Of a stretch of DNA of 64,000 nucleotides, positions 1 to 64,000 are shown in pieces. Source of the stretch: Planosporangium thailandense (GTDB lineage Bacteria; Actinomycetota; Actinomycetes; Mycobacteriales; Micromonosporaceae); NCBI RefSeq assembly GCF_011947195.1, contig NZ_JAATVY010000014.1:62001-126000 (forward strand). The letters run 5' to 3'. The notes below the pieces were generated by a model, which saw only the letters and a program-made list of their open reading frames with translations, ran no database searches and was not told where the DNA came from. The position numbers and the translations under genes were made by a program. Positions within the stretch are counted from its first letter, which is position 1; the number at the start of each line of letters is the position of its first letter.

Positions 1-1
1 C

Positions 2-952
2 GGCCTCCTCGGCGGCAGTAAGATCAAGCTCGAGCTCAAGGACACCAAGAGCGAGCCGCAGACCGCGGCGAGCGCGCTGACGTCGGCGATCAGCGACCGC
101 GACGTCGCGGCCGTGTTCGGGTCGGTGTCCAGCACCGAGGCGGTGGCGATGTCGCCGCTGGCGCAGAAGCAGGGCATGCCGATCGTCTACACGCAGGCCG
201 GCAGCCACGGGGTGGTGGTGGGCGACTACACCTACCGCGCCACCCCGCTGATGAGCTCCTACTACCCGATCATCTCGAAGTTCATCAAGGAGCAGGGCTA
301 CAAGTCCGTCGGTCTCATGTACACCAGCGTGACTCCCACGCTGCAGGAGATCGGTGAGAAGACCTATCCCCAGCTCGCCGAGAACCTCGGCTTCAAGATC
401 ACCAAGAGCATCGCGACGTCGGCGACCACACAGGACTTTGCGGCCCCGATCTCGCAGCTGCTGGCGTCGAAGCCCGACGTCGTCGCCGCGCTCGAGGTGG
501 GCGCGTCCAACCCGACCGTGATGACGCAGCTGCGTCAGGCCGGCTACGAGGGCAAGGTGCTCGGCAACTCCGGTGCGAGCGCCGGCAACCTCAAGCCCGC
601 GGGCAAGGCCGCCGACGGCATGGTCTGGCCTGCTGACTTCAACTTCCAGCAGAGCGCGGCGAGCAGCCAGAAGTTCGTAGCGGCCTACCGTGCCGCGTAC
701 AGCGAGGACCCGCTGAACTACGCGGCCGAGGCGTACGACGCAGCGCACTTCCTGGCCCGCTCGATCGCGGCGGCGGGCTCCATCGACCGTGTTGCGATCA
801 AGGACGCCATGAAGAAAGAGGCGGCCAAGAGCTTCGACGGCGCGCTCGGTAAGGACCTGAAGTGGGTGGACGGCACCCTGCAGGTGCCCGGCGTGATGGT
901 GGAGTACAGCACCGAGGGCGAGAAGCTCCTCTACGAGGGCACCGGACAGTGA
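2..952 (+). CDS. livK: Periplasmic-type substrate-binding protein of a branched-chain amino acid-like ABC importer (5' partial)
   Basis: Binds the imported ligand outside the membrane and delivers it to the LivHM permease encoded just downstream. The reading frame is open from the window edge, so the lipoprotein signal and roughly the first 80 residues lie outside. What remains is the type I periplasmic-binding fold of the Leu/Ile/Val-binding family: SVSSTEAVAM, GDYTYRATPL, a second-lobe stretch KPDVVAALEVGAS, and a C-terminal YAAEAYDAAHFLARSI helix. Family members next to acyl-CoA catabolic genes often carry aromatic or alicyclic acids rather than amino acids, and that is inferred here. An 82-base gap precedes the permease gene. 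Confidence 0.9.
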   Translation, partial: GLLGGSKIKLELKDTKSEPQTAASALTSAISDRDVAAVFGSVSSTEAVAMSPLAQKQGMPIVYTQAGSHGVVVGDYTYRATPLMSSYYPIISKFIKEQGYKSVGLMYTSVTPTLQEIGEKTYPQLAENLGFKITKSIATSATTQDFAAPISQLLASKPDVVAALEVGASNPTVMTQLRQAGYEGKVLGNSGASAGNLKPAGKAADGMVWPADFNFQQSAASSQKFVAAYRAAYSEDPLNYAAEAYDAAHFLARSIAAAGSIDRVAIKDAMKKEAAKSFDGALGKDLKWVDGTLQVPGVMVEYSTEGEKLLYEGTGQ

Positions 953-1034
953 CCTGTGCCGGCTGGTGGGATGCACTGGTCCCACCAGCCGGCCCGGTCG
1001 GCTAGGCAGAGAAGGAAGCAGACGGGAGCAAGTC

Positions 1035-1922
1035 GTGCAAGACCTTCTGAGTGTGGTGACCCTGGGGTCGATCTACCTGCTCTTCGCCCTGGGCATGAGC
1101 CTGACGTGGGGCACCATCGACATCTTGAACTTCGGCCACGGCGCAATCTTCATGTTCTCGTCGTTCACGGCGTACCTGGTGTTGCAGCAGACCGAACTCG
1201 GCCTGCCGCTGATCATGCTAATCGGCCTGATCGTCGGCGCCCTCATGTCCCTGCTGATCCAGGTGCTCGCCTTCGAGCAGATCATCAAGCGAGCGAAGGA
1301 CAAACGGGCCGCCGAGATGCAGATCCTCATCGGCGGGATCGGCGTCGCGATCATCCCCCTGGCGATCGCCCAGCACTACACCAAGAGCAACCCGTTCGGG
1401 TTCAGCAAGTCCACGTTCAAAGTGAACACCTGGACGATGGGTGACCTACGGATCACCAACATCGCCGCTCTCAGCATCGTGGTCGCGGTCGTCCTATGGG
1501 TCTCCGCCGCGGTGTGGCTGCGGCGGTCGCGCCAGGGCCTCGCGCTCCGGTCCATCGGCGTGGACGCCGAGACCGCCGCCCTGATGGGCATCGACCGTCG
1601 GAAGATGGCGCTGGCCACGATGGCCGTCGCGGGCGGGATGGCCGGCCTGTCCGGCGTACTGTTCACCTTCGGCCTCGGCGCGATCACTCCCGAAAGCGGT
1701 GACACGCTGCTGGTGAAGGCCTTCGCGTGCATCATCCTCGGGGGCGTCGGCAGCATGCGCGGCGTCGCGTTCGGCGCCTTCTTCCTGGCCGCCGCGGAGA
1801 CGGTGGTGCTCACCCAGACCAGCGGCTCCTGGGTAGAGGCGGTCAGCTTCGGCCTGATCTTCCTAGTCCTGCTGGTGCGGCCGTCTGGTGTCTTCGGTCG
1901 CGCGGAGGTGCGACGCACATGA
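1035..1922 (+). CDS. livH: ABC transporter inner-membrane permease, LivH type
   Basis: First membrane subunit of the importer, 295 residues, the usual LivH length. I chose GTG 1035 because GGGAG lies a proper distance upstream and the protein then begins at the first membrane helix (LLSVVTLGSIYLLFALG); an ATG at 966 would add an unlikely charged leader. About eight hydrophobic segments are visible. The family signature TWGTIDILNFGHG is in the N-terminal third and a coupling-helix-like EAA region, RSIGVDAETAALMGID, lies near the middle. It ends in an ATGA overlap with LivM, so the two permeases are translationally coupled. Confidence 0.92.
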   Translation: MQDLLSVVTLGSIYLLFALGMSLTWGTIDILNFGHGAIFMFSSFTAYLVLQQTELGLPLIMLIGLIVGALMSLLIQVLAFEQIIKRAKDKRAAEMQILIGGIGVAIIPLAIAQHYTKSNPFGFSKSTFKVNTWTMGDLRITNIAALSIVVAVVLWVSAAVWLRRSRQGLALRSIGVDAETAALMGIDRRKMALATMAVAGGMAGLSGVLFTFGLGAITPESGDTLLVKAFACIILGGVGSMRGVAFGAFFLAAAETVVLTQTSGSWVEAVSFGLIFLVLLVRPSGVFGRAEVRRT

Positions 1923-2875
1923 TGAGCTTCTACGACTCCCACCTGGTCCTATTCCAGGCCACATTTACCGGCCTGATCCTGGCGCTGTCGATCCAGGTGC
2001 CGCTGCGGATGGGCGTCTTCTCGTTCGCCGGCGCCGGTTCGTACGGGATCGGTGCATACCTCGCTGCGATCCTCGTCATCAAGCAGGACGCGTCCGCGTT
2101 CGTCGCGATCGGGGCGGCGATGCTGGCCACTGCCGTCATCGGGCTGTTGCTGGGCCTCCTGATCTTCAAGCTCAACGGCCTCTACCTGGCGATGGCCACC
2201 GTCGCGTTCGACCTGATCATCGGGGTCATCGCGATCAACGGTGGGAAAACCACGGGTGGTTCGACCGGCCTGTACGGCGTTATCACCGACTTCACGATGA
2301 GCCAGTTGTTCACGATCACGCTCATTGCCCTGGTGCTCGTGGCGCTGAGCGAGGTTGGTCGCACCGGGCGCCGGGTCGATGCCGTGCGTGACGACCCCGA
2401 GCTCGCCTCGTCGATGGGCATTAGCCTGCGTCGCTACCGGCTCACCGCCTTCGTGGTCAGCGGCGCGCTCGGCGGTCTGGCCGGCTCGATGAACGTGCTC
2501 GTCCGCAGCGCGATCGGCCCGCTGGACATCGGCTTCGGCCTGATCGTGCTCGGCCTGACGATGATCGTCGTGGGTGGTTCCCGCTCCTGGAAGGGTGCGG
2601 TCATCGGCGCGGTCATCTTCACCTGGCTGCCGGACGTCCTCACGGCGATCGGCGCGTGGCAGGAGCTCGTCTACGGGATCGTCGTAGCGCTCGCCGCGGT
2701 GTTCTTGCCGCGCGGCATCTACGGCGTGCTGGTCGACCTGAACAAGGGGCTCCAGCGGCGCAGTCGTGAACGGCACGATCCACCGCCTGCCGCCGCAGAG
2801 GAGGCGGCCGGTGACGTCGACCCGACGACGGGCGACGTGCGCGAGCTCGCACTGAACGAGGAGGCCGTGCCATGA
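1919..2875 (+). CDS. livM: ABC transporter inner-membrane permease, LivM type
   Basis: Second membrane subunit, pairing with LivH. It starts at ATG 1919, overlapping the livH stop; a second ATG at 1922 is equally possible. The protein is 318 residues with about eight to nine hydrophobic segments, the LivM-typical FSFAGAGSYGIGAY near the N-terminus and a coupling region with RDDPELASSMGI. The last 45 residues form an unusual acidic, Pro/Ala-rich cytoplasmic tail that short LivM proteins lack. It ends in an ATGA overlap with the ATPase gene. Confidence 0.92.
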   Translation: MMSFYDSHLVLFQATFTGLILALSIQVPLRMGVFSFAGAGSYGIGAYLAAILVIKQDASAFVAIGAAMLATAVIGLLLGLLIFKLNGLYLAMATVAFDLIIGVIAINGGKTTGGSTGLYGVITDFTMSQLFTITLIALVLVALSEVGRTGRRVDAVRDDPELASSMGISLRRYRLTAFVVSGALGGLAGSMNVLVRSAIGPLDIGFGLIVLGLTMIVVGGSRSWKGAVIGAVIFTWLPDVLTAIGAWQELVYGIVVALAAVFLPRGIYGVLVDLNKGLQRRSRERHDPPPAAAEEAAGDVDPTTGDVRELALNEEAVP

Positions 2876-3675
2876 GCGCCCAGCCGGTCGAGCAGACCAC
2901 CACGCCCGTCCTGGAGCTGCGTGACCTCGCCGTGCACTTCGGCGGCGTCAAGGCGGTGGACGGCATCTCCATGAAGCTGATGCCGGGTCTGATCTACGGG
3001 ATCATCGGACCGAACGGGTCCGGCAAGAGCACCTTGATCGGCGCGATTACCCGGCTCACCCGGATGACCCGCGGCGAGCTGCTCTTCGATGGGGCGTCCT
3101 ACGAGCACGTCCCGCCGTCGCGGCTCGCCCAGCTCCGGGTGACACGGACGTTCCAGACGGTGCGGCTGCTGCCGGACCTGAACGTACGCGCCAACATCCA
3201 GATCGGCGCGGACGCCCGGACCACCTCCGAGCAGAAGGCCGGGCGTCGGCCGAGCTGGTTCGAGCGGCTGCGCGGCCCGGCAGCGTCACCGGGCGTCGCG
3301 GACGCGATCCGGCGGACCCGCCTCGAGGGCTTCGAGAGCTACTACCCCTCGGAGATGTCCTACGGCACCCAGCGTCGGGTGGAGATCGCGCGGGCGCTGG
3401 CGATGGACCCTCGCCTCCTGCTGCTGGACGAGCCCACCGCGGGCATGAACCAGTCCGAGCGGGCCGAGATCTCTGGTCTGCTGCGAGACCTGCGGGAGGA
3501 AGGCCTGACGCAGCTGCTCGTCGAGCACGACGTGCAGATGATGCTGGACACCTGTGACTACGTCTTCGCGATGAACTCCGGGCAGCTCATCGCCGAGGGC
3601 GAGCCCGACGAGGTCGTGCGCAACCCGGCCGTGCAGGAGGCTTACCTCGGAAAGAAGTGGGGCAAGGATGCTTGA
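2872..3675 (+). CDS. livG: ABC transporter ATPase, LivG type
   Basis: Hydrolyses ATP to drive import. 267 residues. Walker A is GPNGSGKS at residues 46-53, the Q-loop region reads RTFQTVRLLP, the signature is the variant SYGTQRRVEIARAL, Walker B is LLLLDEPTAGMN and the switch histidine is in LLVEHDVQM. A non-conserved insert (EQKAGRRPSWFERLRG) sits before the helical domain, where LivG proteins commonly vary. ATGA overlap upstream, 8-base overlap with livF downstream. Confidence 0.95.
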   Translation: MSAQPVEQTTTPVLELRDLAVHFGGVKAVDGISMKLMPGLIYGIIGPNGSGKSTLIGAITRLTRMTRGELLFDGASYEHVPPSRLAQLRVTRTFQTVRLLPDLNVRANIQIGADARTTSEQKAGRRPSWFERLRGPAASPGVADAIRRTRLEGFESYYPSEMSYGTQRRVEIARALAMDPRLLLLDEPTAGMNQSERAEISGLLRDLREEGLTQLLVEHDVQMMLDTCDYVFAMNSGQLIAEGEPDEVVRNPAVQEAYLGKKWGKDA

Positions 3676-4387
3676 GATCAAGGATCTCCACGTCCACTAC
3701 GGCAACATCGAGGCTGTGCGCGGCGTGAGCCTCGATGTAGAGCCCGGCAAGGTCACGCTCGTGCTCGGTGCCAACGGTGCCGGGAAGAGCAGCACGCTCA
3801 AGGCAGTGGCCGGCCTGGAGCGTCCGGTGCAGGGCAGCGTGCACCTCAACGGTGACGACATCACCCGGCTGGCGCCGCACAAGTTGGTCCGCCGGGGAGT
3901 CGTGCTGGTGCCGGAGGGACGGCGGGTGTTCAGTCCGCTGACGGTGGCCGAGAACCTGCGGCTGGGCGGCTACACCGCGCCCAAGGAGGCGTACGACGAG
4001 ACGCTCGCCCGGGTCTACGAGATGTTCCCGATCCTCGCCGACCGGGGCAACGGAGCGGCCGGGCTGCTCAGCGGCGGTGAGCAGCAGATGCTGGCCTTCG
4101 GCCGTGCGCTGATGTCGCAGCCGAAGGTGATGCTGATGGACGAGCCGTCGATGGGCCTTGCTCCGGTGGTCGTCGACTCGATCCTCGCCAAGGTACGCCA
4201 GATGGCCGACTCGGGCATCGGCATCTTGATGGTCGAGCAGAACGCCGACGCCGGTCTCGACGTCGCCGACCAGGTGGTCGCGATCGCCCGCGGCGAGGTC
4301 GTCTACTCCGGTGTCGCCGGCGACGCGCGCAGCCACGCCTCGGTGCTGCGCGCGTTCCTGGGCGAGGCTGCTTTGGCCGAGCAGTGA
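3668..4387 (+). CDS. livF: ABC transporter ATPase, LivF type
   Basis: Second ATPase of the importer, 239 residues, typical for LivF. Walker A GANGAGKS is at 34-41, the signature is LLSGGEQQMLAFGRAL, and Walker B VMLMDEPSMGLAP. The switch region reads MVEQNAD, with Gln in place of His, as is normal for LivF. It overlaps livG by 8 bases and is followed directly by a strong hairpin, so it is the last gene of the transport operon. Confidence 0.95.
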   Translation: MLEIKDLHVHYGNIEAVRGVSLDVEPGKVTLVLGANGAGKSSTLKAVAGLERPVQGSVHLNGDDITRLAPHKLVRRGVVLVPEGRRVFSPLTVAENLRLGGYTAPKEAYDETLARVYEMFPILADRGNGAAGLLSGGEQQMLAFGRALMSQPKVMLMDEPSMGLAPVVVDSILAKVRQMADSGIGILMVEQNADAGLDVADQVVAIARGEVVYSGVAGDARSHASVLRAFLGEAALAEQ

Positions 4388-4405
4388 CCATCAGGCACAG
4401 GCTTC

Positions 4406-4435
4406 GGCCCCGGTCCGCGAGTGCGGGCCGGGGCC
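4406..4435 (+). terminator. Intrinsic-type terminator hairpin after the liv operon
   Basis: Thirteen-base arms (GGCCCCGGTCCGC / GCGGGCCGGGGCC) pair with one G-T wobble around a GAGT loop. It lies between the convergent livF and GntR genes, so it could stop transcription from both sides. No long U-tract follows, as is common in actinobacteria. Confidence 0.75.
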
Positions 4436-4455
4436 GTGTCACGTGCTCGGGCAGG

Positions 4456-5208
4456 TTATCCGTAGAAGCGCTGCTCCCAGGGGATGGTCTCCTTGAGGAC
4501 CTGGGGGAACTTGCGTTCGGCGTACCGCTCGTAGGCGTTGATGTGATCGCGCATGCGGGCCTCGCTCGCCTCCGGATCGCGAGCCTTGAGCGCCGAGTAG
4601 ATCTCCTCGTGCGCCTTCAAGATCGCGCCGCGGCGGTGGCCGGGGTAGTCCACACCGAGTACCGTGCCGTCCATGATGCCGAGCAGCGAGTCGACGATGT
4701 AGCCGAACAACGTGTTGCCCGACGACCAGGCGATGATGTCGTGGAAGCGCTTGTTGGCGTCGAGGAACGAGTGCTGATCGTCGATCTCCTCGCGCATCTG
4801 CTCGATCGTGCCGGCGAGGTCCTCGAGCGACTCGTCCGACATCCGCTGGGCGGCGAGGCTGCTGATCATCGGCTCCATGGCGCTGCGCACCTCGACGATC
4901 GTGCGGAATGGCGCCTGCTTGAGCTGCATGAGCAGCACGATGGTGCTCGCGAGGTGACTGGCGTCCGGGTTCTGCAGCACCGGTCCACCGCGGGGGCCTG
5001 GCTTGAGCGCGATCACACCCTGGAACTCGAGCAGGCGCAGCGCCTCGCGCAGGGTCCCCCGGCCGGTCTGGTACTTCTCCAGCATCGTGCGCTCGGGCAA
5101 CAGGAGGTCCCCTGGCCGGAGGTTTTCGCGCAGCGCGTCTCGCACGATGCGCTGGGCCACCAGCATGGCGGCCTTCGGCGGGCGCTGTGCTGGCTCGGCA
5201 ACGGCCAT
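4456..5208 (-). CDS. FadR-type GntR transcriptional regulator (FCD domain), copy 1
   Basis: 250-residue DNA-binding regulator. The winged helix is at about residues 10-75 (PPKAAMLVAQRIVRD, GRGTLREALRLLEFQGVI) and the all-helical FCD ligand-binding domain at about 95-230, with a metal-site-like RFHDII helix. FCD regulators respond to organic acids or acyl-CoAs. It is divergent from the acyl-CoA dehydrogenase gene at 5335 across a 126-base gap with an AT-rich segment, so it probably controls that promoter and its own. It is clearly paralogous to the regulator at 7355-8119. Confidence 0.92.
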   Translation of the reverse strand: MAVAEPAQRPPKAAMLVAQRIVRDALRENLRPGDLLLPERTMLEKYQTGRGTLREALRLLEFQGVIALKPGPRGGPVLQNPDASHLASTIVLLMQLKQAPFRTIVEVRSAMEPMISSLAAQRMSDESLEDLAGTIEQMREEIDDQHSFLDANKRFHDIIAWSSGNTLFGYIVDSLLGIMDGTVLGVDYPGHRRGAILKAHEEIYSALKARDPEASEARMRDHINAYERYAERKFPQVLKETIPWEQRFYG

Positions 5209-5334
5209 CGACGACTCCGTCCTCGCAGGTCCAAGATGATGTTAAAGATTAGCACATCCAGACGCATGTGGCAGATCTCACAGACCGTCCATGCGTCGGC
5301 CGAGCACACGTAACAGGCGAAGAAGGGTTGACGC
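5209..5334. promoter_or_regulatory. Divergent promoter/operator region between GntR copy 1 and the acyl-CoA dehydrogenase
   Basis: This 126-base intergenic region contains an AT-rich island at 5235-5258 (GATGATGTTAAAGATTAGCA and flanks) that stands out from the GC-rich surroundings. The element GATTAGCA recurs in the island at 43331-43367. It is the natural site for GntR control of both divergent genes; the exact operator is inferred, not demonstrated. Confidence 0.5.
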
Positions 5335-6534
5335 ATGGTGGCACAGACCGTTAGGCCCGGCGAGGACATTGGCGCCGACTTCGGCTCGCTCGTGTGGGAG
5401 TGGGGGCAGGACCGGGTGCGTCCGCGGATCAGGGAGCTGGAGGAGAAGGGCGAGTTTCCGCGCGACCTCTACCGCGAGATGGGGGAGCTGGGCTTCTTCG
5501 GATGCTGCTTCTCGGAGGCCCTGGGCGGCAACGACGCCGGGTACCGGGCGCTGTCGGCGGTGGCCGAGCAGCTCGCCCGGGTCTACCCGCCTCTGTCCGC
5601 TCCGATGAACCTCCAGGCGGCGACGGTCCCGCTGACCATCGCCAACTGGGGGGCGCCGGAGATGGTGCAGCGCTACGTGCCGGGGCTGGTACGTGGTGAG
5701 CTGCTCGGAGCGAACGCCATGACCGAGCCGGAAGGCGGTTCGGACTTCCTGGGCGCGATGCGCACTCGCGCGGTGCGCGACGGGGACGACTACGTCATCA
5801 ATGGCGCGAAGATGTGGATCACCAACGCGAACGTCGCCGACGTGGCCGTGGTCTACGCGAAGACCGATCCTGATGCCGGTCACCGGGGTGTGACCGCGTT
5901 CGTGGTGCCTACCGACACCCCGGGCTTCGAGGCGACACCGGTCCCGTGCCGGGTGCTCGGCAAGCTGATGCCGACGAACTCGGTGACGCTCACCGATGTG
6001 CGCGTGCCCACGTCGTACGTCCTCGGCGCCGAGGGCGAGGGGTTCAAGGTGGCGATGAACGCCATGGACTACGGGCGCCTGTCGGTCGCCTCTCGTTCGG
6101 TCGGGCTGGCGCAGGCCTGTCTCGACGCGGCCGTGGCGTACGCCGACGAACGCACCGCCTTCGGCGAGAAGATCGGCAGCTTCCAGATGGTCAAGAAGCA
6201 GCTCGCCGACATGACCGCGGAGGTCGCTGCCGCTCGGGCTCTGGTCCGCGCCGCAGCCGACGGCTACGACTCCGGATTCGTCGCGACCCGGGAGAGCACG
6301 ATCGCGAAGTACTACGCAGGCGAGGTGTGCAATCGAGCCGCCCAGGCCACCGCGGAGATATTCGGCGGCGCCGCGTTCAGCGACGAGCTGCCGATCAGCA
6401 TTTACCTCAACTACGCCAAGCTCTGGCAGACCGGTGAGGGATCGGCGAACATCCAGGCCATCCTGATCGCCGACGACGCGCTGGGCTGGAAGAACATGGA
6501 CAGGCATCGCACCGAACTTCGCAAGGAGAGCTGA
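5335..6534 (+). CDS. Acyl-CoA dehydrogenase (canonical catalytic Glu)
   Basis: FAD enzyme that makes an alpha,beta double bond in an acyl-CoA and passes electrons to ETF. 399 residues. The FAD/substrate segments NAMTEPEGGSDF and MWITNANVADV are present, and TGEGSANIQ near the C-terminus puts a Glu at the usual catalytic position. The C-terminal extension after the final helix is short and polar. It overlaps the crotonase by one base (TGATG), so the two probably act in sequence. The partner crotonase resembles ring-cleaving enzymes, so an alicyclic acyl-CoA such as a cyclohexanecarboxyl-CoA-like compound is a reasonable but unproven substrate. Confidence 0.9.
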   Translation: MVAQTVRPGEDIGADFGSLVWEWGQDRVRPRIRELEEKGEFPRDLYREMGELGFFGCCFSEALGGNDAGYRALSAVAEQLARVYPPLSAPMNLQAATVPLTIANWGAPEMVQRYVPGLVRGELLGANAMTEPEGGSDFLGAMRTRAVRDGDDYVINGAKMWITNANVADVAVVYAKTDPDAGHRGVTAFVVPTDTPGFEATPVPCRVLGKLMPTNSVTLTDVRVPTSYVLGAEGEGFKVAMNAMDYGRLSVASRSVGLAQACLDAAVAYADERTAFGEKIGSFQMVKKQLADMTAEVAAARALVRAAADGYDSGFVATRESTIAKYYAGEVCNRAAQATAEIFGGAAFSDELPISIYLNYAKLWQTGEGSANIQAILIADDALGWKNMDRHRTELRKES

Positions 6535-7298
6535 TGGCAGACATCAAGGTCGAGCCCCGTGGCAACGCGCTGTGGATCCGCCTCAACCGGCCGGAGCGCC
6601 GCAACGCGTATGACGGGCCGATGGCGCACGCGATCGCGGATGCGCTGGAGGGTGCCACGTCGTACCACTCAGTGGTGATCACCGGCTCTGGCGGCTCGTT
6701 CTGCGCCGGTGGGGCGCTGACCAACCTCGCCGCGCCGGACACAGCGCAACTGCGGGCGCTCTACCGGGCGAGCCTGCGGCTGTTCGACGCGGTGCGCACC
6801 TGTCCTCGCCCGGTCATCGCGGCAGTGAACGGTGCGGCCGCAGGCGGTGGCAACGAGCTGGTGGTCGCGTGCGACCTCGCGGTCGCGGCCCGGTCGGCCA
6901 CCTTCGGCCAGACCGGCCCGAAGGTCGGCAGCTCGCCGGTGACGGGTGCGACCAACGTGATGGGCGTGCAGATCGGTGAGAAGCGCGCGAAGGAGCTCGC
7001 CATGCTGTGCCGCCGGTACCCGGCCGAGAAGGCGATGGAGCTCGGGTTGGTTAACGACGTCGTCGATGACGACCGGCTCGAAGAAGCGGTGACCGGGTGG
7101 TGTGACGAGCTCGCCGCGCTGAGCCCGCGCTATCTCGAGATCACCAAGGTGAGTTCGAACATCTGGTGGAACGCCGCACGCGACTCGTTCTCCACCGGAC
7201 TCGGCATGCTGGTGCAGGCGATCGGCAGCCCCGACATGGCCGAGGGCGCTGCGTCGTTCATGGAAAAGCGGAAGCCACGGTTCCCCGCCCCCGAGTGA
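6534..7298 (+). CDS. Crotonase-family enzyme resembling BadI / MenB / BamA
   Basis: 254 residues. The oxyanion-hole segments are SGGSFCAGGAL and NGAAAGGGNELVVACDLAVAA. The stretch FGQTGPKVGS followed by GEKRAKELAMLCRRYPAEKAMELGLVN is characteristic of the MenB, BadI (2-ketocyclohexanecarboxyl-CoA hydrolase) and BamA subgroup rather than ordinary enoyl-CoA hydratases. The GYGS-type motif that follows in BadI and MenB is replaced by SSPVTGATN, so the exact reaction is uncertain: C-C hydrolysis, ring closure or simple hydration. Coupled to the acyl-CoA dehydrogenase by TGATG. Confidence 0.85.
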   Translation: MADIKVEPRGNALWIRLNRPERRNAYDGPMAHAIADALEGATSYHSVVITGSGGSFCAGGALTNLAAPDTAQLRALYRASLRLFDAVRTCPRPVIAAVNGAAAGGGNELVVACDLAVAARSATFGQTGPKVGSSPVTGATNVMGVQIGEKRAKELAMLCRRYPAEKAMELGLVNDVVDDDRLEEAVTGWCDELAALSPRYLEITKVSSNIWWNAARDSFSTGLGMLVQAIGSPDMAEGAASFMEKRKPRFPAPE

Positions 7299-7345
7299 GA
7301 ACCCTGCGCCCTGAAGGGGAAGGAACGCGCACTGAGCGGAGAATG

Positions 7346-7375
7346 ACCGCCCACTCAACGGGAGCGGTGGGCGGT
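7346..7375. terminator. Hairpin at the convergent end of crotonase and GntR copy 2
   Basis: A perfect nine-base stem, ACCGCCCAC (7346-7354) and GTGGGCGGT (7367-7375), has a 12-base loop and overlaps the last codons of the minus-strand regulator. It lies where two transcription units meet, so a bidirectional terminator is likely. Confidence 0.5.
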
Positions 7376-8119
7376 CTGGCTCGGCTTCCAGGTCACCGGG
7401 TCAGCCAGCACCTCGGGGTGTGCGCGTTCGGCGTACCGCTCGTAGTCGGTGATGTGCTCGAACATTCGGTCGGCAGCGGTCTGCGGGCACCCGTCGACGA
7501 TCGCCTGGTAGATCTCGTGGTGCGCCTCGAGCATGCTGCCGCGGCAGCCCTCGGGATAGCCGACGCCCACGGCCTCGCTGTCGGTGATGCCGAGGAAGGA
7601 GTCCACCAACAGGGAGAGCACGAGGTTGCCGCTTGCCTCGGCGATGAGCGCGTGGAAGCGCTTGTTCGCCCGCCAGAAGGCGTGGTCTCTCGGCGGGGTG
7701 CGGCGCATCGTGCTCACAGTGCCTTCGAGCTCGCTCAGCGTGGCCGGGTCCATCTGGTTGGTGGCCAGCCGGGTGACCAGCGGCTCAATGGCCGCGCGCA
7801 CCTCCAGGACCGAGCGGTACGGCGTACCGGAGAGCTGGGCCAGCAGGGTCAGCGTGTGCGCGACGTGCCCGGCGTCCGGGTCGTTGAGTACCGGACCCCC
7901 GTGCGGCCCTCGCTGGAACGTGATGACACCTTGGAGTTCGAGCAGCCGGAGCGCTTCGCGCAGCGTGCCGCGGCCGACCTGGTAGGTCTGGGCCATGTGC
8001 CGTTCGGTGGGCAACACCGACCCGGCCGGCACCCGTTGGTGCACAAAGTCGCGGACGATTCGCTGGGCAAGGAGCATCGCCGCCTTCGGAGGTCGGGGTA
8101 CTCCCTGCAGGATCGTCAT
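7355..8119 (-). CDS. FadR-type GntR transcriptional regulator (FCD domain), copy 2
   Basis: 254 residues from ATG 8119; a longer frame to 8314 overlaps the upstream hydratase and gives an Arg/Ser-rich leader, so I reject it. The winged helix has RPPKAAMLLAQRIVRD and GRGTLREALRLLELQGVI, nearly the same as copy 1, and the FCD domain has ANKRFHALIAEASGN and YERYAERAHPEVL. It is the last gene of the minus-strand thiolase operon, one base after the hydratase stop, so it is probably co-transcribed and regulates that operon. Confidence 0.92.
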   Translation of the reverse strand: MTILQGVPRPPKAAMLLAQRIVRDFVHQRVPAGSVLPTERHMAQTYQVGRGTLREALRLLELQGVITFQRGPHGGPVLNDPDAGHVAHTLTLLAQLSGTPYRSVLEVRAAIEPLVTRLATNQMDPATLSELEGTVSTMRRTPPRDHAFWRANKRFHALIAEASGNLVLSLLVDSFLGITDSEAVGVGYPEGCRGSMLEAHHEIYQAIVDGCPQTAADRMFEHITDYERYAERAHPEVLADPVTWKPSQTAHRSR

Positions 8120-8120
8120 G

Positions 8121-8885
8121 TCACACGCCGCGCCAGCGGGGAGCTCGCTTCTCCTTGAACGCGGTCGCGCCCTCGCGGGCGTCCTCGGACTCTCGGACCG
8201 GCACGCTGATCTCGCGCTGCTTGTCGAACATCTCCGCAGCCCTCCACTCCGGCGCCTCGATGATGATCCGCTTAGTGGCTGCCACCGCGAGCGGGCCGTT
8301 AACGGCGATCGCACGCGCCAGCTCGAGTGCGGTGTCGAGGGCCATCCCCGGCTCGGCGAGGCGGTTGACCAGGTTCACCTCGTGTGCGCGCTGCGCGGTC
8401 ACCAGGTCACCGGTCAGGGCCCACTCCATCGCCACGTGGTAGGGGATCCGCTGTGGCAGCCGCATCAGGCCACCGCCGGCGGCGACGAGCCCACGCTTGA
8501 CCTCGGGCAGACCGAACTTCGCATTGTCGGCGGCGACGATCATGTCGCACGCCAGCGCGATCTCGAACCCCCCGGCGATCGCGTACCCCTCGACCGCGGC
8601 GATGACCGGCTTAGCGGGCGGGCCCTCGACGATGCCGGCGAAGCCCCGGCCGGGGATCGACGGCTTTTCGCCGGCCAGGAACGCCTTGAGGTCCATGCCG
8701 GCGCAGAAGGTGCCTCCAGCGCCGGTGATGATCCCGGAGACGAGGGAGGGGTCGGAGTCCAGCCGGTCCATCGCCTCGCCGACCGCGACCGCGGTCTCGG
8801 TGTTGATCGCGTTGCGCGCGTCGGGTCGGTTGAGGGTGACGACGAGGACGCCGTCGACCACGTCGGTGAGCACGGAGTCCGACAT
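8121..8885 (-). CDS. Enoyl-CoA hydratase/isomerase family protein
   Basis: 254 residues from ATG 8885, which overlaps the SDR stop (ATGA); longer upstream frames run through the SDR. Oxyanion-hole motifs are AGGTFCAGMDL and EGYAIAGGFEIALACD. FGLPEVKRGL supplies one acidic residue; the second catalytic Glu of classical crotonase is replaced in AAGGGLMRLP, so isomerase or non-standard hydratase activity is possible. It sits in an operon with a hydroxyacyl-CoA-type SDR and a thiolase, a self-contained beta-oxidation set. Confidence 0.9.
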   Translation of the reverse strand: MSDSVLTDVVDGVLVVTLNRPDARNAINTETAVAVGEAMDRLDSDPSLVSGIITGAGGTFCAGMDLKAFLAGEKPSIPGRGFAGIVEGPPAKPVIAAVEGYAIAGGFEIALACDMIVAADNAKFGLPEVKRGLVAAGGGLMRLPQRIPYHVAMEWALTGDLVTAQRAHEVNLVNRLAEPGMALDTALELARAIAVNGPLAVAATKRIIIEAPEWRAAEMFDKQREISVPVRESEDAREGATAFKEKRAPRWRGV

Positions 8886-9649
8886 CAGCGCGGCGCCATC
8901 CTGATCGCGCCGTCCAGACGGATCGTCTCGCCGTTCAGCATCGGGTTGTCCAGGATGTGCAGTGCCGTCGCCGCGAACTCCTCGGGTCGGCCGAGCCGGG
9001 AAGGGTGCGGTACCTGCTTGGCGAGCCCCTCCCGGATCTCGTCCGAGAAGCGGGACAGGATCGGGGTGTCGAACAAGCCCGGCGCGATCGAGCAGACCCG
9101 GATCTGGCGCTGCGCAAGGTCGCGGGCGGCGACCAGCGTCATCCCGACCACGCCGGCCTTGGCCGAGGCGTAGGGGATCTGGCCGATCTGGCCCTCCCAG
9201 GCAGCGACCGAGGCGGTGAGCACACACACGCCGCGCTCGCCGTCGACCGGCTCGTGCGCGGCCATCCGCGCCGAGGCGAGCCGCAGCATGTTGAAACTGC
9301 CGATCAGGTTGATGTCGACGAGCTCGCGGTACAGGTTGTAGTCGCCGGGGCTGCCGTCCCTATTGACCAGGCGGACGGTGCCGCCCCGGCCGGCGCAGTG
9401 CACCAGTGCCCGTAGCGGCGCCGCCGACTCGGCGACGTCAAGCGCGCGGTCTACCGCCTCGGCGTCGCGGACGTCGGCGGGTGCGAAGCTCGCCAGGTCG
9501 CCGAGCTTCACCGCCACCTCGGCGCCGGCCGAGGAGGGCAGGTCGACGATGGTGACCGCCACACCTCGGTCGATGAGCATCGAAGCCGTGGCAAGGCCGA
9601 GGCCGGAGGCGCCGCCGGTGACGACGGCGGAGCTGCCCGTGAGGTTCAT
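8885..9649 (-). CDS. Short-chain dehydrogenase, 3-hydroxyacyl-CoA dehydrogenase type II-like
   Basis: 254 residues from ATG 9649, preceded by GGAG. The N-terminal TGGASGLG is the NAD-binding loop, and the catalytic Ser-Tyr-Lys set includes PYASAKAGV. The C-terminus [15 protein letters not shown] is typical of HSD10-like enzymes that oxidise 3-hydroxyacyl-CoAs, and the same ending occurs in the SDR at 45589. It therefore probably supplies the 3-ketoacyl-CoA for the thiolase just upstream. Confidence 0.9.
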
Positions 9650-9662
9650 GTTGTCTCCGTAG

Positions 9663-10844
9663 TTAGGCGAGGGACTCGATGATGGTGGCGTTGGCCATCC
9701 CACCGGCCTCGCACATCGTCTGCAGCCCGTAGCGGCCGCCGGTCTGCTCGAGGTGGTTGATGAGCGTGGCCATCAGTCGCACGCCGGAGGCGCCGAGTGG
9801 ATGGCCGAGCGCGATCGCGCCACCGCGCGGGTTGAGCCGCTCGGAGGCAACCGGGAACTCCGCCTGCCAGGCCAGCGGCACCGAGGCGAACGCCTCGTTG
9901 ACCTCGATCGCGTCGATGTCCTCAATCGACATTCCTGCGCGCTCGAGCACCTTCTGGGTGGCGGGGATGGGACCGGTCAGCATCAGCATCGGGTCGTCAC
10001 CGACCACGGACGAGGCGACGATCCGGGCACGCGGGGTGAGACCGAGCGCAGCGGCCTTCTCCTCGCTCATCAGCAGCAAAGCAGCTGCCCCGTCTGTGAT
10101 CTGGGAGGAGTTCCCCGCGGTGACCTTCCACTCGATGTCGGGGAAGCGCGCGGTCAGCTCGTCGGTGCCGAACACCGCGCGTAGCTCGGCCAGCTTGTCC
10201 GCGCCACTGCCCGGACGGATTGTCTCGTCACGGTCGACCACGCTGCCGTCAGCCAGCGTGATGGGCACAATCTCGTGGTCGAAGCCTCCGATCCGGGCGG
10301 CCTCGGCAGCACGAGCGTGCGATGAGACGGCGTACTCGTCCAGACTGCGCCGGGATAGGCCCCACTTCTGGGCGACCAGCTCGGCGGCGACGCCTTGGGA
10401 GACAAGCCCCGGAAAGCGGGCTGCCACGCCGGGCCCGTGCGGGTCGGCACCTTGACGGTTCGATCCCATCGGCACCCGGCTCATCGACTCCACGCCGGCG
10501 GCGATCACCACGTCGTATACACCGGCAGCAATGCCCATTGCAGCGAACTCGACCGCCTGCTGGCCGGAGCCGCACTTGCGCTCGATGCTGACCGCGGGCA
10601 CGTGCACCGGGTAGCCGGCCGAGAGCCAGGCCTGCCTGCCCGGTGTCGCGGACTGCTCGCCGGACTGGCTGACGCAGCCCACCATCAGGTCCTCCACGAT
10701 GCCGGGGTCGATCCCGGTGCGGCCAACGAGGCCGGTGAGAACGGCGGCGAGCAGGTCCGTCGGGTGCACGGTCGAGAGGGCCCCGCCGGCCTTGCCCCGT
10801 CCCATCGGCGAGCGGACCGCGTCGACGATCACGGCGTTGGCCAT
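9663..10844 (-). CDS. Acetyl-CoA acetyltransferase family thiolase
   Basis: 393 residues, full length. The nucleophilic Cys is in ERKCGSGQQA (about residue 90), the active-site His in GGAIALGHPLGASG, and the second Cys in QTMCEAGGMANATI at the C-terminus. It cleaves a 3-ketoacyl-CoA with CoA. First gene of the minus-strand operon thiolase-SDR-hydratase-GntR, transcribed from the AT-rich gap at 10845-11006. Confidence 0.95.
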   Translation of the reverse strand: MANAVIVDAVRSPMGRGKAGGALSTVHPTDLLAAVLTGLVGRTGIDPGIVEDLMVGCVSQSGEQSATPGRQAWLSAGYPVHVPAVSIERKCGSGQQAVEFAAMGIAAGVYDVVIAAGVESMSRVPMGSNRQGADPHGPGVAARFPGLVSQGVAAELVAQKWGLSRRSLDEYAVSSHARAAEAARIGGFDHEIVPITLADGSVVDRDETIRPGSGADKLAELRAVFGTDELTARFPDIEWKVTAGNSSQITDGAAALLLMSEEKAAALGLTPRARIVASSVVGDDPMLMLTGPIPATQKVLERAGMSIEDIDAIEVNEAFASVPLAWQAEFPVASERLNPRGGAIALGHPLGASGVRLMATLINHLEQTGGRYGLQTMCEAGGMANATIIESLA

Positions 10845-11006
10845 CGTCCCTCCCAGAATTAGTGATAATCAAAAACATATGACGAAACCCAGCGCGAAGG
10901 GAAGTCTTGACTTCCCAATCTCTGCCTACGAATATCATGTTTCATAGGTGCGCACCAGTTCCGTACCAGGCCGGTCACACTGGCCACACGTCCCGAGGAG
11001 GCAGCG
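10845..11006. promoter_or_regulatory. Divergent promoter region with AT-rich island
   Basis: 162 bases separate the thiolase operon from the plus-strand flavin-protein gene. The AT-rich run at 10856-10884 includes the short palindrome TGATAATCA (10863-10871), and a second AT-rich patch at 10930-10946 contains ATATCATGTTTCATA. A paired operator for the GntR regulators is likely but inferred. Confidence 0.5.
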
Positions 11007-11510
11007 TTGGCGCGGCTCGGCATCGACGACCTGGAGCAGCTGAAGGGCACTCATCTCGACAAGGCGGACCAGGCGGAGCTGCTGTCCACCCAGACCGAGT
11101 GCAGCGTAATCTTCCACAATGACGAGGGCTGGCCGGTCGGCGTTGTCATGAGCTTCATCGTGGTCGACGGGACATTCTGGCTGACCGCGGTGGAGGGGCG
11201 GCTGCACGTCCGCTCCTTCGAGCGGGACCCCCGCGTCTCCATCGTCGTCTCCAGCGCCGGAAGCGGGCTGGATGGCCGCCGGATGCTATCGGTGCGAGGT
11301 GAGGCGACGGTCCGCCGCGATCGGGAGACGCTGGACTGGTTCCTCGACGAGTTCACCGCCCGGCTCCAGCCCGAGGACCCGGTGTCGTGGCGGAAGCTTC
11401 TCGACAGCCCGAACCGGGTGGCGATCGAAGTTCGCCCGGTCGGGATCACCGCAAGTCACGACCAGCGCAAGCTGCCCGGTAACGGCCGCGGCATGCCGAA
11501 GAAGGGCTGA
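11007..11510 (+). CDS. Pyridoxamine 5'-phosphate oxidase-family flavin/F420-binding split-barrel protein
   Basis: 167 residues from TTG 11007, chosen because GAGGAGGCAGCG places a good ribosome site just upstream. The split beta-barrel is visible in CSVIFHNDEGWPVGVVMSF, GTFWLTAVEGRLHVRSFERDPRVSIVV and MLSVRGEATVRRD. In actinobacteria these proteins often use F420 or FMN, or bind haem; the cofactor cannot be assigned. It heads a short operon with a dimeric barrel protein, an SDR and a SnoaL-like protein, suggesting a redox step on the island's substrate. Confidence 0.8.
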   Translation: MARLGIDDLEQLKGTHLDKADQAELLSTQTECSVIFHNDEGWPVGVVMSFIVVDGTFWLTAVEGRLHVRSFERDPRVSIVVSSAGSGLDGRRMLSVRGEATVRRDRETLDWFLDEFTARLQPEDPVSWRKLLDSPNRVAIEVRPVGITASHDQRKLPGNGRGMPKKG

Positions 11511-11528
11511 ACCACGGCCAAGCACCTG

Positions 11529-11891
11529 ATGGTGGTCCTGAGCAACGCCAAGCCGGGGCGGGAGGACGAGTGCAACCGCTGGTACTCCGACGTGCACATC
11601 CTCGACACGATCAACAACCTTGACGGCTTCGCCTGTGCGCAGCGGTTCCAGCTCGCCGACCTCGAAGGTGCGCCGCCCAGCAACTACCGCTACCTCGCCA
11701 TCTACGAGATCGAGGACGACCGGCACGAACGCGCCTATGCGCAGTTCGACTGGCAGCGACAGGAGCGGGCCGAGGCCCTTGCCGATGGGCGCGAACCGAT
11801 GGTCTCCGTCTCACGCACGCTCGATCCCGAGTACTTCCTGGTCGGCTTCTTCTCCGCGATCACCGACCGGATCCCGTCCACCCGCATATGA
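11529..11891 (+). CDS. Small EthD/DUF4286-like dimeric alpha-beta barrel protein
   Basis: 120 residues from ATG 11529. The pattern VVLSNAKPGREDECNRWYSDVHI, then a Phe/Arg-rich strand ACAQRFQLAD and RYLAIYEIEDD, is that of ferredoxin-like barrels found with degradation genes. The conserved family start appears to be five codons earlier: in-frame codons from 11514 read ACG-GCC-AAG-CAC-CTG, matching an expected M-A-K-H-L start with ACG in place of ATG. No reaction can be assigned. 18 bases from the upstream gene. Confidence 0.65.
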   Translation: MVVLSNAKPGREDECNRWYSDVHILDTINNLDGFACAQRFQLADLEGAPPSNYRYLAIYEIEDDRHERAYAQFDWQRQERAEALADGREPMVSVSRTLDPEYFLVGFFSAITDRIPSTRI

Positions 11892-11902
11892 GAGGTGAGC
11901 AG

Positions 11903-12688
11903 ATGAGCATGGACACCACCCGACGACTCGACGGCCGAGTCGCCGCGGTCATCGGCGGCGGCTCCGGCATGGGGCGGTCGATCTCGCTTCGGCTGGCCGC
12001 CGAGGGGGCGGCCGTGTACGTCGCGGACCTGTCCGACGAGGCGGCCAAGGCAGTGGTGTCCGAGATCGAGCAGGCAGGCGGTGCGGCGTACGCCCGGGAG
12101 GTGGACGCGACGGACCCTGGAGCGCTCCGCTCGCTCTACGCTGACATCGACGCCGCTCACGGCAAGCTGCACGTGCTGCACAACCAGGTGGGCATGCCCG
12201 GCGCCGGCGGCATCGACGTGTCGGTGGCGGACTTCGACCGGTCCATCGACGTCAACGTGAAGAGCGCTTTCTACGCCGCGACCCTCGGGTATGAGGTGGT
12301 GAAGAAGGCCGACGGCAAGGGGTCGATCTCGATGACGGCGTCCACCGCCGCGCTCGTCGGCTCGCCCTTCAGCCCCCTGTATTCCATGACCAAGGGGGCA
12401 CTGACCTCCTTTACCCGGGCACTTGCCCTATTCGCCGGGCCGGACAAGGTGCGGGTGAACGTGATCTGCCCCGGTCCCGTGGACACCCCGATGCTGCCGA
12501 CCTTCTTCGGCCGTGACCCGGGCGCGAACATGCAGGACCTGATGTCCAACTTCATCGGCCTGGTCCCGCTCGGGCGGCCCGCCAGTCCCGAGGAGATCGC
12601 CGGGGTCGTGGCCTTCCTGGCCAGCGACGACGCCGGTTTCGTGACCGGCGTGACCATTCCCATCGACGGAGGACTGACCGCAAAATGA
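11903..12688 (+). CDS. Short-chain dehydrogenase/reductase
   Basis: 261 residues from ATG 11903, with GAGGTG upstream; an ATG at 11888 lacks this. The cofactor loop is GGGSGMGRS and the catalytic Tyr-Lys is in PLYSMTKGAL, with a Ser in MTASTAAL. The usual NNAG motif is replaced by HNQVG, which is unusual. The C-terminus GVTIPIDGGLTAK matches the SDR at 39326, so the two are paralogues. ATGA overlap with the next gene. Confidence 0.9.
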   Translation: MSMDTTRRLDGRVAAVIGGGSGMGRSISLRLAAEGAAVYVADLSDEAAKAVVSEIEQAGGAAYAREVDATDPGALRSLYADIDAAHGKLHVLHNQVGMPGAGGIDVSVADFDRSIDVNVKSAFYAATLGYEVVKKADGKGSISMTASTAALVGSPFSPLYSMTKGALTSFTRALALFAGPDKVRVNVICPGPVDTPMLPTFFGRDPGANMQDLMSNFIGLVPLGRPASPEEIAGVVAFLASDDAGFVTGVTIPIDGGLTAK

Positions 12689-13128
12689 CCGACACCGCAA
12701 CCCTTGGCGCCCGCAGCGCCGAGCTCTACTACACCTACGCCCGCGCGGTGGATGAGGGCGACCTCGACACCCTGCGGGACATCGTCACGGACGACGTCAA
12801 GATCACCCGCGGGGACCACCCAACCGAACAGGGTGTGGAGGCCTTCCTCGATGTCTACCGGGCGCACAACGCGCTGCAGATCCCGGTCTGCAAGCACGTG
12901 GTGACCAACGTGCTTGCGAAGCAGGACGGCGACAAGATCGTCACCCACGCCTACTTCCAGGCGACCATGCTGGAGGACGAGGGAACCCGCGTGATTATCG
13001 GCGTCTACGACGACGTGCACGTCGAGCAGGGCGGTCGGCTCAAGCTCACCCACAAGAAGATCCGCGTGCAGCGTGTCCTGCACCTGCCGGCGGCTGCCAA
13101 CCAGTACGCGCACGTCGGCACGCACTGA
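12685..13128 (+). CDS. SnoaL/NTF2-like family protein
   Basis: 147 residues with the cone-shaped NTF2 fold pattern: LYYTYARAVDEGDLDTLRDIVTDDVKITRG at the N-terminus and FQATMLEDEGTRVIIGVYDDVHV in the sheet. Such proteins act as isomerases, hydratases or accessory domains for oxygenases and reductases. It is coupled to the SDR (ATGA), so it probably handles the same intermediate. A broken relative lies immediately downstream on the other strand. Confidence 0.8.
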   Translation: MTDTATLGARSAELYYTYARAVDEGDLDTLRDIVTDDVKITRGDHPTEQGVEAFLDVYRAHNALQIPVCKHVVTNVLAKQDGDKIVTHAYFQATMLEDEGTRVIIGVYDDVHVEQGGRLKLTHKKIRVQRVLHLPAAANQYAHVGTH

Positions 13129-13136
13129 CCGACTTC

Positions 13137-13171
13137 GGTGCCTGAGGGGTGACGACGCCCCCTCAGGCGCC
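13137..13171 (+). terminator. Terminator hairpin after the SnoaL operon
   Basis: Arms GGTGCCTGAGGGG and CCCCTCAGGCGCC pair over 13 positions with one G-T wobble and a nine-base loop, nine bases past the stop codon. Confidence 0.75.
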
Positions 13172-13179
13172 GGTGCATC

Positions 13180-13504
13180 TCAGCGGCCGTAACTCTCCCC
13201 CCAGGCGTCGTCGTACCGGTTGGCGGCCATCAGCAGTCGGCTCTCGCGCTCCAGTTCGGCCTGTCCGGTGCCGGTCGCGGTGACCGACTTGGTGTCCACG
13301 TCGGCGACGTGAATGTTCGGGATGTGGAGGGTGGTGACGTAGCGGTCCATCATCCAGGTGTAGAACGTGCGCAGGTCGTCGTGGCCGGTGATGGTCACCC
13401 CTGTGCGGGTGAACGAGCCCGTCCGGTGCGAAGCAGTCCACCACGGTCGGCAGGTCACGGTCATCGACGGCCATTCCAGGCGCATGATTGTCAGGGACTC
13501 GCAA
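13180..13504 (-). pseudogene. Broken SnoaL/NTF2-like gene
   Basis: Two minus-strand frames each hold half of an NTF2-like protein. One reads AVDDRDLPTVVDCFAPDG. The other continues GVTITGHDDLRTFYTWMMD and NRYDDAWGESYGR and then stops, earlier than the family C-terminus. A single indel near 13415 would join them. Low GC3 is not evident, so the damage looks recent. It probably encoded a relative of the intact protein at 12685. Confidence 0.65.
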
Positions 13505-13530
13505 GAAGTGTTATCGTCGCCACGTCATTA

Positions 13531-13552
13531 GACGGCGGCCCTGGCCGCCGTC
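13531..13552. terminator. Perfect short hairpin upstream of operon A
   Basis: GACGGCGGCC and GGCCGCCGTC form a perfect ten-base stem with a two-base loop, 25 bases before the first gene of operon A. It may be an attenuator or 5' leader structure, or the end of a minus-strand transcript. Confidence 0.4.
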
Positions 13553-13577
13553 TTCGGACCTCATGAGGAGCAACGTC

Positions 13578-14369
13578 GTGAGTGTTCTTTCCGATGCCGA
13601 AAGCGCTGCACCGGCTGCCGCCGAACGCCCTCGTGGCGTCGTCGTGACCGGCGCCGCCCGAGGCCTCGGCAAGGCCATCGCCGAGCGGTTCGCCGCTGCC
13701 GGCCAAGCGGTCGTCGCGCTCGACGTCTCCGACGACGCGGCCTCGTTCGCCAGCGGTCTCGGTGCCGGGCATGACGCGGTCGTGGGGGACGCCGGAGACC
13801 CCGAGACGATCGCCCGCGCGTGCGAACGAGCGGCCGAACTCGGCGGCGGGCTCGCGACGTACGTCGTGAACGCCGGCGTGCACTCGACCGGCCCCTCCAC
13901 GGACTACCCGCTCGAGGAGTGGGACCGGTTGCTCGAGGTGAATCTGCGGGCGGCGTTCGTCGGGGCCAGAGTGGCGCGCGGCTACTTCACCGACGGCTCC
14001 AGCGTCGTGATGCTCTCGTCGATCTGCGCCTCGCAGGGCTTCGCCGGCCGCGCCGCGTACTGTGCCTCGAAGGCGGGGATCGACGGGCTGGTTCGCTCGC
14101 TGGCCACGGAGTGGGGACCGGACGGGATCCGGGTCAACGCGGTCGCCCCCGGCACCATCCGGACCGAGATGCAGCGGACCGCCGTGGCCAGCGGTGCGGC
14201 GTCGAACGAGCAGTACCTCGGCCGCATCCCGCTGAAGCGCGTGGGGGAGCCTCACGAGATCGCGGACGCGGTCTTCTACCTCGCATCACTCCAGGCCAGC
14301 TATGTCAGCGGAGTGGTCCTTCCCGTCGACGGCGGCTGGGCAGGCGGCGGTCTGCCGGCCTCCGCCTGA
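13578..14369 (+). CDS. Short-chain dehydrogenase/reductase (first gene of operon A)
   Basis: 263 residues from GTG 13578; GAGGAG seven bases upstream decides this over ATG 13563. The cofactor loop is TGAARGLGKA, the NAG motif is VVNAGVHST, and the catalytic residues are SSICASQ with AAYCASKAGI. It ends VLPVDGGWAGGG, like many NAD-dependent alcohol dehydrogenases of this family. Followed after 44 bases by the LLM oxidoreductase, which opens a run of overlapping genes. Confidence 0.92.
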   Translation: MSVLSDAESAAPAAAERPRGVVVTGAARGLGKAIAERFAAAGQAVVALDVSDDAASFASGLGAGHDAVVGDAGDPETIARACERAAELGGGLATYVVNAGVHSTGPSTDYPLEEWDRLLEVNLRAAFVGARVARGYFTDGSSVVMLSSICASQGFAGRAAYCASKAGIDGLVRSLATEWGPDGIRVNAVAPGTIRTEMQRTAVASGAASNEQYLGRIPLKRVGEPHEIADAVFYLASLQASYVSGVVLPVDGGWAGGGLPASA

Positions 14370-14413
14370 CTCCGCTCCGTTTCTGGTTCCCCCAGGCAAG
14401 AGAAGAGGCAGCA

Positions 14414-15472
14414 ATGGTCCAGGTCGGTCTGCTCCTGAGTGACGTCCCGAAGTCGGTCAGTCCGGCGCAGCAGTTCGGGGACGTCCGGCGCATCGTGGAA
14501 GCCGCTCAGGAGAACGGCTTCAAGTACATCGCGATCGGGCAGCACTTCCTGTACGGCGAGCTGCGCTGGTTGCAGCCGGTGCCGCTCCTGGCCCGGCTGG
14601 CCGCCGACGTCGACCCCGACGTCCGGCTGGTCACCCAGATCATGATCGCGCCGCTCTACCACCCGGTGATGCTGGCCGAGGAGATCGCGACCCTGGACGT
14701 GGTCACCGAGGGCCGGCTGATCTTCGGCGCCGGCCTGGGCTACCGGCCCGAGGAGTTCGACTACCTCGACGTGCCCTACCAGCAGCGGGCCGGCCGGTTC
14801 AACGAGTCGCTGGAGCTGATGAAGAAGCTCTGGACCGAGGAGACCGTCAACCACCAGGGCAAGTACTGGACCCTCGAGGACGTGCACCCGCACCTGTTCC
14901 CGGTCCAGCAGCCGCACCCGCCGATCTGGATCGGCGCGCACGCCATCCCCGGCGTGCGGCGTGCGGCGAAGTACGGCGATGCCTACGCCTGCCCGCCCGA
15001 GACCCCGAAGCACGAGGTTGCGGAGCGGTACGCCATCGTCCGGGACGGGTTCGCGGAGCGGGGCAAGGAGTTCACCGCGCAGCCGCTGCGCCGCAACTGC
15101 CTCATCGCGGACAGCCGCGAGCAGGCCATGGTGGAGTACGCCCGAGTCGCCCAGGGTCGCTACCTCACCTACGCGAAGAAGGGCCTGGACGTGATGGCGG
15201 ACACCGACCTGGAGAACGAGTTCGCCAAGGCCGTGTCCGGGCACGCCGTGATCGGCACCCCCGAGGACGTGGTCAACCAGTTGACCGACCTGGTCACCAC
15301 GCTGCCGGTGGACCCGCTGCTGATCCGCCCGCAGTGGCCGACCATGGACTGCGACGAGACCATCGCCGCGATCCGCCGCTTTGGCAAGGAGGTTGTGCCG
15401 GCGATGAACGCGATCACCCCGCGCACCGACATCCCGCAGGAGTCGTTCCGCGCGCCGGAGGCTGCGGAATGA
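14414..15472 (+). CDS. LLM-class flavin-dependent oxidoreductase, copy 1
   Basis: 352-residue luciferase-like TIM-barrel enzyme. Landmarks are GQHFLYGELRWLQPVPLLARLA, APLYHPVMLAEEIATLDVVTEGR, GAGLGYRPEEFDYLDV and PIWIGAHAIPGVRRAAKYGD. It uses reduced FMN or F420 for oxygenation or hydride transfer; the cofactor is not readable from sequence alone. Paralogous to the intact gene at 36412 and the broken one at 42218. Its stop overlaps the ligase start (ATGA). Confidence 0.9.
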   Translation: MVQVGLLLSDVPKSVSPAQQFGDVRRIVEAAQENGFKYIAIGQHFLYGELRWLQPVPLLARLAADVDPDVRLVTQIMIAPLYHPVMLAEEIATLDVVTEGRLIFGAGLGYRPEEFDYLDVPYQQRAGRFNESLELMKKLWTEETVNHQGKYWTLEDVHPHLFPVQQPHPPIWIGAHAIPGVRRAAKYGDAYACPPETPKHEVAERYAIVRDGFAERGKEFTAQPLRRNCLIADSREQAMVEYARVAQGRYLTYAKKGLDVMADTDLENEFAKAVSGHAVIGTPEDVVNQLTDLVTTLPVDPLLIRPQWPTMDCDETIAAIRRFGKEVVPAMNAITPRTDIPQESFRAPEAAE

Positions 15473-17127
15473 GCCGGTCGAAGCCGATGGTCTACCGGGA
15501 CCTGGTGCCGACCTTCCCGGACCCGGAGACGTGGACCTTCGACCACGTGATCCGGCACCATGCCGCCGAACGACCGGATGCGGTGTGCCTCGACGTGCCG
15601 GAGGAGGGCGCGACCTGGACCTACGCGCAGGCACTGGACAGCGCCGAGCACGTCGCCAGCACGCTCTACCGCACCGGAGCAGCCCAGGGCGACCGTGTCG
15701 TCATCATGGCGATGAACTCCTCGCAGCTGGTCCGCACCTGGTGGGGTACGGCGGTCGGCGGCTTCGTCGAGGTGCCGATCAACACCAACTACGAGGGTGA
15801 GTTCCTCCGCCACCAGCTCAACATCGCACAGGCCCGGTACGCCGTCATCGACGACGCCTTCGCCGAGCGGTGGGTGGCGATCGCCGAGCACGCCCGGGGC
15901 ATCGAGAAGTTCTGGATCCGTGATACCGGCGCTGGCATCAGAGACAAGGCGATCGCCCTCCTCACCGAGACCGGCTTCCAGGCCTCGGAGTGGGAGGAGC
16001 TTGAGAGCGGCGCGAAGGTCGAGCTGCCCACCCCGAAGCCGCAGGAGCTCGGCGCGATCTTCTACACCTCCGGCACGACCGGCCCCTCCAAGGGGGTCGC
16101 GATGCCGTACTCCCAGCTTTACTTCTTCGCCCAGGAGGTGGTCTGCCTGACCCGGCTGACGCCGGAGGACGTCTACCTGACCACTACCCCGCTGTTCCAC
16201 GGCAACGCGCAGTTCATGGCCGTCTACCCGGTGATCGTGGCGGGCGGACGCGCGGTTGTCCGCTCGAAGTTCAGCGCCAGCCGGTGGATCGACCACGTCC
16301 GCGACTCCGGCGTCACGGTGACCAACTTCGTCGGCGTGATGATGGACTTCGCCTGGAAGCAGGCACCGCGGGAGAACGACCGTGACAACAAGCTCCGCTG
16401 CGTGTACGCGGCACCGACGGCGAGCACGATCGTCGAGCAGTTCAAGGAGCGCTACGGCATCGAGGCATTCGTGGACGCCTTCGGCCTGACCGAGACGTGC
16501 GCGCCGATCCTCTCGCCCTACGGCGTGGAGCGGCCCCCCGGTGCAGCGGGGCTGCAGGCCGCGGACTGGTTCGACATCCGGCTGGTGGACCCGGACACCG
16601 ACCGCGAGGTCCCGGTCGGGGAGATCGGTGAGCTCGTGGTGCGTCCGGTGCAGCCGTGGACGTGCAGCAACGGCTACTACAACATGCCGGAGAAGACGCT
16701 CGAGGCCTGGCGCAACCTGTGGTTCCACACCGGTGACGCGCTGCGCAGGGACGAGCATGGCTGGTACTACTTCGTTGACCGATACAAGGACGCGCTGCGC
16801 CGCCGCGGGGAGAACATCAGCTCCTACGAGGTTGAGCAGGCGTTCCTGCAGCACCCGTCCGTGACCGAATGCGCGGTCATCGGCGTACCAGCGGACGTGG
16901 AAGCCGGCGAGGACGAGGTGCTCGCCATCGTCGTCGCCGCCGAGCCGGTGGACCCCCAGGAGCTGCTGTCCTGGTGTGAGGGGAAGATCCCCGCGTTTGC
17001 CATCCCGCGGTTCCTGCGGATCGTGGACTCTCTGCCTAAGACGCCGTCGGAGAAGGTGCGCAAGGCCGCGCTCCGCGAGGCCGGCATCACCATCGACACC
17101 TTCGACCGCACCGCGGTTGCGAACTGA
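15469..17127 (+). CDS. AMP-binding acyl-CoA ligase (FadD/CaiC-like), copy 1
   Basis: 552 residues, activating a carboxylic acid with ATP and CoA. The P-loop is YTSGTTGPSKGV, the adenylate motif DAFGLTETCAP, the hinge region FVDRYKDALRRRGENIS, and the C-terminal catalytic Lys motif KTPSEKVRK. The start at ATG 15469 overlaps the LLM gene; the frame opens earlier but without a sensible start. Similar proteins activate fatty, carnitine-like or alicyclic acids, so the substrate is open. Confidence 0.92.
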   Translation: MSRSKPMVYRDLVPTFPDPETWTFDHVIRHHAAERPDAVCLDVPEEGATWTYAQALDSAEHVASTLYRTGAAQGDRVVIMAMNSSQLVRTWWGTAVGGFVEVPINTNYEGEFLRHQLNIAQARYAVIDDAFAERWVAIAEHARGIEKFWIRDTGAGIRDKAIALLTETGFQASEWEELESGAKVELPTPKPQELGAIFYTSGTTGPSKGVAMPYSQLYFFAQEVVCLTRLTPEDVYLTTTPLFHGNAQFMAVYPVIVAGGRAVVRSKFSASRWIDHVRDSGVTVTNFVGVMMDFAWKQAPRENDRDNKLRCVYAAPTASTIVEQFKERYGIEAFVDAFGLTETCAPILSPYGVERPPGAAGLQAADWFDIRLVDPDTDREVPVGEIGELVVRPVQPWTCSNGYYNMPEKTLEAWRNLWFHTGDALRRDEHGWYYFVDRYKDALRRRGENISSYEVEQAFLQHPSVTECAVIGVPADVEAGEDEVLAIVVAAEPVDPQELLSWCEGKIPAFAIPRFLRIVDSLPKTPSEKVRKAALREAGITIDTFDRTAVAN

Positions 17128-17149
17128 GAATCACGCAGGAGACAAGGCA

Positions 17150-18316
17150 GTGGATTACACCACCGACCCGATGCACGAAGACATTCGCCAGGCAGTCCGG
17201 ACGTTGTGCAAGAAGTTCCCGGACGAGTACTGGGCGGAGAGGGACGAGAAGCACGAGTTTCCCTGGGACTTCTACCACGCCATCGTCGAGGGTGGCTGGC
17301 TCGGCCTCACGATCCCGGAGGAGTACGGCGGTGGCGGGCTCGGCGTGACCGAAGCGGCCATCGTCGAGCGGGAAATCTCCGCATCGGGCGCGGGCATGGG
17401 TGGCTGTTCGGCCGTTCACATCGGCATCTTCGGCTTCGAGCCGATCCTCCATCACGGCAGCGAAGACCTCAAGCGGCGCTTCCTCCCACTCGTGCCCACC
17501 GGTGAGCTCCAGATATCGTTCGCGGTCACAGAGCCCGACGCGGGCACCGACACCACCAACCTGTCGACCTTCGCGAAGAAGGTCGACGGTGGCTGGTCAA
17601 TCTCCGGCAAGAAGGTCTGGATCTCCAACGCCCACCAGGCTGATCGGATGCTGCTCCTGGCGCGCACGACCCCGAAGGAAGAATGCGCGAAGAAGACTGA
17701 CGGCCTGACCGTGTTCTTCGCCCCGATGGACCGGGAGAAGGTCACCATCCGCCGGATCCCCAAGATGGGCCGCAACTCCGTCGACAGCAACGAACTGTTC
17801 ATCGATGACCTCTTCGTCGCTGACGAGGACGTCGTCGGCGAGGTCGGCAAGGGCTTCAAGGTCATCCTGACCGGTCTCAATGCCGAGCGGGTGGTCGCCG
17901 CCAACGCGATGTTGGGCCTCGGCGAGGCCGCCCTGCGTCGCGGCACGCGCTACGCCAAGGAGCGGGTGGTCTTCGGCCGCCCGATCGGCCAGAACCAGGG
18001 CCTCGCGTTTCAGTTGGCCGAGGCGAAGATCCGGATCGAGGCGGCGGACGCCGTGCTGCAGAGAGCGACCTGGATGGTCGACAAGAAGTTGCCCTGCGGC
18101 GCTGAGGCCAACTACGCCAAGTGGCTGTGTGCGGAGGCGGGATTCTTCTCCGCCGACGTCGCCCTACAGGTGCACGGCGGGTTCGGGTACAGCAAGGAGT
18201 ACCACGTGGAGCGCTACTTCCGCGAAGCCCGACTGATGCGGATCGCGCCGATCAGCCAGGAGATGGTGCTCAACTACGTCGCCGAGCACGTGCTCGGACT
18301 GCCCCGGAGCTACTGA
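17150..18316 (+). CDS. Acyl-CoA dehydrogenase with isovaleryl-CoA-type catalytic Glu placement
   Basis: 388 residues from GTG 17150, preceded by AGGAGA. FAD motifs are FAVTEPDAGTDT and VWISNAHQAD. The usual C-terminal catalytic Glu motif (EGT) is missing and reads IAPISQEM; a Glu in LNAERVVAAN sits on the helix that supplies the base in isovaleryl-CoA and long-chain acyl-CoA dehydrogenases. That suggests a branched or bulky acyl-CoA. One-base overlap (TGATG) with the CitE-like gene. Confidence 0.88.
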   Translation: MDYTTDPMHEDIRQAVRTLCKKFPDEYWAERDEKHEFPWDFYHAIVEGGWLGLTIPEEYGGGGLGVTEAAIVEREISASGAGMGGCSAVHIGIFGFEPILHHGSEDLKRRFLPLVPTGELQISFAVTEPDAGTDTTNLSTFAKKVDGGWSISGKKVWISNAHQADRMLLLARTTPKEECAKKTDGLTVFFAPMDREKVTIRRIPKMGRNSVDSNELFIDDLFVADEDVVGEVGKGFKVILTGLNAERVVAANAMLGLGEAALRRGTRYAKERVVFGRPIGQNQGLAFQLAEAKIRIEAADAVLQRATWMVDKKLPCGAEANYAKWLCAEAGFFSADVALQVHGGFGYSKEYHVERYFREARLMRIAPISQEMVLNYVAEHVLGLPRSY

Positions 18317-19218
18317 TGAAGCCGTACCGCTCGATCCTGTTCGTCCCCGGGCACCGCCCGGCCTGGGTCGAGAAGGCGATCGCCGCGGGCGCCGACTGCG
18401 TCGTCCTCGACCTGGAGGACTCGGTGCCCGACGGCGAGAAGGAGGCCGCCCGCGCCGTGGTCGCCGCCTCGATCGCCCGAGTCCGCGAGACCAACGACCA
18501 GGTGGGCCTGCTGGTACGGGTCAACCCGCTGGCCACCCGGCTGACCGGGGCCGACCTCGAGGCGGTCGTCGTCCCAGGGCTGGACGGTGTCTTCGCGCCG
18601 AAGATCGAGAAGGCCACCGACGTACTCCAGTACGACGCGCTGCTCGACCACTTCGAGGCACGCAACGGAGTCTCGGGGCTCGAGTACATCGTGCCGGTCG
18701 AGACCGTTCAGGCGATCCAGAACTGCCGCGAGGTCGCGCTCGCCTCTCCGCGGGTGGGCGCGATGATCGGCCCGAGCGCCGAGCACGCCGACATCGCGCG
18801 GGCGGTCGGCTACGAGTGGACCCCGGAGGGGCTCGAGACGCTGTACCTGCGCAGCCGGGTGCTGCTCGCCTGCCGCGAAGCCGGCATCCATGCGCTGACC
18901 GGTCTCTGGGAGGACCTGGAGAACCTCGACGGGCTCCGGGAGTTCGCGCTGCGCGGCCGGCAGCTCGGCTTCCGTGGGATGATTGCCATCCATCCCTCGC
19001 ACGTGGCGACGGTGAACGACGTGTTCACACCGTCGGCTGACGACATCGGGTTCTACGAGGGCATGGTCAAGGCGTACGAGGCTGCCGTGGCGGAGGGCAA
19101 GGGCGCCCTGCGCTACCGCGGTCTGCACATCGACAAGGCGCACTACGACAAGGCGGTCGAGTGGCTCGACCGGGCAGCGCTGGTCACCGGCGGCAAGCGG
19201 ACAGGAGAAGACCGATGA
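18316..19218 (+). CDS. HpcH/HpaI-CitE-like aldolase/lyase
   Basis: 300 residues, CitE-like TIM barrel that in this family cleaves or forms malyl-, methylmalyl- or citramalyl-CoA-type thioesters. Visible are LFVPGHRPAWVEKA, VVLDLEDSVPDGEK, LLVRVNPL, a metal-ligand-type Glu in YIVPVETVQAIQN, and AMIGPSAEHADIA, where the usual metal Asp is partly altered. Adjacent to a MaoC hydratase, a pairing seen in mesaconyl-/malyl-CoA routes, so it may release glyoxylate, pyruvate or acetyl-CoA from a 3-hydroxyacyl-CoA. Confidence 0.85.
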   Translation: MKPYRSILFVPGHRPAWVEKAIAAGADCVVLDLEDSVPDGEKEAARAVVAASIARVRETNDQVGLLVRVNPLATRLTGADLEAVVVPGLDGVFAPKIEKATDVLQYDALLDHFEARNGVSGLEYIVPVETVQAIQNCREVALASPRVGAMIGPSAEHADIARAVGYEWTPEGLETLYLRSRVLLACREAGIHALTGLWEDLENLDGLREFALRGRQLGFRGMIAIHPSHVATVNDVFTPSADDIGFYEGMVKAYEAAVAEGKGALRYRGLHIDKAHYDKAVEWLDRAALVTGGKRTGEDR

Positions 19219-19688
19219 CGATGCGGGGCCTCTACTTCGAGGAGTTCGAGGTCGGTGCGCACTACAAGCACGGCCTCACCCGGACCATCACCGAGATGGA
19301 CAACGTGCTGTTCACCTCGCTGACCATGAACGTGCAGCCGCTGCACCTCGACGAGGAGTTCAGCAAGACCACGGTGCACGGCCAGCGGGTCCTCAACAGC
19401 CTCTTCACGGTGGCGCTGATTGGCGCCTTCCACGTGCCGGAGCTGACCATGGGCACCACCTTGGGCAACCTCGGCTACGACAAGATCAAGTTTCCCAACC
19501 CCGTGTTCCACGGGGACACCTTGCGCGGCGAGACCACGATCCTCGACAAGCGCGAGTCCACCAGCCGCACCGACTCCGGGATCGTCTGGTTCGAGCACAT
19601 CGGCCTCAACCAGCGTGACCAGGTCGTCGTCGAGATGACGCGCGTCGGCTTGATGGCGAAAAGACCCATGAAAGGAGATGCATCATGA
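19215..19688 (+). CDS. MaoC-like hot-dog-fold enoyl-CoA hydratase
   Basis: 157 residues, one hot-dog domain. The hydratase region reads TMNVQPLHLDEEFS and then HGQRVLNSLFTVALIG; the conserved His is present but the classical Asp of the hydratase-2 motif is replaced by Asn. Coupled by ATGA to the CitE-like lyase before it and to the aldehyde dehydrogenase after it. Likely hydrates an enoyl-CoA, such as a mesaconyl-type one, for the lyase. Confidence 0.82.
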   Translation: MTMRGLYFEEFEVGAHYKHGLTRTITEMDNVLFTSLTMNVQPLHLDEEFSKTTVHGQRVLNSLFTVALIGAFHVPELTMGTTLGNLGYDKIKFPNPVFHGDTLRGETTILDKRESTSRTDSGIVWFEHIGLNQRDQVVVEMTRVGLMAKRPMKGDAS

Positions 19689-21169
19689 GCGCCACCACCG
19701 AGGTCGCCCGGCACCCCATGAAGGACTGGGTTCCCTCGACCCGCACGCTGCTCATCGGTGGCGAGATGCAGGACCCGCAGGGCGAGACGTGGGACGTGGT
19801 GAACCCGGCCACCGAGGAGGTCATCGCGACCGTCGGCGGTGCCTCCTCCGCGCAGGTCGACGCCGCCGTGGCCGCGGCCCGCAAGGCGTTCCCGGCCTGG
19901 GCCGCGCTGTCTGGTGAGCAGCGGTCGGCGCACATCCACCGCTTCGCGGACGTGCTCGAGAAGGCCGCCGACAAGCTGCTGCCCTCGATCGTGAACGAGG
20001 TCGGCACTCCGGTCTCCCTCGCGGAGTACCTCCAGGTCAAGATGGCCGTCGACGAGCACCTGCGGTGGGCCGCGGAGGCCGCGAAGGTGGACCGGACCGT
20101 CCACCTGGGTGGCTACGACAAGCCGCACCCGACTGAGAGCGACGTGGTGCACCAGCCCGTCGGCGTGGTGGCCGCAATCACCGGGTACAACTACCCTCTG
20201 AACCTGGCGATCTTCAAGTTCGGTGCCGCGCTCGCGGCCGGCTGCACCGTCGTGCTGCTCCCCTCGCCGCGGACCCCGCTGACCACCCTGCTGCTCGGCG
20301 AGCTGATCCAGGAGGCCGGGCTGCCGGCCGGCGTGATGAACGTGGTGATCGGCGGTGCCGATGTCGGGCAGCAGTTGTCCTCCCACCGCGGCGTCGACCG
20401 GGTCTCCTTCACGGGCTCCGACGCCGTCGGAGCGAAAATCATGGAGCAGGCTGCGCGGAACCTCACCGGCGTCACCCTCGAGCTCGGTGGCAAGTCGCCC
20501 AGCATCGTGATGCCGGATGTCGACGTCACCAAGATCGCCGTCGAGATGCACCTGCGCTGGTCACGCAACGGAGGGCAGGGCTGCGCCGCGCTGGCCCGGC
20601 TGCTCGTGCACGAGAGCAAGTACGACCAGTTCCTCGAGGCAGGTGCGGCGGCGTTCGACCAGATGGTCGTCGGCGACCCCTGGGATCCGGCCACGAATAT
20701 CGGCCCGATGATCCGGCCCGATCACAAAGCTCGGGTGCTCGGCTTCATCGACGAGGCCGTACAGGTCGGCGGCACCAAGCTGCTCGAGGTCACCAAGCCG
20801 CTTCCGGAGAAGGGGTACTTCGTCAACCCGGTGCTGCTCGGCGACCTCCCGCACGACGCCCGGGCGGTCCAGGAAGAGATCTTCGGCCCGGTCGCCGTCG
20901 TGCTGCCCTTCAAGGACACCGAGGACGCGATCCGGCTCGCGAACGACACGGCGTACGGGCTCGCCGCCAACATCTGGTGCGACGACCCGGTCGAGGCGCG
21001 GCGCGTTGCCGAGCAGGTCCGGGCCGGCACGGTCTGGATCAACGGCGGCGGCGCGATGCGTCCGGACGCCCCGTTCGGCGGCTACGGGCGCTCCGGTGTC
21101 GGGCGCGAGCTCGGCGAGTGGGGCATGAAGGAGTACCTCGAGGTCAAGCACATCCAGTGGAGGGTCTGA
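19685..21169 (+). CDS. NAD(P)-dependent aldehyde dehydrogenase
   Basis: 494 residues, full length. Cofactor region GVVAAITGYNYPLNLAIFK, FTGSDAVGAKI, general base Glu in TLELGGKSPSIV, and nucleophilic Cys in GGQGCAALAR. It oxidises an aldehyde to an acid, perhaps the aldehyde released by the P450 or LLM steps. Overlaps MaoC by ATGA and CaiB by one base. Confidence 0.92.
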   Translation: MSATTEVARHPMKDWVPSTRTLLIGGEMQDPQGETWDVVNPATEEVIATVGGASSAQVDAAVAAARKAFPAWAALSGEQRSAHIHRFADVLEKAADKLLPSIVNEVGTPVSLAEYLQVKMAVDEHLRWAAEAAKVDRTVHLGGYDKPHPTESDVVHQPVGVVAAITGYNYPLNLAIFKFGAALAAGCTVVLLPSPRTPLTTLLLGELIQEAGLPAGVMNVVIGGADVGQQLSSHRGVDRVSFTGSDAVGAKIMEQAARNLTGVTLELGGKSPSIVMPDVDVTKIAVEMHLRWSRNGGQGCAALARLLVHESKYDQFLEAGAAAFDQMVVGDPWDPATNIGPMIRPDHKARVLGFIDEAVQVGGTKLLEVTKPLPEKGYFVNPVLLGDLPHDARAVQEEIFGPVAVVLPFKDTEDAIRLANDTAYGLAANIWCDDPVEARRVAEQVRAGTVWINGGGAMRPDAPFGGYGRSGVGRELGEWGMKEYLEVKHIQWRV

Positions 21170-22377
21170 TGGTCACATCGTCCGGGCCGCTGGCCGGCGT
21201 GCGCGTGCTCGAACTCGGCTCGATGTACGCCGCGCCGACGTGTGGTCGCATGCTCCGCGACTTCGGCGCGGAGGTGATCAAGGTCGAGGACCCGGTGTCG
21301 GGGGACTACGCCCGGCAGTGGACACCGATGAAGAACGGCCAGTCCATGGGCTTCGCCCGGATCAACTCCGGCAAGCGCTCGGTGGCGATAGACCTGCGCA
21401 CCACCGAGGGCCGTGACCTGGTCCGCCGGCTCGCGGCACAGGTCGACGTCGTCATCGAGTCGTTCCGGCCGGGCCGGATGGCCGAGTGGGGGATCGGCTA
21501 CGACGTACTCTCCGCCGACAACCCCGGCCTGGTGCTCACCAGCGTCAGCGGGTTCGGCCAGACCGGCCCGTACCGCGAGCGTCCGGGCTTCGGTACGGTC
21601 GCCGAGACCGGCAGTGGCTTCGCGTACATCAACGGGTGGCCGGAGACGCCGCCCACCTCCCCACCGTTCGGCTTCGCCGACTCGATCGCCGGCATCTCTG
21701 CTGCGATGGGGACCGCGATGTCGCTGTACCGGCGCGAGCGCACCGGCCAGGGCGACCACGTGGACATCGCACTCTACGAGCCGCTGATGTTCATCGTCGG
21801 CGACATGATCCTCAACTACACCGGCACCGGCTTCGTCCAGGGGCGGGTGGGCAACGGCACCGGCTCGGCGTCGCCGCGCGGGGTGTACGAGGCCGCCGAC
21901 GGCAAGTGGCTGTCGATCGCCGCGTCGAACCAGGGGATTGCCAAGCGGCTCTTCGCCGCGATGGGCCGGCCGGAGATGATCGAAGACCCGCGCTACGCGA
22001 CCAACGAGGTCCGGATGCAGCACAACGACGAACTCCAGGAGATCGTCAAGGACTGGGTTGCCGGGCGGACCCGCTCGGAGGTCCTTGCTGTCCTGGAGAA
22101 GTTCGAGGTGGTCTGCTCGCAGGTCAACGACGCCAGCGACATCGTGGTGGACCCGCACTACCTGGACCGGACGCTGGTGGAGCTCACCGGCAGCGAGGCG
22201 CTCGGCAAGGTGCTCATGCCGGGACCGGTGCTCCACGTGAAGAGCTACGACGGGCCCGTGTACGACGGAGTGCCGTCGATCGGCGAGCACACCGGTGAAG
22301 TGCTCGGTGAGCTGCTGAAACTCGACGGCGACGCGCTGGACACGCTGGCGAGTGCGGGGATCGTCAAGGTCGCTTGA
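21169..22377 (+). CDS. CaiB/BaiF family (class III) CoA-transferase
   Basis: 402 residues. The class III landmarks are GVRVLELGSMYAAPTCGRMLRDFGAEVIKVE at the N-terminus (two overlapping segments), NSGKRSVAIDLRTTEGRDL, and a catalytic Asp in PFGFADSIAGISAA. It moves CoA between acids without ATP, so it would activate the substrate or recycle CoA in operon A. Last intact gene of the operon; a crotonase remnant and a strong hairpin follow. Confidence 0.92.
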   Translation: MVTSSGPLAGVRVLELGSMYAAPTCGRMLRDFGAEVIKVEDPVSGDYARQWTPMKNGQSMGFARINSGKRSVAIDLRTTEGRDLVRRLAAQVDVVIESFRPGRMAEWGIGYDVLSADNPGLVLTSVSGFGQTGPYRERPGFGTVAETGSGFAYINGWPETPPTSPPFGFADSIAGISAAMGTAMSLYRRERTGQGDHVDIALYEPLMFIVGDMILNYTGTGFVQGRVGNGTGSASPRGVYEAADGKWLSIAASNQGIAKRLFAAMGRPEMIEDPRYATNEVRMQHNDELQEIVKDWVAGRTRSEVLAVLEKFEVVCSQVNDASDIVVDPHYLDRTLVELTGSEALGKVLMPGPVLHVKSYDGPVYDGVPSIGEHTGEVLGELLKLDGDALDTLASAGIVKVA

Positions 22378-22379
22378 CC

Positions 22380-22658
22380 GCACGTCGATCACCCGCGGCA
22401 GCCCGCCTTTTCGATCACGAAGGGTGCGGGCAACGGGTGGTGGTGCTCGCCGGCGCTGGCCGGGCATTCTGCGCCGGGACCGACCTCAAGGGCCAGGCCG
22501 GTGGCGCGCGATGGGTCGACGGCGTCGGCGACATCCAGGCCCGCTACGCCCTGCAGGAGGCGGTCGGGCGGACGGTGGTCAAGGTGCGACGCATCCGCGT
22601 TCCTGGAGCGGCGCCCCGCGCAGTTCCGGGACCGGTGAGCCGCTGCCCGGAGGGGTGA
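22380..22658 (+). pseudogene. Enoyl-CoA hydratase remnant
   Basis: A short open frame begins directly after CaiB and includes VVVLAGAGRAFCAGTDLKG, the oxyanion-hole segment of crotonases, but neither the N-terminal strand nor anything of the second half is recognisable. It reads as the leftover of a hydratase gene that once followed the CoA-transferase. Confidence 0.6.
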
Positions 22659-22670
22659 CCGCTCACGTGC

Positions 22671-22703
22671 GGCGTCCGACAGCCGTTCCGGCCGTCGGAC
22701 GCC
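22671..22703. terminator. Strong hairpin between operon A and the convergent SDR
   Basis: GGCGTCCGAC pairs perfectly with GTCGGACGCC; an inner GCC/GGC pair and outer CACGTGCG/CGCGCACGTG bases extend it. The position between convergent genes suggests a bidirectional terminator. Confidence 0.75.
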
Positions 22704-22746
22704 GTCCGAACCGCGCACGTGTGTGGTCCGGACCGGGAGGATGAGG

Positions 22747-23508
22747 TCAGGGCTGCCCGCCGTCGACGGTGAGGATCGAGCCGGTGGTGTAGCTCGAGAG
22801 ATCACTGGCGAGGTAGAGCGCCGCACCGACGATCTCCTCCGGCTCGCCGCCGCGCTTGAGCGCGAACCCCTCGGCCCGCTTGGCGAACGCGTCCTTGTCC
22901 CAGGCTTTGCTGACGTCGGTGAGGAACGTGCCGGCCATGATCGCGTTGACGCGCACCTTCGGGCCGAAGGCGTGCGCGAAGCCGACCGTCAGCGCGTTCA
23001 GCCCGGCCTTGGCTGCCGAGTAGGGGAGGATGTGTGGGCGCGGGTGGACGGCTCCGGCGCTGGAGATGTTGATGATCGAGCCGCCCTCGCCCTCGGCCAT
23101 CCGGCTGCCGACCAGCGCCATCAGCCGGAACGGGCCCTTGAGGTTGACGTCGAGGACCTTGTCGAACAGCGCCTCCGAGACGTCTTCGACCCGGTCGTAG
23201 AGCGGCGACATGCCGGCGTTGTTCACGAACACGTCGATCCGGCCCAGCTCGTCGTACACCTGGTCGACGTAGCTGTCCAGCGCCTCCCAGCGGCCAACGT
23301 GCACGCCGATGCCGACCGCCCGACGGCCGGTCTTCCCGGCAACCTCCGCCGCGAGCTCATCGCAGGAGTCGCCATTGCGGCTCGCGATCACGACGTCGGC
23401 GCCCGCGCGAGCGAGGCCCCACGTCATCGCGCGGCCCAGCCCGCGGCTGCCTCCGGTGACCACGGCGACCTTTCCGGACAAATCAAAATGTGGCGGGAGG
23501 GTGGTCAT
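22747..23508 (-). CDS. Short-chain dehydrogenase/reductase
   Basis: 253 residues from ATG 23508, with AGGAG eight bases upstream. Cofactor loop TGGSRGLGRA, FVNNAGMSPLY, catalytic ISSAGAV and PYSAAKAGL; C-terminus TVDGGQP. A GxxxGxG enzyme of the 3-ketoacyl/gluconate reductase type. It is divergent from operon B and shares its AT-rich promoter region. Confidence 0.92.
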   Translation of the reverse strand: MTTLPPHFDLSGKVAVVTGGSRGLGRAMTWGLARAGADVVIASRNGDSCDELAAEVAGKTGRRAVGIGVHVGRWEALDSYVDQVYDELGRIDVFVNNAGMSPLYDRVEDVSEALFDKVLDVNLKGPFRLMALVGSRMAEGEGGSIINISSAGAVHPRPHILPYSAAKAGLNALTVGFAHAFGPKVRVNAIMAGTFLTDVSKAWDKDAFAKRAEGFALKRGGEPEEIVGAALYLASDLSSYTTGSILTVDGGQP

Positions 23509-23645
23509 TCTGCGGCTCCTAGTCACTCTAGTTGCTGGAAGTTACTTGACGCTGCGGCGCTAATCTATCAGTATGGTGATCATAGTTATCATCCAAGGTG
23601 GGCGCCCTCAGCTCACCAGAATCGACCATCACGGAAGGGTCCCAC
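23509..23645. promoter_or_regulatory. Divergent promoter region for the SDR and operon B
   Basis: 137 bases. The AT-rich island at 23561-23594 contains TGATCATAGTTATCATC, with an inverted TGAT...ATCA pair that resembles the palindrome TGATAATCA near 10863. Likely holds both promoters and a shared operator. Confidence 0.5.
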
Positions 23646-24824
23646 GTGACGGGCTTCCAACTGACCTCAGAACAAGTCCAGCTGCGTGAGCTGGCGGCCC
23701 AGGTCGCCCGCGAGGTCTACGCTCCGCGCGCCGCTGAGTGGGACCTGCATCGCACCGCCCTTCCCGACACCGAGGTGAAGCGGCTGGCCGAGCTGGGCTT
23801 CCTCGGCATCGTCTTCCCCGAGGAATACGGCGGTCAAGGAGGCACCCTCTACGACGCGCTGATCGTCATCGAGGAGCTGGCGAAGGAGTGCCGTCCGGCA
23901 GCTTTCCAGGTCTTCGAGGCCAACGTCGGCCCGATCCGCGTGATCCAGTTCTTCGGCACCGAGGAGCAGAAGCAGCGGTACATCCCGGCGGTCACCCGTG
24001 GCGAGGTGACGATGGCAATCGGCATCTCCGAGCCGGACGCCGGCTCGGCGGCGACCGACATGCGCACCCAGGCCCGCCGGGAGGGTGACGAGTACGTGAT
24101 CACCGGCGCCAAGCGGTGGATCTCCAACGGCGGGCACGCCGACCACTACCTGGTCTACTGCCGCCTGAACGAGGAGCCGGGCGCGAAGGGCATCGGCGCG
24201 ATCATCGTGCCGGCCGACACCCCGGGCTTCTCGACCGGTGCTCCTGAAAGGCTGATGGGCTTCCGGGGCATTCCAAGTGCCGACCTGTACTTCGACGAGG
24301 TGCGGGTGCCTGCCGAGAACCTAGTGATCGAGGCGGGCGGGTTCAGCCGGCTTTTCGGCGTGTTCTCGATCGAGCGGCTCGGGAACGCGACGATGAGCCT
24401 GGCTATCGGGCAGGCCAGTCTGGACCGGGCCATCGCCTACGTCCAGGAGCGCGAGCAGTTCGGCCGACCGCTGATCGATTTCCAGAACGTGCAGATGACA
24501 CTCGCGTCGATGGCGACCCAGGTCGAGGCCGCCCGGCTGCTCATCCAGCGCGCGGCGCTCAACGCCGGCTCGGAGCTGCCGGTGCCCTACGAGGTGTCGG
24601 TAGCCAAATGCTTCGCGAACGAGATGGGCAAGCAGGTCTCGGACTGGTCGATGCAGCTGCACGGTGGCAACGGCTACAGCGAGGAGTACGGCATCGAGCG
24701 GCTGCACCGGGACGCGCACGGCTGGGCGATCGCGGGCGGGACGCCAGCCATCCAGCGTGTCAGGATCGCGTCGGAACTGACGGGGCGCAGCTTTAACCAG
24801 CGCCCTCGGGAGGGAGCGGACTGA
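23646..24824 (+). CDS. Acyl-CoA dehydrogenase, isovaleryl-CoA-type catalytic Glu (operon B, first subunit)
   Basis: 392 residues from GTG 23646 with GGAAGGG upstream; an ATG at 23598 lacks a site and adds a non-conserved leader. FAD motifs GISEPDAGSAA and RWISNGGHAD. The usual Glu motif near the C-terminus reads AGGTPAIQR, with Gly at the catalytic position, while FSIERLGNA supplies a Glu where isovaleryl-CoA dehydrogenase has its base. Coupled by TGATG to a second dehydrogenase, so a heteromeric enzyme is possible. Confidence 0.9.
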   Translation: MTGFQLTSEQVQLRELAAQVAREVYAPRAAEWDLHRTALPDTEVKRLAELGFLGIVFPEEYGGQGGTLYDALIVIEELAKECRPAAFQVFEANVGPIRVIQFFGTEEQKQRYIPAVTRGEVTMAIGISEPDAGSAATDMRTQARREGDEYVITGAKRWISNGGHADHYLVYCRLNEEPGAKGIGAIIVPADTPGFSTGAPERLMGFRGIPSADLYFDEVRVPAENLVIEAGGFSRLFGVFSIERLGNATMSLAIGQASLDRAIAYVQEREQFGRPLIDFQNVQMTLASMATQVEAARLLIQRAALNAGSELPVPYEVSVAKCFANEMGKQVSDWSMQLHGGNGYSEEYGIERLHRDAHGWAIAGGTPAIQRVRIASELTGRSFNQRPREGAD

Positions 24825-25978
24825 TGTCCAGCCGGTTCGAGCTGAGCCAGAAGTACCTCGACCTGCAGGCCGAGGCGCGGGCACTGGCAGCTGCATGCGC
24901 GGACATCGCCGACCGCGCCGACGAGGCGGACAGCCTCGACCCCGACGTGCGTACGCGGCTCAAGGAGTCTGGCCTTGCTGCCGTGCTGGTGGCGGCGGAG
25001 TACGGCGGTCGCTTCGAGGCGGTCGACTCCCTCGCCGCCACCGTGGTCCGCGAGGCGCTGGCCTACGAGAGCGGCCACCTCGACTCGATGTTCGCGATGC
25101 AGGGAATCGGCAGCTACGCGGTCTCCGTCGGCGGCTCCGACGAGATCCGCAAGGAATGGCTGCCGAAGGTCGCCGCCCTGGAGGCGATCAGCGCGATCGG
25201 CCTGACCGAGCCCGACGTCGGCTCTGACCTGCGGTCGATCACCACCACCGTGGAGGAGAAGGGCGGTGAGCTGGTCGTCAACGGCCACAAGTCCTTCATT
25301 ACCAACGCCGGTGACGCGTCCTTCTACGGGATCCTGGCCAAGGAGGGCGATGCCTACTCCTTGGTGTTTGTTCCCGCGGACACGCCAGGAGTCTCGGTGG
25401 CTAAGCCGCACCAGATCATCGCACCGCACGTGCTCGGCGACGTGATCCTGGACGACGTCCACGTGCCGTTGGCCAACCGGCTCGGTGAGCCCGGTGCCGG
25501 CTTCAAGCTGATGCTCGCCACCCTCGCCACGTTCCGGGTGTCCGTCGCCGGTGCCGCGGTCGGGGTGGCTCAGGCCGCCCTCGAGGAAGCGGTACGGCAC
25601 GCCAGCCAGCGGGAACAGTTCGGCATGCCGCTGGCCAGGCTCGGCGGTGTGCCCGCGTCGCTCGCGACCAGCTGGGTCGAGATCGAGATGGCGCGCTCGC
25701 TCACCTACCGTGCGGCCGCGGCCGCCGCGCACGACCCACTCGGCGCGCTGGACTTGTCGTCGATGGCGAAGGTCGGCGCGACCGAGGTGGCCGGCCGGGT
25801 CACCGACCGCTGCGTACAGGTGATGGGCCGGTTCGGGCTGGTCCGCGGCAGCAAGATCGAGCGGCTCTACCGCGAAGCCCGGCCGATGCGGATCTACGAG
25901 GGATCCACCGAGGTCATCCTCGACTCACTCGCCAAGAAGCTGGTCAAAGACCGGGCCAAGGGGGCGACCAAGAAGTGA
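24824..25978 (+). CDS. Acyl-CoA dehydrogenase, canonical Glu (operon B, second subunit)
   Basis: 384 residues. FAD motifs GLTEPDVGSDL and SFITNAGDAS; the catalytic Glu is in IYEGSTEVILD at the usual place. It is more divergent from the others in the window, with a shorter loop before the C-terminal helices (LGGVPASLATSWVEIE). It lies directly behind the preceding dehydrogenase with a one-base overlap and ends in a GTGA overlap with the amidohydrolase. In steroid degradation, adjacent acyl-CoA dehydrogenase genes encode alpha2beta2 enzymes; the same is inferred here. Confidence 0.9.
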   Translation: MSSRFELSQKYLDLQAEARALAAACADIADRADEADSLDPDVRTRLKESGLAAVLVAAEYGGRFEAVDSLAATVVREALAYESGHLDSMFAMQGIGSYAVSVGGSDEIRKEWLPKVAALEAISAIGLTEPDVGSDLRSITTTVEEKGGELVVNGHKSFITNAGDASFYGILAKEGDAYSLVFVPADTPGVSVAKPHQIIAPHVLGDVILDDVHVPLANRLGEPGAGFKLMLATLATFRVSVAGAAVGVAQAALEEAVRHASQREQFGMPLARLGGVPASLATSWVEIEMARSLTYRAAAAAAHDPLGALDLSSMAKVGATEVAGRVTDRCVQVMGRFGLVRGSKIERLYREARPMRIYEGSTEVILDSLAKKLVKDRAKGATKK

Positions 25979-26775
25979 TCATCGACTGCCACACACACGT
26001 CTGGCCCGACCACATCGCCGACGCAATGCAGGAGCAGAGCCCGGCCGGGCTGAAGCTCCTGTACGACGGCAAGCTGTCCGGGCTGCTCCGCACGATGGAC
26101 GAGGCAGGCATCGACATGGCGCTGGCACTCGGAGTCGCGGTAAAGGCCTCCACGGTCGCCCGGACCAACGAGTTCATCGGCACTGTGCCGCGTGACCGGC
26201 TGCTGCCATTCGGCACCGTGCACCCAGAACTGTCGGTCGAGGAGAACCTCAAACACCTGCGCGACAACGGGATCGTCGGTGTGAAGCTGCACCCCTTGTT
26301 CCAGTCCGTATCGCTGGCCGACCCGAAGGTGCACGAGATCCTGGCCGCCCTCGCCGCGGAGGGCATCCCGGTGGTGACCCACGCCGGCGCCGGCGGGGAC
26401 CAGGAGGCGAGCGACCGGGGGGCGCCACACCTGCTGCGCAAGGTCGCGGACACAATCCCCGACCTGACCCTGGTCGCCTGCCACTACGGCGGCTACCACC
26501 GGCTCGACGAGGCGCAGGAGCACGTGGTCGGCACGCGTGTGGTAATCGAGACCTCGTGGCCGCCGACTATGGCCGAGCTTGAGCCGGAGCGGATCCGCGA
26601 CTTGGTCCGCACACACGGGGCCGACCGGGTGGTGTTCGGCTCGGACTGGCCGATGGCGAACCCCGGGGCGGAGATCGCCGCCATCCGCAACCTCGGTCTC
26701 ACCAGGGACGAGGAGGATGCCATCCTCGGCGGCAACCTGGCCCGGATCCTCGGCCTCGCGGGCAGCGCGGCGTGA
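25975..26775 (+). CDS. Amidohydrolase-2 family metal-dependent hydrolase/decarboxylase
   Basis: 266 residues, TIM barrel. It starts DCHTHVW (two metal His), continues with VVTHAGAG and VACHYGGYH, and closes with the conserved Asp in FGSDWPMANPG. This subgroup includes ACMSD-like decarboxylases, 4-oxalomesaconate-type hydratases and lactonases. It is inside an acyl-CoA operon, so hydrolysis of a ring-opened or lactone intermediate is plausible. GTG start overlaps the dehydrogenase stop; its own stop overlaps the AtuA start. Confidence 0.85.
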   Translation: MIIDCHTHVWPDHIADAMQEQSPAGLKLLYDGKLSGLLRTMDEAGIDMALALGVAVKASTVARTNEFIGTVPRDRLLPFGTVHPELSVEENLKHLRDNGIVGVKLHPLFQSVSLADPKVHEILAALAAEGIPVVTHAGAGGDQEASDRGAPHLLRKVADTIPDLTLVACHYGGYHRLDEAQEHVVGTRVVIETSWPPTMAELEPERIRDLVRTHGADRVVFGSDWPMANPGAEIAAIRNLGLTRDEEDAILGGNLARILGLAGSAA

Positions 26776-28136
26776 GCAGGACCGTCCGGCTCGGCGCCGG
26801 CATGGCGTTCTGGGGCGACAGCGTCCGGCCCGCGATCGAGATGGTCGAGCGAGGCGACATCGACTACCTCTGCTGCGACCACCTCGCCGAGCTGACCATG
26901 TCGATCCTCGCCAAGCAACGCGCCCGCAACTCGTCCCTCGGCTACACCCGGGACATCCTCGACCTGCTCCGCGGCGCCCTGCCCACCTGCGTCGAGAAGG
27001 GCATCAAGGTCGTCACCAACTCCGGCGGGGCGAACCCCCGGGCTGCGGCGGAGGGCGTGGTGGCCCTTTGCAAGGAGCTCGGGGTCTCCGGCGTACGGGT
27101 CGCGGTGGTCACCGGTGACGACATTGAGACAGACATCGACGACCTGATCGGCCAAGGCGTCGACTTCGCGAACTTGGACACCGGTGAGCCGCTGTCGACC
27201 GTGCGCGACCGACTTACCCACGCCGCCGTGTACACCGGCTGCGAGGGAATTGTGGAGGCGCTCCGGCAGGGCGCGGACATCGTCATCTGCGGCCGGGTCA
27301 CCGACATCGCCCTCTACCTCGGGCCGCTCATCCACGAGTTCGGGTGGGCCACCGATGACTGGGAGCGGCTCGGCATGGCCACCGTCGTCGCACACGCCAT
27401 CGAGTGCGGCGGGCAGGCAACCGGCGGGCTGTACGCCGGGGACTGGGCCGGTGTGGACGGTCTCGAGAATCTCGGGTACCCGATCGCGGAGGTTGCCGAG
27501 GACGGCACCGCGGTGCTCACGAAGACCCCCGCCTCCGGTGGCCGCGTCGACGTCGGCACGGTCAGCGAGCAGCTGGTCTACGAGATCCTGGACCCTGCCA
27601 ACTATCTCACCGCCGACGTGACCGCGGACTTCACCGGGGTGACCCTCGAGGAGGTCGGCCTGGACCGGGTCCGGATCACCGGTGGTACCGGCAAGCCGGC
27701 TCCCCAGACGCTGAAGGTCAACATGGGGTACCGCGCGGGGTTCGTCGGCGAGGCCCAGTTCACCTACACCTGGCCGGACGCCTGGCAGAAGGCACAGCGC
27801 GGCATCACGTTCCTCAAGAAGCGGCTGGAGCGCGCCGGCTTCGAGTACACCGATGAGATCATTGAGTACCTCGGACAGACCTCGATGTGGGGCAGCCGCG
27901 TGCCGGAGCCCCGTGACCCGGACATCCCCGAGATCGTCGTCCGGTACGCCGCACGCTGCCCCGACCAGGAGCAGGCCCGCAAGGTGTTCACCGAGAGTGT
28001 CGCGCTCTACAACAACGGTCCCGCCGGCGTCGCCGGTGTCGGCACCCGGCCGCCGCTGAAAGAGCTCTACGCGATCTGGCCCTGCCTGATCCCGCGGGAG
28101 CACGTGCGCCAGTCCGTCGAGCTGCTGGAGGTGTGA
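26772..28136 (+). CDS. AtuA-family protein (acyclic terpene utilisation type), large part of a split pair, copy 1
   Basis: 454 residues. Family marks are LGAGMAFWGDSVRPAIEMVERGDIDYL at the N-terminus (two parts), VVTNSGGANPRAAAEG, and ICGRVTDIALYLGPLIHEFGW. AtuA is needed for growth of pseudomonads on citronellol, but its reaction is unknown. Pseudomonas AtuA is longer and carries a C-terminal ferredoxin-like domain, which here is a separate gene directly downstream. GTG start overlaps the amidohydrolase. Its presence suggests a branched or terpenoid-like acyl-CoA. Confidence 0.85.
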   Translation: MSRTVRLGAGMAFWGDSVRPAIEMVERGDIDYLCCDHLAELTMSILAKQRARNSSLGYTRDILDLLRGALPTCVEKGIKVVTNSGGANPRAAAEGVVALCKELGVSGVRVAVVTGDDIETDIDDLIGQGVDFANLDTGEPLSTVRDRLTHAAVYTGCEGIVEALRQGADIVICGRVTDIALYLGPLIHEFGWATDDWERLGMATVVAHAIECGGQATGGLYAGDWAGVDGLENLGYPIAEVAEDGTAVLTKTPASGGRVDVGTVSEQLVYEILDPANYLTADVTADFTGVTLEEVGLDRVRITGGTGKPAPQTLKVNMGYRAGFVGEAQFTYTWPDAWQKAQRGITFLKKRLERAGFEYTDEIIEYLGQTSMWGSRVPEPRDPDIPEIVVRYAARCPDQEQARKVFTESVALYNNGPAGVAGVGTRPPLKELYAIWPCLIPREHVRQSVELLEV

Positions 28137-28450
28137 GGATGCGCGTCGTCGACATCGCCCACGGCCGTTCCGGCGACAAGGGCGACACCTGCAACGTCGG
28201 GCTGGTGGCATGGGACGACGAGGGCTACCGGATCCTGCGCCGGGAGGTGACCGAGGAGCGGGTCGCCGCGCACTTCGGTGACCTGGTGAAGGGCACGGTC
28301 ACCCGCTACGAGATGCCCGGCATCAAGGCGCTGAACTTCGTGCTCACCCGGGCCCTCGACGGCGGCGGCACGCTCTCGCTGCGCTCGGACCACCTCGGGA
28401 AGGTGATGTACGCATGGCTGCTGCGGATGGAGATCGAGGGGCCCGGGTGA
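28133..28450 (+). CDS. AtuA-like C-terminal ferredoxin-fold protein, small part of the split pair
   Basis: 105 residues from GTG 28133 (or 103 from ATG 28139). It begins VVDIAHGRSGDKGDTCNVGLVAW, which matches the start of the C-terminal domain of long AtuA proteins, and ends with MYAWLLRMEI. GTGA overlaps on both sides fix it between the AtuA body and the crotonase, so the two AtuA parts should be made in equal amounts and probably form one complex. Confidence 0.82.
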   Translation: MRMRVVDIAHGRSGDKGDTCNVGLVAWDDEGYRILRREVTEERVAAHFGDLVKGTVTRYEMPGIKALNFVLTRALDGGGTLSLRSDHLGKVMYAWLLRMEIEGPG

Positions 28451-29256
28451 GCGAGCCGCACGTCCTGGTTTCCCGGCGTGGCCCGCTCGCGGTGCTCACA
28501 CTGAACCGGCCGGACGACCGCAACCCACTCGACCCGGAGCTGTCCCAGTCGCTCCTCGACGAGCTACGCACGGCGTTCGCTAACGACGAGGTCCGGGCGG
28601 TGGCGATCGGCGCGAACGGCTCCGCGTTCTGCGCCGGCGGCGACCTCCGGCAGATGAAGGAGCTTGCTCAGCGTCCGGCTGAGGAGGCATGGGCCTGGCC
28701 CCGGGCCATCGTGGACCTGCACCAGCTGGCGCTGCAGGCGCCCAAGCCGCTGGTCGCACTGGTCGATGGTCCGGCGTACGCCGGAGGTATGGGTCTGGCC
28801 GGAATCTGCGACATTGTGCTGGCCACCCGGCGCGCATCCTTCGCGATGCCCGAAGTGCGGATCGGGCTGTTCCCGATGATCATCGTCGCGCACCTTGCCC
28901 GGCTGCTGCCTCGACGGCTGCTGCTGGACATGATGCTGACAGGGCGAGCGATCGGTGTGGACGAGGCCGCACGTGCGGGCTTCCTGTCCCGCGTCTGTGC
29001 GAACACGGATGAGATGTGGGCGGCCGCCGACGAGTACGCCGCGATGTTCGCTGACACCAGCCCCACGGCGGTGGCGCTCGGCCGGCGCGCGTTCGGCCTG
29101 CTCGCGGACATGCCGGCAAGCCAGTCGCTGGAGGCCGCGCAATTCCTGAACCTCACGTTCTTCCTCGGGAGTGACTTGGCCGAGGGCGCCTCGGCCTTTC
29201 TCGGCAAACGACAGCCGGCCTGGAAGAGCGGCGGGGACAGGAGCGAGCATGGCTGA
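28447..29256 (+). CDS. Enoyl-CoA hydratase/isomerase, AtuE-like
   Basis: 269 residues from GTG 28447, overlapping the previous stop. Motifs NGSAFCAGGDLRQMKEL and DGPAYAGGMGLAGICDIVLA form the oxyanion hole. FAMPEVRIGLFPMIIVAHLARLLPRR is the pattern of AtuE (isohexenylglutaconyl-CoA hydratase) and related long-branched-chain hydratases. With AtuA next door it supports a branched substrate. Eight-base overlap with the thiolase. Confidence 0.88.
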   Translation: MSEPHVLVSRRGPLAVLTLNRPDDRNPLDPELSQSLLDELRTAFANDEVRAVAIGANGSAFCAGGDLRQMKELAQRPAEEAWAWPRAIVDLHQLALQAPKPLVALVDGPAYAGGMGLAGICDIVLATRRASFAMPEVRIGLFPMIIVAHLARLLPRRLLLDMMLTGRAIGVDEAARAGFLSRVCANTDEMWAAADEYAAMFADTSPTAVALGRRAFGLLADMPASQSLEAAQFLNLTFFLGSDLAEGASAFLGKRQPAWKSGGDRSEHG

Positions 29257-30397
29257 GGCGTTCATCGTCGGAGCGGTCCGCACACCGATCGGCAAGCGCG
29301 GCGGCGGGCTGTCCGCCGTACACCCGGCCGACCTGGGGGCACACGCTCTCAGAGGCCTGATCGTGCGGACCGGGGTCGATCCCGCGCGCATCGACGACGT
29401 GCTGTGGGGGTGCGTCGGTCAGGTCGGCCCGCAGGCCTCGAACGTCGGGCGGATCACGGCGCTGTCCGCTGGGCTGCCCGAGTCGGTGCCGGGCACGACC
29501 CTGGACCGACAGTGCGGGTCCTCGCAGCAGGCCCTGCACTTCGCGGCGCAGGCGGTGATGTCGGGGACCCAGGACCTCGTCGTCGCCGGCGGCGTCGAGG
29601 TGATGAGCCAGGTGCCCATCGCGTCGCCGACCACGATCGGCCTGGGAGCGGGGATGGCGCACCCGCGCAGCGGGAACGGCTGGGCGGAGCGCTACGGCGA
29701 CCAGGAGATCTCGCAGTTCCGCGGAGCGGAACTGATCGCCGCGAAGTGGGGGCTCACCCGCGAGGCGATGGAGGCGTATGCGGTCGAGAGTCACCGGCGG
29801 GCTATCGAGGCCATCGAGCAGGGGCTCTTCGACGACGAGATCCTGCCCTACGGCGACGTGACCCGTGACGAGGGCCCACGACCGGGGACGACGCCGGAGA
29901 CGCTCGCCACGCTTCAGCCGCTCCGGGAGGACGGCCGACTCACCGCGGCGCTGGCTAGCCAGATCTCCGACGGTGCCGCCGCGCTGCTCGTCGCCTCCGA
30001 GCGCGCGGTGCGCGAGCAGGGGCTCACCCCGTTGGCCCGGGTGCACACGATGACTGTCGTCGGCTCAGACCCGGTCTACATGCTCACCGGCCCGATCCCG
30101 GCGACGGAGAGACTGCTTGCGCGCGCGGGTGTCGCGCTGTCGGACATCGGTGCATTCGAGGTCAACGAGGCCTTCGCGAGCGTGCCGATGGCGTGGCTAC
30201 AAGAGACCGGCGCGGACCCGGCGCGCACCAACCCGCAGGGTGGCGCTATCGCCCTGGGCCACCCGCTCGGCGGCACCGGTGCCCGGCTGCTCACCACGTT
30301 GGTGCACCGGATGCGGCGGGAGAACCTGCGCTACGGCATGCAGACGATGTGCGAGGGCGGCGGGATGGCGAACGCCACGCTGCTCGAGCTGGTCTGA
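29249..30397 (+). CDS. Acetyl-CoA acetyltransferase family thiolase (operon B)
   Basis: 382 residues from ATG 29249; the frame opens earlier inside the crotonase. Nucleophile in DRQCGSSQQAL, His in GGAIALGHPLGGTG, second Cys in QTMCEGGGMANATL. Its loop DPVYMLTGPIPATERLL matches the thiolase at 9663, so the two are close paralogues, while the thiolase at 43578 is a different type. Confidence 0.94.
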   Translation: MAEAFIVGAVRTPIGKRGGGLSAVHPADLGAHALRGLIVRTGVDPARIDDVLWGCVGQVGPQASNVGRITALSAGLPESVPGTTLDRQCGSSQQALHFAAQAVMSGTQDLVVAGGVEVMSQVPIASPTTIGLGAGMAHPRSGNGWAERYGDQEISQFRGAELIAAKWGLTREAMEAYAVESHRRAIEAIEQGLFDDEILPYGDVTRDEGPRPGTTPETLATLQPLREDGRLTAALASQISDGAAALLVASERAVREQGLTPLARVHTMTVVGSDPVYMLTGPIPATERLLARAGVALSDIGAFEVNEAFASVPMAWLQETGADPARTNPQGGAIALGHPLGGTGARLLTTLVHRMRRENLRYGMQTMCEGGGMANATLLELV

Positions 30398-30398
30398 G

Positions 30399-31850
30399 GT
30401 GACGGCCGGGGTCACCGAGACGATCGCGCCGCGGACGCGTACACAGGGGTCGCTGGTCGCCTGTCTCGCGTTCGCCGCGATGACGGGCTCGGTGGTGGCC
30501 GGGTTGGGCAGCCCGATCGTGCTCGAGGTCTCTGTCGAGCGCGAGGTGTCGATCAGCTCGGCACAGTGGACGCTGATCATCACGCTCCTGGTCGGCGTCA
30601 TCTGCACACCGGTCCTGTCCAGGCTCGCGGACGGCGACCTGAAGCGGCGAGTTCTCATCGGAGCCCTGCTGGCCACCGCGGTGGGTTGCGCGGTGGGCGC
30701 GCTGGTGCCGACGTTCGGCGGCCTGCTCACCGGTCGCGCGCTGCAGGGCTTCGGGTACGCGATGGTGCCGTTGACGGTGAGCATCGCCCGCGACCACCTC
30801 CACGGCGTAGTCCTGGCGCGGACCATGGGCGTGCTGTCGACAAGCATCGCGGTCGGGGTGGGCGTGGGGAACCCGGTGATGGGTCTCTGCGTGCTCGTCT
30901 ACGACTACCGCGCGGCGTTCGGCTTCGCGTTCGTGGTCTCCGCCGGAGGCGCACTGTGGGCGTGGCGGCGGGTCCCCGTCGCCGGTGTCGCCCGGCACAA
31001 GATCAGGCTGGACCCGGCCGGCGCGGTGCTGCTCGGCGGCGGGCTCGCCGGCGTGCTGCTCGCGGTGGCCAGAGGCCAGGTGTGGGGCTGGTCCGCGCCG
31101 CTGACCGTCGGCCTTGGCGCGGGTGGGGTCGTTCTTCTGGCGAGTTGGGCCGTGGTAGAGCTGCGGGTGGCCGCGCCCATGGTCGACCTGCGCCTGGCCT
31201 GCGCCCGAGGCCTGGTCGGCGTGAACCTCACCGCAGTGCTCCTCGGGATCAACATCTTCGGTGGGGTTGCCGTGGTGCTCCTCCTTGCGCAGCGGCCGGT
31301 CGAGGACGGGGTCGGCTTCGGCTACACCGTGTTCGAGACCGGCCTACTGATGCTGCCGATGGCGGTGGCGAGCCTGGTCTGCCCGGCGATGGCCCGCTGG
31401 CTCGAGCGGTGGATGCCGCCCCGGCTGGTGCTGCCGCTCGGCTCCGCGCTCGTCACCCTGTCGTTCGGCGGGTTCGCGGTCTGGCACGACCGCACCTGGC
31501 ACATCGCCGCGATGATGGGCCTGATGGGGATGGGCATCGGCATCGCCTACTCCGCGATGCCGGCCCTTATCGTGGCCCGGACCCCTGCGGAGCGAACCGC
31601 GAGTGCCACCGGCATCAACCAGGTGCTGCGGTTGATGGGCGGTGCGGTTGGGGCGGCGGTGATGACCGCTGTGCTCGCCCGCTACACGCCGCCCGGCATG
31701 CACAACCCGCTCGAGCAGGGTTACGTCGCCGCGCTCGCCGTTGCCTGCCTGGCCGGGGTGGTCGCGGTGTTGGTCGGATGCGTGCTCGTGCCAGCCTGCG
31801 ACGACGTGCACCGGGCTGAGGACGTTGACACCCCGGTTCGGCGTGACTAA
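30399..31850 (+). CDS. MFS transporter, DHA2-like multidrug/metabolite exporter
   Basis: 483 residues from GTG 30399, one base after the thiolase stop. About 14 hydrophobic segments. The loop after helix 2 reads LSRLADGDLKRRV, a variant of the MFS A motif, and SGxNQ-like ATGINQVLRLMGGAVGAAV is in the second half. It probably exports an intermediate or imports the substrate as an alternative to the ABC system. Last gene of operon B. Confidence 0.88.
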   Translation: MTAGVTETIAPRTRTQGSLVACLAFAAMTGSVVAGLGSPIVLEVSVEREVSISSAQWTLIITLLVGVICTPVLSRLADGDLKRRVLIGALLATAVGCAVGALVPTFGGLLTGRALQGFGYAMVPLTVSIARDHLHGVVLARTMGVLSTSIAVGVGVGNPVMGLCVLVYDYRAAFGFAFVVSAGGALWAWRRVPVAGVARHKIRLDPAGAVLLGGGLAGVLLAVARGQVWGWSAPLTVGLGAGGVVLLASWAVVELRVAAPMVDLRLACARGLVGVNLTAVLLGINIFGGVAVVLLLAQRPVEDGVGFGYTVFETGLLMLPMAVASLVCPAMARWLERWMPPRLVLPLGSALVTLSFGGFAVWHDRTWHIAAMMGLMGMGIGIAYSAMPALIVARTPAERTASATGINQVLRLMGGAVGAAVMTAVLARYTPPGMHNPLEQGYVAALAVACLAGVVAVLVGCVLVPACDDVHRAEDVDTPVRRD

Positions 31851-31929
31851 CCTAACAGTATAACTATAATCATAAATAATAGGGATTTGGTTAATGCGGT
31901 AGCAGGTCGAGAACGGGATGGAGTGAGCC
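31851..31929 (+). promoter_or_regulatory. AT-rich promoter region of operon C
   Basis: Between the MFS gene and the P450 the sequence at 31848-31882 is almost pure A/T, with a perfect TATAAT at 31865-31870 that could serve as a -10 box, and ATAATCATAAATAAT like the other islands in this cluster. No good -35 element is visible at the right distance, so activation by a regulator is likely. Confidence 0.55.
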
Positions 31930-33174
31930 GTGGACGAGGAAATCACCGCCTTCTTCAGCGCTGACCCGGAGGCGATCTCGTGGCCCTATCCCATGTACGA
32001 GCGCTGGCGTGAAGGCACCGGGGTGTTGCGATGGAAGAGCGGGCCCGCCACCGTTGTGACGCACTACGACGACGTCAAGGCCGTCATGAGCGGCGCGTAC
32101 CCGATCATCCAGAACGCCTACCGCTTCGGTGAGCTCGCCGAGGGCACGATTGCCCGGCTCCCCATGGACCAGCACGAGGTCTTCTTCAAGGTGCTCGACT
32201 TCGAGAGCCTGTTCATGAGCCGGAAGGAGGGCGAGGAGCACGCCCGGCTGCGTCGGATCGCGGCCCGCGCGTTCACCGCGCGGCGCATCGAGCAGCTGCG
32301 GGCATCGGTGCAGCAGCACGTGGACGACCTGATCGAGGACATGCTCGCCAAGCCCGACCCGGACGTGAAGCAGGACCTGGCCAACAAGCTGCCGGTCCGG
32401 GTGATCGTGGACCTGATCGGTGTCCCGCAGGAGGACCGGGATCTGATTTGGGAGTGGTCCGAGGCGGTCGGCCGGCTGTTCTCGCTCGACGAGAAGAGCC
32501 TGCGCGGGGCGGACGAGGCGATCGACGCGTTCCGCGAGTACGTCGGTCGCACCGTTGACCGGGTACGGCGTACCGGCGAGGGACCTGCGCTCGCGAAGGC
32601 GATGCTGGAGCAGCGCGACAACGAGGCGCTCACCGAGGACGAGCTTGTCGCGATGTACCTGCTGATCCTCTTCGGAGGCAGCGAGACCACCACCAACCTG
32701 CTCGGCAACGGCTTCCTCGCCCTGCAGCGCAACCGCGACCAGTGGGACATGCTGGTCAAGGACCCAGAACTGGTGCGTCCCGCGATCGAGGAGTTGATCC
32801 GCTACGACTCCCCGCACCACTACCTCCCGCGCGTGGTCGCCGAGGATTTCGAGCTGCACGGCATCGAGCTGAAGAAGAACCAGACCCTGATCGTGGTTAT
32901 GGGTGCCGCGAACCACGACGAGAGCCACTTCCCGAATCCGACGGTGTTGGACGTGACCCGGCCGAACAAGGCCGATCACCTGTCGTTCGCGTTCGGCGCC
33001 CATTACTGCCTCGGCGCCGCGCTCGCCCGGTTGGAGGGCGAGGTCGCCTTCACCAGCCTGCTCACCCGCTTCCCGGACGCGCGGCTGCTCGACGACCAGC
33101 CGACCTACGGAGGCAGTGCGATGCTGCGCGCGATCCAGCACCTGCCCACCGACCTAGGCGCACCAGTTGCCTGA
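31930..33174 (+). CDS. Cytochrome P450, operon C
   Basis: 414 residues from GTG 31930 (GGATGGAG upstream). The oxygen-binding helix carries FGGSETTTN, the ExxR motif is EELIR, and the haem Cys (about residue 360) is in FGAHYCLGAALARLE. Class I bacterial P450 that needs a ferredoxin and reductase, neither of which is in the window. Placed before an acyl-CoA ligase, it probably hydroxylates the free acid or its precursor. Confidence 0.94.
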   Translation: MDEEITAFFSADPEAISWPYPMYERWREGTGVLRWKSGPATVVTHYDDVKAVMSGAYPIIQNAYRFGELAEGTIARLPMDQHEVFFKVLDFESLFMSRKEGEEHARLRRIAARAFTARRIEQLRASVQQHVDDLIEDMLAKPDPDVKQDLANKLPVRVIVDLIGVPQEDRDLIWEWSEAVGRLFSLDEKSLRGADEAIDAFREYVGRTVDRVRRTGEGPALAKAMLEQRDNEALTEDELVAMYLLILFGGSETTTNLLGNGFLALQRNRDQWDMLVKDPELVRPAIEELIRYDSPHHYLPRVVAEDFELHGIELKKNQTLIVVMGAANHDESHFPNPTVLDVTRPNKADHLSFAFGAHYCLGAALARLEGEVAFTSLLTRFPDARLLDDQPTYGGSAMLRAIQHLPTDLGAPVA

Positions 33175-34681
33175 GCACGGATACCGCCTCGCGCGGCAGC
33201 CGAACGTGCCGGACGGCCGCCGGGACGCGGTCGCGTTCGTGCACGGTGACCGGAGAGTCACGTTCGCCGCGCTGGACGCTCGTGCTTCCGCATTCGCGGC
33301 GGCTGCGGTAGAGGCCGGGCTGGTGCCCGGGGACCGGGTACTGCTGCTCATGCCGAACGCGCCGGAGACATTCGAGCTGCTGATCGGCTGTGCCCGTGCG
33401 GGGTTGGTCGCCGTACCCGTCAACTGGCGGCTCGCCCCTGAGGAGGCGCGTGCAGTCGCCCGCGATGCACGGGCCCGCGCAGTCGTTGCCGACCCGTCGC
33501 TGTCCGACCTGCTCAGAAGCGTGACGGACGGGCTCGACGTACGACTCTCCCTCCGTGTGGGGGAGGAATACGACGAATGGCTGTCCCGCCCTCGGCGCGC
33601 CTTCGAGCCGGTGGCCGGTGACCCGGAGACGGTGGTGCTGCAGGTCTACACCTCCGGCACGAGCGGACGGCCAAAGGGTGTGCTGATCACCGACCGGAAC
33701 CTTGAGGCCAAGGTGCCGCAGGTGACCCCGCTGTGGGGATTGTCCGCGGACAGCATGAGCCTGCTGGCCACGCCGCTGTTCCACGTGGGTGCGCTCAGCT
33801 GGGGGCTCGCCGGGATGTACGCCGGAGCGACCACCGTGCTCGCCGGCGACGCGTCCGCGGCCACCTTGCTGCGGCACCTCGTCGAGGACCGGATCAGCCA
33901 CACGTTCTTGGTGCCGGCGATGATCACCCGGCTCTGCGAGGCGGCGGCGCCGGACGCCACCTTCCCCGACCTGCGGGCGATTGTGTACGGCGCCTCCCCG
34001 ATAACACCGGAGGGACAGGCGGCCGCGCTGCAGACCTTCGGTCCGGTGCTGCACCACGTCTACGGGATGTCGGAGACCACCGGCGCGTTCACCGAGATGC
34101 CGGCCGACCCCGACCTGCCCGCCGACTCGCCGCTTCTGCGGTCCGCCGGCCGCCCGTACCCCTGGGTCGAGCTCGAAATCCGCGACCCCGAGACCGGGGC
34201 GTCGGTGCCGACAGGGGAGTACGGCGAGGTGTGGACCCGCTCCGCGCAGAACACACCCGGTTACTTCGGCCTGCCCGAGGAGACGCGGACGCTCCTCACC
34301 GACGACGGCTGGCTGCGCACCGGTGACGGCGGACGGCTCGACGCCGAGGGGAGGCTCTTCCTCACCGACCGTGTCAAGGACATGGTGATCACCGGCGGGG
34401 AGAACGTCTATCCCGAAGAGGTCGAGGAGGTCCTGCGCCGGCACCCGGGTGTCGCCGAGGTCGCCGTCTTCGGGATACCCGACGCGCGCTGGGGCGAGGC
34501 GGTGGCCGCAGCCGTGGTGCCGCGACCCGACTGCGTTCCGACCCCCGACGAGCTCGTCGCGTTCACCGACGGGCTGCTCGCCGGGTACAAGCGTCCACGC
34601 ACCGTGGTGGTGGTCGATGACCTACCCCGGAACCCGACCGGCAAGATCCTCCGACGACGACTCCAGGAGCAGTACGCATGA
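33167..34681 (+). CDS. AMP-binding acyl-CoA ligase, copy 2
   Basis: 504 residues from TTG 33167, overlapping the P450 stop by 8 bases; a GTG at 33209 is an alternative start. P-loop YTSGTSGRPKGV, HHVYGMSETTGAF, hinge LTDRVKDMVITGGENVYP, and C-terminal Lys in NPTGKILRR. A short, N-terminally compact ligase of the long-chain/aromatic acid class. ATGA overlap with the AtuA-like gene. Confidence 0.92.
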   Translation: MPEHGYRLARQPNVPDGRRDAVAFVHGDRRVTFAALDARASAFAAAAVEAGLVPGDRVLLLMPNAPETFELLIGCARAGLVAVPVNWRLAPEEARAVARDARARAVVADPSLSDLLRSVTDGLDVRLSLRVGEEYDEWLSRPRRAFEPVAGDPETVVLQVYTSGTSGRPKGVLITDRNLEAKVPQVTPLWGLSADSMSLLATPLFHVGALSWGLAGMYAGATTVLAGDASAATLLRHLVEDRISHTFLVPAMITRLCEAAAPDATFPDLRAIVYGASPITPEGQAAALQTFGPVLHHVYGMSETTGAFTEMPADPDLPADSPLLRSAGRPYPWVELEIRDPETGASVPTGEYGEVWTRSAQNTPGYFGLPEETRTLLTDDGWLRTGDGGRLDAEGRLFLTDRVKDMVITGGENVYPEEVEEVLRRHPGVAEVAVFGIPDARWGEAVAAAVVPRPDCVPTPDELVAFTDGLLAGYKRPRTVVVVDDLPRNPTGKILRRRLQEQYA

Positions 34682-36093
34682 GCAGGCCCGTCCGCATTCT
34701 CGGCTTCGTCAACCACATCGCCCCCGTGCCCGACATCGAGGACGAAATCCGCCAGGCCTTCGAGTGGGGCGTCGACGTGGTCGTCGCCCAGGGGACCGGC
34801 AGCGACTGGGGGCCGTACTGGCTCGGCTCGGGTGAGCAGGTGTCCGCCAACCAGGCCGCGAACGTCGAGCCCTACGTGCGGGCCGCGCTCCAGCACGGCG
34901 TGCCGTTCGTCTTCTCCTTCGGCATAGCGGGCGCTGACGTGCACCTGGAGACCTGCCTGCGCAGCTTCGACGAGATGTGCGAGCGAAACGGGTGGAGTCC
35001 CGAGGTCGGCGTGGTCCGCTCCGAGATCGGCAAGGACTACCTGGCCGCCGCCGTCGCGGACGGCCCACCGGTCGTGCCCTGCTCCGAAGGCGCCGGACAC
35101 CAGCCACTCACGCTGGCCGACGTCGCGGACGCGGAAAGGGTGGTCGCGCTGATCGGCCCGGAACCGGTGCAGGAGTTGCTCGGCCGCGGCGTGGACGGCG
35201 TGATCACCGGCCGCGCCCTCGACATCGGGCTGTTCATGGCGCTGCCGATGATGCGCGGCATCCCGACCGCGGTCGCCGCCCACGCCGGCAAGCTGCTCGA
35301 GTGCGGTGGCCTCGCCCTGGAGCCGGGTGACTCGGGCCGGAGCATCTGGGCGAGCCTTGACGAGACCGGCTTCGAGGTGCGTTCCCCTTCGAAGCAGGCA
35401 CGGGCCTCGGTCCGCTCGCTGGTGTCGCACACCTTCTACGAGCGCGCGCACCCGACGCTGGAGGAGAACCCCGGCGGCGCCCTCGACCTGTCCCAGGCCA
35501 CCTACCACGAGACCGCGACGGGCATCCGGTGTGCGGGAGCGCAGTGGCACGAGGCGCCGTACACGCTGCTGCTCGAGGGCGCGCGCAGGGAGGGCTTCCG
35601 TGCGGTCACCCTGCTCGGCGTGCGGGAGCCCGAGCTGCTCCGGCAGGCACGCACCTGGACCGATGCCGCCGAGCGGGAGGTGCGGTCCGCACCTCGATTC
35701 GCGGCGCACGTTGCCGCGGGCAGGCTGCGGATCAGCACCCGGATCTTCGGGCTGGACGCGGTGCTCGGAGAACTTGAGCCGAACAGGGCGATCACCGGTC
35801 ACGAGGCCGGTGTGCTCGTCGACGTGGTCGCGGATAACGAGGAGCTGGCCAGGGAGGTGGCGTACTTCGCCTTCATCCGGCTGTTCATCGGCCCTTACCC
35901 GGGACGCAAGACCACCGCGGGCAACGCGGCGGCACCGATCATGCCGGTGGTGATTCCGGTCTCCGACGTCTACACGTTCTCCATCTACCACCTGCTGCCG
36001 TTGGCGGACCCGTTGGAGCCGTTCCGGCTCAGTGTCGAGCGGTTCCCGCGCGCCGGCGCCGTCAAGGAGGAGGCCGCCCATGCGGCTGTATGA
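34678..36093 (+). CDS. AtuA-family protein, copy 2
   Basis: 471 residues. It shares the AtuA architecture but is far from copy 1: ILGFVNHIAPVPDIEDEIRQ, VVVAQGTGSDWGPYWLGSG, then VDGVITGRALDIGLFMALPMM, which lines up with ICGRVTDIALYLGP in copy 1. The end (YTFSIYHLLPLADPLEPFRL) differs. No ferredoxin-like domain is attached; a DUF4387 protein follows instead, with a 14-base overlap. Reaction unknown. Coupled to the ligase by ATGA. Confidence 0.8.
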   Translation: MSRPVRILGFVNHIAPVPDIEDEIRQAFEWGVDVVVAQGTGSDWGPYWLGSGEQVSANQAANVEPYVRAALQHGVPFVFSFGIAGADVHLETCLRSFDEMCERNGWSPEVGVVRSEIGKDYLAAAVADGPPVVPCSEGAGHQPLTLADVADAERVVALIGPEPVQELLGRGVDGVITGRALDIGLFMALPMMRGIPTAVAAHAGKLLECGGLALEPGDSGRSIWASLDETGFEVRSPSKQARASVRSLVSHTFYERAHPTLEENPGGALDLSQATYHETATGIRCAGAQWHEAPYTLLLEGARREGFRAVTLLGVREPELLRQARTWTDAAEREVRSAPRFAAHVAAGRLRISTRIFGLDAVLGELEPNRAITGHEAGVLVDVVADNEELAREVAYFAFIRLFIGPYPGRKTTAGNAAAPIMPVVIPVSDVYTFSIYHLLPLADPLEPFRLSVERFPRAGAVKEEAAHAAV

Positions 36094-36415
36094 GTGCGCG
36101 GACATCATCCGCAGCAAGAACGCCGGACCGTTCACGCTCACCATCGATCTGTTCTTCGGTGACGAGGAACGCTACTCGATCGCCAAGGGCTCGATGCTGC
36201 TCACCGTGGCCGGTGTCGCGCAGGCGTACGGCGTCGAGGAGTCGCGCGTGAAGGGCGTCTACTTCGACGACCGGATCCGCGCCGCCAAGGTCTCGCTGCT
36301 GCGGTGGTCCTCGAGCGCCGACCCGTTCTGCGCTGACATGTTCGGCGCCCACCTGCACACGCCGCTCGCCGATGGCGAGCTGGTCCCAGCTCTTTCCAAA
36401 GGAGTCCCCGCATGA
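36080..36415 (+). CDS. DUF4387 family protein, partner of AtuA-like copy 2
   Basis: 111 residues from ATG 36080, decided by AAGGAGGAGG upstream. The family pattern LYECADIIRSKNAGPFTLTIDLFF followed by YGVEESRVKGVYFDDRIRAAKVSLLR is clear. DUF4387 has no assigned reaction. Overlapping the AtuA-like gene and coupled to the LLM gene by ATGA, it appears to be the small subunit of a second two-part AtuA system. Confidence 0.82.
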   Translation: MRLYECADIIRSKNAGPFTLTIDLFFGDEERYSIAKGSMLLTVAGVAQAYGVEESRVKGVYFDDRIRAAKVSLLRWSSSADPFCADMFGAHLHTPLADGELVPALSKGVPA

Positions 36416-37416
36416 AGTTCGGCATCCTGCTCACTTCCGTGTACGACGCGAGCGTCGACGCGCGTGTCCAGCGTGCCGAGCACGAGGACCTGGTCCGCAC
36501 CTCCGAGCAGCTCGGCTTCGACCTGATGGTCTGCGGGCAACACTTCCTCGGCTCCGAGCTGCGCTACTTCCAGCCGGTCCCGTGGCTGACGCACATGGCA
36601 CAGGTGGCGCCGTCGATGGAGGTGGCCACCGGCATCGTGCTGCTGTCGATGGTGAATCCGGTCGACATCGCCGAGCAGATGGCCACACTGGACGTCCTCA
36701 CCGACGGACGGGCGATTTTCGGCGTCGGCCTCGGCTACAGCGGCCACGAGTTCGACGCGTTCGGGGTCGAGCCGGGCACCCGGGTGGATCGGTTCGAGGA
36801 GTCTCTGAGCCTGGTCAAGCAGCTCTGGAGCGGTGAGGAGGTCGACTTCAGCGGGAAGTTCACCAGCGTGCACGGTGCCCGGCCGTCCGTGCGCCCGATC
36901 CGTGAGGGTGGCATCCCGGTCTGGGTCGGCGGCCAGGCAGCCGGAGCGGTCAAGCGCGCCGCGCGGATGGGTGACGCGTGGTACTCACCGCCGTTTCCCA
37001 CGCACGCCGAGCTGGCCACCCTGCGCAGGCTCTTCCTCGACACCCGGGCCGAGCATGGGCTCTCCCTCGACGGCGACTTCCCGCTGCGCCGTGAGGTGCT
37101 CATCGCACCGAACCGCGTGGCCGGGATGGACGCCGCCCTCGAGCGCTACCGCGCCCGCTACGAGACCTACAAGAAGTGGGGCCTGTCCGGCGAGAACACA
37201 CCGATCGACTCCGGCGAGCAGCTGCGCGCCGACATCCAGGACCGGTTCATCCTCGGCTCCGCCGCGGAGGTCGCCGACGGCTTGGCCAAGCTGGAGGAGG
37301 AGCTCGGCATGACCCACTTCGTGTACAAGCCGCACTGGCCCGGGCTGCCGCACCGCGAGGCAATGAAGCAATTGGAGGAGTTCGGCACCAAGGTGGTCGC
37401 GGAGCTCACCCGATGA
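36412..37416 (+). CDS. LLM-class flavin-dependent oxidoreductase, copy 2
   Basis: 334 residues. Same landmarks as copy 1: CGQHFLGSELRYFQPVPWLTHMA, MVNPVDIAEQMATLDVLTDGR, GVGLGYSGHEFDAFGV and PVWVGGQAAGAVKRAARMGD, ending PHWPGLPHREAMKQLEEFG. Likely FMN- or F420-dependent oxygenase or reductase on an intermediate after CoA ligation. ATGA overlaps both sides. Confidence 0.9.
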   Translation: MKFGILLTSVYDASVDARVQRAEHEDLVRTSEQLGFDLMVCGQHFLGSELRYFQPVPWLTHMAQVAPSMEVATGIVLLSMVNPVDIAEQMATLDVLTDGRAIFGVGLGYSGHEFDAFGVEPGTRVDRFEESLSLVKQLWSGEEVDFSGKFTSVHGARPSVRPIREGGIPVWVGGQAAGAVKRAARMGDAWYSPPFPTHAELATLRRLFLDTRAEHGLSLDGDFPLRREVLIAPNRVAGMDAALERYRARYETYKKWGLSGENTPIDSGEQLRADIQDRFILGSAAEVADGLAKLEEELGMTHFVYKPHWPGLPHREAMKQLEEFGTKVVAELTR

Positions 37417-38309
37417 GGGTCGAGGCGGGGCAGGTTGCGGTCGTCACCGGGGCGGCGAGCGGGATTGGCCGGGCAATGGTCGACGCGTTCGTGGCGCGCG
37501 GGCTCGTCGTGGTCCTCGCGGACGTGGAGAAGGAGGCCCTTGAGCGCGCCGTCGCCGAGGTGTCCGCGACCGGCGCCACCGCCGAGGGCCATGTCGTCGA
37601 CGTCGGCACACCGGACCGGTTGGAGGTGCTCGCGGACCACGTGCTCTCGACGTACGGCCGGGTCGATGTGATCTGCAACAACGCCGGTGTGGTCACCTCG
37701 CGCCGACCCGTGTGGGAGCAGTCATTCGCCGACCTGGAGTGGACCACGCGTGTCAACTTCTACGGTGTGGCCAACGGGGTTCGTGCGTTCGTCCCACACA
37801 TGGTCCGCGCCGGACGCGGCCACGTCGTGAACACCGCGTCGATGGCGGGCCTGTCCACGATTCCAGGTGGCGGCAACGGCGTGTACTCGGCCACCAAGCA
37901 CGCCGTCATCGGGCTCTCCGAGACCCTGGCCGTTGAGCTGGCCCGGGCGGCACCGGAGGTCGGCGTGACCGTGCTCTGCCCCGGTCCGGTTCCGAGCCGG
38001 ATTCACGACGCCGCACGCAACCGCCCCGCGTCACTGGTGGCCGATCCGCCGGCCACAGAGCCTGACGGTCTGCCGAAGCCGGACTTCGGCCTGGAGTTGC
38101 AGAAGGTTCCGGCCGAGGTTGTGGCCGAGCAGGTGGTCGACGCCATCGAGTCCCGTCGCGCCTACGTGGTGACGGCACCCGACATCGTGCCGCTCGCCAA
38201 GGCCCGGGTCGACGCACTGTTGTCGGCGCTGGCTGGTGAAGCTCGCAACCGCGGGAACGCAGGCGATGCTGCGCGCTGGGGCGTGCGAACGACGTGGGAG
38301 GCACCCTGA
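37413..38309 (+). CDS. Short-chain dehydrogenase/reductase, classical, extended C-terminus
   Basis: 298 residues from ATG 37413. [10 protein letters not shown] cofactor loop, CNNAGVVTS, catalytic NTASMAGL and [15 protein letters not shown], then [18 protein letters not shown]. The C-terminal third is longer than in the other SDRs here, with [21 protein letters not shown], typical of SDRs with a substrate-binding extension. Last recognisable gene of operon C. Confidence 0.9.
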
Positions 38310-39276
38310 TGGAAGAGACCATCTCCAGGATGGCCGGCTCGGAGCACGCGGATCAGCCAGGAAAGTCGCAAAATTCGAGATGATCGCCGCTGGGATCGGT
38401 AGACCGGTACGGCAGCGCACCACCACCAACGGCACCCCAATGACCAGAGAGCCTCAGGTGTGAGCAAACCCTGGCAGGTCCTGATTCCGTTGATGAGCGC
38501 CATTCGGGCCAGTCACGGGGTCGCCGCAGTTATGGCGGATCTGCCACAAGTGGCCTGGGCACGACAATGCTGCTCAACCCGCCCTCGGTACGTGTGGCGC
38601 CAAGGTTCGGCATCCGCTCGGCCTTCGCCCACGACGAATGCGCGGTGTCGCTGACCGGCGACAGATCGTGGATTGGCGCGCGACACGACGTAGACACGCT
38701 GGAGGGCCTCGTCGTCGCCAGACGACTGGGGTGCGGCTCCGCAACATCTGCCCTATGCCGGTCGTTACCCTGCGAGGTAATCGCTTGCGACACCAGCGCG
38801 GAAGCTGCGGCGAGGACCACGAAAGTCGTGGTGGTTGCAGACATAGCTAATTCAGAGGAGCCCGCCTTCCTCAACCCGCACGGCGCTGGGATTGCACTCC
38901 GTAACCCGGTCGGTGCAATGCGGGCGGCCCTGTCCCTGCCGGAGAACTGATGGCCGAGGCGCGTGGGGTTCGGTTCGAGCGGGACGCGGATCCGTGGGGC
39001 AGATCAGATCATCCTCAAGCGGCCGCAGGCGACGAGCACGTTCGACCTGCCTGGGCCGAGCGTGAAATCGCCGGTGGCGGTCGGGCTGAAGCAGCATCCA
39101 ACGAGGTGGAGCTGATGGACCTGTCATTCCAGGTGGCGACGTTCGTCGGATACGGCCGGATGGGGGTGTCGCTGGCGATGACCGACGACCTGCCCGAGAG
39201 GAGTACGCCGACCCCGGCGCAACGCTTGCTCCATGGCAGCAGCCGGTGCAGGTCGTCTGATCCGCCGCCGGCGCCA
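38310..39276 (+). pseudogene. About 1 kb of decayed coding sequence after operon C
   Basis: No intact gene. An open frame at 38567-38950 with partly coding-like base use ends IALRNPVGAMRAALSLPEN. From 38950 a frame starting MAEARGVRFERDADPWG seems to continue in a second frame (ADQIILKRPQATSTFDLPG, PVAVGLKQHPTRWS) and then a third (ELMDLSFQVATFVGYGRMGVS). This suggests two small genes broken by indels. I do not recognise the families. Confidence 0.4.
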
Positions 39277-39310
39277 AGAGGCCTCGATCCGAGCCGGGAT
39301 CGAGGCCTCT
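39277..39310. terminator. Perfect intrinsic terminator hairpin
   Basis: AGAGGCCTCGATCC and GGATCGAGGCCTCT form a perfect 14-base stem with a six-base loop, followed by TCGTTGTTCT. It separates operon C remnants from the convergent SDR and is the clearest terminator in the window. Confidence 0.88.
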
Positions 39311-39325
39311 TCGTTGTTCTGTGGT

Positions 39326-40090
39326 TCACTTCGCGGTGATGCCGCCGTCCACGGGGATGGTCACGCCGGTGACGTACGAGGACAGATCGCTGGCCAGGAA
39401 CAGTGCCACCTTGGCGATCTCGCTGGGATCGGCAGCCCGTCCCATTGGGATGGTCGCGAAGAACGCCTGCTTGCGCTTCTCGATCTCTTCCGGGTCATCG
39501 ATGCGGAAGAATGCCGGCAGACCCGGGGTCTCCACCGATCCCGGGGCGATCGCGTTGACCCGAATGCCCTCGGTGGCGAACGCGAGCGCCATCGAGCGGA
39601 CCAGTGCGATCACGCCACCCTTCGTGAAGGAGTACATCGGGCTGTACGGCGAGCCGATCAGGCCCGAGGTCGAGCTGGTGAAGATCACCGAGGCGTTCCC
39701 GGCGGCCTTGAGCGCGTCGGTCAGGTACCCGCTGAGGAAGAACGACGCCCGTGCGTTGATCTCCAGGCCGGTGTTCCATTCCTCCTCGGTCAGGTCGAGA
39801 CCGGCCGCACCCGGGATGCCGACGTTGTTGAAGAGCACGTGCAGCGCACCGTGCTCGGCGGTCACCTGCTCGGCGAGTGCCTTTAGCGCCCCGAGGTCGC
39901 GGACGTCGACGACCGACGAGGTGGCGCTGCCGCCCTCGGCCTCGATGGCCGTGACCGTCTCCTTGGCGGCCTCCGCGTTCACGTCGACGACGATGACATG
40001 GGCGCCCTCGCGGGCGAACAGCTCGGCAGCTGCGCGGCCCATGCCGGAGGCCCCGGCGGTGATCAGCGCGACCTTGTCCTTGAGAAGCAT
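39326..40090 (-). CDS. Short-chain dehydrogenase/reductase, paralogue of the 11903 gene
   Basis: 254 residues from ATG 40090 (GGAG upstream). TAGASGMGRA cofactor loop, FNNVGIPGAAG, catalytic FTSSTSGL and PMYSFTKGGV, C-terminus GVTIPVDGGITAK. It shares GSP(F/Y)SP(L/M)YS and the C-terminus with the SDR at 11903. Second gene of a two-gene operon after the flavoenzyme, 34 bases apart. Confidence 0.92.
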   Translation of the reverse strand: MLLKDKVALITAGASGMGRAAAELFAREGAHVIVVDVNAEAAKETVTAIEAEGGSATSSVVDVRDLGALKALAEQVTAEHGALHVLFNNVGIPGAAGLDLTEEEWNTGLEINARASFFLSGYLTDALKAAGNASVIFTSSTSGLIGSPYSPMYSFTKGGVIALVRSMALAFATEGIRVNAIAPGSVETPGLPAFFRIDDPEEIEKRKQAFFATIPMGRAADPSEIAKVALFLASDLSSYVTGVTIPVDGGITAK

Positions 40091-40124
40091 GGTGTCTCCG
40101 TTTTCCTTCGGTTTCGGTTCGGCT

Positions 40125-42122
40125 TCAGGCGGTGACGAGCTGCTCGGCGAGCGCCCAGGCCTGTCGGGTGGCGAACACCAGGCGCCGTGGTGCGTAGGCG
40201 TCGCCAAGGATGTGCACGTCCGGCAGGTCGGCGTGCAACTCGTCGTACAGGGTGGGATCGGAGACGCTACCGCAGGCGAGCACGACCGAGTCGAACTCGC
40301 CGTGCGTGCGGCTCTTCCAGGAGTACACGTGACGGCTCTCGACCGTGTGCCGGTCGATACGCACGACCTCCTCATTGAAGTGGAAGCGTACGTTGTTGTC
40401 GTCCAACCGGCCCAGGATGCCGCCGATGATGTAGCGACCCATCAGCGGCGCCGCCTGTGCGGTGGCGTAGATGACCGTCACCTCGTGGCCGTTGCTGGCT
40501 AGGTGGTCGGCGACCGAGAGGGGAGCGACGTGGTCATCCTGCGCCACTACCAGCACCCGGTGGCCGGGAGCCGCACGTCCGGCGAGCACGTTGCGGATGT
40601 CGTGCACGTGGTCGGCCTCGACGCCCTGGATCGCCGGGGTGCGGGGCCCGGCGCCGGTGGCGACGGCCACCACGTCGGCACCCGCGGCGCGGACGTCGTC
40701 GGCGGTTGCGCGCTTGCCGAGCGTGACCTTGACGCCGAGGCCTTTGAGGCGACGGCGCTGCCAGGCGAGGTACTCGCCGTACATCTCGTGCCGGGGCGCC
40801 ATCGGCGCGTAGCGGAGCTGGCCGCCGAGCTCGTCCTCAGCCTCCCAGAGCTCCACGTCGAGGCCAGCCTCGCTGGTCAGTGCGGCGAGCTCCATGCCGG
40901 CCGGGCCACCGCCGACGACCAGCAGCCGGCGGCTGGTCCTCGGCCGCGGCCACGGCCCCTCCACTTCGTGGCTGGTGCCCGGGTTCACCGCGCAGCCGAA
41001 CGGCAGGCCCTCCACGTAGCGGCGGCTGATGCACTCGTTGCCGCCCACGCACGGCCGGATGTCGGCGAGCCGGCCCTCGCGTGCCTTGAGCAGCACCTCG
41101 CCGTCGGCGATGTGCGCCCGCGCCATGCCGACGATGTCGGCGCTGCCGGAGCTGAGCACCCGCTCGGCGACCTCCGGTCCGTTGATGCGGCCGGTGTGCA
41201 CGACGGGGAGCGAGATGCCCTTCTTCAGCTCGGCGGCGAGCCCGGCGAACTGGGCCGGGTCGAAGTACGTCGGCTGGATGTAGCTCGGGTTGCCCCACGG
41301 ACTGCCAATGACGCCGTGCACGTAGTCGATCAGCCCCGTGGACTCGAAGTACTGCGCGAGCTCGACGCCGCCCGGTACGTCGTACCCGCCGGGGACCTCC
41401 TCGCGGATGTTGAGCCGGATGCCGAGCGTCATGCTCGTGCCGATCACCTCGCGGATCGCCTGCATCGTCTCCACCGCGAATCGGCATCGGTTCTCCAGAG
41501 AGCCGCCGTAGCGGTCGGTGCGGTGGTTGGTGTGCGGGGACAGGAACCACTCGTGCAGATCGTCGTGGTTGAGATGAAGCTCGACCCCGTCGGCGCGCCC
41601 CTGCATGGATAGCCGGGCGGACTCGGCGTACTCCTTGACGAACGCGTCGATGTCGTTCTGGTTCATTACGTGCGGCATCAGGTTGATCGTCGGCGCGCTC
41701 ATCACGTGGGAGGCGCCGTGTGGCATGCCGCCCTGGTGCACCATCTGCACCGAAACGGTGGCACCGTGTGCATGTAGCGCGTCGGAGAACTGCTGAACGC
41801 GTTCGACGAAGAAAGGCAGCCGGAAGAATCCCAGCGTGGCCGCCCCGACCCCGGTCGGCTCGAAACCTGGGATGAGGTGGTTCTTCACGTGGGTGGACAG
41901 ACTCGCCACCCAGGCGACCCCGTCGTTGCGGACCCGCTGCTCGAAGTAGGCGATGTTGCGGGCGGCGTCCTCGTCGGTGCCGTAGATGTTGCCGATCGCC
42001 GACGCGTGCGGGGGCAGCATGACCCGGTTGCGAAGTTGCATCGTCCCCACCGTGATCGGCGAGAACAGGTGAGGAAACCCGTGGGCGGCGGCACTCCCCG
42101 GAGCGTCGGTGGTCTGGGTCAT
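40125..42122 (-). CDS. Old Yellow Enzyme-type FMN/FAD oxidoreductase (2,4-dienoyl-CoA reductase / BaiCD-like)
   Basis: 665 residues from ATG 42122 (GGGAGCC upstream). The N-terminal FMN barrel carries HLFSPITVGTMQLRNRVMLPP, VELHLNHDDLHEWFLSPHTNHR and GMARAHIADGE. Then comes the iron-sulfur linker RPCVGGNECI...GCAVNP, in which the second of the four usual Cys is Gly. The C-terminal FAD/NAD domain starts LLVVGGGPAGMELA. Members reduce unsaturated acyl-CoAs or steroid-like enones. It may reduce a conjugated double bond in the pathway. Confidence 0.9.
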   Translation of the reverse strand: MTQTTDAPGSAAAHGFPHLFSPITVGTMQLRNRVMLPPHASAIGNIYGTDEDAARNIAYFEQRVRNDGVAWVASLSTHVKNHLIPGFEPTGVGAATLGFFRLPFFVERVQQFSDALHAHGATVSVQMVHQGGMPHGASHVMSAPTINLMPHVMNQNDIDAFVKEYAESARLSMQGRADGVELHLNHDDLHEWFLSPHTNHRTDRYGGSLENRCRFAVETMQAIREVIGTSMTLGIRLNIREEVPGGYDVPGGVELAQYFESTGLIDYVHGVIGSPWGNPSYIQPTYFDPAQFAGLAAELKKGISLPVVHTGRINGPEVAERVLSSGSADIVGMARAHIADGEVLLKAREGRLADIRPCVGGNECISRRYVEGLPFGCAVNPGTSHEVEGPWPRPRTSRRLLVVGGGPAGMELAALTSEAGLDVELWEAEDELGGQLRYAPMAPRHEMYGEYLAWQRRRLKGLGVKVTLGKRATADDVRAAGADVVAVATGAGPRTPAIQGVEADHVHDIRNVLAGRAAPGHRVLVVAQDDHVAPLSVADHLASNGHEVTVIYATAQAAPLMGRYIIGGILGRLDDNNVRFHFNEEVVRIDRHTVESRHVYSWKSRTHGEFDSVVLACGSVSDPTLYDELHADLPDVHILGDAYAPRRLVFATRQAWALAEQLVTA

Positions 42123-42217
42123 CGGCAGGCTCCCAACGTCGGCGTGGTTGACATCACTATTTGTAGCATGTCTATGCGTATGATTACTAGGGACAAGCCT
42201 TGATTGAAGGCCGACCC
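42123..42217 (-). promoter_or_regulatory. AT-rich upstream region of the Old Yellow Enzyme operon
   Basis: The segment 42152-42190 is AT-rich (CACTATTTGTAGCATG, TATGCGTATGATTACTAG) and lies just before the flavoenzyme start. It resembles the islands at other operon fronts and probably holds the promoter. Confidence 0.45.
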
Positions 42218-43252
42218 TCAGGTCACGAGCGGCAGCACCTCCGCGCCGAACCGGCGCATCTGCTCGAAGCTCTCTCCGACCGGCATCCCCGGCCACTGCA
42301 GGCGGAGCGCGAAGTCGGTCATCCCCACGTCCCGGCGCAGCGCGCTCAGCCCGTTCGCGACGCCCTGCGGCGTGTCGAGCAGAAGCCGTGGGAGAGCGCC
42401 TCGGTGCTTTTGCCGATTCGCTCGTCACGCATGGCGGTGGCACCGACGTCGCCCACTGCCCATACCCACTTCAGGTAGGTCCGGCTGCGCCCGTTCACGA
42501 ATGGCTCGATCCGCGCGGCCGCCTCCTCGGCGGAGTTGGCGATGTAGAGGTCATGCCGGACCGGGACGGTGTTCGCGGCAACTCGGCCGAAGTCCTCGCG
42601 CCTGCGGAGGTGCGTCGCGTGCAGCGTGCGTAGCGGGTCCTGGTCCACCAACGGTGGCGGGTACAACGTGTCGCCAATGCGTGCCGCACGGTCGGCCGAG
42701 GCGGCGCGCCCCCGCCCACTCAGATTGGTGGTCCCGGTCGCTGCGCTGGAGCGGCCACCGGCCGGTCGGACTCCACGTCGAAGAACCGGCCGTGTGGTGA
42801 ACTGGGTCCCCCGACCACAGTCGCGCGCATCACTTGCACCGCCTCCTCCGGCGCGCGGTCCGTTCGGAGCGCGTCACGCCGAACAGGTCGAACTCGCGGT
42901 CGGTGTAGCCCAGGCCCACGCTGCACACCACCAGACTGCCGGACACAGCATCCAGTGTGGCCACCTGCGCAGCGGCGTCGACCGGGTGCAGCAACGGGAG
43001 GAGCAGGAACGCGGTGCCCAGGCGGATTTTCCGGAAGCGGTGGGCAAGGTTTGCGGGCTAGGGGACCGGCTGGTAGAAACGCGAGCCCTCGGGCAGGACG
43101 TGCTGGCCGCTGGCGATCAGACTGAGGTCGAACCTCCGGCCCTCCTCGATGAGCGCGACGTGCTCGGCGAACTGGTCGGCCGGCGGAACCTCGGGGCCGC
43201 CGGCCGACCAGCCCAGCACGAGCCCCGTTCGCAGCTCCGTCGTCTCGTCCAT
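42218..43252 (-). pseudogene. Frameshifted LLM-class flavin oxidoreductase, copy 3
   Basis: The pieces of one LLM enzyme lie in order but in different frames. Residues from ATG 43252 read DQFAEHVALIEEGRRFDLSLIASGQHVLPEGSRFYQPVP (two parts) and then hit a stop at 43058. A middle part reads EEAVQVMRATVVGG and GRFFDVESDRPVA (42720-42926). The C-terminal part (42346-42666) reads VRHDLYIANSAEEAAARIEPFV, and the protein would end RFGAEVLPLVT at 42218. At least three indels, so not functional. Confidence 0.75.
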
Positions 43253-43419
43253 CAGCGCAACTCCTGTCCGACGGGGAAGCCGTGAAGGACTTCTCGTGAA
43301 GAGTCGTCTCCGGGTGTTGTCAATTGGGCATCATTGGAGATAATGATTAGCATGATTAGCGACGATGCCGGCAGCCTGCACACCAATGCGTACGACGAGG
43401 CGGTGACCACTCCCACCCG
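43253..43419. promoter_or_regulatory. AT-rich divergent region upstream of the fifth catabolic operon
   Basis: Positions 43331-43367 hold GATAATGATTAGCATG and a second GATTAGC, a direct repeat of TGATTAGC ten bases apart, similar to the GATTAGCA element near 5247. A short frame from ATG 43352 (ISDDAGSLHTNAYDEAVTT) may be the start of the small gene at 43420, separated from it by a frameshift. Confidence 0.45.
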
Positions 43420-43581
43420 TTGTCGGTGCGCCAGGCGCTGGCCATCCAGATGATCATCGACGTGGAGTGGGGACTGGCGGACAACGAGATGGGCGAGTTT
43501 CGCGTCGCCGACGTGCGGCGACGCGGCGGTGAGGAAACCCGTGCCGGGGATGCGGCGTGGCTATCTGGAGGTGGATGGTGA
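43420..43581 (+). CDS. Small or truncated ORF coupled to the thiolase
   Basis: 53 codons from TTG 43420 (SVRQALAIQMIIDVEWGLADN, EFRVADVRRRGGEETRAGD), ending in a GTGA overlap with the thiolase start. Third codon positions are G/C-rich, so it looks coding. It may be the C-terminal part of a gene whose first 20 codons (from 43352) are in another frame. Family not recognised. Confidence 0.35.
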   Translation: MSVRQALAIQMIIDVEWGLADNEMGEFRVADVRRRGGEETRAGDAAWLSGGGW

Positions 43582-44756
43582 GCTCGGAGCGAGTTTTCCT
43601 TGTTGACGGGGCCCGGACCCCGGTGGGCAGTTTCGGTGGCGCGTTCAAGGACGTGCCGGCGCACGAACTCGGGGCGACCGCTGTCAGGGTGGCGCTGTCC
43701 CGGGCGGGCGTGCCCGCCGAGGCTGTCGACGAGGTGGTGATGGGCTGCATCGGCCAGGTTGGCCCGGACGCGTACAACGCGCGCCGGGTCGCGTTGGCCG
43801 CCGGTCTGCCGGTCGCCACTCCGGCGTACACGGTGAACCGGTTGTGCGGCAGCGGGTTGCAGGCGATCTGGTCAGCGGCGATGCAGTTGCGGTGGGGTGA
43901 CGCGGACATCGTGGTCGCGGGTGGGGACGAGAATATGACGCGGATGCCGTTCTACGACTTCAGCGCCCGGTCGGGTTACCGGCTTGGTGACCGCACCCTG
44001 GTCGACGGCACGGTGATGATGCTGACCGACCCGTTCCACGGCATCCACATGGGCGTCACCGCGGAGAACGTGGCCCGCAAGTACGGCGTCTCGCGGCAGG
44101 CCCAGGACGAGTTCGCGGTGGAGTCGCAGCGACGCGCGGCGTCGGAGGCGGCCGCGGAGGCCTTCGCGGAGGAGATCGTCGCTGTCGAGGTCGGTGGGCG
44201 CAAGCCGGTGACGGTCGACCGGGACGAGCACCCCAGGCCCGGAACGACGCTGGAGGTGCTGGCCGGGCTGCGGCCTGCGTTCGAAACGGGCGGTACGGTC
44301 ACGGCGGGCAACGCGTCGGGAATCAACGACGGCGCCGCCGCGGTGGTGCTGGCCCGGGAGTCCGTCGCCGCGCAGCGGGGGCTGACCGCGCTGGTGAGCC
44401 TGGAGGCGGTGGCGACTGCGGCGATGGAGCCGGAACTGATGGGCTATGCCCCGGTGCCGGCGTTGAAGCAGCTGTTCGACAAGACGGGCACCAGCGCCCG
44501 AGACATCGACGTGGTTGAGCTCAACGAGGCGTTCGCGGCCCAGGCGGTGGCTGTAATCCGGGACGCGGGGCTGGACCCGGAGCGGACCAACCCGTACGGC
44601 GGGGCCATCGCGCTCGGCCACCCGGTCGGCGCCACCGGCGCGATCCTCGCCCTGCGGGTGGCCAAGCACCTGACCCGCACCGACGGGGAGCTCGGCATCG
44701 TCACGATGTGCATCGGCGGGGGGCAGGCCATGGCCGCCCTCTTCCGCCGGGTATGA
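43578..44756 (+). CDS. Acetyl-CoA acetyltransferase family thiolase (fifth operon)
   Basis: 392 residues from GTG 43578; GGAGG lies six bases upstream, while ATG 43575 is too close to it. Nucleophile in NRLCGSGLQAIWSAA, His in GGAIALGHPVGATG, second Cys in VTMCIGGGQAMAAL. This is the AtoB/PhaA-like type, different from the two other thiolases in the window, and suits acetoacetyl-CoA or 3-ketoadipyl-CoA-like substrates. Confidence 0.94.
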   Translation: MSSERVFLVDGARTPVGSFGGAFKDVPAHELGATAVRVALSRAGVPAEAVDEVVMGCIGQVGPDAYNARRVALAAGLPVATPAYTVNRLCGSGLQAIWSAAMQLRWGDADIVVAGGDENMTRMPFYDFSARSGYRLGDRTLVDGTVMMLTDPFHGIHMGVTAENVARKYGVSRQAQDEFAVESQRRAASEAAAEAFAEEIVAVEVGGRKPVTVDRDEHPRPGTTLEVLAGLRPAFETGGTVTAGNASGINDGAAAVVLARESVAAQRGLTALVSLEAVATAAMEPELMGYAPVPALKQLFDKTGTSARDIDVVELNEAFAAQAVAVIRDAGLDPERTNPYGGAIALGHPVGATGAILALRVAKHLTRTDGELGIVTMCIGGGQAMAALFRRV

Positions 44757-44770
44757 GGAAGGAGGAGTCC

Positions 44771-45532
44771 GTGGCCGACAGCATCCGGTACGCCGTCCCC
44801 GGCAACGTCGCCCGCATCACCCTCAACCGTCCGGAGGTGTCCAACGCCGTCGACCTGCCCACCGCGTACGCGTTCGAGGCCGCGGTAGCCCGCGCCGGTG
44901 CGGATGACGACGTGCGGGCGGTCCTGCTCACCGGGACCGGTCCACGGTTCTGCGCGGGTGGCGACCTCGCAGCGATGGCGGCCGCCGAGGACCCCGCCGG
45001 CTACGTGCGCGAACTGGCCCTGGTGCTCGACCGGGGCCTGCGGCGCCTGGCCGCGCTGCCCAAACCAGTCGTCGCCGCCGTGCACGGAGCGGTCGCCGGC
45101 GCGGGCCTGGGCGTCGTCCTCGGCGCGGACCTCGTGGTGGCCGCCCGCTCGACGAAGTTTGCCTTCGCCTACACCGGCGTGGGACTGACCCCGGACTGCG
45201 GCGTGTCCGCGTTGCTGCCCCGGGCGATCGGGCAGCAGCGCGCCCTGCAGATGGCGCTCACACCACGCCCGCTCGGCGCCGAGCAAGCACGGGACTGGGG
45301 ACTGATCGCCGACGTCGTGGACGACGAGGTGGCCGTGCCGCAGGCGACAGCGATCGCGGAACACCTCGCCGCCGGCCCGACCACTGCCTACGGCGAGGCC
45401 AAACGGTTGCTGCGCACCGGCTGGGAAGCGTCGCCTGAGGACATCTCACGGGACGAAGCCGACACCATCGCACGTCTCCTCGCAGGCCCCGAGGCCTCCG
45501 CCCTCATCGACGCGTTCCTCAGCCGTTCCTGA
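44771..45532 (+). CDS. Enoyl-CoA hydratase/isomerase, PaaG-like
   Basis: 253 residues from GTG 44771 (GAAGGAGG upstream, which rules out ATG 44753). Oxyanion-hole motifs GTGPRFCAGGDL and HGAVAGAGLGVVLGADLVVAA; FAYTGVGLTPDCGVSALLPRAIG is the pattern of PaaG-type isomerases, with the catalytic Asp in TPD. Follows the thiolase by 14 bases and is probably co-transcribed. Confidence 0.9.
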   Translation: MADSIRYAVPGNVARITLNRPEVSNAVDLPTAYAFEAAVARAGADDDVRAVLLTGTGPRFCAGGDLAAMAAAEDPAGYVRELALVLDRGLRRLAALPKPVVAAVHGAVAGAGLGVVLGADLVVAARSTKFAFAYTGVGLTPDCGVSALLPRAIGQQRALQMALTPRPLGAEQARDWGLIADVVDDEVAVPQATAIAEHLAAGPTTAYGEAKRLLRTGWEASPEDISRDEADTIARLLAGPEASALIDAFLSRS

Positions 45533-45588
45533 GTGGACGGGCGAGGCGGCAGACCGGACCAGGAAACACCGATCAGTATGGAGAATCA

Positions 45589-46347
45589 ATGTACGTCGAG
45601 AACACTGCCGCCATCGTGACCGGAGGCGCCTCCGGGCTGGGGGCGGCCACGGCCCAGGCGCTCGCCAAGCGCGGCGCGAAGGTCTTCGCCTTCGACCTGC
45701 CCGCCAGCATCGAGACGGCGCAGGGCGGCGACGGCATCGAGTACGTCGCGGTCGACGTCACCGACCCGGACCAGGTCAGGTCCGCGGTGGCTCAGGCGGC
45801 CGGCTCGGGCCAACCGCTGCGAACCGTCGTCAACTGCGCCGGCATCGGCCCATCGATGCGTATCCTCGGCAAGAAGGGCGTCCACGACCTGGCCCTGTAC
45901 GCCAAGGTCGTCCAGATCAACCTCGTCGGTTCCTTCAACGTCCTCGCCCTGGCCAGCGAGCGCATCGCGGAGACCGAAGCCGACGAGCACGGACAGCGCG
46001 GCGTCATCATCAACACCGCCTCTGTCGCCGCCTACGAGGGCCAGGTCGGTCAGGCCGCCTACTCTTCGTCGAAAGGCGGCGTCGTCGGGCTGACCCTTCC
46101 CGCAGCCCGGGACCTGGCGCAGTACGGCATCAGGGTGTGCACTATTGCCCCCGGCATCGTCGACACGCCGATGCTCGCCACCGTCTCCGAGGAGTTCCGT
46201 GCAGGCCTCGCCGCCGGGGTGCCGTTCCCCAACCGCCTGGCCCGCCCCGACGAATACGCCCAACTCGCCATGGCGATCATCGACCACGACTACCTCAACG
46301 GCGAGACCATCCGGATGGACGGCGCCCTGCGGATGAGCCCGCGCTAG
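45589..46347 (+). CDS. Short-chain 3-hydroxyacyl-CoA dehydrogenase (HSD10-like)
   Basis: 252 residues from ATG 45589 with GGAG six bases upstream. [10 protein letters not shown] cofactor loop, VVNCAGIGPS, catalytic NTASVAAYEGQVGQAAYSSSKGG region, C-terminus GETIRMDGALRMSPR. Close in design to the SDR at 8885. It would convert 3-hydroxyacyl-CoA to the 3-keto form for the thiolase upstream. Confidence 0.92.
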   Translation: MYVENTAAIVTGGASGLGAATAQALAKRGAKVFAFDLPASIETAQGGDGIEYVAVDVTDPDQVRSAVAQAAGSGQPLRTVVNCAGIGPSMRILGKKGVHDLALYAKVVQINLVGSFNVLALASERIAETEADEHGQRGVIINTASVAAYEGQVGQAAYSSSKGGVVGLTLPAARDLAQYGIRVCTIAPGIVDTPMLATVSEEFRAGLAAGVPFPNRLARPDEYAQLAMAIIDHDYLNGETIRMDGALRMSPR

Positions 46348-46349
46348 GA

Positions 46350-46640
46350 ACCTCCTGGGTGACGTCGCGCCGGTCGCCGCCGGTGAGACTGACGGCCGGA
46401 GCGATCCGCGCCGTCGGCGCTCACCTGGTGTTTCAGGCCGGTTCTGACGCGGTCGACCCGGCTCGGATTTTGCGGTCGTGCCTGAGCGCCCGGACATGGG
46501 ATGAGTCGATTACCGCTCTGGGCCGGTCGAGCGTGTGCGCGGCGTGCGACTCGGCCAGCAGGACCTCGTGCGGAGGTTGCCGCATGCCGGCGGCGCGCCA
46601 TTTGGCCAGCCGCCCCGCACGTCAGTTTGCCACTGTTCAC
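46350..46640 (-). mobile_element. IS5-family transposase remnant
   Basis: Minus-strand translation gives RLAKWRAAGMRQPPHEVLLAE, AVIDSSHVRAL, then after a frame change VDRVRTGLKHQVSADG and finally AVSLTGGDRRDVTQ. These are successive pieces of IS5/IS112-type transposases, including the DDE-region DSSHVRA. Start, end and inverted repeats are not visible. The fragment splits the SDR from the hydroxyacyl-CoA dehydrogenase of the same operon. Confidence 0.7.
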
Positions 46641-46734
46641 TCGGGCAGGTCAGCGAGGCGTGCTTCGAAATCGGCGGCCAGTGCCGCCGCAACGCGTGAC
46701 GCCGGTCGGGTGTCACCTGCAGGGAGGCGTGAGT

Positions 46735-47592
46735 GTGAAGAAGATTGGTGTGGCCGGTTGCGGGTTGATGGGCGCCGGCATCGCCGAGGTGTCCGCCCGC
46801 GCGGGACTGGACGTGGTGGTGGTCGAGTCGAGCCAGGCGGCGGCGGATGCGGGCCGCGAGCGGCTGGCCGCGTCGCTGCGCCGCGCCGAGGCCAAGGGCA
46901 AGATCCCGGACGCGGCGGCGGTGCTGGACCGGATAGACGTGGTCACCGACCTTGAGGCCCTGGCGGACCGGGAGATCGTGGTGGAGGCGATCGTCGAGGA
47001 CGAGGCCGCGAAGGTGGAGTTGTTCGGGAAGCTCGACCGGATCGTGACCGCTCCGGACGCGGTCCTGGCGTCGAACACCTCCTCGATTCCGATCATGAAG
47101 CTGGCGGTGGCGACGTCCCGCCCGAGCCAGGTGCTCGGTCTGCACTTCTTCAACCCGGTGCCGGTGCTGTCCCTGGTGGAGTTGGTGCCGAGCCTGCTGA
47201 CCGATCCGGAGGTGGCTGAGCGGGTGCGCGGGTTCGCCCGCGACACGCTGGGCAAGCACGTCATCCACTCGCAGGACCGGGCGGGGTTCGTGGTCAACGC
47301 GCTGTTGATCCCGTTCCTGCTGTCGGCGGTCCGGATGGTGGAGTCCGGGTTCGCCACCCCCGAGGACGTTGACGAGGGTTTCGTGCGTGGCTGCGCCCAC
47401 CCGCAGGGGCCCCTCGCTTTGGCGGATCTCATCGGCCTGGACACCACCAAGGCGGTGGCCGACTCGCTGTACGAGGAGTTCAAGGAGCCGCTGTACGCGC
47501 CGCCGCCGCTGCTGGCCCGGATGGTCGACGCCGGGCTGCTCGGCCGTAAGTCCGGGCGCGGCTTCTACCGCTACGGGGAGGGTCGGCGGTGA
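46735..47592 (+). CDS. 3-Hydroxybutyryl-CoA-type dehydrogenase
   Basis: 285 residues from GTG 46735, seven bases after GGGAGG; GTG 46729 is too close to it. Rossmann loop GVAGCGLMGAGIAEV, SNTSSIPIMKLA, active-site His in LGLHFFNPVPVLSLVELV and the helical domain GFVVNALLIPFLLSAVRM. NAD-dependent oxidation of (S)-3-hydroxyacyl-CoA. GTGA overlap with the broken dehydrogenase downstream. Confidence 0.94.
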   Translation: MKKIGVAGCGLMGAGIAEVSARAGLDVVVVESSQAAADAGRERLAASLRRAEAKGKIPDAAAVLDRIDVVTDLEALADREIVVEAIVEDEAAKVELFGKLDRIVTAPDAVLASNTSSIPIMKLAVATSRPSQVLGLHFFNPVPVLSLVELVPSLLTDPEVAERVRGFARDTLGKHVIHSQDRAGFVVNALLIPFLLSAVRMVESGFATPEDVDEGFVRGCAHPQGPLALADLIGLDTTKAVADSLYEEFKEPLYAPPPLLARMVDAGLLGRKSGRGFYRYGEGRR

Positions 47593-48434
47593 GCGCAGCG
47601 ACGTTCGATTTGTTCAAACTTCCCGACGACTACGAAGAGTTGCGGGCCGCGGTCCGCGCCGTCGCAGAAAACAAGATCGCCCCGTACGCGCGGACGTCGA
47701 TGAACAGTCGCGGTTCCCGATCGAAGCCTATGACGCGCTGCGGGCGGCGGACTTCCACGCCCCACACATCGGCGAAGAGTACGGCGGCGTTGGAGCGGAC
47801 GCCGTGGCCACCTGCATCGTCATCGAAGAGGTCGCCCGCGCCTGCGCGTCCTCCTGACGAGGGCTTTTCGTTCGGCGAGCCGGAGCGCAAGCTTGGCATC
47901 AAGGGCTCTCCCACCCGGGAGTTGTTCTTCGACAACGTTCGGATCGGCGACGACCGCAGGGTCGGCGAGGTCGGCGACGGCCTGAAAATTGCTCTCCGAA
48001 CGCTCGACCACACCAGGGTGACGATCGGTGCGCAGGCGGTGGGCATCGCCCGGGGCGCTCTGGACCACGCCCTCGCGTACGTCAAGCAACGCCGGCAGTT
48101 CGGCAAGGCGGTCGCCGAGTTCCAGGGCATTCAGTTCATGCTCGCCGACATGGCCATGACCCTCGCCGCGGCGCGCCAGATGGTGTACGCGGCGGCCGCC
48201 AAATCCGAACGCGCCGACCCGGACCTGTCGTTCTTCGGAGCCACCGCCAAGTGCTACGCCTCCGACGTGGCGATGCGGATCACCACCGACTCCGTCCAAC
48301 TGCTCGGCGGTTACGGCTACGTCAAGGACTACCCACTTGAGCGCATGATGCGCGACGCGAAGATCACCCAGATCTACGAGGGCACCAACCAGGTGCAGCG
48401 CATCGTGATGGCACGGCAGCTCCTCAAGGGTTAG
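47589..48434 (+). pseudogene. Acyl-CoA dehydrogenase with frameshift and internal deletion
   Basis: The first 30 codons (LPDDYEELRAAVRAVAENKIAPYA) are normal. The frame then shifts: the continuation FPIEAYDALRAADFHAPHIG and YGGVGADAVATCIVIEEVARACASS is in another frame and stops at 47857. The original frame resumes at DEGFSFGEPERKLGIKGSPTRE. About 110 residues with the FAD motifs between these points are absent. The C-terminal half is intact, including the catalytic Glu in IYEGTNQVQRIV. Not functional as it stands. Confidence 0.85.
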
Positions 48435-48479
48435 GAGAGCACGCGTTTCCGCAGGCCAGAGCCATCATAGATCGCTTCG

Positions 48480-49020
48480 GGGGCACATGGGCCGACCAGT
48501 CGGCGGGGCCCGGGCCGCACCACCTGGGCGCCCCGCGGGCACACCCCGATCCTGCGCCATCACATGGGCCATCGCGAGAACCTGTCGGTGGTCGGGCTGA
48601 TCTGCTTCCACCCCGACGGCCGACGGGTACGACTACTCGTCGGCCACGTTCCTGTACCTACACCACCGCCAGCCTGATTGCCGTCCTGCAACGGCTACCC
48701 GGACTCGTCGGTGGCGTCCCGGTCATCCTGGTCGGGGACAACCTGGCCGCGCACCGCAGCCGGCAGATGAACGACTGGCTGGTCGGGCAGACCGCCTGGC
48801 TGCAGGTCGTGCGGCTGCCCGGCTACGCTCCCGAGCTCAACCCCGTCGAGGACTGTGGTCCGCGCGCAAGGGCCACGACCTGGCCAACTACGCCGCCACC
48901 AACCTCACCGACCTGTGGCGCGCCGCCCATCGCGGCCTGCGACGCATCCGCAGCAACTCCGCTCTACCGTGGTCGTTCCTCGACCGAACCGGACTCACCA
49001 TCCCATCAACCGAACCATGA
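48480..49020 (+). mobile_element. IS630-family transposase remnant
   Basis: Pieces in different frames read APRGHTPILRHHMGHRENLSVVGL, then LIAVLQRLPGLVGGVPVILVGDNLAAHRS, then WLQVVRLPGYAPELNPVE and RKGHDLANYAATNLTDLWRAA, ending SFLDRTGLTIPSTEP. These are the DDE domain and C-terminus of IS630/Tc1-type transposases. N-terminal HTH and terminal repeats are missing; several frameshifts. Confidence 0.8.
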
Positions 49021-49093
49021 AAGCTCTTTAGAACAGCTTCGAGATAGCCGTTCGTCCATTCCCCGGGCGTGATCAGCATGCTCTACTCGCTTC

Positions 49094-49423
49094 ATGATGA
49101 GGAGGCCCTCGTTTGCGAGGCTTGTGCTGGTAGGTGGGTACGTAGGCATCACCGTTGCCGTCGTCCTGGTCGCGGTTAACAGTCCGACGCTGCTCACTCC
49201 GACCGGCATCGCGGCGTTTGTCCTTGCCCCATTGGCCATCATTGGCGTGACGGTCGCGAGCTTCGCTATCGGCCTTCCGTGGGTGTTGGGGCTTACGAAC
49301 GCCGACCCCGTCTACTACGGCGACGCCTGGATCAATCTCATCGCGGTTGCCCTGGCCGCCGCCAACGCAGGTGCGTACGTGTGGCTCATCAAGCGGCTCC
49401 GAAACACGTCTACTGAGGGCTGA
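49094..49423 (+). CDS. Small membrane protein (SCO4225-like)
   Basis: 109 residues with three hydrophobic segments: LVLVGGYVGITVAVVLVAV, GIAAFVLAPLAIIGVTVASFA and INLIAVALAAANAGAYVWLI. The arrangement resembles small actinobacterial membrane proteins of the SCO4225 type; function unknown. No clear ribosome site. It stands alone between two transposase remnants. Confidence 0.6.
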   Translation: MMRRPSFARLVLVGGYVGITVAVVLVAVNSPTLLTPTGIAAFVLAPLAIIGVTVASFAIGLPWVLGLTNADPVYYGDAWINLIAVALAAANAGAYVWLIKRLRNTSTEG

Positions 49424-49780
49424 GGCGCAAGGCGGTTCGTCGACACGAAACAGTCAGCAGCAAGTCAGCGAACGCGATGCTCACTTGTGCTCCTGGATGA
49501 CGTGGACGCTCTGGCGAGCTGTAGGAGCCAGCACCGCACGACAGCGAACGACAACGAGTCGCAGCCCGGATCGACGTTCACGCGGAAGAGGTCGGGCAGC
49601 TGTGGCAGGCGCAGCGCCTCGTGGCATAGCCCGGCGGCTACGGGGATGCCGGACTGCGCCGAGGACCAGTTGGGGACCACACGTCGTGCGCGATGCCGAA
49701 CGTGCAGCACCTCTCGGCACGTCAGTCGGGGCGGCATACCGCGTTTGACGTGCGGCAACGTGTAACGCAACGTCCTGGGG
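49424..49780. other. Non-coding or degraded stretch between IS remnants
   Basis: Open frames are present on both strands but none shows a recognisable family or consistent codon bias. It may be decayed flank of the IS256-type element that follows. Confidence 0.4.
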
Positions 49781-50070
49781 TCAAGGGGTCGTCGGGCCCG
49801 CGGCCACTTCCCGAACGAGGCCGCCGCGTACCGCACGACGGATGCGGGCGTTGACCGACTCGATGGCGTTGGTCGAACACACGACCTTACGAATTTCGGC
49901 GTCGAAGGCCAGGAACGGTACGAACTCCGCCCAAGCCTGCTCCCACAACCGCACGATAGCCGGATATTTGCCGCCCCAGGCCTCAGCGAACTCGGCGAAC
50001 CGCGCCCTCGCGGCGGCTTCGGTGGGGGCAGTGTAGACCGGTCGCAGCGCCTTGGCGATGGCGCCAGGCG
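49781..50070 (-). mobile_element. IS256-family transposase C-terminal remnant
   Basis: Minus-strand frame reads AIAKALRPVYTAPTEAAARARFAEFAEAWGGKYPAIVRLW (two parts), then FVPFLAFDAEIRKVVCSTNAIESVNARIRRAVRG. CSTNAIESVNARIRRA is the hallmark of IS256/mutator transposases just after the catalytic Glu region. Everything before and after is missing. Its left end abuts the truncated HNH-like gene. Confidence 0.85.
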
Positions 50071-50570
50071 ATGTCCTGGATGACCGGCCACAGCTGGGCG
50101 AGGCCGGCGCTCGTCTCGACCCCGACCTGCGAAGCAGGCAGCGGCTCCATTGCTGCGCGTCGATCGTACAGCGCCCTATACTCCTGCGCCGGCAGACTGT
50201 ACCCGCCTTCCCGCTCCTCCTCCGAGGACATGAGCATGGCCACGAGCACGGTCTTCTCCAACCATGCGGCGATTCGCCCCTGGCCAGCTTGAGCGATGTT
50301 TCCCGGTTCCCCGAGGATGAGCGGCGTCAGCACACGCTTCGCGACGTCCTCAAGCCGGCTCATCCAGCCGTTGTTACATGGCCCGCAGACATCACGAACT
50401 TTACGGTTGAACGGCGGAGTCACACCGATATTGCGCCCGATCCGGTTCAACGGCCCCGTCGTAAGGGCCACCGGATCAAGCTTGAGACCGATCCGAGACA
50501 GCCAGTCACCCAGCACATGCTCGCCGGTCAGCTTCCCAACTGCCCCGCAGAAGGGACAGGTCGCAGGCAC
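50068..50570 (-). pseudogene. HNH-endonuclease-like gene truncated by the IS256 remnant
   Basis: From ATG 50570 the protein reads CPFCGAVGKLTGEHVLGDWL and VRDVCGPCNNGWMSRLEDV. The paired CxxC motifs around GEHV are typical of zinc-binding HNH-like proteins in actinobacteria. After about 165 residues (VIQDIAW) the sequence runs into transposase DNA and the open frame continues only as out-of-frame transposase to 49983. The natural C-terminus is lost. Confidence 0.6.
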
Positions 50571-50693
50571 GACACCTCGCCTTCAACAGCGCGCCAAACT
50601 AGGAGATCCCCTGCGTCAGGTGAATTCGTAACCTGCACCGATCCAACCAGCATCGCTGCCAGTAGGCGACGGTCGGGTGCCTCGGACCGCACG

Positions 50694-51911
50694 TCAGGAT
50701 GCTGACAATGCGCGGACTGCGACGCGCGTCGGGACGTGCGGTCGGCCCCCGGCGACCACCAGCCGCGCCTGGCGCAGCGCGTCCAGGTCGGTGAGCGGAT
50801 CGCCGTCGACGACCAGGACATCGGCGCGGTATCCGGCGGCGAGCCGGGCGGTCTCCGCCGCGATCCCGAGTGCCTCGGCGGTAGACACCGTCGTCAGTTC
50901 GATCACATGCTCTCGGGAGAAGCCCAGGTACTCGAAGAACTCCAGACTGCCCACCGGGTTGTCGAAGACCGCGTGCGGCACCCCGGCGTCGGTGCCGGCC
51001 AGCAGACCGACGCCGTGATCGTGCAGCCAGCGGTACCGGTCGAACATCACCTTGGCACGTTCGGTGCCGAACCGTTCCGCAAACCTGCGCCAGTTCGGGC
51101 TGGCCGCCGGGCAGACCCGGATCCCCTTGGCCGCCATCTCGATGGCGAGATCTTCCCGGACGTCGAAGCCGCCGTCGGCCATCCAGGTGCAGTGCTCGAT
51201 GGTGTCGACGCCGGCGGTGACGGCGGCTGCGATCCCGTCGGTGCCGTGGGCGTGCGCGGCGACAGGGAGGCCCGCCGCTCGTGCCTCCTCGACCACCACG
51301 GCGAGTTCGGCCGCGCTGAACTGGGTCGCCCAGATCGGCGGCCCGCTCTTGGTGAGCCCGCCGCCGGTCACCATTACCTTGACCACCGCGGCGCCGGCGC
51401 TGGCGTTGCGGCGGACCAGGTCGCGGATCGCGTCCTCGCCGTCGACCTCGCCACCGAGGAACCCGCAGTGCCCGCCGGGTGAGGTCAGCGGCATGCCGGC
51501 GGCGAGGACGCGTGGGCCGGGCAGGGTGCCGGACTCGATCGCCCGGCCGAGCTGTATGGCCAGCCCGTGGCGGTCGCCCAGATCCCGCACGGTGGTCACT
51601 CCGCTGTCCAGTAGCTGTCGTGCCCGGCCGGCCATGCCCAGCAGCAGGTCGGTGTCGCTGCTGGCGTGCAGGGCACCGACAGGGTCGGAGCTTGCGTCGA
51701 AGGCGAGGTGGACGTGTCCGTCGATCAATCCCGGTAGCACGGTACCGTCTGGAAAGGAGAGTACTGCGACGTCGGGCGCGGCGGTCGCGAGTACCTCCGG
51801 TTCGGTGCCGACGGCGACGATCGTGTCGTCGCGGATCAGCACCGCGCCGTCCTTGATCCGCTGTCCAGCCGGTCCGAGCAGTGCCTGACCCGCGCAGATC
51901 AGCAGCTCCAT
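50694..51911 (-). CDS. Amidohydrolase, imidazolonepropionase/prolidase-like
   Basis: 405 residues from ATG 51911 (GGGAGGG upstream). Metal sites GLIDGHVHLAFDA, a Lys in VVKVMVTGGGLT, PVAAHAHGTDGIAAA, DTIEHCTWM and the Asp in LLAGTDAGVPHAV; C-terminal strand ADVLVVDGDPLTDLDAL. Members hydrolyse cyclic amides or dipeptides, or dechlorinate or deaminate rings. It lies at the end of the minus-strand EspR-like module and is probably co-transcribed with it. Confidence 0.9.
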   Translation of the reverse strand: MELLICAGQALLGPAGQRIKDGAVLIRDDTIVAVGTEPEVLATAAPDVAVLSFPDGTVLPGLIDGHVHLAFDASSDPVGALHASSDTDLLLGMAGRARQLLDSGVTTVRDLGDRHGLAIQLGRAIESGTLPGPRVLAAGMPLTSPGGHCGFLGGEVDGEDAIRDLVRRNASAGAAVVKVMVTGGGLTKSGPPIWATQFSAAELAVVVEEARAAGLPVAAHAHGTDGIAAAVTAGVDTIEHCTWMADGGFDVREDLAIEMAAKGIRVCPAASPNWRRFAERFGTERAKVMFDRYRWLHDHGVGLLAGTDAGVPHAVFDNPVGSLEFFEYLGFSREHVIELTTVSTAEALGIAAETARLAAGYRADVLVVDGDPLTDLDALRQARLVVAGGRPHVPTRVAVRALSAS

Positions 51912-51948
51912 GCCCTGTCCCTCCCTGTCTACCCGTAGTTTCACGTGG

Positions 51949-52422
51949 TCAGTCGGCTTCCGGCTCGAGCCGGAAGATCGCCAGTTGGTCGGTGTGCTGT
52001 CGAATCTCGGACACCGGTGCGTCGGGCCGGAACGGCCACTGGTTGGTGGGCCGGTCCAGCTTGCGCAGGTAGGCGGCGACGACGGGGGCTGCTTCGTCGC
52101 CGTCGACGAGCACGGCCCGGTGATCGGGCACCGGGTCGCGTTCGACCCGACAGTTCCCGGCGGCGAGGAGGTTACGCACCCAGTCGCGGCCACGGTGCGG
52201 CGCGCAGAGGTACCGCCGGCAGTCCAGCTGGGTCACCGCGATCGGGAAGGTCCGCAGCTGCCCGGAGTGGCGACCGCACACGTGGACCACGCGCAGCACG
52301 TAGCACTCCTCGGCGTACGGCTGCGGCTCGGCGGCCCGGATCCGGTCCACCATCGCGGTGTTGAAGGCCCGCATCTCCTCGCGGGTCATCGTGGTCGGAT
52401 CTGTGCGGCGCGGTTCGGTCAC
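51949..52422 (-). CDS. Deazaflavin (F420)-dependent nitroreductase-family protein
   Basis: 157 residues from GTG 52422 (146 from ATG 52389). The split-barrel pattern LRVVHVCGRHSGQLRTFPIAV resembles the GRRSGQ-RT stretch of F420-binding Ddn-like proteins, followed by DWVRNLLAAGNCRVERD. The substrate is unknown. It lies 28 bases after the seven-helix protein and 37 before the amidohydrolase, as cargo of module 1. Confidence 0.78.
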   Translation of the reverse strand: MTEPRRTDPTTMTREEMRAFNTAMVDRIRAAEPQPYAEECYVLRVVHVCGRHSGQLRTFPIAVTQLDCRRYLCAPHRGRDWVRNLLAAGNCRVERDPVPDHRAVLVDGDEAAPVVAAYLRKLDRPTNQWPFRPDAPVSEIRQHTDQLAIFRLEPEAD

Positions 52423-52450
52423 GGCTCTCCATCTTGGTTCGGTAGTGGTC

Positions 52451-53563
52451 TCAGCCTTGGCGCAGCGCCTCTGACAGCGCCACGAGCTGTTCGGCATCGG
52501 CGTCGATCCCATCCTCGGCCGGTACCGCGACGGGCACTGCGCCCGCCGGGGCGGGCTCCCCGGCCTGGTACCGGCGGAGCGCGGCGCGCAGATGCGCGGC
52601 CAGTTGCGCCGCCTCGCCGGGTGCACTGGCCTCGGCAAGGTACGGGCTGATATGCACGAGCCCGTCCCTGCACTCGATGAGCCGCCGGTAGTACCCCCGG
52701 TGCACGCCACGCAGCCGCAGCGCGTCCCGCCACCGGCTGGACGGCACCCGCGACAGCGCGTCCTGCGGAAACGCCTCGTGCAGCAGGGCCCACAGCGGGT
52801 AGAGACGCTGGTACGTCCGGCGATGCTGCCACCACACCCGCCCTGCCACGATGCGGGTGGCGACCCCCGGATACGTCACCCCGACCAGGAACAGCGGGAC
52901 GGCGACCGTGACGGCGAGCGACGCCGCGACCAGCAATTCCGGCGGCACCGTGCCGCCGCGCCAGCGGACCACCACGAACACCGCGCGAGCCGAACCGGCC
53001 AGAACCATGCCCGCCATCGCTAACGCGGCGAGCCGCAACCCGACCGAGTGCGGACGCCGCGAGCTGCGGGCGTACCGCCAGGTCCAGCGCAATGCCATCG
53101 CCAACGCGTACACCAGGTACAGCCCGGCAGTCAGGTAGAACACCGCGAGCTCGGGAACCCGCATGTCGGCGGTTGCGTAGGTGCGGTCACGGACGCCGGG
53201 TGGGGTGAGCACCGTCGCGACGGTGATGACCACCGCTGTCGTCAGCAGGGGCAGCGCCTCCCAGCGGGCGCGTCGCTGCCCGCGACGCGAATCCGCGGCC
53301 GAGTACAGGTAGAAACACATCAGCCAGTACACGGTGCACAGCAGCAGGATGTTCTGAGCCAGCTTGGCTGCGCCGACGCCGACAGCGCCGTCGATCACCG
53401 CCTGCCCCTTCGGCAGGCCGATCGGATAGGCGACGGCAGCGGACACCAGGCAGAGCGTCACCGCACGCAGCGGCCGGTCGTGCGGCGCCCTGCTGACCTG
53501 ACGGAGCGTCCAGCCGACGGCGGTGACGAAGATGAGGGCGACCAGGACGTTGACGGCCGTCAT
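52451..53563 (-). CDS. Seven-helix membrane protein, MAB_1171c type (module 1)
   Basis: 370 residues from ATG 53563. Seven hydrophobic segments fill the first 235 residues (for example LVALIFVTAVGWTL, NILLLCTVYWLMCFYLYSA, LLVAASLAVTVAVPLFLVGV). A soluble tail follows with RRTYQRLYPLWALLHEAF and helices rich in Arg and Ala. The family is called a putative transporter, but the layout, seven helices plus a cytoplasmic domain, also fits a receptor. ATGA overlap with the metallopeptidase gene; paralogue at 60854. Confidence 0.85.
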   Translation of the reverse strand: MTAVNVLVALIFVTAVGWTLRQVSRAPHDRPLRAVTLCLVSAAVAYPIGLPKGQAVIDGAVGVGAAKLAQNILLLCTVYWLMCFYLYSAADSRRGQRRARWEALPLLTTAVVITVATVLTPPGVRDRTYATADMRVPELAVFYLTAGLYLVYALAMALRWTWRYARSSRRPHSVGLRLAALAMAGMVLAGSARAVFVVVRWRGGTVPPELLVAASLAVTVAVPLFLVGVTYPGVATRIVAGRVWWQHRRTYQRLYPLWALLHEAFPQDALSRVPSSRWRDALRLRGVHRGYYRRLIECRDGLVHISPYLAEASAPGEAAQLAAHLRAALRRYQAGEPAPAGAVPVAVPAEDGIDADAEQLVALSEALRQG

Positions 53564-54093
53564 AGCCAGCCCCGTCGGTCGCTCAGCGCGGTCTGCACCC
53601 GCCGCAGCGACGGATCGTCGGCCAACTTCGGAGCGACCCGATCCAGCACGGACGCCCACTCCAGGATGATCGTGGCCACCAGTTCGGCTTCCCGTTCGTG
53701 CTCCTCGTCATAGGAGGTGCGGCGCAGCGCCCGCCGCACCGCGTCGAGAGAGAGGTTGGGAAACATCTGCCGCCAGAACTCGTCGTCGGTGTCGTCGCTT
53801 TGGTGATCGGCGAGAATGTGGCCCACCTCGTGCAGAACGATGTGGTCCTGGTGAGTCCTGCTGGTCTCCCGCTGGTAGAGGATGTAGTCGGCGGATGCGC
53901 TAGCGATCCACAAGCCGAACGGCCCCGGCACCGGCAACGGGTAGGGCAGCAGCCGGATCGGCCGGCCACGGCGTTCCCCGAGCCGTGCGCAAAGGACATC
54001 GACCCGCAGCGGCGGTTGGATGTCCAGCGTCCGTAGCTCCCGCCTGCACCGCCGCCGCAACTCGCGCTCCCGCACGTCAATCCCCGCATCCAT
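53560..54093 (-). CDS. HExxH metallopeptidase-like protein, ImmA/IrrE or ParH-like (module 1)
   Basis: 177 residues. HEVGH at 88-92 supplies the zinc-binding helix and EREAE at 133-137 a likely third ligand, the arrangement of ImmA/IrrE-type peptidases. No signal peptide or membrane segment, so cytoplasmic. ImmA and IrrE cleave HTH repressors; the neighbour upstream is an HTH protein, making it a candidate substrate. Coupled by ATGA to the membrane protein. Confidence 0.82.
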   Translation of the reverse strand: MDAGIDVRERELRRRCRRELRTLDIQPPLRVDVLCARLGERRGRPIRLLPYPLPVPGPFGLWIASASADYILYQRETSRTHQDHIVLHEVGHILADHQSDDTDDEFWRQMFPNLSLDAVRRALRRTSYDEEHEREAELVATIILEWASVLDRVAPKLADDPSLRRVQTALSDRRGWL

Positions 54094-54102
54094 GCGCGCT
54101 CG

Positions 54103-54555
54103 TCACGTCGGCGCCGAGCCGTCGCGCTCGGCCTGCTCGAGCCGATAGATCACGTCGAGCAGATCCATCACTTGCCGGCGTCGCTCGGCGGAAAGCTCAC
54201 CGGCCCGCATCGCCATAAGCCGCACGTCCCGACCGGCGTTGGTCTCGTTGACGCGTGCCTGCTCGATCCGGAGACGCTCGAGCTGCTCCTCGACCCGCCC
54301 GGTCACCTCGTCGTCGAAGAAGTACGCAGCGGGCACGCCGAAGAAGTCGGCGAGCGCCTGAAGATGACGAAGGGTCGGGTTGTCCTTCATGCCTCGACGC
54401 AGCTGCCAGACGTAGCTCTGCGAGATCGTCACACCGGTCTTGCGAATCGCGGCGGCGACCTGCTCGTTGCTGTACTTCTGCCCGCCGCGAGGCTTCATCG
54501 TCGCGAACAGGTAGTTCAGTTTCTCGCCTAGGCTCCGCCCCGCCTGTATCGCCAT
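54103..54555 (-). CDS. EspR-like XRE-family DNA-binding protein (module 1)
   Basis: 150 residues. LGEKLNYLFATMKPRGGQKYSN, ISQSYVWQLRRGMKDNPTLRHL and ALADFFGVPAAYFFDDE match the N-terminal HTH of mycobacterial EspR, including the FF-x5-AYFFDDE turn; a helical C-terminal part (RRQVMDLLDVIYRLEQAE) suits dimerisation. First gene of module 1, nine bases before the metallopeptidase. Likely regulates this operon. Confidence 0.88.
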   Translation of the reverse strand: MAIQAGRSLGEKLNYLFATMKPRGGQKYSNEQVAAAIRKTGVTISQSYVWQLRRGMKDNPTLRHLQALADFFGVPAAYFFDDEVTGRVEEQLERLRIEQARVNETNAGRDVRLMAMRAGELSAERRRQVMDLLDVIYRLEQAERDGSAPT

Positions 54556-55100
54556 CGGTTTCCCTCCGGCGCGCCCATGCTGTGCGACCTTCCACTCGTG
54601 AAGACACTATCAGGGACGTCGATGTATGACAGTGGAAGCTTGGTCGGCTGTCCGACTTTGCTGCTCTGGGCAACCGCTCAGTTCAGGCACCAAAGAAGAT
54701 GTCCAACGGGAAGGATTCACGCGAGTCGCGAAAGACCCGGCGATCCCCGGTTTGGTAGCGAAGGCGGTTCGGTGGGGCCGCCCGGCAGCCGGCCAGGCAG
54801 GGGTGTAGGCCGCCACGTGCAGCGGCGCCGCTGGGTGAGGGAGGCGAACAATCCGTCAAAGCCGGCCGCGTACTCATCCAACGGCCCTGGCGCAGGGGCA
54901 GGCCCGACGCGCAGCTATCACGTGCGTCAACACCCCGCTGACGCCGCGCGCCCTGTCCGGCCCTAACGAACCGCCGTTAAGCGACTGTTCAGTGGTGTCC
55001 GTCAGGCTGCTGATCGGTTGGTCGGCACGTCCGCCGACCGACTTCGTCAGCCGATGGACGAACGCGCGCGCCCGTCGGCACATACCGAGGAGGTATAGAA
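54556..55100. other. 545-base intergenic region, promoters of two divergent units
   Basis: No convincing gene on either strand. It separates the EspR-like gene (minus) from the frame-switching gene (plus), so it should hold both promoters. CGAGGAGGTATAGAA at its right end is a strong ribosome site. I see no clear operator palindrome. Confidence 0.4.
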
Positions 55101-55728
55101 ATGTCTCTTGAGGACGCTGACAAGGCTCTTGCCGGTCTGACCGGCATCGACTCGGAGGAGCTGCAGAAGTTCCTCGAGGAGAAGGCCGGTATCGCGCCGG
55201 ACGAGGAAGCCCAGGGCACCGTCATGGCGGCCGCCGCGTCGATCGCCTTCCCAGTCGCTGGACCCGGACCTACCGCCCGCGATAGCCGTCTACTTCAAGG
55301 ACCTGGCGGCGGCTGGAGTCGATCCGGAACTGCTCGCTCAGGAGAAGGAGGCGACCATGCTGCTGCTTGCGTTGGCTCCGGACGCCACGGCGAACTTCGT
55401 GCGGCTGTACACGCGGCTCCGCGCGGAGCCGGCGAAGCTCGCGGCCGCCATGGACGTCATGCACCGCTTCCAGCAACTTGCCGCTGCCCCGGCCGACGAG
55501 CAGGAGGTGCAGCGGCTGGTCGGCGATCTCGTCGCGCTGTACCCCGGCTGGCTCGGCGAGACGCACGGGGCCACCGATATCGCCACGGCCGAGGCGGCGA
55601 GCCGGGTGTTCGCCGACCACCTGCACTCCTATTCGCTCGCACAACGGCGCGTGATCGAGACGGTGAGTGCGATCGCTCCCCGCGCCCGCATGGGAGAGCA
55701 GCCGGCCGCCCGATCCGACTTGCCCTGA
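55101..55728 (+). CDS. Unknown protein whose coding frame changes internally
   Basis: From ATG 55101, with GAGGAGG well placed, the frame reads SLEDADKALAGLTGIDSEELQ and on to MAAAASIAF. G/C-rich third positions end near 55255. Coding bias then continues in the +1 frame (LDPDLPPAIAVYFKDLAAAG, PELLAQEKEA) and on through LLLALAPDATANFVRLYTRLR to ARSDLP at 55728. Either an indel has broken a gene of about 210 codons, or the ribosome shifts frame, or there are two genes: ATG 55357 has its own AAGGAGG. No known family; the second part is all-helical. Confidence 0.5.
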
Positions 55729-55791
55729 CGCCACGTCACACCTTCAGGCTGAGATCCGTACGGTAGCCGGAGCGATCGGAATGGGTGGGCT

Positions 55792-56670
55792 ATGGCCGGC
55801 AAGAGACGTGGACGCGTGCTGCGATGGGTGCCGTTCCTCGTGGTGGCCACCGAGCTTGTGTTGGTGGTGGGAGGCGTGGTCAGCCTCGCCGACGCCGCGG
55901 TTGCGGTGGTGCTCATCGAGATTGCCCTGCTTGGTGTCGTGGTCGGTGAGGTGGTCACCATGCGGGCCGCCTACCGGAAGGCCCGCCGGTCGGGCGCCGA
56001 CCGGGCACCGGCGATGTCGGCTGCGCTGGACGCCGCGCTGCCACCCGTGGTCGCGATGCTGATCCGCCAGGAGCTGCGGGTGTTCGGCAGCCTGCTGTCG
56101 GTCGTGCGACGGCGTACCAGGGTCAGCCCCGGCGACAGCGCGCTGCCCTACGGTAGGCGACTGCGCGGGCTGTTGATCGTGCTCGCGGGCCTGTCGCTTG
56201 CCGAGGTCGCGGTGGTCGAAGCGTTCGTGCCCTGGCCGGTTGTGCGCTGGGTGCTGTTGGCGTTGGGAATCTATGGCCTGCTGTGGGTGGTCAGCTTCGT
56301 CGCCTCGTTGTCGGTCTACCCGCACACGATCGGACCGCGGGTTCTCCGGCTGCGGTTCGGCCCCTTCACCGACCTGGCGGTGCCCACGGAGAAGATCGCC
56401 ACCGCAGTGGAGAACACCACGGGAACACACCGGAAGACCGTCGAGACCGACGACGAGACGTTGTCGGTCTCGCTCATGGGGACAAGCACCGTACTGGTCG
56501 ACCTCGCCGAACCGCACGAGGTCGACCTCGGCAGAAGGGGCCGCCACACCGTACGGCGGCTGCGGTTTGATGCCGATGACCCAGCGGACGCCGTGCGGCT
56601 GCTGAGGGAAGCCGTCGCACCGCGCGTCGCGTCGCGGGAACCGTCCGACCCACGCGGCGGTCGGCGCTGA
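55792..56670 (+). CDS. Membrane protein of unknown function
   Basis: 292 residues. Two hydrophobic pairs: WVPFLVVATELVLVVGGVVSLA with AVVLIEIALLGVVVGEVV, and GLLIVLAGLSLAEVAVVEAFV with WVLLALGIYGLLWVVSFVAS. The C-terminal third is a soluble beta-rich domain (SLMGTSTVLVDLAEPHEVDLG) ending in a pleckstrin-like helix (DDPADAVRLLREAV). Family not recognised; similar proteins are found as lone genes in actinobacteria. Confidence 0.75.
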   Translation: MAGKRRGRVLRWVPFLVVATELVLVVGGVVSLADAAVAVVLIEIALLGVVVGEVVTMRAAYRKARRSGADRAPAMSAALDAALPPVVAMLIRQELRVFGSLLSVVRRRTRVSPGDSALPYGRRLRGLLIVLAGLSLAEVAVVEAFVPWPVVRWVLLALGIYGLLWVVSFVASLSVYPHTIGPRVLRLRFGPFTDLAVPTEKIATAVENTTGTHRKTVETDDETLSVSLMGTSTVLVDLAEPHEVDLGRRGRHTVRRLRFDADDPADAVRLLREAVAPRVASREPSDPRGGRR

Positions 56671-56774
56671 TCCAGCTTCTACTCGGCCGGCACTCGTCAA
56701 GCCGGCTGACGAGATGACGCATGTCCAGATGCTGGTCGCCGGTGAGGCGTACCGGTCGGAACGGAGAGGTGGTT

Positions 56775-57206
56775 GTGCAGATGGTACGAGCGTGGCCTGG
56801 TCGCGGCGTGAAACGAGTGCTCGCTGTCGTCGCGATTGGTGCAGGATGCACCGCCGGAGTCGGCGCGCCCGCATTCGCCGACACCGGGTTGACGGTGGCT
56901 CCATCCAGCGGTTTGGCCGACCGGCAGACCGTCACGGTCTCTGCCAGCGGGTTCCAACCGGGTCATGACGTGTACGTAGTTGAGTGCGGTCAGAGTGGAC
57001 CGGCATGCCATAGCACCGAGTACCGGCACGCCTCGGTCGACGGCGACGGGCGGCTCCAGGTGTCGTTGCCGGCGTACCGGACGTTCGCTGGCGTCGGTGG
57101 GGACGGCGTGGCGCGCAGCGTCGACTGCGCGGCGGTTCAGTGCAGTTTCGTGGCGCTCGACCCGGTCACCAACGAACACGCCGAGGCGGTGATCAGCTTC
57201 GGCTGA
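56775..57206 (+). CDS. Secreted neocarzinostatin-family protein
   Basis: 143 residues from GTG 56775 (or 141 from ATG 56781); GGAGAGG precedes it. An N-terminal signal peptide (VKRVLAVVAIGAGCTAGV, cleavage after AFA) is followed by an Ig-like domain: LTVAPSSGLADRQTVTVSASGF, with two Cys pairs, ECGQSGPAC and DCAAVQC, spaced like the disulfides of neocarzinostatin apoprotein. In enediyne producers such proteins hold the chromophore, but no enediyne genes are near, so another small ligand or a surface role is more likely. Confidence 0.85.
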   Translation: MQMVRAWPGRGVKRVLAVVAIGAGCTAGVGAPAFADTGLTVAPSSGLADRQTVTVSASGFQPGHDVYVVECGQSGPACHSTEYRHASVDGDGRLQVSLPAYRTFAGVGGDGVARSVDCAAVQCSFVALDPVTNEHAEAVISFG

Positions 57207-57270
57207 GGTAAGCCGTACTGCCCGCGCCACGGAACCATCCGCTCGGTTCGGGGGACGCTAGCGGCGGGGA

Positions 57271-58017
57271 TTAGGACAACAGTGACGGTTCGAGTTCGAG
57301 GAAGCTCCAGTTAGGATGTTCGATGAGGTCTCCGCGCAGGATGGCCGCCTCGGCGGACTGTAGCGTCGGGTGCGGATCGATGCCAAGCTCACGGCGCAGC
57401 GTCTGCCGCGTCCGTCGGTAGGTCTTGAGTGCGTCGGCGATCCGCCCTGACCGCTGTAGGCAAGCCATGAGGCGCAGGCAGAGATCCTCGTCCAGCGGTT
57501 CGGCTCGGACAGCTTGGAACAGCTCTGGTAGAAGGCGTGCATGTCGGTCAAGGCCGATCTCGAGATCGACCCATCGCTGGAACACCGCGAGTCGGCGCTC
57601 GGCGAGTGCAGGTCCACTCCAGGCGCGGAGCGCCAGTCGAAACGCTTCTGAGGCGGCGCGGTAGCGATGTTCCTTGCGAGCCATCTCGCCTACCGACTCG
57701 AGCGCGGTGAAGACAGTGAAGTCGCACGCTGCCGGCTCGAGGCGGAGCAAGTATCCGTCCGGTTGGGTCTCCACGACATCGGCGGCGCCGGCGGTGCGCA
57801 GTGTCTTGCGGATGTGCGAGACCTGGACCTGCACCTGGTTGCGCGCCGCCGGTGGTGGCGAGCATCCCCAGATCATGTCGATGATGGTGTCCGTGCGCAC
57901 GGTCCTGTTGGCGTAAAGCGCAAGGATTGCCATCATTGCTCGCTGTCGGGGCCGCTGTAGGCGAACGGGCTTCCTGCCGACACTGACTGCGAGCGGTCCC
58001 AACAAGGAAACCTTCAT
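57271..58017 (-). CDS. SARP-type regulator (AfsR/DnrI family)
   Basis: 248 residues. An OmpR-like winged helix (KVSLLGPLAVSVGRKPVRLQ, QVQVSHIRKTLR, ETQPDGYLLRL) is followed by the BTAD helical domain (FTVFTALESVGEMARKEHRY to ALKTYRRTRQTLRRELGIDPHP). SARPs usually activate secondary-metabolite genes. It is convergent with the neocarzinostatin-like gene and could control it or the unlinked P450. A lone SARP domain without ATPase. Confidence 0.93.
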   Translation of the reverse strand: MKVSLLGPLAVSVGRKPVRLQRPRQRAMMAILALYANRTVRTDTIIDMIWGCSPPPAARNQVQVQVSHIRKTLRTAGAADVVETQPDGYLLRLEPAACDFTVFTALESVGEMARKEHRYRAASEAFRLALRAWSGPALAERRLAVFQRWVDLEIGLDRHARLLPELFQAVRAEPLDEDLCLRLMACLQRSGRIADALKTYRRTRQTLRRELGIDPHPTLQSAEAAILRGDLIEHPNWSFLELEPSLLS

Positions 58018-58222
58018 GTGTACCCCCGTGGACGTTTCTGCGGTCTCGGGCGTGCTGCGCGGCGAGAGCGATGAGTTAAGGCCGTGCGAATGAGCCGATC
58101 GACAGCGTGGCGCGGTGGGCGAGGTGGCGCGTTTCCTATTGCCTCATCCTGAAAGAACGGGCTGAAATCGGGCGATGTCATTTGTTCTGCAAGCACGACG
58201 ACGCTGGTCGGTTGGTCGTACG

Positions 58223-58891
58223 TCAACGGCCGCGACTGAGGTCATGATCATGACCTGGGCTCTCTCGTTCGCGCCTGGCGTTGGGTATGGCGTTCTGGCT
58301 GAGCAGCTGGTCGGCGTGACACACACGGTTACGGCCGGCGTTCTTCGCTGCTCGCAAGGCCGTGTCGGCTTGGCTCATGAGTTCGAAGACAGTGATGCCG
58401 TGAACAAGTGAGCCACCGGCAACCCCAATTGACGCGGTACGAGCAACGAAGGTGTCCGTCCCTCTGCTGCCCCCGACGACGGGGATTCGGGCGTTCTGAA
58501 TCCCTTCACGGATTTGCTCTGCCACCGTCACGGCACCTGCACGATCAGTGTTCGGCAATAGGGCGAGAAACTCGTCTCCTCCGTGGCCGCCGTATCTACC
58601 CACCACGTCTCCGTCTCGTGCGACGAGGCGAACAACCGCAGCGGCAGCACGTAGGAGTTCGTCACCAACGAGATGGCCGAAGGATCCGTTCACCTGCTTG
58701 AAGTTGTCCAGGTCGATGATCGCCAGTGCTGCTGCTCGTCCGTCGCGGCGGGCTGCCTGAAGGGCTTGCTCTGCTTCGCTGTCCCAGCCCCACCGATCCA
58801 GTAGGCCAGTGAGCTTGTCGGTTACCCAATAACCTAGAGGCTGGCCGCACGATGCACAGTGCTCAACAGGTCTGTCGTCGCCCACTGTCAT
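58223..58891 (-). CDS. GGDEF-domain diguanylate cyclase
   Basis: 222 residues from ATG 58891; the frame opens to 59059 but the extra part looks non-coding. A short N-terminal CASCGQPLG zinc-like knuckle leads into DKLTGLLDRWGWD and IIDLDNFKQVNGSFGH, and the active loop is RYGGHGGDEFLALLPN, so the catalytic GGDEF is intact with three extra residues before it. No sensor domain or membrane segment. Expected to make cyclic di-GMP. Confidence 0.88.
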   Translation of the reverse strand: MTVGDDRPVEHCASCGQPLGYWVTDKLTGLLDRWGWDSEAEQALQAARRDGRAAALAIIDLDNFKQVNGSFGHLVGDELLRAAAAVVRLVARDGDVVGRYGGHGGDEFLALLPNTDRAGAVTVAEQIREGIQNARIPVVGGSRGTDTFVARTASIGVAGGSLVHGITVFELMSQADTALRAAKNAGRNRVCHADQLLSQNAIPNARRERESPGHDHDLSRGR

Positions 58892-59711
58892 GGCGATCGT
58901 TGCTCGTAGCTGACTGTGGTTGACGGCTGAATGAACGGCGGGGGCTTGGTTGTATGGCAAAGACCGTAACTGCAGTGTGAGGTCCGCTCTCGTCTCGCGG
59001 CGTAAGGAGTGATCCTCGCTGCTCGTTGGAAACGAGCGAAATTGTCCTCCATGAAGCACACGCGCACCCCGATTCTCGAATTTGTTAAAAGGGCTGCGAG
59101 TTCAGGTCGGCTCGCAGCGTGCTTGTCGGGTGGTACCTCCGCCTGTGATGTGCTGCCACGCTTTAGATGTCGCGGTTTTGACGGCGTCCTGGATTCGGTC
59201 CGCCGTTCTTGACTATCGGCTCGCCTGTGGTGCCCGGTGACGGGCCGTCGGTCATTGGCTACGTGTCTGCGAGAGGTGTTACTCAGCCCTGTTTGCGTAT
59301 GAGTGACGGCATCGTTATATGCACTCCTCGGGCATTGCCGCCACTCATATCCGCGTGCGGCGGCGTACGCCCGCGATCGGCTGGGACGGTTACCATTGAT
59401 GAGAGGCGATGTTACGCGCGCGAGACAGGTTGGTGCAACGCGCGTTTAATGAGTTTGCCGTAAAGGGCAGGTCGATCACCACTCTTCGCAGTGGTGGCAT
59501 GACATTGCGTGCATATCCTGCACTGCTATGGTGGTATATTCCGACGATTTCATTACCTAATGTCTGCTTCTTAACTGGGCTGATGCTGGTATCCGACATC
59601 TGGCGTTGCTCAACAGCTGTTGTAATGATCTATGGCCGCCTAGACTCGGCGACGGTAGCTGTCGGGCCTCGAGCAGCGGGCCCCGTCAAGGCGTGGGTGC
59701 GAGGAACTGCT
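58892..59711. other. 820-base region of lower GC without a convincing gene
   Basis: Local GC is clearly lower than in the rest of the window, and open frames lack codon bias. The frame from 59409 that runs into the EspR-like gene reads poorly (RAYPALLWWYIPTISLPN) and is probably not translated. The region should contain the promoter of module 2 and the GGDEF promoter. It may be foreign or decayed DNA. Confidence 0.45.
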
Positions 59712-60248
59712 ATGGCTCTGGATCTTCCCCGAAGCCCTCGGGGCTCCCTTGCCGACAGGCTCAACTACCTGTTCGCGATGCTCCGGCCCGCCCCAGACGC
59801 GGTAGGTCGCGGCAGGCCGGGGCGCGAGTACTACAACAGCGAGATCGCCGACCGGATCAACGGCCCGGGCGAGACGTCGGAGCGGATCTGCCGCATCGTC
59901 GGGGAGCAGGTCACGATCAGCGGCGCCTACATCGGCGAACTGCGTCAAGGCAAGTCGACCGACCCACGTCTCAGTCACCTCAAGGCGTTGGCGATTGCCT
60001 TCGGGGTGCCGACCTGGTACCTGACCGGTGACGAGCCCGGTCCGTCGAGGTCGCGCGATGTGGAACGGGACCTGGAGCGGCTGGACCACATGCGCCGCCT
60101 GGGCGTACAGAAGGTACTCCTGCGGGACGTGTTGTCGGATAGCGGTCTATCTGACCGCAGTCAGCAGGCGATGACCGCTATCTTCCAGCAGTTGTTGGAG
60201 ATGGAGGGCCTGAGCCCGGCTTCGGATCAACCGGAGCACAACACGTGA
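59712..60248 (+). CDS. EspR-like XRE-family DNA-binding protein (module 2)
   Basis: 178 residues from ATG 59712 (GAGGAACTGCT upstream). SLADRLNYLFAMLRP, an insert of about 25 residues (GPGETSERICRIVG), then ISGAYIGELRQGKSTDPRLSHL and ALAIAFGVPTWYLTGDE follow the EspR-like pattern of module 1. The C-terminal part is longer, with LERLDHMRRLGVQKVLLRDV. First gene of module 2; 7 bases before the metallopeptidase. Confidence 0.87.
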   Translation: MALDLPRSPRGSLADRLNYLFAMLRPAPDAVGRGRPGREYYNSEIADRINGPGETSERICRIVGEQVTISGAYIGELRQGKSTDPRLSHLKALAIAFGVPTWYLTGDEPGPSRSRDVERDLERLDHMRRLGVQKVLLRDVLSDSGLSDRSQQAMTAIFQQLLEMEGLSPASDQPEHNT

Positions 60249-60255
60249 CACGCGC

Positions 60256-60861
60256 ATGACGGTCGCAACCTGGCAATGGGGGATCACCGAGCAACGGGAC
60301 GGCGAACAGGTGGGCGAAGTAGCAAGGCGGCGTCGCTACGCCAGGATCGTTAAAGATCTCCGGCTGCCGCGACGACTGACTATCGACAGGCTGTGCCAGA
60401 TCGTGGGGTCGCATCTGGGGAGCCCGATCCAGTTACGTCGAGTGGAGATGCCACCAGACCTCCCAAGCGGGGTCGTCGTCGTGACGCCGAACGTCCTCGG
60501 CGTGTTCGTCGACGCGCTCGCCCAACCCTGGCTGCAGGACGGTATCGCCTGCCATGAGCTGGCCCATTTGCTGCTCGGCCACCACCTCACGCCGCTGACC
60601 GACACTGACGCGACCCAGCGGATACTTCCCACCATCGAGCCGTGGGCGGTGGAGCAGGCGCTCACCGCACCCGTGGAACGCACGCTGGCGCGGACCTGCT
60701 ACGACGGCGTCCCCGAACGGGAAGCCGAGGTGCTGGGCACCGAAATGTTCGGCCACCTCAATCCATGGCCCGCTGAGCAGACTTGGGACGTCCCGGCGCA
60801 GGCCGCCCACGTGATCCGAAATATCGAGCGGGCACTCGGCGACGGAGCCGCGCGTGAATGA
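60256..60861 (+). CDS. HExxH metallopeptidase-like protein (module 2)
   Basis: 201 residues. HELAH at 100-104 and EREAE at 154-158 reproduce the zinc site of the module 1 protein; otherwise similarity is low. The N-terminus has LRLPRRLTIDRLCQIVGSHLG, a lead-in helix also present in ParH-like proteins. Cytoplasmic by composition. Eight-base overlap with the membrane-protein gene. Confidence 0.82.
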   Translation: MTVATWQWGITEQRDGEQVGEVARRRRYARIVKDLRLPRRLTIDRLCQIVGSHLGSPIQLRRVEMPPDLPSGVVVVTPNVLGVFVDALAQPWLQDGIACHELAHLLLGHHLTPLTDTDATQRILPTIEPWAVEQALTAPVERTLARTCYDGVPEREAEVLGTEMFGHLNPWPAEQTWDVPAQAAHVIRNIERALGDGAARE

Positions 60862-62212
60862 CGTCCTCTACCCGCTCGCCGCCGCAGCTGCGTGGACGGC
60901 ACTGCTCTATCGCCTGGTCCGCGGCGTCAGGCGCGATGCTCGCGATCCGGCCCTGTATGTCGTCTGTGGCGCCTTCGGCCTCATGGGGCTGGTGTTCACG
61001 GTCTCGACGCCACGGGTGTGGGGCGCCATCGATCACACACTGAACGTCCCCAACTTCTCGCTGCTCCTATCGCAAAGCGGCGTCATCGCCTTCTCCGGCA
61101 CCATCCAGTGTTTGATCATTTTCTGGACGCACGACCGACGCCACGGGTGGCGGCGCGCACGATGGCGCCTGCTGGCCGTGCTGGCCGTGCTGGCCGTGCT
61201 TGCGGTGATGGCCGTGCTGTTCTTCGGCGTTCACCCAGGTCCGGAGCGGATCCGCGCGGCGGCGGCCGCGTACGCCGGCGATCCCGCCTACGCGCTGTAC
61301 CTGGCGTTCTACCTGCTGATGGTGGCGGTCGGCGTCATCGACATCGTCCGCCTGTGCCTGCCGCACGCCCGCGACGCTGGCCGCTCCTGGCTGAGTAGGG
61401 GACTACGAGCGGCCGCGATCGGCGCCGGGCTCGGCCTGGTGTACTGCGTTATCCGGGCCGCGACATTGGTCGGAGCGCAGCTCGGCGTCGATCCCCAGTC
61501 CTGGGAATTCCTCGTCCCGATCACATCCTCGGTTGGCGCGTTTCTGATCGTGGTGGGGCTGACCCTGCCTGCGCTGGGGCCCCGCTTGTCCGCCGCCCGG
61601 ACCTGGGCGCAACGACAGCGCTCGTACCGCGAGCTCTACCCGCTGTGGGATGCGGTGCGGCGCACGATGCCCGAGGTGGTGATGGACGCACGGTTGGGCC
61701 GCGGCGGACGCGCACCCCGGTTCGTCCTTCGCCGCCTCGACGAGCGCCTACACCGACGCGTCATCGAAATCGGTGATGGACTCCGCCAGTTGCGGCCCTA
61801 CCTCGACCCTGGCATCGACGTCGTAGCGGCGTCCTCCACGGACGGCGGCGACTCCGCCGACGGTCAACAAGCGGCGCCAGCCGTCGCCGCGCAAATCCGA
61901 GCGGCCCTGTACCGCTTCGAACAGGAACGCCGCGCACGAATTGACGCGCAAGGGACCGCGACAGCCACCGAGCTGACCCGACGACAACGCTGGGATACCT
62001 GGGCCGGGACCTGGCCGGCAGCCTGGGAAGCCGCCCACTCCCAGCGCCGCCAGCACAATGCCGTTGCGCGCAAGCCAGGCGGCCGCGCCCGGCAGCAGGA
62101 CTTCGTCGGCCACGTCGCCTGGCTGACCAGTGTGTCGCAGGCGTTCGCGACCTGCCCCACCCCACCCGGGGCCGGGGCGACAATAGACATCGACATGACG
62201 GGACGGATGTAG
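60854..62212 (+). CDS. Seven-helix membrane protein, MAB_1171c type (module 2)
   Basis: 452 residues from GTG 60854. Seven hydrophobic segments, then a tail of about 200 residues with RQRSYRELYPLWDAVRRTM, which matches YQRLYPLWALLHEAF of the module 1 protein at the same place. The tail ends in a long charged, low-complexity stretch. Helix 4 is encoded by a nine-base tandem repeat. The P450 starts two bases after its stop, so the two are coupled. Confidence 0.85.
   Translation: MNDVLYPLAAAAAWTALLYRLVRGVRRDARDPALYVVCGAFGLMGLVFTVSTPRVWGAIDHTLNVPNFSLLLSQSGVIAFSGTIQCLIIFWTHDRRHGWRRARWRLLAVLAVLAVLAVMAVLFFGVHPGPERIRAAAAAYAGDPAYALYLAFYLLMVAVGVIDIVRLCLPHARDAGRSWLSRGLRAAAIGAGLGLVYCVIRAATLVGAQLGVDPQSWEFLVPITSSVGAFLIVVGLTLPALGPRLSAARTWAQRQRSYRELYPLWDAVRRTMPEVVMDARLGRGGRAPRFVLRRLDERLHRRVIEIGDGLRQLRPYLDPGIDVVAASSTDGGDSADGQQAAPAVAAQIRAALYRFEQERRARIDAQGTATATELTRRQRWDTWAGTWPAAWEAAHSQRRQHNAVARKPGGRARQQDFVGHVAWLTSVSQAFATCPTPPGAGATIDIDMTGRM
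61172..61216 (+). repeat. Nine-base tandem repeat inside the membrane-protein gene
   Basis: CTGGCCGTG occurs three times perfectly, then once degenerate and once with one or two changes, encoding LAVLAVLAVLAVMAV in the fourth membrane helix. In-frame slippage could lengthen or shorten the helix by three residues. Confidence 0.7.
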
Positions 62213-62214
62213 AC

Positions 62215-63423
62215 GTGCAATCCCAGGCCGGCTCCGCGTCGCTGCCCGTGACGAGCGACTTCCTTGCCGACCCCTACCCCTTTTACGCCCGGCTGCGGCA
62301 GACCGGGCCGGCGCACCGGATGACCCTGCCGGACGGTTCCGCGGTCTGGCTGGTCACCCGCTACGCCGACGTTCGTGCCGCCCTGGCCGACCCTCGACTG
62401 TCTTTGAGTAAGGCCAACGCCACCGGAGGATGGCGCGGCTTCTCCCTACCGCCCGCGCTCGACGCGAACCTGCTCAACATGGATCCTCCCGACCACACCC
62501 GCATCCGCAGGCTAGTAGGCCAGGCGTTCACCGCTCGCCGCATTGACCGACTACGACCCTGGGTCCAGCACGTGGCGGACAACCTGCTCGACACCGTCGC
62601 TCCGACCGGCCGCGCGGACCTGATCGCCGACCTCGCCGGACCACTGCCCGTGGCCGTCATCTGCGAACTAATCGGCGTGCCCGAGGCGAACCGCCCCGAC
62701 TTCCGCTCCTGGACCGACGCCATGATCGCCCCACCTCCGGACGACCCGCGCGCCGCGGCCAAGGCCGTCGGCGCCATCCACACCTTCCTCGCCGACCTGG
62801 TCGCCGCCAGGCGCGCCGAACCCGGCCACGACCTGCTGTCGGCGATGATCGCAGCACGCGACGAGGACGACCGGCTATCGGAAGACGAACTGACCTCCCT
62901 GGCCTTCCTCATCCTCTTCGCCGGCTACGAGAACTCCGTCCACACCATCGGCAACGGCCTGCTAACCCTGCTGCGTCACCCCGACGCACTCGCCAACCTA
63001 AGGGCCGAACCACAACACGTCACGAGCGCCGTCGAGGAAATACTCCGCTTCGAGCCACCATCACCCGTGGCGATCCGACGGTTCCCCACCGAGGACATCA
63101 CCATCGGCGGCGTGACGGTACCCAAAGGCGAAACAGTGCTCCTCGCGGTAGCGGCGGCCAACCGCGACCCGGACCGATTCACCGAACCAGAGGACTTTGA
63201 CCCACAGCGCGCGGACAACCCCCACCTGACCCTCGGCCACGGCATCCACTACTGCCTCGGCGCCCCTCTCGCGCGCATGGAAATCGAGATCGCCATCGGC
63301 ACCGTTGTCCGGCGATTCCCGGCCATCAAGCTGGCGGTGTCCGCCGACGAACTTCAATGGCGCCCGTCCTTCCGAAGCCGGGCACTCCAGGCACTCCCGG
63401 TGCTGCTGGATGCGCGGAGCTGA
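62215..63423 (+). CDS. Cytochrome P450 (module 2 cargo)
   Basis: 402 residues from GTG 62215. Oxygen-binding helix FAGYENSVH (Asn instead of the usual Thr at ET), ExxR in EEILRFEPP, haem Cys (about residue 347) in LGHGIHYCLGAPLARME, with Leu in place of the usual Phe at the start of the motif. CYP107-like bacterial P450, usually a secondary-metabolite tailoring or xenobiotic enzyme. No ferredoxin gene nearby. Confidence 0.93.
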   Translation: MQSQAGSASLPVTSDFLADPYPFYARLRQTGPAHRMTLPDGSAVWLVTRYADVRAALADPRLSLSKANATGGWRGFSLPPALDANLLNMDPPDHTRIRRLVGQAFTARRIDRLRPWVQHVADNLLDTVAPTGRADLIADLAGPLPVAVICELIGVPEANRPDFRSWTDAMIAPPPDDPRAAAKAVGAIHTFLADLVAARRAEPGHDLLSAMIAARDEDDRLSEDELTSLAFLILFAGYENSVHTIGNGLLTLLRHPDALANLRAEPQHVTSAVEEILRFEPPSPVAIRRFPTEDITIGGVTVPKGETVLLAVAAANRDPDRFTEPEDFDPQRADNPHLTLGHGIHYCLGAPLARMEIEIAIGTVVRRFPAIKLAVSADELQWRPSFRSRALQALPVLLDARS

Positions 63424-63768
63424 GGTAGATGGGGTCGCCCGGCGTGAGCCTGTATCCAGGACGGCAACCAGCAACCCGATCGGCGATGCGGTGCCCGGCC
63501 CCGTCGGTCGCCAGCATGGGGGAGCGTGAACGGCTCGTGGCGGCGGTGACCAGGTCGGCCGACGCGAGCGGTCCGGAAAAGCAGCCGACCGCTCAGGGGA
63601 ATCCCGACTTTGGTTTGTGGGGGTCCGCCGTGTCAGACCCGCTGTTCCGTCTACGGCAGACCGTACGGCCGTTTGGACCAGCGCCGCCGTCAGCGGCCGA
63701 AGCTGACATACACCTGTTGGCGGTGAGTTCATCTCGGCAGCTCCTCACACAGGTGAGCCGCTATGGCG
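63424..63768. other. Intergenic region after the P450
   Basis: 345 bases with no gene I can support. It includes GC-rich stretches without codon bias and ends in the terminator hairpin of the minus-strand WXG100 gene. Confidence 0.4.
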
Positions 63769-63803
63769 GAGGGCGGCCCGGTGAGGCTCACCCGGCCGCC
63801 CTC
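63769..63803 (-). terminator. Terminator hairpin of the WXG100 gene
   Basis: GAGGGCGGCCCGGTG pairs with CACCCGGCCGCCCTC over 15 positions with one mismatch and a five-base loop, 15 bases beyond the stop codon of the minus-strand gene. Confidence 0.75.
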
Positions 63804-63818
63804 TGTCCTGCGGAAGTT

Positions 63819-64000
63819 TCAGCCCGCGAAGAGACTCGTGTTGGTCTTCTCGGTCTGGATGTACTCCTGCGTGGACTCCTCGAGGGCCTTCTTGATGTTC
63901 TGCAGGATGTTCGTCAGGTCCTGCGCCGCGCGCGTCCACTGCTGCTGACGCTGCTGGTAGGCGTCCTGAGCGGCGCCGTTCCACGTCGCGACCAGCGGCT
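63819..64000 (-). CDS. WXG100 (ESAT-6-like) family protein, 5' partial
   Basis: Minus-strand frame into the window edge. The WXG turn is in LVATWNGAAQDAYQQRQQQW, followed by a helix AAQDLTNILQNIKKALEEST and the C-terminal tail YIQTEKTNTSLFAG. About 60 of some 95-100 residues are present. Such small helical-hairpin proteins leave the cell through type VII (ESX) systems; the rest of the locus lies outside the window. Confidence 0.85.
   Translation of the reverse strand, partial: PLVATWNGAAQDAYQQRQQQWTRAAQDLTNILQNIKKALEESTQEYIQTEKTNTSLFAG

What the first reader, a model, noticed from the sequence alone, without database searches (positions are those of the whole stretch)
50694..63423. Same three-gene module twice: EspR-like HTH, HExxH protein, seven-helix membrane protein, each with different cargo enzymes
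Seen: gene order HTH (54103-54555), HExxH protein (53560-54093), seven-helix protein (52451-53563) on the minus strand is repeated on the plus strand at 59712, 60256 and 60854. Both HExxH proteins keep HExxH plus EREAE. Both membrane proteins keep the Y-x-x-LYPLW segment right after helix seven. Both HTH proteins keep LNYLFA and the FGVP turn of EspR. Cargo differs: F420-type protein plus amidohydrolase versus P450. Known: ImmA/IrrE peptidases cleave HTH repressors on a signal. Inference: the membrane protein senses something, its tail signals to the peptidase, the peptidase removes or reshapes the HTH protein, and the cargo enzymes are induced. Paralogues are diverged, so this is not a recent duplication.
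Basis: partly seen in the sequence, partly recalled or inferred. Interest (0 to 1): 0.85.

Follow-up and report, generated by a model that had tools for sequence, protein, structure and literature searches.

The report
Receptor–protease–EspR-type regulator gene module
Two diverged copies of a small actinobacterial control unit (a seven-helix membrane protein, a protease-like protein and a DNA-binding regulator related to EspR of the tuberculosis germ) sit side by side here, each attached to its own enzymes, and relatives suggest that EspR itself belongs to this kind of unit.

Summary
Two diverged HTH–HExxH–seven-helix operons lie on opposite strands with different enzymes downstream; two more complete copies lie elsewhere in the genome. 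The trio is a real module: in a class-level sample the HExxH gene is the called gene directly upstream of 48 of 62 membrane-protein genes, against 5 of 692 other genes. The HTH is a full-length EspR homologue. The membrane protein is NCBIfam MAB_1171c/DUF6545, modelled as a GPCR-like seven-helix bundle. The HExxH protein is a divergent ImmA/IrrE (M78) relative. Cargo follows the membrane-protein tree. New here: in 60 of 62 genomes of one genus (mycobacteria, by EspR identity) that have the membrane gene, it lies beside the EspR orthologue, usually convergent, while 55 genomes keep EspR without it. EspR therefore looks like the regulator part of this system. Also new: a small GGDEF gene stands divergent to an EspR-like HTH at three of four home loci. 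The order membrane protein → HExxH protein → HTH is inferred. HTH–HExxH pairs without the membrane protein, and HExxH–membrane pairs without the HTH, make the HExxH protein the hub. Nothing shows that cleavage happens.

The parts
54103..54555 (-). HTH_A: EspR-type Xre/Cro helix-turn-helix regulator, 150 aa
   Evidence: PDB EspR (3qf3) E 6.3e-17 over residues 9-140; Pfam HTH_3 E 9.3e-7
53560..54093 (-). HEX_A: HExxH protein, divergent ImmA/IrrE (M78)-like, 177 aa
   Evidence: HEVGH and EREAE; H88, E89, H92, E133, E137 invariant in 26 aligned sequences; profile match to an M78 set 95.5%, E 1.4e-8; Pfam M78 below cut-off
52451..53563 (-). TM_A: seven-helix membrane protein with cytoplasmic helical C-terminal domain (DUF6545), 370 aa
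   Evidence: NCBIfam NF042915 330.6 bits, cut-off 100; Pfam DUF6545 E 2.3e-25; model pLDDT 86.7
51949..52422 (-). Cargo A1: F420-dependent (deazaflavin) nitroreductase-like protein, 157 aa
   Evidence: TIGR00026 E 1.3e-8, 35.5 bits, below its cut-off 46.35 (longer frame); Pfam F420H2_quin_red E 0.0075, below cut-off
50694..51911 (-). Cargo A2: amidohydrolase, hallmark of the module A clade, 405 aa
   Evidence: Pfam Amidohydro_1 E 5.9e-37; a homologue is present in 47 of 52 named relatives' loci
59712..60248 (+). HTH_B: EspR-type regulator, 178 aa
   Evidence: PDB EspR E 5.9e-7 over residues 50-167
60256..60861 (+). HEX_B: HExxH protein, 201 aa
   Evidence: HELAH and EREAE; E 1e-8 to HEX_A
60854..62212 (+). 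TM_B: seven-helix protein with DUF6545 tail and a long extra C-terminus, 452 aa
   Evidence: NCBIfam NF042915 252.5 bits
62215..63423 (+). Cargo B: cytochrome P450, 402 aa
   Evidence: Pfam p450 E 2.2e-39; a P450 of the same gene cluster follows the two nearest TM_B relatives, L160 and L161
58223..59059 (-). Small GGDEF-domain protein, divergent to HTH_B; possible lineage-specific extra part
   Evidence: Pfam GGDEF E 1.8e-36; its two closest paralogues in the genome also stand divergent to EspR-like HTH genes

Best explanation
Each copy is a self-contained signalling operon. A seven-helix membrane protein (N-terminus outside, DUF6545 domain inside) is proposed to detect a small, probably lipophilic molecule or a membrane state. 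Its cytoplasmic tail controls a cytosolic M78-like zinc metalloprotease encoded next to it. The protease inactivates or reshapes an EspR-type HTH regulator, which changes transcription of the operon and of its enzyme genes. The HExxH protein is the hub: it occurs with the HTH, with the membrane protein, or with both. Shown: gene order, co-occurrence, correlated divergence, conserved zinc-site residues, family relations, predicted topology, and clade-specific cargo. Inferred: ligand sensing, tail-to-protease contact, proteolysis of the HTH, regulation of the cargo.
For: Co-occurrence: in the class-level sample HEX lies within 600 bp upstream on the same strand of 52 of 64 TM segments (six-frame scan). 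With called genes in the same regions HEX is the next gene upstream of 48 of 62 TM genes and of 5 of 692 other genes. In reverse, 58 of 76 HEX hits have TM directly downstream, 54 of 72 without the home genome. Named set: HEX upstream in 50 of 52 loci. Own genome: 4 of 4 modules complete. Distance matrices correlate: TM-HEX r 0.90, HEX-HTH 0.75, TM-HTH 0.69, 0 of 5000 permutations as high, 50 trios. HExxH in 117 of 120 HEX sequences; two of the three exceptions are truncated frames. M78 relation 95.5%, E 1.4e-8, with the control TM profile versus M78 at 0.1%. HTH is full-length EspR-like. Known logic of Xre plus COG2856/M78 pairs: ImmA is required for proteolytic inactivation of ImmR (PMC2701414, passages); IrrE cleaves DdrO (PMC7907104, abstract start in listing). 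Model with seven helices and GPCR folds as best listed matches; loop charges put the tail inside. Cargo clusters on the TM tree: 24 changes against a shuffled mean of 49.7, 0 of 200 as low.
Confidence: 0.5

Rival explanations
1. The membrane protein is a transporter, as NCBIfam names it, and the HExxH and HTH genes only control its expression or turnover. Cargo enzymes then act on the transported compound.
For: NCBIfam name 'putative transporter'. A mutant of MAB_1171c had about half the biofilm mass, and the gene was discussed as a transport gene (PMC8707978, passages).
Against: The passages seen contain no transport assay. The 50 structural matches listed are seven-helix receptors, though only one library view was available. 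A conserved cytoplasmic domain (L254 and A322 invariant, P256, L257, P266, R293, D300 at 90% or more in 23 sequences) suits signalling better (inference).
Confidence: 0.2
2. HTH and HExxH protein form a toxin-antitoxin-like or mobile-element control pair, and the module is spread with mobile elements.
For: Xre-COG2856 pairs were proposed as toxin-antitoxin-like systems (PMC2701414, passages). Many of the 52 named relatives of module A lie beside mobile-element genes: the IstB-like cluster in 36, the DUF2637 cluster in 31, the relaxase cluster in 19 (clusters named from one representative). TM relatives occur on 6 plasmid records.
Against: No toxin family over its cut-off in the window's modules. 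Cargo is metabolic and clade-specific. In the mobile-element loci no operator was found shared between the element's repressor promoter and the HEX promoter (24 loci). The EspR-linked copies sit beside the same gene in 60 of 62 genomes.
Confidence: 0.15
3. The HTH is an architectural (nucleoid) protein like EspR and is not a substrate. The HExxH protein and the membrane protein form a separate pair, for example HEX trimming the membrane protein's tail.
For: EspR is described as a nucleoid-associated protein (PMC3315491, abstract and passages). HEX-TM pairs lack an HTH in part of the family, and TM-HEX distances correlate best.
Against: HTH-HEX pairs without TM exist (9 of 12 loci), which this rival does not predict. 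HEX-HTH distances also correlate.
Confidence: 0.2

Closest known systems
ImmR/ImmA of ICEBs1 and DdrO/IrrE of Deinococcus (Xre repressor plus M78/COG2856 protease)
   Same: Small Xre-type regulator encoded with a HExxH protein of the same broad family; signal-triggered removal of the regulator is the proposed logic.
   Different: A seven-helix membrane protein is added as the likely input; the regulator is EspR-type; the HExxH protein is too diverged for Pfam's M78 cut-off; neighbouring genes are metabolic enzymes.
EspR of Mycobacterium tuberculosis
   Same: Full-length homology of the HTH protein (E 6.3e-17). EspR orthologues lie beside the TM gene in 60 of the 62 TM-bearing genomes of one genus.
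   Different: EspR is studied as a stand-alone nucleoid-associated regulator; no protease or receptor partner appears in the passages read.
BlaR1-BlaI / MecR1-MecI (recalled)
   Same: Membrane sensor, zinc protease activity, cleaved DNA-binding repressor.
   Different: There sensor and protease are one protein; here they are separate genes of other families.
Conservons of Streptomyces (abstract start seen in the listing; the rest recalled)
   Same: Repeated multi-gene signalling unit in Actinomycetota, some with P450 genes attached (recalled).
   Different: Histidine-kinase-like protein, roadblock protein and small GTPase instead of receptor, protease and HTH.

Membership tests
NCBIfam NF042915 MAB_1171c family / Pfam DUF6545 | Score above the curated cut-off over the whole protein | tested here: met
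   330.6 and 252.5 bits, cut-off 100; DUF6545 90.1 and 89.7 bits, cut-off 24.4
NCBIfam NF042915 MAB_1171c family / Pfam DUF6545 | Transport activity implied by the name | not testable with these tools
   Needs an assay; the model's listed folds are seven-helix receptors
EspR family | Homology over both the HTH and the C-terminal dimerisation part | tested here: met
   HTH_A residues 9-140 to EspR chain 6-129, E 6.3e-17; HTH_B E 5.9e-7, residues 50-167
EspR family | Nucleoid-wide DNA binding | not testable with these tools
   Needs ChIP
Peptidase M78 (ImmA/IrrE) | HExxH plus downstream Glu ligand motif | tested here: met
   H88, E89, H92, E133, E137 invariant in 26 sequences; HExxH in 117 of 120. 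Which Glu is the third ligand is not shown.
Peptidase M78 (ImmA/IrrE) | Profile similarity to M78 | tested here: inconclusive
   hhalign 95.5%, E 1.4e-8, 81 columns, 90.1% with the smaller alignment, but the window protein is under Pfam's cut-off; 14 of 21 members hit at E up to 0.1, best 4e-4
Peptidase M78 (ImmA/IrrE) | Gluzincin fold | not tested
Peptidase M78 (ImmA/IrrE) | Proteolysis of the partner Xre regulator | not testable with these tools
   Needs an assay
GPCR-like seven-helix receptors | Seven-helix bundle, N-terminus out, of the GPCR fold | tested here: inconclusive
Type II toxin-antitoxin systems | A toxic partner neutralised by the HTH protein | not testable with these tools
   Needs a growth test; no toxin family over its cut-off in either module

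The most novel reading that the evidence does not exclude
EspR, the tuberculosis virulence regulator, is the surviving regulator part of a widespread actinobacterial receptor-protease-regulator system. In many mycobacteria the receptor and the protease are still encoded beside it, and lineages without them kept EspR as a free-running nucleoid protein. In the window's lineage the same system also carries a diguanylate cyclase.
Probability: 0.45. Interest if true: 0.85.

Novelty: new variant of a known kind. Interest (0 to 1): 0.7.

Why it matters
It would give two uncharacterised families (DUF6545 membrane proteins and the HExxH proteins beside them) a shared role. It would make a bacterial GPCR-like receptor class testable. 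And it would propose an upstream input for EspR-type regulators. Cargo that follows receptor clades offers a way to guess ligands from the attached enzymes.

Tried and rejected
Element-repressor link: in many Streptomyces relatives an HTH_3 protein of about 290 aa lies beside the amidohydrolase, divergent from mobile-element genes. I tested whether it shares an operator with the HEX promoter: no exact palindrome was found in more than two loci of both promoter sets, and no shared 10-mer in more than 3 of 24 loci. Kept only as a rival.

Shared operator at home: the 200 bp upstream of six home HTH genes share no 8-mer in more than 2 of 6. An inverted repeat stands before one orphan HTH gene but is not general.

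tRNA integration sites: none in 15 of 16 Streptomyces loci scanned (16 of 52 named loci were given); L080 has two tRNA genes.

M. tuberculosis itself: a search for a genome with the solved EspR sequence in 316 genomes returned nothing at the very strict cut-off that I set (1e-74). It shows nothing and was not repeated. That this species lacks the receptor and protease genes beside espR is recalled gene order, not tested.

GGDEF as a general part: of three hits outside the home genome, one lies at a module (G339, locus L163) and two do not (G291, G208). A more distant GGDEF protein is next to the HTH in L160. It is lineage-specific at best.

Literature: no paper in the library holds 'DUF6545'; one holds 'MAB_1171c'. 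The searches listed no paper whose title or abstract start describes this trio, but most of these lists were capped and only the listed papers were seen. Passages were read of PMC2701414, PMC3315491 and PMC8707978 only.

The Pfam scan included one stretch of L054 whose coordinates I guessed; it gave nothing and is not used. In one search my TM list was one search's hits over 23 bits plus one TM found (G131). Four very weak TM hits (under 23 bits: two in G179, one each in G105 and G068) were not fetched. Of 29 M78 hits, 23 passed my extraction and 18 were aligned. A first correlation run with 69 trios mixed in another HTH type and gave higher values; I use the restricted 50.
Full report
CHECK OF THE OBSERVATION. 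The six module genes are at the stated places. The two copies are homologous gene by gene, at 39% (HTH), 29% (HExxH) and 27% (membrane protein) identity, so this is not a recent duplication. Gaps and overlaps of 4 to 9 bp make each copy look like one transcription unit. Both membrane proteins belong to NCBIfam NF042915 (MAB_1171c family, 330.6 and 252.5 bits, cut-off 100) and carry Pfam DUF6545. Cargo of copy A is an F420-type protein (matches below the cut-offs) and an amidohydrolase; cargo of copy B is a P450. Below, TM is the membrane gene and HEX the HExxH gene.

HOW MANY COPIES AT HOME. The genome (7.01 Mb, 114 contigs) has four NF042915 genes over the cut-off. All four have HEX and HTH genes upstream on the same strand. 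The other two carry a PAP2-like membrane protein (just under Pfam's cut-off) and a SAM-methyltransferase-like protein (under the cut-offs) downstream. There are six EspR-like HTH genes in the genome at E up to 1e-5: four in modules and two orphans near one module.

IS THE TRIO MORE THAN CHANCE. In a class-level draw of 196 genomes, the home genome included, 42 had a TM hit and 28 one over the cut-off. The first look scored only nine candidates per genome, so copies may be missed. I fetched the regions of all these hits except the home ones (read apart) and four very weak ones: 59 regions, of which one (L155) gave no TM segment at my threshold. A six-frame scan found 64 TM segments. HEX lies within 600 bp upstream on the same strand of 52, an HTH upstream of 32, both of 28; 21 have no HTH hit within 6 kb, and 15 of these 21 have a gene of the FAD-enzyme cluster in their region. 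Matched control with called genes in the same regions: HEX is the next gene upstream of 48 of 62 TM genes and of 5 of 692 other genes; over all loci then held the control was 5 of 1772. In reverse, a HEX profile finds 76 places in the same draw (16 candidates scored per genome), 58 with TM directly downstream, or 54 of 72 without the home genome. Of the 18 others, two lie at modules in another order (L039: TM, HTH, HEX; L134: HEX, FAD enzyme, TM). Twelve more I fetched: nine are HTH-HEX pairs, two are HEX alone with the catalytic Glu lost (HAVGH and HAIGH in L296, L297), one is HEX alone; none of the twelve 13-14 kb regions holds a TM hit. Four were not looked at. In 52 named loci (47 with the amidohydrolase), HEX is upstream of TM in 50; in L066 it is absent, and in L089 the contig may end too soon. 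The small EspR-like HTH is upstream in 8 of these 52.

CARGO. On a tree of 89 TM proteins (Streptomyces amidohydrolase loci thinned to 10 before the count), the gene directly downstream is clustered: 24 changes against a shuffled mean of 49.7, 0 of 200 as low. The amidohydrolase needs 2 changes, the P450 1, the PAP2-like protein 5, the FAD enzyme 8. The tree was a quick one and many inner branches are weak. Module A sits inside the amidohydrolase clade with the F420-type gene inserted before it. In 21 of 52 named loci a protein of the same cluster as the PPOX-type gene of L070 is present; in L070 it stands upstream of HEX in the opposite direction and passes the NCBIfam cut-off for an F420-dependent class. 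Module B's P450 recurs behind its two nearest TM relatives. So cargo differs between copies but is not arbitrary: it goes with the receptor clade.

CORRELATED DIVERGENCE. For 50 trios, pairwise distances correlate: TM-HEX 0.90, HEX-HTH 0.75, TM-HTH 0.69, with 0 of 5000 permutations as high. Species descent is not removed from this test.

THE EspR LOCUS. In five genomes of one genus the TM-HEX pair lies beside a 132-aa HTH almost identical to EspR. The genus is unnamed in the tool; I call it mycobacteria because EspR orthologues in the fetched members are 78-86% identical to the solved EspR segment. Across 118 genomes of that genus, an EspR orthologue is found in 117 and the TM gene in 62. In 60 of the 62, TM lies within 600 bp of EspR (61 places, median gap 72 bp, 60 of 61 convergent). 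The other two are one genome with the genes on different contigs and one in which EspR is interrupted. That leaves 55 genomes with EspR and no TM hit at E up to 1e-20. In nine TM-less loci that I read, EspR stands directly next to the 218-222 aa gene that lies beyond HEX in the others, and HEX is absent too. HEX was not searched genus-wide. Three further fetched places hold extra EspR paralogues without TM or HEX (L250-L252). In Williamsia (L115, L117) the order HTH, HEX, TM is intact in tandem. The simplest reading is that EspR is the regulator part of this module; the counts alone cannot tell gain from loss of the partners. EspR is reported to bind its own promoter and to act as a nucleoid-associated protein (PMC3315491, abstract and passages).

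A POSSIBLE FOURTH PART. A small GGDEF gene (58223-59059) stands divergent to HTH_B. Of 67 GGDEF matches in the genome, its two closest paralogues (56 and 51% identical; the next is 42%) also stand divergent to EspR-like HTH genes, one of them an orphan HTH near a module. In an order-level draw of 200 genomes the type is rare: six hits in four genomes. Of the three hits outside home, one lies at a module. MAB_1171c mutants form about half the normal biofilm (PMC8707978, passages). A link through cyclic di-GMP is speculation.

MECHANISM. The pattern of what can be missing (TM, or HTH, less often HEX) puts HEX in the middle. With the known logic of Xre-COG2856 pairs, in which ImmA is required for proteolytic inactivation of ImmR (PMC2701414, passages) and IrrE cleaves DdrO (PMC7907104, abstract start in a listing), the likely chain is membrane protein to HExxH protein to HTH to cargo. 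Every link of that chain is inferred. Cases without the HTH imply other substrates, and cases with EspR alone imply a regulator that can run without this control.

NOVELTY. Xre plus COG2856 pairs, EspR, and the MAB_1171c family are each known. I found no paper in the held library that joins them (searches; listings, mostly capped, apart from the passages named). The combination, its clade-specific cargo and the EspR link are new as far as these searches reach.

Noticed in passing
window 58223-59059 (-): Small GGDEF protein with an N-terminal CxxCGQP stretch, divergent to HTH_B; its two closest paralogues in the genome also neighbour EspR-like HTH genes.
   Followed up: partly
window 56721-57206 (+): Neocarzinostatin-family protein (Pfam E 1.6e-18) between the two modules, beside a BTAD-type activator gene (57271-58017).
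   Followed up: no
window 49465-50570 (-): Pieces that look like a broken transposase downstream of the amidohydrolase (recognised by eye, no family search).
   Followed up: no
Streptomyces relatives of module A among L066-L112 (example L070:12346-20214): HEX-TM-amidohydrolase often lies beside mobile-element genes (HTH_3 protein, IstB-like ATPase, WhiB, DUF2637, relaxase); TM relatives also occur on 6 plasmid records.
   Followed up: partly
L296, L297: Stand-alone HExxH-family proteins with the catalytic Glu lost (HAVGH, HAIGH) and no membrane partner in the region.
   Followed up: no
L287-L295: A conserved HTH (212-218 aa) plus HExxH pair without the membrane gene.
   Followed up: partly
L248 (12 kb around EspR in one genome): The EspR gene appears interrupted: its last part lies about 1.4 kb from the rest, on the TM side.
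   Followed up: no
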